The notes under the pieces are model-generated. The model made no database searches. It was given only the letters and a program-made list of their open reading frames with translations, and had not been told where the DNA came from. 33,461 nt of DNA from an uncultured Hyphomicrobiales bacterium. Lineage in GTDB: Bacteria > Pseudomonadota > Alphaproteobacteria > Rhizobiales > Xanthobacteraceae. Made by a program: the position numbers and the translations under genes. Positions 1 to 33,461 of the stretch are shown piece after piece (position 1 is the first letter of the stretch; every line of letters starts with the position of its first letter). The stretch covers positions 1 through 33,461 of the forward strand of contig CAIMEA010000224.1 of the NCBI GenBank assembly GCA_903839845.1, given 5' to 3'.

Positions 1-1232
<1,232 letters not shown>

Positions 1233-1238
<6 letters not shown>

Positions 1239-1284
1239 AAAACCTCGAGCAGGGACCGTGGGGGTCCGCGCCGGACATAAAACC
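1233..1284 (-). repeat. Direct repeat duplicating the helicase start-codon sequence
   Basis: The 12-mer GGTTTTATGTCC (minus strand) occurs at 1244-1233, where it holds the helicase start codon, and again at 1284-1273. Between them lies a small hairpin, GGACC-N5-GGTCC. The upstream ATG is out of frame with the helicase because the offset is 40 bases. It opens a reading frame that overlaps the helicase start. The copies may be a leftover duplication or a translational control element. Confidence 0.6.
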
Positions 1285-1421
1285 AGTTGCAATGCGCGGG
1301 GGTCGGTCGAATCCAAGGGTTCGCACCGGTTGGCTGGAACATAGGGTGGAAAGGCGCAAAGTCAATGCTACAACCCAATAAACCGCGTTAAAGCTTAATC
1401 TTTTCGCATGTGGGGCGCTAA

Positions 1422-2126
1422 ATGACCTCGTCTTTGCCGATCGTTTTGGTGCCCGGCCTGCTGTGCAGTGCGCGTTTATATGCCGCCCAGGTGACGGCGC
1501 TCTGGCCGCAGGGGCAGGTCGCAATCGCCGATCACAGGCGCGACAGCGATATGGCGGCGATCGCGGCAGCCATTCTCAGCAACGCGCCGGAGCGCTTCGC
1601 GCTCGCCGGTCTGTCGATGGGCGGCTATATCGCCTTCGCCATGATGCGGCTGGCGCCCGAGCGCATTGCCCGGTTGGCGCTCCTGGATACCTCTGCGCGC
1701 CCCGATCTGCCGGAGCAGACCGCGGGCCGCGAAAAGTTCATTGCGCTGGCCGAGGGCGGCAAGCTGTCCGAGGTGGTCGAGACCTTGATCCCGCGCTTCC
1801 TGCATCGGAACCGCGCCAATGACGAGCCACTCAAGAACGAGGTGCGCGCGATGGCGGCCGAGACCGGTGCCGAGGCTTTTGTGCGTCAGACCCGCGCGAT
1901 CATGGGGCGGCCGGATTCCCGGCCTTTGTTGTCGTCCATTCGCTGCCCGACCTTGGTGCTGGTCGGCGAGGGCGATGAACTGACCACGCCGGACATGGCG
2001 AAGGAGATCGCCGGCGGCATTGCCGGTTCGACGCTCACCGTCGTGCCGGACTGCGGCCATCTCTCGACCATGGAAAAGCCGGACGCGGTAAATGCGGCGC
2101 TGACCGCGTGGCTGACAAAACCGTGA
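1422..2126 (+). CDS. Alpha/beta hydrolase
   Basis: This is a 234-residue serine hydrolase of the alpha/beta fold. The nucleophile elbow GLSMGG places the catalytic Ser at residue 65, the acid is probably Asp185 (VGEGDEL) and the base His213 (CGHLS), which is the normal order and spacing. No signal peptide is visible, so it is probably cytoplasmic. The family covers esterases, lactonases, enol-lactone hydrolases and C-C hydrolases, and the substrate cannot be read from the sequence. A GGGG stretch precedes the ATG by about 7 bases. It is divergent from the helicase and convergent with the L,D-transpeptidase, so it is probably monocistronic. Confidence 0.9.
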   Translation: MTSSLPIVLVPGLLCSARLYAAQVTALWPQGQVAIADHRRDSDMAAIAAAILSNAPERFALAGLSMGGYIAFAMMRLAPERIARLALLDTSARPDLPEQTAGREKFIALAEGGKLSEVVETLIPRFLHRNRANDEPLKNEVRAMAAETGAEAFVRQTRAIMGRPDSRPLLSSIRCPTLVLVGEGDELTTPDMAKEIAGGIAGSTLTVVPDCGHLSTMEKPDAVNAALTAWLTKP

Positions 2127-2146
2127 GCCGGTAACTTTTATCCGGC
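2127..2146. terminator. Weak hairpin between convergent genes
   Basis: GCCGG (2127-2131) and CCGGC (2142-2146) flank an AT-rich ten-base loop right after the hydrolase stop and 20 bases before the end of the convergent L,D-transpeptidase gene. The stem is short and there is no T run, so this is a tentative shared terminator. Confidence 0.3.
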
Positions 2147-2165
2147 ACACGCCGATTGCGGAGGT

Positions 2166-3683
2166 CTACCGCCGGCGCTGCGTCCAGAAGTCGTCGAAAC
2201 TCATCCGGCGGCTATTCGGATTGCGCTGTGAGAAGAAGCCGAAGCCATCGTAGCGGCTGTCTTCGCTGGCAATGATGGATTCCTCCGACGGCTTGCGCGT
2301 GATGAAGCCACCCTGCGGCTGATCGCTCAGCACGGCGACAAACTCGGTGCGATAATTGGTCTCTGCGCTCAGCGGCTCGTCCGAGATGACGATCGACGAT
2401 CGCGGCAGCGCCGTCGGCGCGATCCGGTCGATCACGTCCTGCGGGATGGTGATGCGATCGAGCGCATCCTTGGCGTCATCCGGGCCATCGATAGTCACCG
2501 CGCTCCAGCGCAGGCCGGCGTCGTTGCGCGCCATCGCGGTGAACACATGCGTGCCGATCCGCTTCTCCGGGTTGCGGATCGTGACCGGAACCTCGATGCT
2601 CGTGTCGAATACCTCGCCGCCGCCATCCGGCGCGGGCTTATGGGTGTTGCGGCGCACGAAGAGTTTGCGTGTCGCGCGGCTGATATAAATTGACACCGGT
2701 TCGAGCGCGAGTTTTGCCTCGGTCGCGGCTTTGGCGGAGGCGGCTTTCCTGGTTTCGGCCGCCTTGGCGGCGTCTTTGGCGGCAGCGGCGGCGGCAAGTT
2801 TCGTCTTGGCATCGGCCTTCGCGGCGTCGAGACGGGTTGACGCCTCCGTGGCCCTTGCCGTTGCCTTCTGCTTGCGCTCCTGAGCTCGCGCCTTGGCCTG
2901 GTCGGTCGTCGCCGCGGCGAGCGCCTTGTCGGCGGACGCCAACTCGGCGTCGGCGCTCCGCTTCAGCAATTCGAACTTGCGCAGCGTGAACGGCAGTAAT
3001 TTCGTCTCGTGCGTCGCTGTTGTGGCGACTTTCTTTGTCTCGGCGGCCGTCTTGGCGGCCTCAGCGGCCTCGCGCGCCAGCGTCTCGGCATGCGCCGGAG
3101 CGGCCGCAAGGGCCTCCGCGTTCGGTGTCAGCAGCGACGGGTGGGTGATATCGACCGGAGCCGCGTCGTTCGGCGAGATGATCACCCGCATGCCGATCCG
3201 CGTCTTGTCGAACAGCTTCTCGGCGAAACCGAAGGGCATGCGCACGCAGCCGTGCGAGGCGGCGTATCCGGGCAGCGGCCCGCCGTGCATGGCGACGCCG
3301 TTCCAAGTGATCCGCTGCATGTGCGGCATCCAGGCGTCGTCATACATGGTCGAGTGGTGGTCCTTGTCCTTCTCGATCACGGCGAAGACGCCGGCGGGCG
3401 TCTCACGCTCCTTGACGCCGGTCGACACCGGCGCGCGCAGGATCCATCCGTCGGCGTCGTAAAACGTGACCTGCTGGCCCTTGATCGACACGATTGCCAT
3501 GATCGGTTCACCCGCCGGGCGCGGCGCCATTTCTTCTTTGGCTTGCGCGGGGCGGGCCTGCCGGGGCGCCGCCGCGGCGGTCAGCGCTGGCAGCGCGGCC
3601 AAGACCGCGAGCGTCGCAATGGCGGCCGGGCCCCAGCGCCGAAAGGTCGCGGGGGATTTCGCCGTCATCAATCGATTTGTCAT
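2166..3683 (-). CDS. L,D-transpeptidase (YkuD) with coiled-coil linker and a second YkuD-like domain
   Basis: L,D-transpeptidases make 3-3 crosslinks in peptidoglycan or attach proteins to it in the periplasm. The 505-residue product begins with a basic stretch and a hydrophobic segment (about residues 17-39) that serves as signal peptide or anchor. The YkuD domain covers about 60-170, with His133 and the catalytic motif SHGCVRMP (Cys146). Residues 190-345 are Ala/Lys/Glu-rich and look like a long helical or coiled-coil linker. Residues 348-480 repeat the YkuD entry pattern (VSIYISRATRKLFVRRN, then PVTIRNPEKRIGTHVF) but lack the HGC motif, suggesting a degenerate, non-catalytic copy. GGGA precedes the ATG. 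The gene is apparently monocistronic. Confidence 0.9.
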   Translation of the reverse strand: MTNRLMTAKSPATFRRWGPAAIATLAVLAALPALTAAAAPRQARPAQAKEEMAPRPAGEPIMAIVSIKGQQVTFYDADGWILRAPVSTGVKERETPAGVFAVIEKDKDHHSTMYDDAWMPHMQRITWNGVAMHGGPLPGYAASHGCVRMPFGFAEKLFDKTRIGMRVIISPNDAAPVDITHPSLLTPNAEALAAAPAHAETLAREAAEAAKTAAETKKVATTATHETKLLPFTLRKFELLKRSADAELASADKALAAATTDQAKARAQERKQKATARATEASTRLDAAKADAKTKLAAAAAAKDAAKAAETRKAASAKAATEAKLALEPVSIYISRATRKLFVRRNTHKPAPDGGGEVFDTSIEVPVTIRNPEKRIGTHVFTAMARNDAGLRWSAVTIDGPDDAKDALDRITIPQDVIDRIAPTALPRSSIVISDEPLSAETNYRTEFVAVLSDQPQGGFITRKPSEESIIASEDSRYDGFGFFSQRNPNSRRMSFDDFWTQRRR

Positions 3684-3830
3684 GTCATTCCCGGTTGAAA
3701 TGCGTGCCAGCGGTTGCGTCGATTGCGCATTGTATCGCTATCACTGGTTAACTCACAGCCAACACCATACCTGGCCAATTCGTTCCAGGAGATTAAAGCC
3801 TGTGCGGCAACCTTTGCTTTTTGCGCCGCC

Positions 3831-4811
3831 CTAATTGAACTTCAGCCCGGCCGCTTGCGCGAGTTTAACGTTGGAGACGATCTCCTTGGCGATCAGCGCG
3901 TCGAATTCCTGCGGCGACAGCGGCAGCGGCTCGACGCCTTGCGGCGCGAGCTTGGCCTGCACCTCGGGCAGGGCCAGAGCCTTCTGCACTTCGGCGTGTA
4001 GGCGGTCGATGATCGGACGCGGTGTCTTGGCCGGCACCAGCAGGCCGTTCCAGAAATTATAGTCGGAGTCCGGAAAGCCCGCTTCTGTCGTGGTCGGCAC
4101 GTCCGGCAAGGCGGCCGAGCGGCGCAGCGTGCTCACCGCCAGCGGCAGCAGCCGGCCATCGGTAATCAGCGACATCGACGACGAGATGCCGATGCAGCAG
4201 AAATCGACCCGGCCGGTCATCACTTCGGTCAGCGCCTCGGGGCCGCCGCGGAACGGAATGTGCGTGGCCTTAAAGCCGGCCGACAGGCGGAACCGCTCGG
4301 CCGCCCAATGCGTCGCGCTGCCGACGCCGGCCGATGAATAGGTCATGTCTCCGCTCTTGGCGCGCTCGGCCAGGTCCCGGGCCGTCTTGATGCCTTTGCC
4401 CGGCGCAACCATCAGCACATTCGGCACGACGCCGAAAATGGCGACGGCGGAGAAATCCTTGGCCGGATCGTAAGTGATTTGCGGATAGGCGGCGGGCGCG
4501 GCCGAATGCGCCGCAGCGTTGACCAAGACGGTGTAGCCATCGGGGTCGGCTTTGGCGACGGCGGCCGAGCCGATCGTACCGCCGGCGCCGCCGCGATTTT
4601 CCACCACCATGGTCTGGCCGAGTTGCCGGGACAGCGGATCGAGCACAATGCGGCCGATGATATCGACGGTGCTGCCGGCGGAAAACGGCACGATGGCACG
4701 GATGGTCTTGTCCTTCGGCCAGGCGTCGGCGAAGGCAAAGCGCGGCAGCGCCGGAGCGGCGAGCGTGGCGCCGGCAAAGCTGAGAAATCGGCGGCGATGG
4801 GTCAGGCTCAT
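3831..4811 (-). CDS. Bug/TctC-family tripartite tricarboxylate transporter substrate-binding protein
   Basis: This periplasmic solute-binding protein of 326 residues should capture a carboxylated substrate. The N-terminus has a twin-arginine-like signal (THRRRFLSFAGATLAAPAL) ending near AFA. The mature part carries Bug signatures: IRAIVPFSAGSTVDIIGR, VVENRGGAGGTIGS, the PDGYTVLV block and a late WNGLLVPAKTP motif. A strong AAGGAG precedes the ATG. It is divergent from pobA, so the two may share control and the ligand could be an aromatic acid, but this is inference. No TctA or TctB membrane gene is nearby, making it an orphan, as is common for this family. Ligand unknown. Confidence 0.93.
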   Translation of the reverse strand: MSLTHRRRFLSFAGATLAAPALPRFAFADAWPKDKTIRAIVPFSAGSTVDIIGRIVLDPLSRQLGQTMVVENRGGAGGTIGSAAVAKADPDGYTVLVNAAAHSAAPAAYPQITYDPAKDFSAVAIFGVVPNVLMVAPGKGIKTARDLAERAKSGDMTYSSAGVGSATHWAAERFRLSAGFKATHIPFRGGPEALTEVMTGRVDFCCIGISSSMSLITDGRLLPLAVSTLRRSAALPDVPTTTEAGFPDSDYNFWNGLLVPAKTPRPIIDRLHAEVQKALALPEVQAKLAPQGVEPLPLSPQEFDALIAKEIVSNVKLAQAAGLKFN

Positions 4812-5035
4812 ATAAGCTCCTTGGCGTTCCTCGTGCGGCGGCCGGGCGCGCCGCTCATTGGCATGGCGACGTCATTCCCTCTGTGCCCATGGTGCCCATG
4901 CCGGCCCGCACAGGGAAGGGGGCGCAGGAAAAAAATGCCTTTGTACCTTCATGAATTGGTCTGCCTTTGCCCTGATGAAATCGCGGGGCTATAGGAGACC
5001 TAAGAGATGACAAGGCAGTGGCAGGAGCGGGATCG

Positions 5036-6202
5036 ATGCGCACACAGGTCGGGATTATCGGCGCGGGTCCGGCCGGACTCGCTTTGGCGCGTATGCTGCA
5101 CCTGCAAGGCATTTCGTCGGTTATCATCGAAAACCGCAGCCGCGATTACATCGAAAACCGCATCCGCGCCGGACTGATCGAACATTGGGCGGCCGACATG
5201 CTGACCGACATCGGCGTCGGCGAACGCATGAAGCGCGAAGGCCTGGTGCATTGGGGCACCAATATTGCCATCAACGGCGACATCCATCATATCGATTTCA
5301 AGACGCTGCTGAACAAACGCATCACCATTTACGGCCAGCAGGAAGTGGTGAAGGACCTGGTCGAGCGCCGGATCGCCGATGGCGGACCGTTGCTGTTCGA
5401 GGTCGACGGCGTCAGCGTGCACGATCTGACGACGGACCGGCCTAAGATTCAGTTCGCGCATGAAGGGCAGGCGATCGAACTCGAATGCGATTTCATAGCA
5501 GGCTGCGACGGCTATCACGGCATTACGCGGCCGAGTTTTCCGGACGGCATTCTGAATGTGTATGAGCGCGACTATCCGTTCGGCTGGCTCGGCATTTTGG
5601 CGGAATCGCCGCCGCCCGATCACGACCTGATCTATTCCTATAACGACGACGGCTTTGCGCTTTACACGATGCGCTCGCCGACCTTGGCGCGGCTCTATCT
5701 GCAGTGCGATCACGATGAACACGTCGATGCCTGGCCCGACGCCCGCATCTGGGAAAATTTGCACAAGCGTCTCGGCGGCGCGCGCAAATTGCAGGAAGGA
5801 AAAATTCTGCAAAAAGGCGTGACGGCGATGCGTTCGTTCGTCGTCGAGCCGATGCAATATGGCCGGTTGTTTCTCGCCGGCGACAGCGCGCATATCGTGC
5901 CGCCGACCGGCGCCAAAGGCATGAACCTCGCTTTCGCCGACGTGGTGGTGTTGTCGCGCGCGCTTGACGATTTCTACAAGAAGCAACGCACTGACCTGCT
6001 CGAGGGCTATTCCAAGGCTTGCCTGAAACGGGTCTGGAATGCGCAGCGCTTTTCCTGGTGGATGACCCAGATCATGCATCGTTTCCCTGACGAGACGCCA
6101 TTCGACCGCCGCCGGCAGATTTCCGATCTGCGCTATATCACCGGCTCCGAAGCGGCGATGACATCGCTGGCCGAGCAATATGTCGGGCTGCCCATCGATT
6201 GA
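5036..6202 (+). CDS. pobA: 4-hydroxybenzoate 3-monooxygenase (p-hydroxybenzoate hydroxylase)
   Basis: PobA uses FAD, NAD(P)H and O2 to convert 4-hydroxybenzoate to protocatechuate, which feeds the beta-ketoadipate pathway. The 388-residue length matches the family. The FAD-binding GxGxxG is at residues 9-14 (GAGPAG), the DG motif is in GCDGYHG (about 157), and the GD motif GDSAHIVPPTGAKGMNLA starts near 282. The ATG at 5036 is chosen over an upstream GTG at 5018 because AGGAG lies 8 bases before it and the N-terminus then starts directly at the Rossmann strand. No PobR-type regulator and no pca genes are in the window. It sits between two Bug proteins, which may handle uptake of the substrate or a related acid. 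Confidence 0.95.
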   Translation: MRTQVGIIGAGPAGLALARMLHLQGISSVIIENRSRDYIENRIRAGLIEHWAADMLTDIGVGERMKREGLVHWGTNIAINGDIHHIDFKTLLNKRITIYGQQEVVKDLVERRIADGGPLLFEVDGVSVHDLTTDRPKIQFAHEGQAIELECDFIAGCDGYHGITRPSFPDGILNVYERDYPFGWLGILAESPPPDHDLIYSYNDDGFALYTMRSPTLARLYLQCDHDEHVDAWPDARIWENLHKRLGGARKLQEGKILQKGVTAMRSFVVEPMQYGRLFLAGDSAHIVPPTGAKGMNLAFADVVVLSRALDDFYKKQRTDLLEGYSKACLKRVWNAQRFSWWMTQIMHRFPDETPFDRRRQISDLRYITGSEAAMTSLAEQYVGLPID

Positions 6203-6244
6203 CGGGGCGAAAACGCTGGGCCGGCGGACGGCGTTCACGCCCCG
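6203..6244 (+). terminator. Strong hairpin directly after pobA stop
   Basis: CGGGGCG (6203-6209) pairs with CGCCCCG (6238-6244), and inside a 2x2 internal loop AACGC (6212-6216) pairs with GCGTT (6231-6235). The structure starts at the base after the pobA stop codon. No T run follows, so it may be a 3'-end stabiliser or Rho-assisted terminator rather than a classical intrinsic one. A second hairpin, CGCGGG-N8-CCCGCG, lies at 6261-6280. Confidence 0.5.
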
Positions 6245-6378
6245 GTTGTCGGCGAATGATCGCGGGCGGCGAATCCCGCGGGCCTGAAGCTGAAATATTG
6301 GCATTTCCGATTCAGCGCTGCCGGTGTACGGTTTTAAAAATGCCGGTGGAAACGCACGGCGGCCAGACGGGGGAAACC

Positions 6379-7353
6379 ATGAAAACGACATTGAAAAAGT
6401 TCGCCTGCGGGCTCGCCGCGACTCTGCTTCTAGGCGCCGGGCTGGCGAAGGCACAGAGCGACTATCCCAACCGCGTCATCCATTTCGTCGTCGGTTTTGC
6501 CGCCGGTGGCGGCAACGATCTATTTGCCCGCCTGGTGGTGCAAAAATTCCAGCAGAACACCGGCTGGAACGCGATCATCGAAAACAAGGTCGGTGCCGGC
6601 GGCCGCCTTTCGTCCGAATTTGTCGCCAAGCAACCGGCCGACGGCTACACGGTGCTGGTCGGCGCCACGGGACAGATGTCGATCGCCGCCGCGATCTATC
6701 CCAATCTCGGCTATCACCCGACCAAGAGCTTTATTCCGCTCAACATGATCGCGTCGTTTCCGCTGGTGCTGGTGGTGCCGTTGGATCATCCCGCCAAGAA
6801 CGTGGCAGAACTGGTGGCGTGGGCGAAGGCCAATCCCGACAAATCGAACTACGGAACGTCGTCGCCGGCCTTCACCATCGCCAGCGAACTGTTGAAGCTC
6901 AAAACCGGCATGCCGGGAGTGGCGATCCCCTACAAGAGCAGCAATGAGTCGAACCTCAGTGTCCTGGCCGGACAGACCTTGTTCACGATCTCCGATGGAC
7001 CGCCGGCCATTCCGCTGGTGACAGGTGGCAAGACCCGCGCTCTGGCCGTGACTGGGTCGGAACGTTCGCCGGAACTTCCCAATGTGCCAAGCATGGCCGA
7101 AGCCGGGTTTCCGGAGGTCAACACACAGCTGTGGAGCGGCTTCTTCGTGCCAACAGGTACGCCGGACGCGATCGTCGCCAAGCTGACCGCGGAACTCGCC
7201 AAGGCCTTGGCCGACGCCGGCGTGCGCGAGTCGCTTGCCAAGATGGCGGTGAAGCCGGGCGGGCCGACCGGCGCGGAGTTCGGCAAATACATCGACGCCG
7301 ACATCAAGACGTTCTCAGATGTGGTCCAGGCGGCGAAGCTGACTTTCCAATAG
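6379..7353 (+). CDS. Bug/TctC-family tripartite tricarboxylate transporter substrate-binding protein
   Basis: This is the second Bug-type periplasmic solute-binding protein in the window, 324 residues. The start at 6379 is preferred over an in-frame start at 6199 because it gives a normal Sec signal peptide (KKFACGLAATLLLGAGLAKA) and has a purine-rich GGGGGAAA just upstream. Family marks are VIHFVVGFAAGGGNDLFARL, IIENKVGAGGRLSSEFV, PADGYTVLVGA and LWSGFFVPTGTPD. It lacks the Tat-like leader of the paralogue at 3831-4811, and the two differ enough to suggest different ligands. No TctA/TctB partner is nearby. Co-orientation with pobA suggests, but does not show, a role in aromatic or dicarboxylic acid uptake. 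Confidence 0.93.
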   Translation: MKTTLKKFACGLAATLLLGAGLAKAQSDYPNRVIHFVVGFAAGGGNDLFARLVVQKFQQNTGWNAIIENKVGAGGRLSSEFVAKQPADGYTVLVGATGQMSIAAAIYPNLGYHPTKSFIPLNMIASFPLVLVVPLDHPAKNVAELVAWAKANPDKSNYGTSSPAFTIASELLKLKTGMPGVAIPYKSSNESNLSVLAGQTLFTISDGPPAIPLVTGGKTRALAVTGSERSPELPNVPSMAEAGFPEVNTQLWSGFFVPTGTPDAIVAKLTAELAKALADAGVRESLAKMAVKPGGPTGAEFGKYIDADIKTFSDVVQAAKLTFQ

Positions 7354-7354
7354 C

Positions 7355-7375
7355 CGCGCATGTCGGACATGCGCG
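7355..7375. repeat. Perfect ten-base inverted repeat after the Bug gene
   Basis: CGCGCATGTC (7355-7364) and GACATGCGCG (7366-7375) are exact reverse complements around a single central G, two bases after the Bug stop codon. It would fold as a hairpin with a TCGGA loop. No T run follows. It may be a terminator-like 3' end, a protein-binding dyad, or one copy of a dispersed palindrome. Confidence 0.6.
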
Positions 7376-7486
7376 AAAATCGGCGACAATAGACCGACAA
7401 AGCCGGCGTTGCCGATTGCGGTGGCGATGCCGGCTGCTATTCTCAATCCTGACAGTGCTCTCACGAGTCGTTGGGGTTGCGAAATT

Positions 7487-8023
7487 ATGCGAAGTGCGGC
7501 GGTTTTCGGCTTGATGATGTTGATGTTCGCCACGCCCGCCGCCGCCGCTACCGCCCCTGCCACCGATGCAACAGGCGATGCGGCGGCCAATTCCGTCCTC
7601 GCGCCACCTGACAAAGATGTCGAGGCAACGGACCCGGCGGTCGTGGAGCTGTTGCAGAGCCACGAATTGTTCGGGACTTTCGCCGCCGACTGCAGCCGGC
7701 CGGCGGCGCCCACCAACCCGCACGTCAGGGTCAGCCAGGAACCGGGCGGCATGGTGATCGAGGCGCACGATGTCGGCCTCAAATATACGAACAACCTTTA
7801 CAGCGTGCGCGCGGCGCGGCGCGTCGCCGCCGACCGGCTGGAATTGAAAGTGGTCTTTGTGCCCGGCACGCAGGCCGAACAATACCAGACGATGGAGCTG
7901 ATCGTCGGCAAGGGCACGCGGCGCACGATGTTCAATCGTGTCGATAACGGGCCGGTGCGCGTGCAGCGCGGCGTCGCGCTCGCCAATGGCAGCAGGACGC
8001 CACTTTTGAAGAAGTGCGATTAA
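7487..8023 (+). CDS. Exported protein of unknown function
   Basis: I do not recognise a family with confidence. From the ATG at 7487 the product is 178 residues with a clear Sec signal peptide (MRSAAVFGLMMLMFATPAAA). The mature part begins with an Ala/Thr-rich stretch, then a region around ELLQSHELFGTFAADCSRPA, and continues with likely beta strands up to a C-terminal LKKCD. There are only two cysteines in the mature protein, which could form a disulfide. A longer start at 7409 would bury the signal peptide and is rejected. It is probably periplasmic. Its neighbours (a Bug protein upstream, convergent parE downstream) give no functional hint. Confidence 0.7.
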   Translation: MRSAAVFGLMMLMFATPAAAATAPATDATGDAAANSVLAPPDKDVEATDPAVVELLQSHELFGTFAADCSRPAAPTNPHVRVSQEPGGMVIEAHDVGLKYTNNLYSVRAARRVAADRLELKVVFVPGTQAEQYQTMELIVGKGTRRTMFNRVDNGPVRVQRGVALANGSRTPLLKKCD

Positions 8024-8045
8024 TACGGCTGGCTGACGTTAAGCG

Positions 8046-10121
8046 CTAAACGTCGAGCAATTCATCCTTGGCGAATTCGGCGTTTTCCTGGATGAATTCG
8101 AAGCGCGCCTCGGCCTTGTTGCCCATCAGCCGCTCGACCGAACTGGCCGTCGCCTTGATGTCGGAATCCGCCAAGGTCACTTTAAGCAACGTGCGCTTGG
8201 ACGGGTCCATGGTGGTTTCCTTCAACTGCGCCGCCATCATCTCGCCGAGGCCTTTGAAGCGCGAGACTTCGACCTTGGCGTTGGCGTTGAAGTCGGACTT
8301 GAGCAGTTGCGCCTTGTGTTCATCGTTACGCGCATAGGCGATCTTGCCGCCGTGCTGCAGCCTGAATAGCGGCGGCACCGCGAGAAACAGCCTGCCGTCG
8401 TCGATCAGCTTCGGCATCTGTCGGTAAAAGAACGTGATGAGAAGCGAAGCGATGTGCGCACCGTCCACATCGGCGTCGGTCATGATGATGACCTTCTCGT
8501 AGCGCAAGTCCGTATCCCGATAATGCGCGCCGGTGCCGCAGCCGAGCGCCTGGACCAGATCGGCCAGTTGCTGGTTTCCCGCCAGCTTGTCCTTGGTGGC
8601 GGAGGCGACGTTCAAGATCTTGCCGCGCAGCGGCAGCACGGCCTGGGTGCGGCGATCGCGCGCCTGCTTGGCCGAGCCGCCGGCCGAGTCGCCTTCGACG
8701 ATGAAGATTTCCGAGCCGAGCGAACCGGAATTCGAGCAGTCGGCGAGCTTGCCGGGCAGGCGCAACTTGCGCACCGCCGACTTGCGGGCGACGTCCTTTT
8801 CCGCGCGGCGGCGCAGCCGGTCCTCGGCGCGGTCGATGACGAATTCCAACAGCCGGTTGGCCTGCGTCGGATTGCCCGACAGCCAGTGGTCGAACGGATC
8901 CTTGATCGCCTGTTCGACGATCTTCTGCGCCGCCGCGGTGGCGAGGCGGTCCTTGGTCTGGCCCTGGAATTCCGGCTCGCGGATATAGACCGACAGCATG
9001 CAGCCGGAGCCGACCATGACGTCTTCGCTGGTGATCGCCGCGGCGCGTTTGGCAAGATTGGCGCGCTCGGCGTGATCCTTCAGGCCGCGCAGCAGCGCGG
9101 TGCGCAAACCGGATTCATGCGTGCCGCCATCATGCGTCGGGATGGTGTTGCAATAGGATTGCAGGAAGCCGTCAGCGTCCGCCGTCCAGGCGATCGCCCA
9201 TTCGACGGCGCCGTGCTTGCCGGTCTTGCCGGACGCGCCGGTGAAGATGTCCGGATGGACGAGGGTGGCGCCTTCGAGATTGGAGGCGAGATAATCCTTC
9301 AGTCCGTCGGCGAAATGAAAGACGGCCTTCGGCGGCACGTCGGTGCCCTCGACCATCTTCGGTTCGCAATTCCAGCGGATTTCGACGCCGCCATAGAGAT
9401 AGGCTTTCGAGCGCGCCATCTTGAACACGCGCGCCGGATCGAAGGCGGCCTTGGCGCCGAATATCTGCGCATCCGGCTTGAACCGGATCTTGGTGCCGCG
9501 CCGGTTAGGTACGCGGCCGAGCTTTTCCAGTTTGCCCTTCGGCTTGCCGCGCTCGAACACCATTTTATAAAGCTGCTGCTCGCGCGCGACTTCGACTTCC
9601 ATGCGCTCGGACAGCGCATTGGCGACCGAGACGCCGACGCCATGCAGACCGCCCGAGGTCTCATAGACCTTGGAGTCGAATTTGCCGCCGGCGTGCAGCG
9701 TGCACATGATGACTTCGAGCGCCGACTTGTTCTTGAATTTCGGATGCGGGTCTACCGGGATGCCGCGGCCGTTATCGGTGATCGAAATGAAGCCATTGGC
9801 TTCCATATCGACTTCGATCCAGCTGGCATGACCGGCCAGCGCCTCGTCCATCGAGTTGTCGATGACTTCGGCGAACAGGTGATGCAGCGCCTTCTCGTCG
9901 GTGCCGCCGATATACATGCCGGGGCGGCGGCGCACCGGCTCCAGGCCCTCGAGGACCTCGATATCCTTGGCGGTATATCCAGACTCGGCGCTCGCGCCGC
10001 GGCTTGGGGCCTTGGCTCGCGCCGCTGCTTTCGGCGCCGGGCGGGCGGCCGATTTCGAGGCGGTCGCAAACAGGTCCGGTTCGGCCTGCTTGGTCTTCTT
10101 TTTAGTCGCGGATTTAGCCAT
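8046..10121 (-). CDS. parE: DNA topoisomerase IV subunit B
   Basis: ParE is the ATPase subunit of topoisomerase IV (with ParC), which separates linked daughter chromosomes. The 691-residue reading has a basic, Ala-rich N-terminal extension, then GHKL ATPase motifs (EVIDNSMDEA, DNGRGIP, GGLHGVGVSVANALS), and a C-terminal TOPRIM domain with EGDSAGGSAKQARDR and MTDADVDGAHI. The DPHPKFKNKSALEVIMCTLHAGGKF region and the position after an uncharacterised gene fit ParE rather than GyrB. I start at 10121 (MAKSATKKK), a typical start for alphaproteobacterial ParE; an in-frame ATG at 10193 would add 24 residues but has no ribosome-binding site. parC is not in the window. Confidence 0.95.
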   Translation of the reverse strand: MAKSATKKKTKQAEPDLFATASKSAARPAPKAAARAKAPSRGASAESGYTAKDIEVLEGLEPVRRRPGMYIGGTDEKALHHLFAEVIDNSMDEALAGHASWIEVDMEANGFISITDNGRGIPVDPHPKFKNKSALEVIMCTLHAGGKFDSKVYETSGGLHGVGVSVANALSERMEVEVAREQQLYKMVFERGKPKGKLEKLGRVPNRRGTKIRFKPDAQIFGAKAAFDPARVFKMARSKAYLYGGVEIRWNCEPKMVEGTDVPPKAVFHFADGLKDYLASNLEGATLVHPDIFTGASGKTGKHGAVEWAIAWTADADGFLQSYCNTIPTHDGGTHESGLRTALLRGLKDHAERANLAKRAAAITSEDVMVGSGCMLSVYIREPEFQGQTKDRLATAAAQKIVEQAIKDPFDHWLSGNPTQANRLLEFVIDRAEDRLRRRAEKDVARKSAVRKLRLPGKLADCSNSGSLGSEIFIVEGDSAGGSAKQARDRRTQAVLPLRGKILNVASATKDKLAGNQQLADLVQALGCGTGAHYRDTDLRYEKVIIMTDADVDGAHIASLLITFFYRQMPKLIDDGRLFLAVPPLFRLQHGGKIAYARNDEHKAQLLKSDFNANAKVEVSRFKGLGEMMAAQLKETTMDPSKRTLLKVTLADSDIKATASSVERLMGNKAEARFEFIQENAEFAKDELLDV

Positions 10122-10341
10122 GGATGTCAGGTCACTGTGCGGAAACGGGGAAGCCGAGCCCGGTAGATAGGCTTTCGGCGAATCGATTGCCATCGACTAT
10201 GCCATGATCGTGTGGAAACGGTGACCCTGGGTCTTTTGGACGGCGGAAGCCGGAGACAGAGCCTTTCCCGGTGCGCTGGTGCTGGGAAGGCGGCCCGGCT
10301 AGAGGGTCAATGGCGCGTCAATCAGCGGGACGGCTCTCAAC

Positions 10342-10890
10342 ATGGACTTCTTCGCGAATTTTGACTTTGACGCCTATCTCGATCCGGTCGTCGCCTTTGC
10401 GCGCGCCAATGCGGCGTGGGCCCCGCCCATCGTGTTTGCCCTGGCGTTCGGCGAGTCGCTCGCCTTCATCTCGCTGTTGATTCCGGCCTGGGGCGCGCTG
10501 GTTGCGCTCGGCGCCTTGATCGGTTCGAGCGGTATCGAATTCTGGCCGGTCTGGATCGCCGGATCGCTCGGCGCGGCGCTTGGCGACTGGCTGTCCTACT
10601 GGATCGGTCTGAAGCTCGAATACCGTGTCCAGCACATCTGGCCGCTGTCCAGACATCCGGACCTAATCCCGCGCGGCGAACGCTTCATGAAGACCTGGGG
10701 CGTGCCCGGCATTTTCATCGGCCGGTTCTTCGGGCCGCTGCGCGCTTCAGTGCCGCTGATCGCCGGTATATTTGAAATGCCGTTCTGGCGATTTCAGTTC
10801 GCCAATTTTCTGTCGGCCTTCGTCTGGGCGGCGGTATTGTTGACGCTCGGCGATGGCATCTCGACGGTCTTTAAATATTTCTGGTCTTGA
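10342..10890 (+). CDS. DedA/SNARE-associated family inner-membrane protein
   Basis: DedA proteins are inner-membrane proteins needed for envelope homeostasis, with proposed roles in lipid carrier flipping. This 182-residue example shows the family pattern: a membrane segment with FGESLAFISLLIPAWGALV, a GSLGAALGDWLSYWIG segment, and FIGRFFGPLRASVPLIAG, where the conserved Arg residues lie, followed by a C-terminal hydrophobic helix. It is slightly shorter than the common 200-220 residues. No convincing Shine-Dalgarno precedes the ATG. It is divergent from parE and followed by a terminator that belongs to the opposite-strand gene. Confidence 0.9.
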   Translation: MDFFANFDFDAYLDPVVAFARANAAWAPPIVFALAFGESLAFISLLIPAWGALVALGALIGSSGIEFWPVWIAGSLGAALGDWLSYWIGLKLEYRVQHIWPLSRHPDLIPRGERFMKTWGVPGIFIGRFFGPLRASVPLIAGIFEMPFWRFQFANFLSAFVWAAVLLTLGDGISTVFKYFWS

Positions 10891-10901
10891 CGCGCGGCGA
10901 A

Positions 10902-10932
10902 CAAAAAAACCGCCGGGATTTTGTCCCGGCGG
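10902..10932 (-). terminator. Intrinsic terminator for the GlcG/HbpS-like gene
   Basis: CCGCCGGGA (10910-10918) and TCCCGGCGG (10924-10932) form a perfect nine-pair stem with a five-base loop. Read on the minus strand it is followed by seven Ts (10909-10903). This is a textbook intrinsic terminator 22 bases after the end of the gene at 10954-11490. On the plus strand there is no T run, although DedA may still profit from it. Confidence 0.92.
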
Positions 10933-10953
10933 AGTTCAGAAATCGTAATGGGA

Positions 10954-11490
10954 CTACTTGAGAGCAGCTTGTCCGGCGAGCGAGACGGCGTCGTCCTGCG
11001 AGCCGCTGCCGCCGCTGACGCCAATGGCGCCGATCAGCTTGCCGCCGACAACGATCGGGTTGCCGCCGCGCGAAGCGATCACGTCATCCAGTGTCGGCAG
11101 ATACGCGAAGAAGGGGCCTTTGCCGAGCAAGCGTTCGAACACGACCGTCGGACGGCGATAGCGCGCCGCGGTGCGGGCCTTGTGTTGCGAAATCGTGATC
11201 GAGGCGTTCTGGCAGTTGTCCTGCTTCTCGAAGTAAACCAGTTCGCCGGCCGGATTGACGACCGCGACGCAGAAGACCTGCCAGTTGCGTTTGGTCGCTT
11301 CCGCCAAGGCAGCGGCTGCGACTTTCTTGGCGTTCTCGGTGTTGATCGGCTCGCCGTAAGGCGGCGCGGTCGCGGCGTCCGGAATCGCTTCATTCGGATT
11401 GGCCGGATCAGGTGGCACCTGGGCGAAAGCCGCGGTGCCGGTCATCAGCGCGACGCACAGGGCGCCCGCTATCATTGTAATACGACGCAT
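10954..11490 (-). CDS. Exported GlcG/HbpS-family (heme-binding-like) protein
   Basis: The 178-residue product has a Sec signal peptide (RRITMIAGALCVALMTGTAAFA) and a GlcG/HbpS (DUF336) domain. Typical blocks are AAAALAEATKRNWQVFCVAVVNPAGELVYFEKQD, an Ala/Arg-rich helix, FAYLPTLDDVIASRGGNPIVVGGKLIGAIGVSGGSGSQDD and a short C-terminal helix. HbpS in Streptomyces is a secreted heme-binding protein; many other members lack a known role, so heme binding is inference. The start at 11490 is supported by the signal peptide and by GGGAGGGAAACGAG just upstream; an in-frame start at 11604 would precede the signal. It is monocistronic and ends at a strong terminator. Confidence 0.88.
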   Translation of the reverse strand: MRRITMIAGALCVALMTGTAAFAQVPPDPANPNEAIPDAATAPPYGEPINTENAKKVAAAALAEATKRNWQVFCVAVVNPAGELVYFEKQDNCQNASITISQHKARTAARYRRPTVVFERLLGKGPFFAYLPTLDDVIASRGGNPIVVGGKLIGAIGVSGGSGSQDDAVSLAGQAALK

Positions 11491-11939
11491 CTCGTTTCCC
11501 TCCCGTGGGATTATTGCCGGCATCATTTTTATTCCAACCGAGCTGGCTGGCGTCGCCGACCATGCAAGCTTAACGATCCGGCAGGCCGCCGCAACACACC
11601 TCAAAACAATTGTGCGGTGGAATAATTTTCCGGTGTCAGTGTTTGTGCGCGTGGCCCGCTATCCGGGTTGACGCGATACGGTTCGGTGCGCTGCAACAAT
11701 TTTTACTCCGAATTTTGGCCGCAGACGGCGCAATGGGTTTGCGGCCGAATGATTGACGCTTACGCCCATTGGCCGGATAATTCGGTGGCAAACGATTGTC
11801 GCGCGACGGGGTACGCTTAAATCTTTCAATTTTCACGATTCCGATCGTTGCCGGAATATGGCCGGACAGGGGGTGTTGATCATCCTGAGGCCAAAGCCAA
11901 CAGGGCGCGTCAGCGCTTAACATAAACCGGGAGGATACG
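11491..11939. other. 449-base divergent intergenic region
   Basis: No coding sequence is supported here. It contains an inverted repeat GGCCGCA-N16-TGCGGCC (11717-11746), a consensus-like plus-strand promoter at 11753-11781, a ten-base palindrome GTCGCGCGAC (11798-11807) near the predicted transcription start, and an untranslated leader of about 150 bases with a small hairpin ACGAT-N4-ATCGT (about 11837-11850). Nothing else was seen. Confidence 0.5.
11753..11781 (+). promoter_or_regulatory. Predicted sigma-70 promoter of the MBL-fold hydrolase
   Basis: TTGACG (11753-11758) and GATAAT (11776-11781) are separated by exactly 17 bases. Transcription would start near 11788, giving a leader of about 150 bases. 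The inverted repeat at 11717-11746 ends seven bases upstream of the -35 box and could be an activator site. Confidence 0.65.
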
Positions 11940-12920
11940 ATGGAGATCACTCGTCGCGCTGCGCTTGTCGGGGCCGCAACTGCCGCGGCGGCCACGTATG
12001 CGCCATTCGGTATCCGCAATAGTCTGGCGGCCGCGCCGGTTGGCGGCAAAGGCACCGGGGTCTATCGCTACAAGGTCGGCGACTACGAGATCATCCAGTT
12101 GATGGACGGCGCGCGCACTTTCCCGATGCCGGACCAGTTCGTGGTCAATGTCAGCAAGGACGAGGCGATCAAAGCGGCCACCGCCGCCTATCTTCCCGAG
12201 GGCAAGGTGACGATTCCGTTCTCGCCGATGATCGTCAACACCGGCTCCAAGCTGGTGGCCATCGATACCGGCAACGGGCTTGGCGCCTTCGCGGCGAGCA
12301 AAGGCGCGGTCGGGCAGGCGCGCGGCAATATGGAATCCGCCGGCATCGACCCCAAGCAGATCGACATCGTGGTCATTTCGCATTTCCACGGCGATCACAT
12401 TGGCGGCTTGAAGAATGCCGATGGCAGCGCGGCGTTTCCGAACGCCGAGATCAAAGCGCCGGCGGCGGAGATCGCGTTCTGGGGCGATGAATCGAATGCG
12501 AGCAAGGCCAATGGCTTCAACAAAGGCCAGTTCGCCGCGGCAAAAAAGATGATGGAGGGCCTGAAGGTCACGCCCTATGACGCCGACAAGGAAGTTGCCC
12601 CGGGCATCACCTCGATCGCATCGCCGGGCCACACGCCCGGTCATATGTCGTTCGCGGTGGTCTCGGGCGCCAAGAAGATTCTGGTACAATCGGACGTCAC
12701 CAATATCCCGTCGATGTTCCTGCGCAATCCGGATTGGCAGGTGCTGTTCGACAACGATCCCGACACCGCCGTGAAAACACGGCACCGCATCTACGACATG
12801 GCGGCGACGGAAAAGATGGTCGTTGCCGGCTATCATTTCCCGTATCCGTGCGTCGGTTACGTCGAAAAGGACGGCAAAGGCTATCGGCTGGTTCCGGTCG
12901 CCTGGGACTCGAATGGCTAA
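11940..12920 (+). CDS. Exported metallo-beta-lactamase-fold hydrolase
   Basis: The 326-residue protein starts with a twin-arginine-like signal (ITRRAALVGAATAAAA). The zinc-binding HxHxDH is at residues 148-153 (HFHGDH), followed by SPGHTPGHMSF, an Asp in LVQSDVTN and a His in AGYHFPYP, so all usual metal ligands are present. The substrate is not evident; quorum-quenching lactonases and other hydrolases share this layout. GGGAGG lies 5 bases before the ATG. Export after folding via Tat would fit a cytoplasmically metal-loaded enzyme. It is monocistronic, with its own promoter and terminator. Confidence 0.92.
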   Translation: MEITRRAALVGAATAAAATYAPFGIRNSLAAAPVGGKGTGVYRYKVGDYEIIQLMDGARTFPMPDQFVVNVSKDEAIKAATAAYLPEGKVTIPFSPMIVNTGSKLVAIDTGNGLGAFAASKGAVGQARGNMESAGIDPKQIDIVVISHFHGDHIGGLKNADGSAAFPNAEIKAPAAEIAFWGDESNASKANGFNKGQFAAAKKMMEGLKVTPYDADKEVAPGITSIASPGHTPGHMSFAVVSGAKKILVQSDVTNIPSMFLRNPDWQVLFDNDPDTAVKTRHRIYDMAATEKMVVAGYHFPYPCVGYVEKDGKGYRLVPVAWDSNG

Positions 12921-12944
12921 GCGGGCATAAGCCTGCGTCACGCG

Positions 12945-12972
12945 AAGGCCGCCGGTTTTCGGCGGCCTTTTT
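12945..12972 (+). terminator. Intrinsic terminator of the MBL-fold hydrolase gene
   Basis: AAGGCCGCCG (12945-12954) pairs with CGGCGGCCTT (12960-12969) around a GTTTT loop, and the T run continues to 12972. It lies 24 bases after the stop codon. It also isolates the argC promoter that follows 29 bases later. Confidence 0.93.
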
Positions 12973-13000
12973 GCATTGGTGCCAGCCATGGCTGTCCGCC

Positions 13001-13029
13001 TTGACCCTGCCGGCGGCCAAGACTATATC
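13001..13029 (+). promoter_or_regulatory. Predicted sigma-70 promoter of the argC leader
   Basis: TTGACC (13001-13006) and TATATC (13024-13029) have a 17-base spacer. Transcription would begin at about 13035-13038, on or just before the ATG of the arginine-rich leader ORF, so the leader transcript would be leaderless or nearly so. argC itself begins more than 220 bases further on, leaving a long structured 5' region. Confidence 0.72.
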
Positions 13030-13037
13030 GCGCCATT

Positions 13038-13112
13038 ATGACGATGTTTTTTGCACCCGCGCCGCGCCGCCGCCGCCGTATCGACACGGCACGGGCGCGC
13101 TTTCGCGTGTAA
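13038..13112 (+). CDS. Putative arginine-rich leader peptide of argC (24 codons)
   Basis: This small ORF encodes 24 residues, eight of them Arg. Codons 10-14 (13065-13079) are five consecutive arginines (CGC four times, then CGT), and Arg also appears at positions 19, 21 and 23. It starts with MTMFFAPAP and ends in RFRV with TAA. Its ATG coincides with the start site expected from the promoter at 13001-13029, so it would be translated without a Shine-Dalgarno, as is known for the trpL leader of Sinorhizobium meliloti. The location before an arginine-biosynthesis gene suggests that ribosome speed at the Arg codons reports arginine supply. The caution is that GCC-rich simple sequence yields Arg runs by chance in one frame. 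Confidence 0.55.
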   Translation: MTMFFAPAPRRRRRIDTARARFRV

Positions 13113-13148
13113 AACGTCCCCTGTGCCGCCGGAATTTGGCCGCGGCAC
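13087..13148 (+). promoter_or_regulatory. Attenuator-like mutually exclusive RNA stems before argC
   Basis: GTGCCGC (13123-13129) and GCGGCAC (13142-13148) form a seven-pair stem, extended inside by GG-CC, ten bases after the leader stop codon. The same left arm can instead pair with the leader ORF: 13087-13095 (CGGCACGGG) with 13120-13128 (CCTGTGCCG), nine consecutive pairs including one G-U. A ribosome held at the Arg run leaves 13087-13095 largely free. One that reaches the stop codon covers it and lets the downstream hairpin form. The downstream hairpin lacks a clear U run (CTTGATCC follows), so termination may need Rho or control may act otherwise. A second hairpin, GCTCCGC-GT-GCGGAGC, is at 13191-13206. 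Confidence 0.5.
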
Positions 13149-13259
13149 CTTGATCCTCCCGACCGTTGCCTTAATCCGAATGAATGAACCGCTCCGCGTG
13201 CGGAGCATCGGCGCCCTGTGGCGATGACACGGGCGCTTGAACCGAAGGACCCTAAGGCC

Positions 13260-14318
13260 ATGGCTACCAAGGCAAAAATCGGCGTGCTCGGCGCCTCCGG
13301 CTATACCGGCTCCGAACTGGTGCGGATGCTGTTGCGTCACCCGCGCGCCGAGATCGCGCTGTTGACCGCCGAACGCAGCGCCGGCAAGGCCATGCGCGAG
13401 GTGTTTCCGCAGTTCTCGCCCTATGAATTGCCAACCTTGGTCGCTTTGGACGGTCTTGACTGGAAGGCAATGGCGCTCGACGTGGTGTTCTGCGCGCTGC
13501 CGCATGCGACGACGCAAAAGGTGCTGAAAGATCTGCTTGCCTCCGCGCCGGCGACCAAAGTGGTTGATCTGTCGGCCGATTTCCGGCTGGCGGATACTGC
13601 CGCTTACGCCAAGTGGTACGGCCACGAACATCATGCGCCCGACCTGCAAAAGGAAGCGGTCTATGGCCTGTGCGAAATCCATCGGCGCGAGATCAAGCAG
13701 GCGCGGCTGGTCGCCAATCCGGGCTGCTACACCAGTTGCGCGCAACTGCCGCTGACGCCGTTGATCAAGGCGAAAGCCATCGACCTCGACGAGATCGTCA
13801 TCGACGCCAAGTCGGGCATGACCGGCGCGGGCCGGGCGGCGAAAGAGGCCATGCTGTTCTCGGAAGTGTCGGAGGGCTTCAACGCCTATGGCGTCGGCAA
13901 GCACCGGCACATGGCCGAACTTGACCAGGAGTTCTCGCTGGCTGCCGGGCGCGAAGTGACGGTGACCTTCACGCCGCATCTGGTGCCGATGAACCGGGGC
14001 ATTCTCTCGACCATCTATGTGCGGGGCAAACGCGGCCGGACGCCGCAAGACCTTCACGAGATACTCTTAAAGTTCTACGCCAAGGAGCCTTTCGTGCATG
14101 TGCTGCCGTTCGGCGAGACGCCGCACACGCGGCATGTGCGCGGCTCCAACATGACCATGATCGGCGTCGTCGCCGACCGCATCGAGGGCCGGGCCATCAT
14201 CGTCTCGGCGCTGGATAATCTGGTCAAGGGCGCCTCCGGACAGGCGATCCAGAACATGAACCTGATCATGGGCTACCCGGAACCGATGGGCATCGATCAG
14301 GTCGCGCTGTTTCCCTAG
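13260..14318 (+). CDS. argC: N-acetyl-gamma-glutamyl-phosphate reductase
   Basis: ArgC reduces N-acetylglutamyl phosphate to N-acetylglutamate semialdehyde with NADPH, the third step of arginine biosynthesis. The 352-residue product has the NADP-binding GASGYTG (residues 11-17), SADFRL (about 105-110), the catalytic Cys156 in NPGCYTS and the conserved GKHRH block. Its size is that of type-1 ArgC. An in-frame ATG at 13218 would add 14 residues, but MATKAKIGVLGASGYTG is the usual beginning and AAGGA lies upstream of it. The 5' region holds a promoter, an Arg-rich leader ORF and attenuator-like structures. No other arg gene is in the window, so control of this single gene would be at a scattered locus. 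Confidence 0.97.
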   Translation: MATKAKIGVLGASGYTGSELVRMLLRHPRAEIALLTAERSAGKAMREVFPQFSPYELPTLVALDGLDWKAMALDVVFCALPHATTQKVLKDLLASAPATKVVDLSADFRLADTAAYAKWYGHEHHAPDLQKEAVYGLCEIHRREIKQARLVANPGCYTSCAQLPLTPLIKAKAIDLDEIVIDAKSGMTGAGRAAKEAMLFSEVSEGFNAYGVGKHRHMAELDQEFSLAAGREVTVTFTPHLVPMNRGILSTIYVRGKRGRTPQDLHEILLKFYAKEPFVHVLPFGETPHTRHVRGSNMTMIGVVADRIEGRAIIVSALDNLVKGASGQAIQNMNLIMGYPEPMGIDQVALFP

Positions 14319-14334
14319 AATCGTCCAATGGACT

Positions 14335-14364
14335 AAGGTCTCCCGGTCCTTGCCGGGAGACCTT
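14335..14364 (+). promoter_or_regulatory. Perfect 12-pair hairpin covering the aidB ribosome-binding site
   Basis: AAGGTCTCCCGG (14335-14346) and CCGGGAGACCTT (14353-14364) are exact reverse complements around a six-base loop. The structure ends one base before the aidB ATG (14366), and its right arm contains the only Shine-Dalgarno-like stretch (GGGAGA, 14355-14360). It may end argC transcription, but there is no T run. It would also mask ribosome binding in any read-through mRNA. A small hairpin GTCC-AAT-GGAC precedes it (14323-14333). Confidence 0.75.
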
Positions 14365-14365
14365 C

Positions 14366-15979
14366 ATGTTCGAGGTCGTAAACCAGCCGCCGCCGCTTGA
14401 GCCCTATAACCTGTTCGCCAGCGACGCCGTGCTGCGCGAGGCGGTGCGGCGCGAAAATGCCGAATGGGCCGAAGCTGGGCTCAACGCGCTCGGCGTCACG
14501 CTGGGCAGACCGGAGACCGTCAAGCTCGGCTTCGATGCCAACAGGAACCCGCCGGTTCTGCGCACGCTCGACCGCTACGGCCATCGACTGGACGAAGTCG
14601 AGTTTCACCCCGCCTGGCATGAGTTGATGGCAATCGCGCTGCGTGCTGGCCTTCATTCCAGCCCTTGGGCGCATCCGCAAGCCGGTGGGCATGTTGCGCG
14701 CGCCGCCGGCACCTACATGCTCAACCAGATCGAAAGCGGCGTTTATTGTCCGGTCGCCATGACCTATGGCGCGGTGCCGACCTTGCGCCACACGCCGGAG
14801 GTCGCCGCGCAATGGCTCCCGAAGATTTATGGCCGTGATTACGACAAGCGCTTTGCGCCGGTCGGCGAGAAATCGGCTGCGCTTCTCGGTATGGGTATGA
14901 CCGAGAACCAGGGTGGCTCCGACCTGCGCACCAACACGACGCGCGCCGAACCGGCCGGCGATGGCTCGTTCCGCCTGCACGGCCACAAATGGTTCATGTC
15001 GGCGCCGATGTGCGATGCTTTTCTGGTGCTGGCGCAAACGGCCAAGGGGCTGAGCTGTTTCCTGCTGCCGCGCTGGACGCCTGATGGCGAGCATAATGCC
15101 ATCCACATCGTCCGGCTCAAGGACAAGCTCGGCAACAAGTCGAATGCGTCGAGCGAAGTCGAATTCGTCGGCGCTTACGCGCAACTGATCGGCGAGGAGG
15201 GGCGCGGCATTCCGACCATCATCGAAATGGCCGGCTATACGCGGCTCGATTGCTGCATCGGGTCGTCGTCGCTGATGCGGCAGGCCGTGGCGCAGGCGAC
15301 GCACCACGCGCGCCACCGCACCGTGTTTCAGAAGAAGCTGATTGACCAGCCGCTGATGAGCAACGTGCTGGCCGATCTGGCGCTGGAGTCGGAAGCGGCG
15401 ACGGCGCTGACAATGCGGTTGGCGCGGGCCTATGACGAGAATGACGAGATCGCGACCGTCTTTAAGCGCGTGGTGACGCCGGCGGCGAAGTTCTGGATCT
15501 GCAAACGCACACCAATGGTGACGTTGGAAGCCATGGAAGTGCTCGGCGGCTCCGGCTACATCGAGGAAAGCATCATGCCGCGGCTATACCGCGAAGCGCC
15601 GGTCAATTCGATTTGGGAAGGCTCCGGCAATGTGATGTGCCTCGACGTGCTGCGCGCGATCGGCCGCACCGCCAACGCGACGGCGGTCTTGCATCAGGAA
15701 CTCGAGGCTGCCGGCGAGCCGCGCCTGAAGGCCTTCGCCGGAAAGCTCGAAAGCCGGTTCAGCGCCGCCGACCGCAATGACGAAAGCCAGGCGCGCGTGC
15801 TGGTGCGCGATCTGGTGCTCGGCTTGCAGGCCGCGCTTCTCATCAAGCATGCGCCGCCCGCGGTCGCCGACGCCTTCTGTGCGTCGCGGCTGACGGGCGA
15901 GAATGGCGGAGCTTTCGGCACGCTGCCGCGCGGTTGCGACCTGTGCGCGATTGCCGAGCGGGCGTCGCCGTTACACTAG
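14366..15979 (+). CDS. aidB: AidB-like acyl-CoA dehydrogenase (alkylation response)
   Basis: AidB is a flavoprotein of the acyl-CoA dehydrogenase superfamily, induced in E. coli by alkylating agents through Ada and able to bind DNA. The 537-residue length matches. Visible marks are the N-terminal NQPPPLEPYNLFASDAVL, GMGMTENQGGSDLRTNTTRA, HKWFMSAPMCDAFLVLAQTA, SCFLLPRWTPDGEHN and LEAMEVLGGSGYIEESIMPR, all typical of the AidB branch rather than of beta-oxidation enzymes. The ATG at 14366 fits the usual family start, and its ribosome-binding site is inside a perfect hairpin. The stop codon overlaps the stop of the convergent MAPEG gene by four bases (CTAG). No ada gene is nearby. Confidence 0.93.
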   Translation: MFEVVNQPPPLEPYNLFASDAVLREAVRRENAEWAEAGLNALGVTLGRPETVKLGFDANRNPPVLRTLDRYGHRLDEVEFHPAWHELMAIALRAGLHSSPWAHPQAGGHVARAAGTYMLNQIESGVYCPVAMTYGAVPTLRHTPEVAAQWLPKIYGRDYDKRFAPVGEKSAALLGMGMTENQGGSDLRTNTTRAEPAGDGSFRLHGHKWFMSAPMCDAFLVLAQTAKGLSCFLLPRWTPDGEHNAIHIVRLKDKLGNKSNASSEVEFVGAYAQLIGEEGRGIPTIIEMAGYTRLDCCIGSSSLMRQAVAQATHHARHRTVFQKKLIDQPLMSNVLADLALESEAATALTMRLARAYDENDEIATVFKRVVTPAAKFWICKRTPMVTLEAMEVLGGSGYIEESIMPRLYREAPVNSIWEGSGNVMCLDVLRAIGRTANATAVLHQELEAAGEPRLKAFAGKLESRFSAADRNDESQARVLVRDLVLGLQAALLIKHAPPAVADAFCASRLTGENGGAFGTLPRGCDLCAIAERASPLH

Positions 15980-16374
15980 AGTTTCCCGAACACCGCCAGC
16001 GCCAAAGCCACCTGCGCCAGAAAGCCGACCGCGAAGGCCAGCGTCCGCAGCACCGGCACGCCGAGGACATAGACGATGACATGGGCCAGTCGCGCCCAGA
16101 AATAGACCGCGCAGGCGATCGCCGTGCTCATGGTCGAATGGCCCTGTGTGTCGAGGATCAGCACCAGCGCCGCGAACACCACCAGGTTCTCGACCGCGTT
16201 TGAGTGCGCGAAATAAAGCCGCTGCGCCCAGGCGCTTTGCGGCTTGTCGTTGCGCGACGGATTGGCCATGGCGCCCATCACGCCGCGTACCATGATGCGG
16301 TCCAGTATATAGGGAATCCACAAGACCCCGGTCAGGATCACCGTCAGCGTCAGCCACAAAATTTCGCGCGTCAT
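15976..16374 (-). CDS. MAPEG family membrane protein
   Basis: The 132-residue protein has four hydrophobic segments (about residues 5-25, 60-75, 83-104 and 110-130). It carries MAPEG hallmarks: an Arg/Asn-rich loop after helix 1, the AHSNAVENLVVFAALVL block in helix 2 and a late helix after WARLAHVIVYVLGVP. Members in eukaryotes handle eicosanoids and glutathione; bacterial members of this type have no settled role, and the substrate is unknown. GGGAGAC precedes the ATG. The gene ends convergently with aidB, the two stop codons sharing the palindrome CTAG. Confidence 0.9.
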   Translation of the reverse strand: MTREILWLTLTVILTGVLWIPYILDRIMVRGVMGAMANPSRNDKPQSAWAQRLYFAHSNAVENLVVFAALVLILDTQGHSTMSTAIACAVYFWARLAHVIVYVLGVPVLRTLAFAVGFLAQVALALAVFGKL

Positions 16375-16550
16375 CGTCGTCTCCCTTAAAACCCATTGCC
16401 TATCGGTGACGTTTTCGAGTTGAGACTAACCGATCCCGGCGCGCGGGGCTATTGCGGCTGTGGTCAAAGGGCCGGGAAGCCGGTTGTGCCGCTTAGGCCA
16501 GGGCCGTAAAAGGGGCCATCAACGCCCTCGTACCCAGTGGATTCGAACCG

Positions 16551-17108
16551 ATGAGCGCGACTGACGCAGAGGCGCCGAGCAATTCGCTGGCGATCGACCC
16601 CGCCTTGTTCCGGCGCGTCATGGGTTCCTTCGCCACCGGCGTTACCGTCATTACTGCCGAAGCAGACGACGCCGTCCGCGGCATGACCGCCAACGCCTTC
16701 ATGTCTGGCTCGCTGGCGCCGCCGCTGTGCATCATTTCGGTGGCCAAAAAGGCCCGCATGCACGAGCTTCTAGAGAAGGCCGGCCATTTCGGCGTCAGCA
16801 TGCTGGCGCGCGATCAGGAAGGCGTCAGTCAACATTTCGCCCGACAAGGCGCGACCGAACCCGATGTGACTTTCGAACATATCGAGGGCATTCCGGTCCT
16901 GGCGGGCGTGAGCGCTTCGCTCGCCGCCGAAATTGACACGCACCATGACTGCGGCGACCACACGTTGTTTATCGGCCGAGTGATCGGGCTGCGTGAATTC
17001 GGCCGGGCACCCTTGGTTTATCACGCGGGAAAATATGCGTCGCTGCATTACAAGAAGGAAGTCCCGGCCGATCCGGCGATCGACTTCTGGGAACTAGAGC
17101 CCAGCTGA
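16551..17108 (+). CDS. Flavin reductase family (FMN-binding) protein
   Basis: The 185-residue protein belongs to the flavin reductase-like FMN-binding family. Evidence is the order of FRRVMGSFATGVTVITAE, GMTANAFMSGSLAPPLCIISV, a FGVSMLARDQEGVSQHFAR block and a C-terminal HDCGDHTLFIGRVIGL followed by PLVYHAGKYASL. Such proteins supply reduced flavin to two-component monooxygenases or act as small flavoproteins, and no partner oxygenase is adjacent. The ribosome-binding site is weak. Its last 15 bases overlap the end of the convergent TauE/SafE gene, an unusually tight tail-to-tail arrangement. Confidence 0.93.
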   Translation: MSATDAEAPSNSLAIDPALFRRVMGSFATGVTVITAEADDAVRGMTANAFMSGSLAPPLCIISVAKKARMHELLEKAGHFGVSMLARDQEGVSQHFARQGATEPDVTFEHIEGIPVLAGVSASLAAEIDTHHDCGDHTLFIGRVIGLREFGRAPLVYHAGKYASLHYKKEVPADPAIDFWELEPS

Positions 17109-17879
17109 ACGAACGACAACGTAAACTCCGACCGCGATGACAATGCCGGAAAATGTGCGCGTCAGCGCGTTCTTGTGGCCGGCGAGGTGACGCGCGAGCC
17201 TTGTGCCGAACAGGCCGCCGAGCGCCCCGCCGATCACGAACAGTCCGGCGAGCGGCCAATCGACCAAACCGGACCAAGCATAGCTTGCCGCGGTGGTCAG
17301 CCCGAACGCGGTGACCGAGACCAGCGACGAGCCGATTGCGTTGATCAGCGGCATGGCGGTGGCGCCGATCAAGCCGGGCACGATCAGAAACCCGCCGCCG
17401 ATGCCGAAAAAGCCCGACAGTGCGCCGACCAGAAGACCCGTGCCAACCAGAAGCGGCAATAAGGTCGGCATGGTAGCGCGTGTCAGCGCGACATCGGGAT
17501 CGCCGCCGGACTTGCGCGGCCGCAGCATGACTAAACCGATGACGATCATGAGGATTCCGAAGAAAGTCAGCAGACGGGCGCCGTCGACCATTTTGCCAAG
17601 CTGTGCGCCGCCCGCAGCGCCGGCAATGCCTGATAAAGCGAACACCAGCGCGCAAGGCCATTTGACTGTTTGAGCGCGTGCATGGCCGGCGAGATTAAGC
17701 GCAGCACTCGCCGCAACCGCGATGGCGCTGGTGCCGATGGCGACATGCGGTGAGGACACGCCGACGACATAGACCAGCAACGGCACCGCCAAAATCGAGC
17801 CGCCGCCACCGACCAGGCCGAGCGTGAAGCCGACGAGGCTTCCCGAGCCGATCGACAGCAACGCTTGCAGCGTACTCAT
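17094..17879 (-). CDS. TauE/SafE family sulfite/organosulfonate exporter
   Basis: This polytopic inner-membrane protein of 261 residues is the last gene of the bigR transcription unit. Its hydrophobic segments hold the family patterns [25 protein letters not shown] near the N-terminus and [23 protein letters not shown] in the second half, the internal repeat typical of TauE/SafE. In persulfide detoxification operons such an exporter is thought to remove the sulfite made by persulfide dioxygenase. That role fits here because the divergent gene at 18887 encodes such an enzyme. Its start overlaps the stop of the rhodanese gene by four bases, implying translational coupling. Confidence 0.93.
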
Positions 17880-18433
17880 TTGACGGCGGCCGGTGCCGCG
17901 ACGGTTTGCGCACGCCTATTCCAGGGCATCGCGCCGAGAACGCGCGCCATGCCGCAGAAGCCGGTGACGCCCGCGAACAGCAGACCGGCGCCGACGAAGC
18001 CGGACAGAGCGTAGAAGCCGGGCGAGGCCAGTGCGCCCAGCGCGACGCCGATCAGCACCAGACCGCCGGCGCCGATCTGAACCTGCCTCATGATGTCGAT
18101 CGGCTGTTTGCGGTCGAGCGCGACCGGCAGGCCGGCTTTTTTCCAGGCATCGAGACCGCCTTCGAGGATGAAAGTTTCGCAGGTTTGCGGCGCGGCGCTC
18201 GCCAGTCTGGCGGCGTTGCCTTTGGTGCGCGCGCCGGAACGGCAGTGGAAAATCAACACGTCGTCGCCGGGGCGCGCCGGGTTGTCGGCGTCGATTCGGC
18301 TGAGGGCATGATGACGTGCGCCGGGAATGCGTTCGCGCGCATGTTCGTCGGCTTCGCGGATATCGACGAGCACGGCACCGGCGCGGATGAGTTCGGCGGC
18401 GCGCGCCGGTGAAATGGTTTTCAAATTGGACAT
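17876..18433 (-). CDS. Rhodanese-like domain fused to DUF2892 membrane segment (YgaP-like)
   Basis: The 185-residue protein combines a rhodanese domain (about residues 5-105) with a C-terminal membrane part (about 113-165) of the DUF2892 type. The active-site loop CRSGART puts the persulfide-carrying cysteine at residue 64. The layout matches E. coli YgaP, a membrane-bound sulfurtransferase. It should pass sulfane sulfur to acceptors close to the membrane, alongside the persulfide dioxygenase and the exporter. The gene lies between bigR and tauE on the same strand and overlaps tauE by ATGA. The ribosome-binding region is A-rich (AAAGAAAAAAC) rather than a classical Shine-Dalgarno. Confidence 0.93.
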
Positions 18434-18459
18434 GTTTTTTCTTTCTTTTTTGTTTTGGA

Positions 18460-18798
18460 TCAGTGGCAGTAGATGTCTTTGAGCAGCGCCAGCAGGCGCG
18501 CCGCGTTCTTGTCGGCGATGCGGTAGTAAATGGTCTGCGCGTCGCGCCGCGTGGCGACGAGGCCGTCGTCACGCATCTTGCCGAGATGTTGCGATAGCGC
18601 CGACTGGCTCAAATCGCCGGCTTCGACGAGTGACGTAACCGACATTTCTCCGGCCATCGCCAGCCGGCAAAGGATCAGCAGCCGGTTCTCGTTGGCGAGC
18701 AGCTTCAGAAGTCCGGCCGCCTCGCCGGCCTTGCGCTCAAGCTCGGCCATTCCTTTGTCGGCGGCGACAGCTTCGCGGCGGATCGTTTTGGCGGTCAT
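18460..18798 (-). CDS. bigR: BigR/SqrR-type ArsR-family persulfide-responsive repressor
   Basis: The 112-residue protein has the ArsR winged helix: [37 protein letters not shown] as recognition helix, and [13 protein letters not shown] as wing. Cysteines at residues 44 and 111 match in position the two cysteines that form a disulfide or tetrasulfide in BigR and SqrR, releasing the repressor from DNA. It heads the unit bigR, rhodanese, tauE and faces the persulfide dioxygenase gene. I start at the ATG 18798, with GGAG six bases upstream, rather than at a TTG at 18810. Two TTAG-N6-CTAA palindromes lie in the intergenic region. Assignment to the BigR subfamily is from architecture and neighbourhood. 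Confidence 0.88.
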
Positions 18799-18813
18799 CG
18801 GACGCTCCAATAA

Positions 18814-18842
18814 TTAGATGTTGCTAAATTAGTGAAGGCTAA
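18814..18842. promoter_or_regulatory. Tandem operators TTAG-N6-CTAA for the BigR-type repressor
   Basis: Two dyads have identical half-sites: O1 at 18814-18827 and O2 at 18829-18842, repeated every 15 bases. O1 overlaps the -35 box of the dioxygenase promoter and O2 fills its spacer; O2 also lies in the spacer of the bigR promoter. A repressor bound here would block both directions. Binding by the adjacent repressor is inference. Confidence 0.75.
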
Positions 18843-18848
18843 TATATA
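18821..18848 (+). promoter_or_regulatory. Predicted promoter of the persulfide dioxygenase gene
   Basis: TTGCTA (18821-18826) and TATATA (18843-18848) are 16 bases apart. Transcription would start near 18855, 32 bases before the ATG and just upstream of its GGAG. Confidence 0.6.
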
Positions 18849-18854
18849 AGTCAA
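18826..18854 (-). promoter_or_regulatory. Predicted promoter of bigR operon
   Basis: Read on the minus strand, TTGACT (18854-18849) and TAATTT (18831-18826) have a 17-base spacer. Transcription would start near 18819, about 20 bases before the bigR ATG. It overlaps the divergent promoter almost completely. Confidence 0.65.
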
Positions 18855-18886
18855 GCTCAAACGACGGTGCCACCACGGAGAAAGTC

Positions 18887-19762
18887 ATGACCAGCCCCTC
18901 CAACCCGCAAATACAGGCGTTTTTCGACGAGCCGACCAATACCGTCAGCTATCTGGTGTGGGATCCGGCGAGCATGGAAGGCGCGGTGATCGATCCCGTG
19001 CTCGACTACGACTTCCGCAGCGGCAAGGCGTCGATGACCTCGGCCGATGCCATTCTCGCGCAGGCCAGCAAGCTTGGCGTCAAGATTACGCAGGTGCTGG
19101 AGACGCATGCGCATGCCGATCATATGTCGGGCGCGCCCTATATCAAGCTGAAGACCGGCGCCAAGGTGTCGATCGGCGAACATATCCGCGACGTGCAGCG
19201 CATCTTCCGGCCGGTCTTCAATGCAGTCGACGTGTCGGGCGATGGTTCCGAGTTCGATCATCTGTTCAAGGACGGCGAGCGCTTCAAGGTCGGCACGCTC
19301 GACGGCGAGGTCGTCCACACGCCCGGTCATACGCCGGCCTGCGTATCGTACAGGATAGGTGACGCGGTATTCGTCGGCGACACGATGTTCATGCCGGACT
19401 ACGGCACTGCGCGCGCCGACTTTCCCGGCGGCGACGCCCGCGCGCTCTATCGGTCGATCCAGCGCATTCTGTCGCTGCCGGCCGAAACGCGGCTGTTCAT
19501 GTGTCACGACTACAAGGCGCCGGGCCGCGACGCGTATGCCTGGGAAACTACGGTCGGCGAGGAGCGGGCACGCAACGTGCATGTGCACGAGGGCGTGAGC
19601 GAGGACGACTTCGTCGCCATGCGCGAGAAGCGCGATGCGACCCTGGCCGCGCCACTGCTGTTGCTGCCGTCGATCCAGGTGAACATCCGCGCCGGCAAAT
19701 TCCCGCCGGCCGAGGTGGACGGGGTGCACTATCTGAAGGTGCCGATCCGGCTGGCGTCCTGA
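18887..19762 (+). CDS. MBL-fold persulfide dioxygenase (ETHE1/Blh-like)
   Basis: Enzymes of this group oxidise glutathione persulfide to sulfite and glutathione at a mononuclear iron. The 291-residue protein has THAHADHMSGAPYIK (HxHxDH at residues 74-79), HTPGHTPACVSYRIGDAVFVGDT and a late FMCHDY, which give the metal ligands. The SGAPYIK stretch after the first motif is typical of the Blh/type-II persulfide dioxygenase branch rather than of glyoxalase II. GGAG stands six bases before the ATG. It is divergent from bigR, with two shared operators. Sulfite formed would leave by the TauE/SafE protein of the opposite unit. It ends at a strong terminator. Confidence 0.9.
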   Translation: MTSPSNPQIQAFFDEPTNTVSYLVWDPASMEGAVIDPVLDYDFRSGKASMTSADAILAQASKLGVKITQVLETHAHADHMSGAPYIKLKTGAKVSIGEHIRDVQRIFRPVFNAVDVSGDGSEFDHLFKDGERFKVGTLDGEVVHTPGHTPACVSYRIGDAVFVGDTMFMPDYGTARADFPGGDARALYRSIQRILSLPAETRLFMCHDYKAPGRDAYAWETTVGEERARNVHVHEGVSEDDFVAMREKRDATLAAPLLLLPSIQVNIRAGKFPPAEVDGVHYLKVPIRLAS

Positions 19763-19770
19763 CGTGAAAG

Positions 19771-19796
19771 AGGCCGGAGCGCTCCGGCCTTTTTTG
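19771..19796 (+). terminator. Intrinsic terminator of the persulfide dioxygenase gene
   Basis: AGGCCGGAGC and GCTCCGGCCT (19771-19790) form a perfect palindrome followed by six more Ts (through 19796 after the stem's own T). It starts 9 bases after the stop codon and may also serve the convergent phaC, which ends at 19799. Confidence 0.93.
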
Positions 19797-19798
19797 TC

Positions 19799-21670
19799 TC
19801 AGTCCTTCGCCTTGACGAACGAGCCCGGCGCGTCTTCGATGGGTGTCAATTTGCCGCCGCCGATCGCACGCGCCGGCACGGTCTTGGCGTTCAGGCACTT
19901 GATCCAGTCGAGCCAGTCCGGCCACCAGGAGCCTGGATGTTCGGTCGCGGTCTTCAACCAGACATCGACATCGGAGCCGGTTGGCACATCGCCGGTCCAA
20001 TATTGATATTTCGGTTTCGTTGGCGGATTGACGACTCCGGCGATATGGCCGGAGCCGGCCAGCACATATTTCACCTGCCCGCCGAAAAATTGCGACCCAT
20101 GCAGCACCGATTTCGCCGGTGCAATATGATCTTCGCGGGTGGCGAGATTGTAGATCGGGACTTTCACTTTTTTCAGATTGAGCTTGATGCCGCCGATCTC
20201 CATTTCGCCTTTGGTCAGGCGATTGTTGAGATAGCAGTTGCGCAGATAGAACGAATGATTGGCCGCCGGCATGCGGGTGGCGTCGGAATTCCAATAGAGA
20301 ATGTCGAACGGGTAGGGCTTCTTGCCGCGCAGATAATTGTTGACCACGTAAGGCCAGATAAGGTCGTTTGAGCGTAGCATATTGAAAGTGTTGGCCATGC
20401 GAGAGGCTTCGAGATAGCCCTGTTCCTTCATATGCGCTTCGAGTTGCTGAATGCGCTCCTCGTCGACGAATACTTTCAGGTCGCCTGAATATGTGAAGTC
20501 GACCTGGGCTGCGAACATGGTGGCCGAGACCGCGCGGTTTTTTCTCTTGGCGGCGAGATAGGCCAGCGCGATCGACAGCAATGTGCCGCCGACGCAATAG
20601 CCGATGGTGTGAACCTTCTTTTCGCCGGTGATCTGCTCGATCGCGTCCATGGCCGCAATCGGGCCCTCGTTCATGTACTGCTCGAAGCTTTTCGCAGCGA
20701 GATGAATATCCGGATTGACCCAGGAGATAACGAATACCGTCATGCCCTGATCGACACACCACTTGATGAACGACTTCTCCGGCGTCAGGTCGAGAATGTA
20801 GAATTTGTTGATCCACGGCGGCACGATCAGCAGCGGCACCTTGAGAACGTCCTTGGTGGTTGCCTCGTACTGGATCAACTGCATCAGGTCGTTCTGGAAG
20901 ATGACCTTGCCCGGCGTCAGCGCCAGATTACGGCCGACGGCGAAATTGCCGGGATCGGACTGGCGGATTTTGAGATTGCCGTGGCCGGCCTCGATATCTT
21001 CGCTCAGCATGTGCATGCCGCGCACGAGGTTCTCGGCGTTCGATGACATGGTCTCGCGCAGCAATTCGGGATTGGTCAAAACGAAATTCGACGGCGAAAT
21101 CGCGTTGGCGATCTGGCGGACGTAAAACTCCGCCTTCTGGCGTGTATGTTCATCGACGCCGTCGGCGTCCTTGACTAGCTTTTCGCCCCAATGGGTTGTG
21201 AGCAGATAGGCCTGTTTGAGAAAGTCAAAAAACTGGTTCTGCGACCATTCCGGATCGGCGAAGCGCTTGTCGCGCGGATCGGCTTTCACCGCGGGCTCTG
21301 CCGGTTCGCCCGCCATGCGCTTGACCGTCGAGGCCCATAAATCGAGATAGGCGCGGCCCAGGCTGGTTTGCAATTCGAACGAACGCTTCGGATCGGAAAG
21401 CCAATATTCGGCGACCTGGCCAACGGTCTTGACCACTTCGGTGACGTCTTCCGACATCTCGTCTTTGAGTTTGCCCTGTTCGCGCGGCTTCATGTAGGCG
21501 GCGATTGCCTTGCCACCTTCCTCGATCATGCGCGCCAGATTGCGGGCGAACAGTTCAACATCGACGCCGCTGGCTTTGGCAGGTTCGCCGGCCGGCGCCG
21601 GAGTGTTGCCGGGTGCCGCCGTGAGCGAGGCCTTGGAATCGGCCTTCAATTCGGTATTGGTTTTTTCCAT
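19799..21670 (-). CDS. phaC: Class I poly(3-hydroxyalkanoate) synthase
   Basis: PhaC polymerises (R)-3-hydroxyacyl-CoA, mainly 3-hydroxybutyryl-CoA, into storage granules. The 623-residue protein has an Ala/Pro-rich N-terminal extension, a PhaC N-terminal domain and an alpha/beta-hydrolase catalytic domain. The lipase-like box GYCVGG places the catalytic Cys at 359, with Asp514 (TREDHIAP) and His542 (GSGHIAG) completing the triad. [13 protein letters not shown] and the C-terminal [12 protein letters not shown] are typical of class I, as is the length and the absence of phaE next to it. phaA, phaB, phaP and phaZ are not in the window. A 14-base palindrome CCGGACCGGTCCGG lies at 21703-21716 upstream. 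Confidence 0.97.
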
Positions 21671-21702
21671 ACGTCGACGCCGACCCCCGGCTCAGAAGTG
21701 AC

Positions 21703-21716
21703 CCGGACCGGTCCGG
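21703..21716. repeat. 14-base perfect palindrome upstream of phaC
   Basis: CCGGACCGGTCCGG is self-complementary and lies 33 bases upstream of the phaC start codon. It could be an operator or the base of a 5'-leader stem. GC-rich palindromes of this size can also be chance. Confidence 0.4.
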
Positions 21717-21801
21717 ATCGCAAGGCGCGTTTTGGTGCAAGCCTGCCCAAATTACCGCCGGTCCTTGCTGCCGCCATAATAGCCGGTTACCCAATTTATG
21801 C

Positions 21802-21807
21802 TATAAT
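21802..21807 (+). promoter_or_regulatory. Possible -10 box for the lipoprotein gene
   Basis: A consensus TATAAT stands 49 bases before the ATG at 21857, in an AT-rich island of an otherwise GC-rich region. No convincing -35 box is seen at 16-18 bases upstream, so this is tentative. Confidence 0.35.
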
Positions 21808-21856
21808 TCATTGAGTCTGCATCGATTTTCCTTCATTTGCGGGATCGCTTGAGAGC

Positions 21857-22252
21857 ATGGCGCGCACGGCACTTGTTCCGGTTTGGTTTGCATACCGTCT
21901 CGCCATGGGTCTTGCTTTGGGCCTGGCTGCCGGGCTCGGCGGTTGTGGCGCCGGCGCCACGCTCGACCAACTGCCAGCGTCGATGGGGGGCGAACCGACC
22001 GACCTGCCGGCAAAGCCCGCGGTCGCGTATCAATACCCGGCCGTCCACGATATGCCGCCCGCCCGCGCGGATACGCCGATGAGCGATACCGAGCAGGCCA
22101 GGATGGAAAAGGAACTGCGATCCGCCCGTGACCGCCAGGAGGTGCTTTATGGCACGGCCCCCACGTCGGCGGCGCCTTCGTCAGCTGGGGCAAAAAAGAA
22201 GCCTGCCACCGCCAAAAGCGACCAGACCTCTGGTGCAACAGCCAACCCGTGA
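21857..22252 (+). CDS. Small putative lipoprotein of unknown function
   Basis: The 131-residue product has an N-terminal hydrophobic segment ending in a lipobox-like LGGC, so Cys30 would be acylated after signal peptide cleavage. The mature part is Pro/Ala-rich and probably disordered, with a conserved-looking YPAVHDMPPARADTPMSD stretch followed by a charged helix (EQARMEKELRSARDRQEVLYG) and an Ala/Lys/Thr-rich tail. From memory, similar small proteins precede this aminotransferase-hom pair in related genomes, but I cannot check that. It may anchor in the inner or outer membrane. The ribosome-binding site is weak (GAGAG). Confidence 0.75.
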   Translation: MARTALVPVWFAYRLAMGLALGLAAGLGGCGAGATLDQLPASMGGEPTDLPAKPAVAYQYPAVHDMPPARADTPMSDTEQARMEKELRSARDRQEVLYGTAPTSAAPSSAGAKKKPATAKSDQTSGATANP

Positions 22253-22258
22253 TAAAAG

Positions 22259-22285
22259 CCAGCCGGGGTAACGCCTGCCGGCTGG
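22259..22285 (+). terminator. Hairpin between lipoprotein and aminotransferase genes
   Basis: CCAGCCGG (22259-22266) pairs perfectly with CCGGCTGG (22278-22285) across an 11-base loop, seven bases after the lipoprotein stop. The following AAAGGG is not a T run. It may reduce read-through or stabilise the upstream mRNA. Confidence 0.4.
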
Positions 22286-22352
22286 AAAGGGCAGCCAGCG
22301 CTTCACGCTCGACGGCGCCAGGCAGCAGAAAAGCGACTTAAAGGTCTGACCG

Positions 22353-23570
22353 ATGGAAGAATTTTACCGCATCCGCCGCTTGCCGCCTTACGTGTTCGAG
22401 GAAGTGAACAAGGCCAAGGCCAAAGCTCGCGCCGCGGGGGCAGACATCGTCGATCTCGGTATGGGCAACCCCGATTTGCCGGCGCCGCAGCACGTCCTCG
22501 ACAAGCTCAAGGAGACGTTGGGCAAGCCGCGCACCGACCGTTATTCCGCCTCGCGCGGCATTCCCGGTCTGCGCCGCGCCCAGGCCGCCTATTACGAGCG
22601 GCGCTTCGGCGTGAAGCTCAATCCCGACACGCAGGTGATCGCGACCCTTGGCTCCAAGGAAGGCTTCGCCAACATGGCGCAGGCCATCACCGCGCCGGGC
22701 GATGTCGTTATCGTGCCCGATCCGAGCTATCCGATTCACGCCTTCGGTTTCCTGATGGCGGGCGGCGTTATCCGATCTGTCCCATCGGATCCAACGCCTG
22801 ATTTCTTCGCCCACGTTGAGCGAGCCATCAAGCATTCAATCCCGAAGCCGATCGCCATCGTCGTCTGCTATCCGTCAAACCCGACCGCCTTCGTCGCCGA
22901 TCTGGATTTCTACAAGGATCTCGTGGCGTTTGCGAAGAAGCACGAGATCTTCATCCTGTCCGATCTGGCTTACGCCGAAGTGTTCTTCGACGGCGTGGCG
23001 CCGCCCTCTGTATTGCAGGTACCGGGCGCGAACGATGTCACCGTCGAATTTACCTCGATGTCGAAGACGTTCTCGATGGCCGGCTGGCGCATTGGCTTTG
23101 CCGTGGGGAATGAGCGGCTGATCGCGGCCTTGGGCCGGGTGAAATCGTATCTGGATTATGGCGCGTTCACCCCGGTGCAGGTCGCGGCCGCCGCCGCGCT
23201 CAACGGTCCGGACGATTGCGTGCGCGAAATGCGCACCATCTACACCAAGCGCCGCGACGTCATGGTCGAAAGCTTTTCGCGCGCCGGCTGGGACGTACCC
23301 CCGCCGTCGGCGTCGATGTTCGCCTGGTCGCCGATTCCCGCACCGTTCAAGGAGATGGGTTCGGTCGAGTTCGCCAAGCTTTTGGTCGAGAAGGCCGAAG
23401 TGGCGGTGTCGCCCGGTACCGGCTTCGGCGAGCGGGGCGAGGGCTTCGTGCGTATCGCGCTGGTGGAGAATGAGCAGCGCATCCGCCAGGCGGCCCGCAA
23501 TATCAAGAAGTTCCTCGAGACGGCGCCGCAGCAACTGCACAACGTCGTTCCGCTCGCGACCCGACGATAG
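22353..23570 (+). CDS. PLP-dependent class I/II aminotransferase (AlaC / LL-DAP aminotransferase-like)
   Basis: The 405-residue fold-type I aminotransferase shows VDLGMGNPDLPAPQHVL at the N-terminus, the PDPSYPIHAFGFLMAGG block, VCYPSNPTA and the PLP-lysine motif TSMSKTFSMAGWRIGF with Lys238. Such proteins are often labelled LL-diaminopimelate aminotransferase, but the sequence resembles the AlaC/YfdZ-type alanine-glutamate transaminases as much. The actual substrate is undecided. It stands 17 bases upstream of homoserine dehydrogenase, so a link to aspartate-family or alanine metabolism is reasonable. AAAGG precedes the ATG. Confidence 0.92.
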   Translation: MEEFYRIRRLPPYVFEEVNKAKAKARAAGADIVDLGMGNPDLPAPQHVLDKLKETLGKPRTDRYSASRGIPGLRRAQAAYYERRFGVKLNPDTQVIATLGSKEGFANMAQAITAPGDVVIVPDPSYPIHAFGFLMAGGVIRSVPSDPTPDFFAHVERAIKHSIPKPIAIVVCYPSNPTAFVADLDFYKDLVAFAKKHEIFILSDLAYAEVFFDGVAPPSVLQVPGANDVTVEFTSMSKTFSMAGWRIGFAVGNERLIAALGRVKSYLDYGAFTPVQVAAAAALNGPDDCVREMRTIYTKRRDVMVESFSRAGWDVPPPSASMFAWSPIPAPFKEMGSVEFAKLLVEKAEVAVSPGTGFGERGEGFVRIALVENEQRIRQAARNIKKFLETAPQQLHNVVPLATRR

Positions 23571-23587
23571 ATCAGGCGACCCATCAA

Positions 23588-24901
23588 ATGACCAAGCCCC
23601 TCCGAGTCGGTGTCGCCGGCCTAGGCACTGTCGGCGCCGCCTTGATCGCCCAGGTCGCGGCGCAGCGCGCGCAACTGACAGCGCGCTGCGGTCGGCCGAT
23701 CGAGATCGTCGCCGTCTGCGCGCGCTCCAAGGTAAAGAACCGCGGCGTCGATCTCAAGAAAATGAAATGGTTCTCCGATCCCGTCGAACTGGCGGGTGAC
23801 CCCGGCATCGACCTGTTCGTCGAACTGATGGGCGGCTCAGGCGACCCGGCAAAAACCGCCGTCGAATTCGCGCTCGCCTCCGGCAAATCGGTGGTCACCG
23901 CCAACAAGGCCTTGCTCGCCAAGCACGGCGTCAAACTGGCGCAACTGGCCGAGAAGAGCGCCGTCTCGCTCAATTACGAAGCGGCGGTCGGCGCGGCGAT
24001 CCCGATCGTCAAGACATTGCGCGAAGGCCTCACCGGCAATTCGATCAACCGCATCTACGGCATTCTCAACGGCACCTGCAATTACATCCTCACAAGGATG
24101 GAACAAGAGAAGCTGTCCTTCGCCGAATGCCTGAAGCAGGCGCAGCAGCTCGGTTACGCAGAAGCCAATCCGGCGTTCGACATCGAGGGCCACGACACCG
24201 CGCAGAAACTCTCGCTGCTCGCCAGTCTTGCGTTCGGCACCAAGGTCGATCAGAGCGCTATTTATGTCGAAGGCATTTCGTCGATCGCCGCGGCCGATCT
24301 CGCCGCGGCGGACGAACTTGGTTATCGCGTGAAACTGCTCGGCGTCGCGGTCAAGACGCCGCAAGGCATCGAGCAGCGCGTGCATCCGACCATGGTGCGC
24401 AAGGACTCGTCGATTGCGCAGGTGATGGGCGTGACCAATGCCGTGACCGTCGACGCCGAGGGCATCAATCCGATTACCTTGATCGGCCCGGGCGCCGGCG
24501 GCGCCGCCACCGCCTCGGCAGTCTTGTCAGACATTGCCGATGTCGCGCGCGGCCATATGACGCCGCCATTCGGCCGGCCGACGGCGAGCCTTTCCAGCGT
24601 GCGCAAGGCGCCGATGCAGCGCCACGAAGGCGGCTATTACATAAGGCTGATGGCGCGCGACAAGCCCGGCACCGCGGCGAGCATTGCGACACGGCTGGCC
24701 GAACAGGAAATCTCGCTGGAGTCGATTGTCCAACGCCACCCCAAGGACGGGCCGAGCGCCGATACCGCCAAGGGTTCGGTACCGGTCATATTGATTACCT
24801 ATGCGACCAGCGAGGATGGCGTGCGCAAAGCCCTTGCCGCTGTGGGCCGGGACAAGGTCATCTCTGGCCGTCCGCAGGTGATCCGGATAGAGAAGAACTA
24901 G
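23588..24901 (+). CDS. hom: Homoserine dehydrogenase
   Basis: Hom reduces aspartate semialdehyde to homoserine with NAD(P)H, the branch point to threonine and methionine. The 437-residue protein has the Rossmann motif GLGTVG (residues 11-16), VTANKALLAKHG, NYEAAVGAAIPIVKTLREGL, GILNGTCNYILTRME, and a catalytic region around EGHDTAQKLSLLASLAFG. A C-terminal ACT domain (about 350-435) is the likely site of threonine feedback. It follows the aminotransferase after 17 bases with no clear Shine-Dalgarno and is probably co-transcribed. A terminator follows at once. Confidence 0.97.
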   Translation: MTKPLRVGVAGLGTVGAALIAQVAAQRAQLTARCGRPIEIVAVCARSKVKNRGVDLKKMKWFSDPVELAGDPGIDLFVELMGGSGDPAKTAVEFALASGKSVVTANKALLAKHGVKLAQLAEKSAVSLNYEAAVGAAIPIVKTLREGLTGNSINRIYGILNGTCNYILTRMEQEKLSFAECLKQAQQLGYAEANPAFDIEGHDTAQKLSLLASLAFGTKVDQSAIYVEGISSIAAADLAAADELGYRVKLLGVAVKTPQGIEQRVHPTMVRKDSSIAQVMGVTNAVTVDAEGINPITLIGPGAGGAATASAVLSDIADVARGHMTPPFGRPTASLSSVRKAPMQRHEGGYYIRLMARDKPGTAASIATRLAEQEISLESIVQRHPKDGPSADTAKGSVPVILITYATSEDGVRKALAAVGRDKVISGRPQVIRIEKN

Positions 24902-24904
24902 GCG

Positions 24905-24927
24905 ATCGGCTTTAGCCGCCGATTTTT
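24905..24927 (+). terminator. Intrinsic terminator after hom
   Basis: ATCGGC (24905-24910) pairs with GCCGAT (24918-24923) around a seven-base loop, followed by Ts to 24927. It begins 4 bases after the hom stop codon. The stem is short, so read-through into glpX is possible. Confidence 0.65.
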
Positions 24928-24958
24928 CAGCGATAGTATTTGTAAGAGGAACGCCACG

Positions 24959-25951
24959 ATGGCTTCGATCACTGTCCAGCCCGAATTGCTGCTGGAGCGC
25001 ATTCTCACCCTCGAAATCGTGCGCGTGACCGAGCGCGCCGCGGTTTCGGCTGCGCGCCTGCGCGGACGCGGCCTGGACAAGGCCTCCGATCAGGCCGCGG
25101 TCGACGCCATGCGGCGCGAACTCAACAAGCTGCCGATCGACGGCACGGTGGTGATCGGTGAGGGCGAGATCGACGAAGCGCCGATGCTGTTCATCGGCGA
25201 AAAGGTCGGCAACAAAAACGGCCCGAAGGTCGACATCGCCGTCGACCCGCTCGAAGGCACGGTGCTCTGCGCCAAGAACATGCCGGGCTCGATCGCCACC
25301 ATCGCCATGGCCGACGGCGGCACGCTGCTGCATGCGCCGGACTGCTATATGGACAAGATCGCCATCGGTCCGGGCTATCCGAAGGGCACGGTCGATCTCG
25401 ATGCCTCGGCCGAGGACAACATCATCAGTCTGGCCAAGGCCAAAGGCGTCAAGCCGTCGGAAATCACCGCCATTCTGCTCGACCGTCCACGCCATGCCGA
25501 CAAGATCGCCGCCATCCGCAAATTGGGCGCCGCGGTCAGTCTGATCAGCGACGGCGACGTCGCCGGCGTCATTCATTGCGCCGAGGCGAAGACCGGCATC
25601 GACATTTATCTCGGCAGCGGCGGCGCGCCGGAAGGCGTTCTGTCGGCGGCTGCGCTGCGCTGCATCGGCGGTCAGATGCAGACGCGGCTGATCATTGACA
25701 CCGAAGCGCTGCAAGAACGTATCCGCAAGATGGGCATCAAGGACGCGCGGAAGAAATACGAGATCGAGGACATGGTGAAAGGCGATTGCCTGTTCGCCGC
25801 CACCGGCGTCACCACCGGCGCGATGCTGCGCGGCGTGATCTTCGGCAAGGACATGATCGAGACAGAAACTGTTGTTATGCGCTCGGCGACCGGCACCGTG
25901 CGGCGCGTCATCGGCGAACACCGCCAATTCGGCAAATTTCATCTGGATTGA
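24959..25951 (+). CDS. glpX: Class II fructose-1,6-bisphosphatase
   Basis: GlpX removes the C1 phosphate from fructose 1,6-bisphosphate in gluconeogenesis and, in autotrophs, the Calvin cycle. Some members also act on sedoheptulose bisphosphate. The 330-residue length is normal. Metal and substrate motifs are GEGEIDEAPMLFIGEKVG (about 67-84), DPLEGTVLCAKNMPGSIA (96 onwards) and GSGGAPEGVLSAAALRC. AGAGG lies before the ATG. It sits between hom and recJ. A complex palindromic repeat follows the gene. Confidence 0.96.
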   Translation: MASITVQPELLLERILTLEIVRVTERAAVSAARLRGRGLDKASDQAAVDAMRRELNKLPIDGTVVIGEGEIDEAPMLFIGEKVGNKNGPKVDIAVDPLEGTVLCAKNMPGSIATIAMADGGTLLHAPDCYMDKIAIGPGYPKGTVDLDASAEDNIISLAKAKGVKPSEITAILLDRPRHADKIAAIRKLGAAVSLISDGDVAGVIHCAEAKTGIDIYLGSGGAPEGVLSAAALRCIGGQMQTRLIIDTEALQERIRKMGIKDARKKYEIEDMVKGDCLFAATGVTTGAMLRGVIFGKDMIETETVVMRSATGTVRRVIGEHRQFGKFHLD

Positions 25952-25958
25952 GATTGTC

Positions 25959-26062
25959 GTCCCGGCCATAGCCGTTCGAAGAACGGCGTTCTTTCAGAAC
26001 GCTTATGGGCGGGGACCCAGCTCTTCCAAGTCCAAGCGCTGGATTCCCGCCTTGGCGGGAAT
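25959..26062. repeat. Composite palindromic intergenic repeat between glpX and recJ
   Basis: Three nested structures are visible. The arms 25959-25977 and 25997-26016 are imperfect reverse complements (GTCCCGGCCATAGCCGTTC against GAACGCTTATGGGCGGGGAC). Inside them AAGAACG-G-CGTTCTT (25979-25993) is a perfect palindrome. Downstream ATTCCCGCC-TT-GGCGGGAAT (26043-26062) is a perfect hairpin. Sequences like the last are widespread as interspersed palindromes in Bradyrhizobium-related genomes from memory. This is probably a dispersed REP-like unit and may act as mRNA 3'-end or terminator. Confidence 0.7.
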
Positions 26063-26110
26063 GAAGGCGTTTGACGTGCACCGGGCCCTCGAACTCCCTA
26101 TATTGCCCGC

Positions 26111-27931
26111 ATGGCAAATATCACCGCCCTGCCGGTAGACCTGTCGAGCGAACGCTACTTCCTCGACGTTGCACCGTCGGCGACCGGGCGCGCCTGGCGC
26201 GACCGGCTGGATGCGCGCGGCGTGGCGCGCGCCACCACGATTACGCAGCGCCTTGGCACGCCCGAACTGCTGGCCCGCGTGCTGGCAGGCCGTGGCGTGG
26301 AAGCCGACGAGGCGGAGGCCTATCTCGATCCGACCATCAAGAATTTGATGCCCGATCCGTCGGTGTTGACCGACATGGCGGCGGCCAGCGCGCGGATCGC
26401 CGATGCGGTCGTGCGCGGTGAAAAGGTCGCGATCTTCGGCGATTATGATGTCGATGGCGCCACCTCGGCGGCGCTGCTCACCCGCTATCTGCGGCAATGC
26501 GGCCTTGATCCGATCGTGCATATTCCGGATCGCATCTTTGAGGGCTACGGCCCGAATGTCGACGCGATCAAAAGCTTTGCCGAAAAAGACGTGACGCTGC
26601 TGGTCACGGTCGATTGCGGCACCACCAGCAATGTGACGCTGCTGGAAGCGGGTCCGCTCGGCATGGATGTCGTGATCCTCGATCATCATCAGGCCGACGT
26701 CGAGCTGCCGAAGGCGGTCGCGATCGTCAATCCGAACCGCGCCGACGATCTGTCGGGCTTGGGTTATCTCTGCGCCGCCGGCATCGTGTTCATGACCCTG
26801 GTGGCGTTGACCCGCGAATTGCGCGCGCGCGACTATTTCACCAGTGCGCGGCCGGCGCCCGATCTGTTGTCGATGCTCGATCTGGTGGCGCTTGGCACTG
26901 TCGCCGACGTGGTGCCGCTCAAAGGCCTCAACCGCGCCTTCGTCACCAAGGGATTGATCGCGCTGCGCCGGCGCGAGCAGGTCGGTCTGACCGCGCTGAT
27001 GGATGCGGCACGTCTTAACGGTCCGCCGGAGGCCTTTCATCTAGGCTTTCTGTTGGGTCCGCGTATCAATGCCGGCGGCCGCATCGGCCGCGCCGATCTC
27101 GGCGTGCGCTTGATGCTGGAAGACGATTCAATCGAGGCCGGACGTATCGCCGCCGAGCTGGACCGTCTGAATGGCGAGCGCCGGCTGATCGAAGTCGCGG
27201 CGGTCGCCCAGGCCGAAGCCGAAGCCATGGCCGCGCTCGGCATCGAGGAGACCGGCGCTATTGTCGTCACCGCGCAGGAGGGCTGGCATCCCGGCGTGGT
27301 CGGGCTGGTGGCGGCGCGGCTAAAGGAGCGTTTCGGCCGGCCGGCTTTTGCGATTGCGCTGGAGCCGGGCGGAACCGGGACCGGTTCGGGACGCTCGATT
27401 GCCGGCGTCGATCTCGGCCGCGCTGTGCGTCAGGCGGTGCAAGACGGTTTGCTGATCAAAGGCGGCGGGCACGCGATGGCGGCGGGTGTCACATTGCGTA
27501 AAGGTGCGCTGGGTGCCTTCCGCGCATTTATGGAACAGACCTTGTCGGCGTCGGTCGAGGTGTCGCGACGTGACAGCGCGTTGAAGATCGACGGCGCAGT
27601 GAGCGCCGGCGCGGTGACGCCGGCTTTGTGCGCGATGCTGGCAAAGGCCGGGCCCTATGGCGCCGGCAATCCGGAGCCGGTGCTGGCATTGCCGGCGCAT
27701 ACGTTGGCTTATGTGGACCCGGTCGGCGAGAACCACATTCGCGCGCGCTTCAAATCCGGCGATGGCAAATTCGTCAATGCGATTGCGTTCCGCGTCGTCG
27801 GGACTCCGCTCGGCAAGGCCTTGCTCGACAACCGCGGCCGGCAGATGCACGCCGCCGGTTACCTCACGGTCGATCGCTGGCAGGGCGACGAGCGCGTACA
27901 GATGCGGTTGATCGACGTCGCGGTGAGCTGA
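26111..27931 (+). CDS. recJ: Single-stranded-DNA-specific exonuclease RecJ
   Basis: RecJ degrades single-stranded DNA 5' to 3' in RecF-pathway recombination, mismatch repair and base excision repair. The 606-residue protein has the DHH phosphoesterase motifs FGDYDVDGATSAALL (DYDVDG at 111-116) and ILDHHQAD (DHH at 191-193), then VALGTVADVVPL, the LGPRINAGGRIG block, and the DHHA1 part with SGRSIAGVDLGRAVRQA and GGGHAMAAGVTL. The C-terminal OB-like region ends in MRLIDVAVS. The Shine-Dalgarno is poor. It is the last gene of the plus-strand run that began at 21857. Confidence 0.97.
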   Translation: MANITALPVDLSSERYFLDVAPSATGRAWRDRLDARGVARATTITQRLGTPELLARVLAGRGVEADEAEAYLDPTIKNLMPDPSVLTDMAAASARIADAVVRGEKVAIFGDYDVDGATSAALLTRYLRQCGLDPIVHIPDRIFEGYGPNVDAIKSFAEKDVTLLVTVDCGTTSNVTLLEAGPLGMDVVILDHHQADVELPKAVAIVNPNRADDLSGLGYLCAAGIVFMTLVALTRELRARDYFTSARPAPDLLSMLDLVALGTVADVVPLKGLNRAFVTKGLIALRRREQVGLTALMDAARLNGPPEAFHLGFLLGPRINAGGRIGRADLGVRLMLEDDSIEAGRIAAELDRLNGERRLIEVAAVAQAEAEAMAALGIEETGAIVVTAQEGWHPGVVGLVAARLKERFGRPAFAIALEPGGTGTGSGRSIAGVDLGRAVRQAVQDGLLIKGGGHAMAAGVTLRKGALGAFRAFMEQTLSASVEVSRRDSALKIDGAVSAGAVTPALCAMLAKAGPYGAGNPEPVLALPAHTLAYVDPVGENHIRARFKSGDGKFVNAIAFRVVGTPLGKALLDNRGRQMHAAGYLTVDRWQGDERVQMRLIDVAVS

Positions 27932-28053
27932 ATCGTTCTCGGCGCGATTTTTCTTCAATCGTGCGCGTCAAAGGTCAATTTTGCTCAGACGGCGGCTTCC
28001 GAGCAGCACACTATCAAACTGCCTAGACCCTGACCTAGGTGTTCTCGTAAGCG

Positions 28054-28088
28054 TCCCCGCCCGATGCTCCCCCAGCAGCGGGCGGGGA
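28054..28088. terminator. Strong GC-rich hairpin between convergent recJ and small hypothetical gene
   Basis: TCCCCGCCCG (28054-28063) and CGGGCGGGGA (28079-28088) pair perfectly. After one A/G mismatch, TGC and GCA extend the stem to a seven-base loop. Neither strand has a T run after it. Its place between convergent genes suggests a shared 3'-end structure. Confidence 0.5.
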
Positions 28089-28108
28089 GTACGCGCGGGA
28101 ATTAAGCG

Positions 28109-28441
28109 TCAGCCGATGGCCGAACGGGTTGGTCGGTTTGCCGCCGGAATGATGCGGCGGGAAATCTTGCGCTCGACAACGATGGTGCGCGGCGCCGAAG
28201 CCGAGCCGGTAAACACCACGGATTTGACCGCGTCGCGGCGCGGCGGGGCCAGCTTGGCCAGTTCGGCGCGAACCTGGTCTCGCGGCAAACCCATCAGAGC
28301 GGCGGCGAAATCGGCTTGTTCGTCGAGGTCGTCGGTGAGGCCCTGGGCGGCGGTGATGGCCTCGGCCAAAGTCGGCATTTCCTCGCGGACGCGGCGGGTG
28401 CCGTATTTGGTATTCCAGGTATTGTTATTGTTTTTGCTCAT
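28109..28441 (-). CDS. Small hypothetical protein
   Basis: I do not recognise a named family. The 110-residue product starts with MSKNNNNTWNTKYGTRRVR, has an acidic central part (PTLAEAITAAQGLTDDLDEQADFAAALMG) likely to be helical, a PRDQVRAELAKL stretch, and a basic C-terminus with RTIVVERKISRRI. There is no signal peptide or membrane segment, so it is soluble. The helical core followed by a basic tail could bind nucleic acid or ribosomes, but this is speculation. AT-rich sequence upstream fits a promoter for it. Codon use is like that of the neighbours, which supports a real gene. Confidence 0.7.
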   Translation of the reverse strand: MSKNNNNTWNTKYGTRRVREEMPTLAEAITAAQGLTDDLDEQADFAAALMGLPRDQVRAELAKLAPPRRDAVKSVVFTGSASAPRTIVVERKISRRIIPAANRPTRSAIG

Positions 28442-28588
28442 CTTTTCGCTCTCGGCAGACTCAATGTAAGGACCACTATGCCGTATATGGTGCGGTGCAG
28501 CAATATAAATAGAGCGGTGCGGTAAAAGTTCCCCAGCCAGCTTGCCAAGGATTTCTCTGCGGGCACGATCCGAAGAAGGGGCGTAGCT

Positions 28589-30211
28589 TTAGCGCCGCAT
28601 CATGCCGCCCAGCGTCCCGCGCACGATGGCGCGGCCGATGGTGCCGCCGGTCTTGCCGCCCATTGACCGGCCGAGATCGGCGGCAATCTGTCCGGCGACG
28701 CGGTTGGCAACCGAGCGGGTGACTTCGCGCGCGACCAGCTGTCCGGTCGAGAGTCGCGTGCCGCGCGGCGCGTTGGTGCCGAAAAATCCGCCGAGCAACC
28801 CGCCGATACCGCCAAGGATGCCGCCACCGGCGGCCTGACCCGGCGCCGGGGCGGGCGGCTGACCGGGGGCTTGTCCAGGAGCTTGGCCTTGCGCAGGGGC
28901 GGTCACCGTGGTTGTGCCGGCCTTGGCGCGTTCGGCGAGAACCTCATAGGCGGATTCTGAATCGATCTGTTGTTCGTATTTGCCCTTCACCGGGCTCGCC
29001 TGAATGATCGCCTTGCGTTCTTCCGGCGTGATGACGCCGAGGCGGGCCGAGGGCGGAGCGATCATCGCCCGCTCGACCAGCGACGGGATGCCATTGCCTT
29101 CCAGGAAGGAGACCAGCGCTTCGCCTTTGCCAAGCTCCATGATGACTTTGGCGGTATCGAGCTTCGGATTGGCGCGAAACGTTTCGGCGGCGGCCTTGAC
29201 GGCCTTTTGATCGCGCGGTGTGAAGGCGCGCAGCGCGTGCTGCACACGGTTGCCCATTTGCGCCAAGACGGTGTCCGGTACGTCGAGCGGATTTTGCGTG
29301 ATGAAATAGACGCCGACGCCTTTCGAGCGGATCAGGCGCACGACCTGCTCGATCTTGTCGAGCAGTGGCTTGGGCGCGTCGTTGAACAACAGATGCGCCT
29401 CGTCGAAAAAGAACACGAGCTTCGGCTTTTCCGGATCGCCCACTTCCGGCATCTGCTCGAACAGTTCCGACAGAAGCCAGAGCAGGAACGTGCCGTAAAG
29501 CCGCGGATTTTCGATCAGCTTGTCGGCGGCGAGGATGTTGATGTAGCCGCGGCCGTCGCGGTCGGTGCGCATGAAATCCGCCAGCGCCAGCGCCGGCTCG
29601 CTGAAGAATTTGGTGCCGCCTTGGTTTTCCAGCACGAGCAACTGACGTTGAATGGTGCCGACGCTGGCCTTCGACACGTTGCCGTATTGCGTGGTCAATT
29701 CGTCGGCGTGCTCGGCGATCAGCGACAGCACCGCGCGCAAGTCCTTGAGATCGAGCAGGATCAAGCCCTGTTCGTCGGCGATGCGGAAGGCGATGTTCAG
29801 AACGCCTTCCTGCACGTCATTGAGATCGAGCAGACGAGACAGCAGCAGCGGGCCCATTTCCGAAATGGTGGCGCGGATCGGATGGCCCTGGACGCCGAAC
29901 AGATCCCACAGCATGGCCGGGAAGCGGTCGGGTTCGTAGTCGAAGCCCATGTCCTTGGCGCGCTTGACCAGAAAATCCTTGGCCTCGCCGGTCGCGGCGA
30001 TACCGGACAGGTCGCCTTTCACGTCAGCGGCAAAAACCGGCACGCCGGCCCGCGAAAAGCCTTCCGCCAGAACCTGGAGGGTGACGGTCTTGCCTGTACC
30101 GGTAGCGCCGGAAATGAGGCCGTGCCGATTGGCGAGCTTCAGCGTGAGATATTCCGGTTTCGTGTCGCTTTTGCCGACAAAAATCTTGCCGTCCTGTTCG
30201 ACCGTAGCCAT
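28589..30211 (-). CDS. HerA/YjgR-like P-loop ATPase (DUF853)
   Basis: The 540-residue ATPase belongs to the HerA-FtsK superfamily, YjgR branch. The Walker A motif is GATGTGKT (residues 35-42); a Walker B-type [12 protein letters not shown] follows in the middle, and [37 protein letters not shown] is characteristic of DUF853. Archaeal HerA moves along DNA in end resection, but the role of bacterial YjgR is not settled. The C-terminal part holds a Pro/Gly/Gln linker with repeats of APGQ (about 440-470) and a Gly-rich segment. The ATG at 30211 is preferred because the family starts just before the P-loop domain and AGGGG lies nine bases upstream. A longer frame to 30535 is not supported. Confidence 0.92.
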
Positions 30212-30263
30212 GCGCTCTTGCCCCTCAAGCTTCGTCGCTCTGCGATATACCGCCCGCGGCGGC

Positions 30264-30283
30264 GTTGCACTGCAAGGTGCAAC
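30264..30283. promoter_or_regulatory. Operator-like inverted repeat upstream of the HerA-like gene
   Basis: GTTGCAC-N6-GTGCAAC is a perfect dyad, 53 bases upstream of the HerA-like start codon and inside the region where its promoter should lie. TTGCACTGCAA within it is a second, overlapping palindrome. The regulator is unknown. Confidence 0.5.
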
Positions 30284-30318
30284 ATTTGCCGCGGATCGGC
30301 AATCCGGCGCCTTGTCAA

Positions 30319-30933
30319 TCAGCGCAGATGTTTGGCGGGGTCCCAACCCTGGCTCGCAAGATGGGCCTCGCCGTATTCGATCGGCTCGTCTTCGAGCGGC
30401 GTCGCGAAGGTGTCGTTCCAGCGATTGAGAAAGCCGAATAATGCGATGACGCCTATAATCTCGACGACTTGTTCGTCGCTCCAGTGCTGTCGAAGCGTCG
30501 CAAACATTGCATCGGTCACGGCATTTGGGACACAAGCCGCGCCGACGGCGACGTCAAGCGCAGCTCGCTCGGCCGCATCGAACAATGGACTGTGTTGGTA
30601 GTCCCACACAGCGTCGATCTTGGCTTGATCGGTACCGATTTTGGCGGCGCCCTCCGCCGTGTGCGCTGTGCAGTACTGACAACCCGACGTGCGACTTGCG
30701 ACCAGCGAAATCAGCAGCTTCAGCTTGCGGTCCACCGTTCCGGCTGGGTCCCATATTGCCTGACTGAGTTTGGCATAGCCTTCGAGCAATCGCGGCACAC
30801 GTTGCATGGTGAGCTGACTGTTCGGGACGAACCCCATTCGCTTGCGCGCAATTTCGAGAGTTGGCACTACTTCCGGAATTGTGCCGATAGGCAATGGGGC
30901 GAGGCGCGGCGCCGGTCTTGTTTTTTGATCCAC
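30319..30933 (-). CDS. AhpD-like carboxymuconolactone decarboxylase family protein
   Basis: The 204-residue protein belongs to the CMD/AhpD-like fold. The redox-active CxxC with a nearby His is seen in [17 protein letters not shown] (Cys85 and Cys88), and later [20 protein letters not shown] and [21 protein letters not shown] complete the pattern, which fits the peroxidase-related group. It may reduce peroxides using thiols. The start is a GTG at 30933, seven bases from GGGAG; a TTG at 30939 is too close to that site. It lies downstream of the Cys-rich and ArsR genes on the same strand, but a 66-base gap with a hairpin and AT-rich sequence suggests its own promoter. Confidence 0.9.
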
Positions 30934-30999
30934 AGTCAAACTCCCTGAAATATTATTTTTATTGAATTAGCGTTCGCTGACGCGCTCGCCAGCGCGGCG

Positions 31000-31365
31000 T
31001 CACCTCATCACAAGAATCGGCGTCTCGCCGCCGTCGCACCGATAGCAACAGGACTGACACGCGCCTTTGCCCCCGTAACCGGCGCCCCATTCCTTGCTGC
31101 GCGAGTTCCTAACCCAGGCGCCGTAGCAGACTTTTTCACCGGCGTTGCAGGCGATCTTCACGGTGTGCGAACCGGAGTCCTTCAGCGAGTAAACCTCGCC
31201 ACCGCCCGGCCAGATGTGCCGGCGTCCGCTCGCGTATAATTCAAAATTGACGACGCTGCGATGCTCGCTTTTGAACCGCCAGGTGATCGTGTCGGCGCGG
31301 GCTGTTTGGGGCAGCAAAGGTTGCAGCAGGCAGACGACAAACGCGGCGACAGCAAGGCGCAACAT
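31000..31365 (-). CDS. Small secreted cysteine-rich protein of unknown function
   Basis: I do not recognise a named family. From the ATG at 31365 the product has 121 residues: a signal peptide (RLAVAAFVVCLLQPLLPQTARA), then a mature domain with six cysteines (73, 80, 103, 106, 107 and 110) and the blocks ITWRFKSEHRSVVNFELY, RRHIWPGGGEVYSLKDS and KVCYGAWVRNS. The C-terminal cluster CQSCCYRC could bind metal or form disulfides. TTGGAG stands eight bases before the ATG, which decides the start against an in-frame one at 31437. It follows the ArsR regulator by 37 bases, so it probably belongs to the thioredoxin-ArsR unit and may be a client or partner of the periplasmic thiol pathway. Confidence 0.8.
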   Translation of the reverse strand: MLRLAVAAFVVCLLQPLLPQTARADTITWRFKSEHRSVVNFELYASGRRHIWPGGGEVYSLKDSGSHTVKIACNAGEKVCYGAWVRNSRSKEWGAGYGGKGACQSCCYRCDGGETPILVMR

Positions 31366-31402
31366 ACGAACGCTCCAACATGGGTGAGATATGACCGGAC
31401 GA

Positions 31403-31747
31403 TCAGCGGCGACGCTGCTTGCGGCAGAACACGTCATAGATGGCGCCGATGACGACGCGGGCTTCGTCGCTGGCGAGATTGTAATAGATGGCCTTGCCGT
31501 CGCGCCGCGTCGATACCAGCCCGTCGGCGCGCAACCGCGCCAGTTGCTGCGAGACGGTCGGCTGGCGCAGCGACAGAATGTCTTCCAGTTCGCTCACCGA
31601 CTTCTCGCCCTCGGCGAGAATGCAAAGGATCATCAGCCGGCTTTCATGCGCCAGGGCTTTGAGAAAATCGCTCGCGCGGCGGGCGTTGCCGACCATGCGC
31701 TCGAGCTCTCCCGAACGGTTGTTCCTATCGAGTTGCTGCAGGTTCAT
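31403..31747 (-). CDS. Second BigR/SqrR/SoxR-type ArsR-family repressor
   Basis: The 114-residue regulator has the winged-helix core ALAHESRLMILCILAEGEKSVSELEDILSLRQPTVSQQLARLRADGLV and the wing STRRDGKAIYYNL. Cysteines stand at residues 42 and 108, the same numbers as the redox pair described for Xylella BigR, so a sulfane-sulfur or thiol sensor is likely. It lies between a periplasmic thioredoxin and a secreted Cys-rich protein and opposite ccdA. In Paracoccus, the ArsR protein SoxR, thioredoxin SoxS and CcdA-like SoxV form a comparable set. No sox structural genes are in the window. Its operator is probably in the 32175-32272 divergent region. Confidence 0.88.
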   Translation of the reverse strand: MNLQQLDRNNRSGELERMVGNARRASDFLKALAHESRLMILCILAEGEKSVSELEDILSLRQPTVSQQLARLRADGLVSTRRDGKAIYYNLASDEARVVIGAIYDVFCRKQRRR

Positions 31748-31775
31748 CGGTCACCACTATTCAGTCTATCGTCCA

Positions 31776-32174
31776 TCAGGTGCCATCGTTCGCCGGTTTA
31801 TCAAGTTTGCCGATCAACGCGCCCAACAAGCCCCAGAAATGATCGTCGCCCGGGTAGCCGCGAATGCGGCCGATTTCGCGGCCCTTGTCGATCAGGACGA
31901 ATAACGGCGTCAACCGTTCGTTCTGTATGAAGGCCAAGTCAGGCGGCAGGGCCCGGTCTGTGTCGACGCGCCGCAAGGGCGCGCGTTTGCCTTCGTCAGT
32001 CTTATCATAGACCGGCGCGATTTCGCGGTCGAAGGCGGCGCACCAGACGCAACCGGCCTGTTCGAACATCACCAGCTCGGCGGCGCGCGCCGAAACGCCC
32101 GCCAGCGCGATATACATCACGCCAACGATGGCAATGGCAGCAAAATATTTCACCAATCGGGAAAGCGTCGGCAA
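31776..32174 (-). CDS. Periplasmic thioredoxin-fold protein (SoxS-like)
   Basis: The 132-residue protein has an N-terminal membrane or signal segment (VKYFAAIAIVGVMYIALAGVSARA) and a thioredoxin-like domain with the active site CVWC (Cys42 and Cys45) and a cis-Pro region in RLTPLFVLID. It should work in the periplasm and be kept reduced by the divergently encoded CcdA. The start is a TTG at 32174, supported by AGAGG seven bases upstream and by the signal sequence that follows. It is 28 bases ahead of the ArsR gene on the same strand and in the same unit. The SoxS comparison is by neighbourhood and size. Confidence 0.88.
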   Translation of the reverse strand: MPTLSRLVKYFAAIAIVGVMYIALAGVSARAAELVMFEQAGCVWCAAFDREIAPVYDKTDEGKRAPLRRVDTDRALPPDLAFIQNERLTPLFVLIDKGREIGRIRGYPGDDHFWGLLGALIGKLDKPANDGT

Positions 32175-32228
32175 GTTTGTCCTCTTGCAATTTCAGTGGA
32201 AAAACAAAGACGTCTTGCTTCACCCTCT

Positions 32229-32256
32229 TATATATCATTAATGACGAATATGTCGA
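32229..32256 (-). promoter_or_regulatory. Divergent promoter and dyad between thioredoxin and ccdA genes
   Basis: On the minus strand TCGACA (32256-32251) and TATATA (32234-32229) with a 16-base spacer form a plausible promoter for the thioredoxin-ArsR unit. The spacer contains the perfect palindrome TCATTAATGA (32235-32244), with outer TAT/ATA arms. It also precedes ccdA on the other strand. It is a candidate operator for the ArsR repressor and differs from the TTAG-N6-CTAA sites at bigR. Confidence 0.5.
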
Positions 32257-32272
32257 TGAAAGGTTGCCGGCG

Positions 32273-33007
32273 ATGAGTCTCGATGTCTCGGTCAGCGGCG
32301 CTTTTGTCGCTGGATTACTGTCGTTCGCGTCGCCTTGCGTGCTGCCTCTGGTGCCGCCGTATCTGGCTTATATGGGCGGCGTCTCGATCGCGGAATTGCG
32401 CGCCGGCGAGCGCAATGCCGCGCGATGGCGGGTGCTCGCGGTCGCGGTGGCCTTTGTCGCCGGCTTTTCGAGCGTGTTCGTGGCGCTCGGTGCGACCGCG
32501 TCTTTTATCGGACAGGCGGTTGGCGCCTATCTCGGCATTCTCGGCTATGTGGCCGGCCTTCTGCTGATTGTCATGGGGCTGCATTTTCTCGGCGTTTTCC
32601 GCATCGCGCTGCTGGATCGCACCGCGCGTGTCGGCATGGCGCGCGAGCCGGCCGGACTTACCGGAGCCTATGCGATCGGCCTTGCCTTCGGCTTCGGCTG
32701 GTCGCCTTGCGTCGGCCCCGTGCTGACCGCGATTCTGCTGATGGCCGGTGCGTCGGACAGCGCGAGCGAGGGCGCGTGGCTGCTGCTAGTCTATTCGCTC
32801 GGCATTGGCGTGCCGTTTCTGATCGCCGCCGGATTTGCCGGCGCGTTCATGCGCTGGAGCGCGCGGTTTCGCGTGCATCTCGGCATCATCGAAAAAGCGA
32901 TGGGCGTATTTCTGATTGTTGCCGGGGTGTTGATTTTCACAGGGCAAATGCCGGCCATCGCGTTTTGGCTGATCGAGACGTTTCCGGCGCTCGGCAAGCT
33001 CGGCTGA
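32273..33007 (+). CDS. ccdA: CcdA/DsbD-like cytochrome c biogenesis and thiol transfer protein
   Basis: CcdA passes electrons from cytoplasmic thioredoxin across the inner membrane to periplasmic thiol proteins. The 244-residue polytopic protein has the paired cysteine motifs LLSFASPCVLPLVPPYLAY (Cys22) in the first membrane helix and FGFGWSPCVGPVLTAILL (Cys146) in the fourth, with six likely membrane helices. The ATG at 32273 is chosen because the domain starts right there and AAAGG lies upstream; an in-frame start at 32177 would add an unrelated stretch. It is divergent from the thioredoxin-ArsR unit, resembling the soxV-soxS arrangement. It is convergent with the next gene, with only three bases between the stops. 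Confidence 0.95.
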   Translation: MSLDVSVSGAFVAGLLSFASPCVLPLVPPYLAYMGGVSIAELRAGERNAARWRVLAVAVAFVAGFSSVFVALGATASFIGQAVGAYLGILGYVAGLLLIVMGLHFLGVFRIALLDRTARVGMAREPAGLTGAYAIGLAFGFGWSPCVGPVLTAILLMAGASDSASEGAWLLLVYSLGIGVPFLIAAGFAGAFMRWSARFRVHLGIIEKAMGVFLIVAGVLIFTGQMPAIAFWLIETFPALGKLG

Positions 33008-33010
33008 GTT

Positions 33011-33461
33011 TTACCCGAAGCGGAACGCCAGCAGATTATCGAACGAACGCAATTCGATCAGAATGCGATGCAGCAGGTTGGTGTCGCGCGTCGCGATCGC
33101 ACCGGGGATGAGATCGAGACCGGCTTTGGCGCCATCGACCAGCCGGCGGAATTCCGGGCTGTTGTGCACGGTCGCGCTGGCGATGCTGTCGCAACGGTCC
33201 AGGACATAGCCGTAGATCGATGCCTTGTTGGCGATGGCAAAGCGCACCTGCGGTTTGCTCCAGTCAAGCGCGTTGTCGTTATAGAGCATGAGTGCATCGG
33301 CAACGGCGTTGGCATCGCGGACGCAGTCGGCCAGCACGACGATCCCGCTTGATTTGCGCAGGTCGTAAAGGTCGCCGCGAATGGCGCTCAGCGACTGGCT
33401 GGCGGCATCGGCGCGGCCGGACTTGAGCATCATGTCGGCGGCGACCAGGCGCGCGCCGATA
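33011..33461 (-). CDS. Hypothetical protein, 5' end outside window
   Basis: I do not recognise a family. An open frame enters from the right edge and ends at 33011. Its last 140 residues from an internal Met include SLSAIRGDLYDLRKSSGIVVLADCVRDANAVADALM, YNDNALDWSKPQVRFAIANKASIYGYVLDRCDSIAS and a final RSFDNLLAFRFG. The region before that Met (GARLVAADMMLKSGRADAAS) reads as protein, so the true start lies beyond the window. The part seen is mostly helical with two cysteines and no membrane segment. It ends three bases from the convergent ccdA. Confidence 0.7.
   Translation of the reverse strand, partial: IGARLVAADMMLKSGRADAASQSLSAIRGDLYDLRKSSGIVVLADCVRDANAVADALMLYNDNALDWSKPQVRFAIANKASIYGYVLDRCDSIASATVHNSPEFRRLVDGAKAGLDLIPGAIATRDTNLLHRILIELRSFDNLLAFRFG

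Follow-up and report, generated by a model that had tools for sequence, protein, structure and literature searches.

The question raised by this locus is how argC, the gene for N-acetyl-gamma-glutamyl-phosphate reductase, is controlled in a genome without a recognisable arginine repressor. ArgR (PF01316) was found neither in the genome itself nor in any of the 60 genomes searched (own plus 59 relatives), whereas nine of 14 control genomes were positive, eight of them above the cut-off; control by ArgR was rejected on this ground. The window, that is the whole stretch of DNA analyzed, comprises 33,461 bases of contig C224 of an assembly of 4.04 Mb (240 contigs, 99.76% complete). Its features suggest an answer: the 5′ end of the argC transcript very probably forms a ribosome-mediated (trp-type) transcription attenuator sensing charged tRNA-Arg. 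An arginine attenuator at this position had been proposed in a sequence-only reading, and comparative genomics supports that interpretation. The elements concerned are as follows.

11940-12920, MBL-fold gene upstream of the leader; nearest to AidB-type lactonases, below cut-off (171 of 360 bits)
12945..12974, + strand, terminator-like repeat AAGGCCGCCG/CGGCGGCCTT behind the MBL-fold gene, with five T at 12968-12972
13001..13006, + strand, -35 element TTGACC
13024..13029, + strand, -10 element TATATC, behind a 17-nt spacer
13038..13112, + strand, leaderless leader-peptide ORF of 24 codons, 8 of them Arg; transcription predicted to start on the ATG or no more than about 2 nt from it
13065..13079, + strand, run of five Arg codons, the putative sensor codons and also segment 1 of the RNA switch
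13087..13098, + strand, segment 2, left partner of the putative antiterminator, within the ORF
13120..13129, + strand, segment 3, the shared arm: right partner of the antiterminator and left arm of the terminator
13142..13148, + strand, segment 4, right arm of the putative terminator, GCGGCAC
13149..13160, + strand, pyrimidine-rich tail behind the terminator hairpin; 4 T of 12, no strict U run
13260..14318, + strand, argC, the presumed controlled gene (TIGR01850, 418 bits versus a cut-off of 233.6)

The leader ORF runs from the ATG at 13038-13040 to a TAA stop at 13110-13112, and its product is MTMFFAPAPRRRRRIDTARARFRV. The hairpin begins 10 nt past this stop, and its arms GTGCCGC (13123-13129) and GCGGCAC (13142-13148) are 100% complementary. 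In the competing pairing, CGGCACGGG (13087-13095) faces 13120-13128 in nine consecutive pairs, one of them G-U. Promoter, ATG, 24-codon ORF, five-Arg run, hairpin and competing pairing were all located in the window where the sequence-only reading had placed them; one weak point it had named, a missing U run after the hairpin, is equally real, the 12 nt in question containing four T. A strict promoter scan returned no site scoring at least 9/12 in the window, the -10 element matching at 4/6; the promoter is taken as real because TTGAC[CG]-N17-TAT is conserved in all 30 same-genus loci described below. A strict terminator scan reported nothing, and it missed the T-run hairpin at 12945-12974 too, which separates the upstream MBL-fold gene from the argC promoter. 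Between the terminator and argC, a second perfect inverted repeat (GCTCCGC/GCGGAGC, 2 nt between the arms) occupies 13191-13206. Hairpins with other letters are found in this stretch in several same-genus loci, for example GTTCCCGTCAACGGGAAC in L013 and GCTCCCGCCCGGGAGC in L011, and one resembling TCCGGTAGTCCTTTAAGACTCTGGA in L021, L024 and L025; compared without a control, the hairpins between terminator and argC present no consistent picture across loci.

Of 60 genomes searched for ArgC, the own one among them, 59 gave a match. The same-genus set consists of 36 genomes (own included), 35 of which gave an ArgC match, and 30 loci (L002-L031) were aligned upstream of argC. In all 30, TTGAC[CG] is followed after a 17-nt spacer by TAT and then by an ATG 12-14 nt downstream of the first -10 base; the ORFs which follow possess 19-25 codons, including 4-8 Arg, and end close to the TGCCGC hairpin arm. 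Conservation upstream of argC in relatives, the check that the sequence-only reading had suggested, thus came out in its favor, with ORF and Arg run kept at every one of these loci. A covariance model (R1) built on the 30 leaders finds a single strong site in the window's own genome (2.9e-32; next best 0.076). Run over 397 genomes of the order, it matches 52 at E ≤0.1. Matches below 1e-9 occur in 17 genomes, all of which belong to the window's family (f1, probably Xanthobacteraceae in the GTDB sense), which is represented by 19 genomes in the draw, two of them without a leader by R1; matches in other families of this draw are at chance level, the best being 0.003. Weak second matches, covering the same model span (37-158), were seen in two genomes of genus g26, which is probably Bradyrhizobium: G178:C19:501806-501915 (0.012) and G305:C5:1010069-1010178 (0.081). 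These may be chance or another leader.

A further collection of named argC loci comprises the best 80 of 209 by ArgC similarity alone. R1 detects the leader upstream of argC in 78 of the 80 (E ≤2.6e-4), and in one more, L112 (Tardiphaga sp. P9-11), it lies just outside the fetched stretch (1.4e-13). The only named locus of the 80 without the leader is L114 (Xanthobacteraceae MAG FW602_bin.18). In L114, argC is preceded by only a short stretch, with a DedA-like reading frame, recognized by eye, immediately upstream. According to the record titles, the genera with the leader include Pseudolabrys, Afipia, Tardiphaga, Rhodopseudomonas, Rhodoplanes and Pseudorhodoplanes. A plasmid search revealed argC coding DNA in Azospirillum and nothing else. 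Altogether 124 leader loci were assembled (30 + 16 + 78, the sets overlapping), of which 95 distinct leaders were retained; counts given out of 94 leave out L119, which has no RR run. Since R1 was used to locate leaders outside the genus, these may lean towards the genus type. The -35 motif TTGAC[CG] recurs in most of the 124 loci, and the -10 element is TATATC, TATAGC or similar in most loci outside the same-genus set.

From this arrangement we infer a course of events familiar from trp-type attenuation. Transcription would start at or next to the AUG, so that the ribosome would load directly on the leader. With ample arginine, the ribosome would pass the Arg codons and reach the stop, where it would occupy the stretch separating segment 2 from segment 3, which lies 7-15 nt past the stop, and keep the two from pairing; segment 3 would then be left free, the 3:4 hairpin would form, and transcription would end before argC. 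When Arg-tRNA is scarce, the ribosome would stall on the Arg codons, immediately 5′ of segment 2, and leave that segment free; segments 2 and 3 would pair, the terminator could not form, and argC would be transcribed. The antiterminator segment lies inside the ORF, 5′ of the stop, from which it follows that a ribosome at the stop would presumably work mainly by sitting between the two partners. The last codon of the run is located 7 nt before the segment 2 core in 83/94 leaders, and the ORF stop 7-15 nt before the TGCCGC arm in 89/94. A ribosome covers approximately 12 nt downstream of its A site, and the spacings fit such a footprint: a ribosome in the run would leave segment 2 uncovered, and one at the stop would reach to about the beginning of segment 3, occupying the loop that separates 2 from 3.

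Whether both structures are maintained was examined on an alignment (A3) of the 95 leaders, with slid and shuffled controls for pairing. Terminator pairs are formed in 93.9% of cells (slid controls 28-68%) and antiterminator pairs in 87.1% (slid controls 32-57%). At 0.126 for the terminator and 0.176 for the antiterminator, the covariation scores are higher than in any shuffled or slid control. Two terminator pairs show changes in both partners, a number reached in 224 of 500 shuffles, and so do five antiterminator pairs (17 cells), numbers reached by 9 and 0 of 500 shuffles, respectively; slid antiterminator versions also give five pairs and up to 20 cells, and both-side changes by themselves do not discriminate from the controls. 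The strength of the 2:3 duplex is more informative as to co-evolution: partners from the same leader have a mean of -24.8 kcal/mol versus -21.3 kcal/mol with partners from leaders less than 65% identical, and the leader's own segment 3 is a stronger partner than the mean of distant ones in 87/95 leaders. Permutation of the 2:3 partners gave no result as good in 5000 trials (z -11.5); relatedness inflates this permutation result, and the comparison with distant partners less so. The same partner test reveals a smaller excess for 1:2 (z -6.0) and 3:4 (z -3.8). Taken together, these data suggest that a mutually exclusive terminator and antiterminator co-evolve, with relatedness only partly controlled.

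Ensemble folding gives a less uniform result. With the ribosome placed at the stop, the terminator is favored in 94/94 leaders and the antiterminator in none. A ribosome on the third-last Arg codon leaves the antiterminator favored in 64/94, so that 30/94 fail, compared with 12-28 of 94 (mean 18) when the ORF tails are shuffled. It is favored in only 11/94 with the ribosome on the last Arg codon, and in 23/94 when the whole leader is folded. The window leader as a whole adopts the terminator state, with an unremarkable fold energy (z -1.56; 14 of 200 shuffles equally good). Folded from 13080, its minimum-energy structure is the antiterminator and its centroid the terminator, with an energy no better than that of shuffles (z 0.47); a ribosome at the third-last Arg codon gives 0.75 for the terminator versus 0.19 for the antiterminator. 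Because equilibrium folds give the antiterminator no clear advantage in the window leader, co-transcriptional folding, in which 2:3 would pair before segment 4 exists, is assumed. Equilibrium folding alone is a weak test.

The tail behind the hairpin bears on how the switch would act. Across 94 leaders, the T fraction in the 12 nt after the hairpin is 0.40 versus 0.21 in the following stretch, and at least five T occur there in 55/94 (four in the window); in the window's family the GC-rich hairpin is thus followed by a T-rich stretch without a strict run. A second leader family was found in family f20, genus g20, where all 12 genomes have their own leaderless Arg leader before argC, consisting of TTGACA, a leaderless ATG and a 16-codon ORF with RRR in ten and RR in two (examples are the peptides MNTISTSTRRRSLILR and MITAATSTRRRILIQR). 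Here argC is preceded in 12/12 by a GC hairpin with six or more T behind it. This U-run terminator eases the main weakness, the missing U run, for the mechanism class. The competing structure is the minimum-energy fold in just 3/12 of these leaders once the 5′ part is removed, so the antiterminator is less well supported there.

Stalling at Arg codons could also switch the RNA with an output other than intrinsic termination, such as a Rho site, an RNase site or a change in the stability of the argC mRNA. The window's lack of a strict U run speaks for this, as does a tested precedent, Salmonella speF orf34, in which, according to the excerpted text of PMC6386406, pausing at Arg codons has Rho and RNase G outputs. 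The enrichment of T directly after the hairpin, the T runs in every member of the second family and the close spacing of stop and hairpin, which is what terminator/antiterminator control would lead one to expect, point the other way, and we consider such an output unlikely.

The ATG is located at position 36-39 from the first base of the -35 element in all 124 loci, and an SD-like motif within 9 nt before it was found in only 1/94 leaders. Among the 95 distinct leaders the ORF has 18-26 codons, and Arg makes up 25% of the residues; RRR is present in 90/95 and RR in 94/95, whereas frames +1 and +2 of the same stretch contain RRR in 1/95 and 0/95. The motif CGYCGYCGY is present in 89/95 leaders; all 89 have it in the reading frame of the ATG, despite 9-13 preceding codons. 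Run codons are mostly CGC; the last one encodes Arg in 92/95, as CGT in 50 and CGC in 42. No other part of the peptide is nearly as well conserved as the Arg run, and the remainder is variable (e.g., ARARF, AVWA, AAG); some positions outside the run are moderately conserved, and these fall in the pairing segment. We read this as selection acting on the run as codons and on the ORF tail as RNA. The leader codons also match the end product of the pathway presumed to be controlled, an Arg-enriched ORF standing in frame before argC. Chance GC-rich sequence was considered as an explanation and rejected on frame, spacing and co-evolution across the 95 leaders.

The same data weigh on the view that the ORF is a gene for a functional Arg-rich micropeptide and the hairpin merely the terminator of that small gene. 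Translated leaderless sORFs occur in Sinorhizobium, where the peptide peTrpL acts in trans (PMC10117765 and PMC7298713, as excerpted); yet here the peptide varies outside the Arg run while the RNA of its tail co-evolves with segment 3, the window's leader matches no Pfam or NCBIfam family, and the leader is linked to argC throughout the sample, so that a micropeptide gene is very improbable. Equally hard to credit is an RNA switch bound by a metabolite or protein, with ORF and Arg codons as by-products of GC-rich pairing: the GC-rich run does pair within the leader in the whole-leader fold, and its codons are mostly CGC, but its fixed frame with the ATG (89/89), the alternation of synonymous codons at its last position, where Arg is retained in 92/95, the conserved spacing of ATG and stop, and the lack of an Rfam family all argue against it.

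Searches with established families gave the following results. No Rfam covariance model matches in the window at gathering score, and the 11 matches up to E 10 within 12921-13400 are all far below their gathering scores; a known Rfam leader or riboswitch was rejected on this basis. The 24-aa leader of the window has no Pfam match up to E 10, DUF2618 (PF10940) included, and no NCBIfam match. A leader of the speF/orf34 (DUF2618) kind was rejected, as PF10940 does not match and the downstream gene is argC.

Ribosome-stalling leaders of proteobacteria are associated with his, thr, ilv, leu, phe and trp genes. Actinobacterial leaders of the same class are described for trp, ilv, leuS and cys in the excerpt of PMC1262725. 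As proposed for the argC leader, the antiterminator is chosen in these classical systems when a ribosome stalls on regulatory codons; none of those named is known to sense arginine. To our knowledge, no case has so far been described in which ribosomes stalled on leader codons govern arginine synthesis. The fungal arginine attenuator peptide is encoded by a short ORF which keeps an arginine gene at lower expression when the amino acid is abundant; this eukaryotic system involves nascent-peptide arrest caused by arginine, has no RNA terminator and is unrelated. Among the literature matches listed (open-licence PMC full text), there is no bacterial attenuator of argC or of arginine synthesis, and the excerpts of PMC4842269 and PMC2965389 do not mention arginine.

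The closest parallel is trpL/rnTrpL of Sinorhizobium meliloti, whose uORF begins at the transcription start, contains Trp codons and is followed by two mutually exclusive structures; this leaderless attenuator ORF was detected by Ribo-seq (PMC7298713, PMC10117765, both as excerpted). The sequence-only reading had stated that trpL has no 5′ UTR, and these excerpts agree. They also describe the trp leader of Bradyrhizobium (Bja-peTrpL) and state that related leader peptides are unconserved except for consecutive Trp residues (PMC7298713, PMC10117765). The argC leader, known from its sequence, would resemble S. meliloti trpL, as far as the latter is described there, in its leaderless uORF, cognate codons and competing structures. 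Unlike trpL and Bja-peTrpL, it possesses Arg rather than Trp codons and precedes argC, its antiterminator segment is inside the ORF upstream of the stop, and the U tract is weak in the window's family. In E. coli trpL, too, segment 2 is not inside the ORF, unlike in the argC leader. By analogy with rnTrpL, the terminated leader (approximately 110-120 nt) may also be active in trans, either as small RNA or as peptide.

Two further systems involve arginine. In Salmonella speF orf34, a uORF, the ribosome pauses at consecutive Arg codons, and the RNA structure switches with the arginine supply (PMC6386406, in excerpt). The argC leader differs from this ORF of 34 codons, which has a Shine-Dalgarno sequence, the conserved domain DUF2618 and two consecutive Arg codons, and which controls ornithine decarboxylase, a polyamine gene, through Rho, access to the RBS and RNase G; the excerpt describes no trp-type terminator before a biosynthetic gene such as that proposed for argC (PMC6386406). 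In Pseudomonas aeruginosa, attenuation has been suggested for carA (arginine and pyrimidine synthesis), which has a leader peptide upstream; in the excerpted text this attenuation is tied to pyrimidines, arginine acting at transcription with ArgR, and P. syringae has no such carA leader peptide (PMC4997734). The statement in the sequence-only reading that no bacterial arginine attenuator of this type was known stands for arginine synthesis, for which the literature matches listed yielded none, and has to be narrowed in that control by pausing at Arg codons does exist, in speF orf34.

The arrangement of genes behind the leader is more variable than the leader itself. In 56 of the 78 named loci it stands directly before argC, with 91-165 nt from its stop to the argC start; in the other 22 this distance is 366-803 nt. 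In L042 a PF04299 (FMN_bind_2) gene, identified by family search, lies between Arg leader and argC at 1714-2400, and in L183 a similar PF04299-like gene, identified by eye, at 1711-2394; the inserted gene would be under the same control as argC. An MBL-fold-like gene, again by eye, is also situated upstream of the leader in L042 and L183, and this neighborhood therefore looks conserved. Among the g26 loci, the ArgC behind the leader is only 27-31% identical to that of the window in 12/14 (L041, L044 and L046-L055), and the sole g26 ArgC classified, that of L046, is TIGR01851. In Tardiphaga sp. P9-11 (L112, L183), the MBL-fold gene is followed by the leader, then by a PF04299-like gene and finally by two argC genes, the first for ArgC of the other type and the second for that of the window type; in genome G229 both ArgC types likewise stand behind the leader. 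The occurrence of the other type, or of both, behind the same leader indicates that the leader is retained at the locus even as the enzyme gene behind it is replaced. The tandem ArgC types, together with the other type nearest the leader in g26, are possibly an enzyme swap caught midway.

For the spread of such leaders beyond the window's family, 60 further argC upstream stretches of 600 nt from 53 genera were scanned (59 from other families, and genome G112 of the window's family). The scan for leaderless Arg-rich ORFs, which recovers 90/95 known leaders and 12/12 of the second family, returned only two weak GTG-started matches (L223, L248), which were judged not credible. When the promoter requirement was dropped, an ATG-started RRR ORF appeared in L194, L195, L197 and L220, with promoter scores of 4-6 of 12. 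Twenty loci were also examined by eye, 16 of them showing the ArgC start: L151 contains the second family, and elsewhere several Arg-rich frames have no promoter. In L149, L194 and L195 (families f18 and f45), a frame just upstream of argC resembles by eye the end of an agmatinase-type enzyme, and no Arg leader was seen before argC. R1 is blind to second-family leaders at useful scores, so that its silence elsewhere says little. The two leader families may reflect either independent origin or repeated loss.

We think it likely that this is the first case of trp-type attenuation in arginine synthesis, in which a leaderless leader with Arg codons would serve as the main feedback control of argC in genomes without ArgR and has been kept through ArgC-type exchange in Bradyrhizobium-like genomes; a second family has another leader, with a U-run terminator, and is of independent origin or left by repeated loss. 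New, as judged from these sequences, would be arginine as the amino acid sensed for a biosynthetic gene, the leader being a candidate sensor, as well as the leaderless form, whose antiterminator segment falls within the ORF, and the absence of ArgR from these genomes. The bacterial group concerned includes nitrogen-fixing and phototrophic genera used in the laboratory. For genomes without a recognisable ArgR, the leader offers a specific answer to the question of how arginine synthesis is regulated, and the regulator stays with its locus though the enzyme gene has been swapped for a distant type. The finding adds to the evidence that bacteria of this group build attenuators on leaderless mRNAs.
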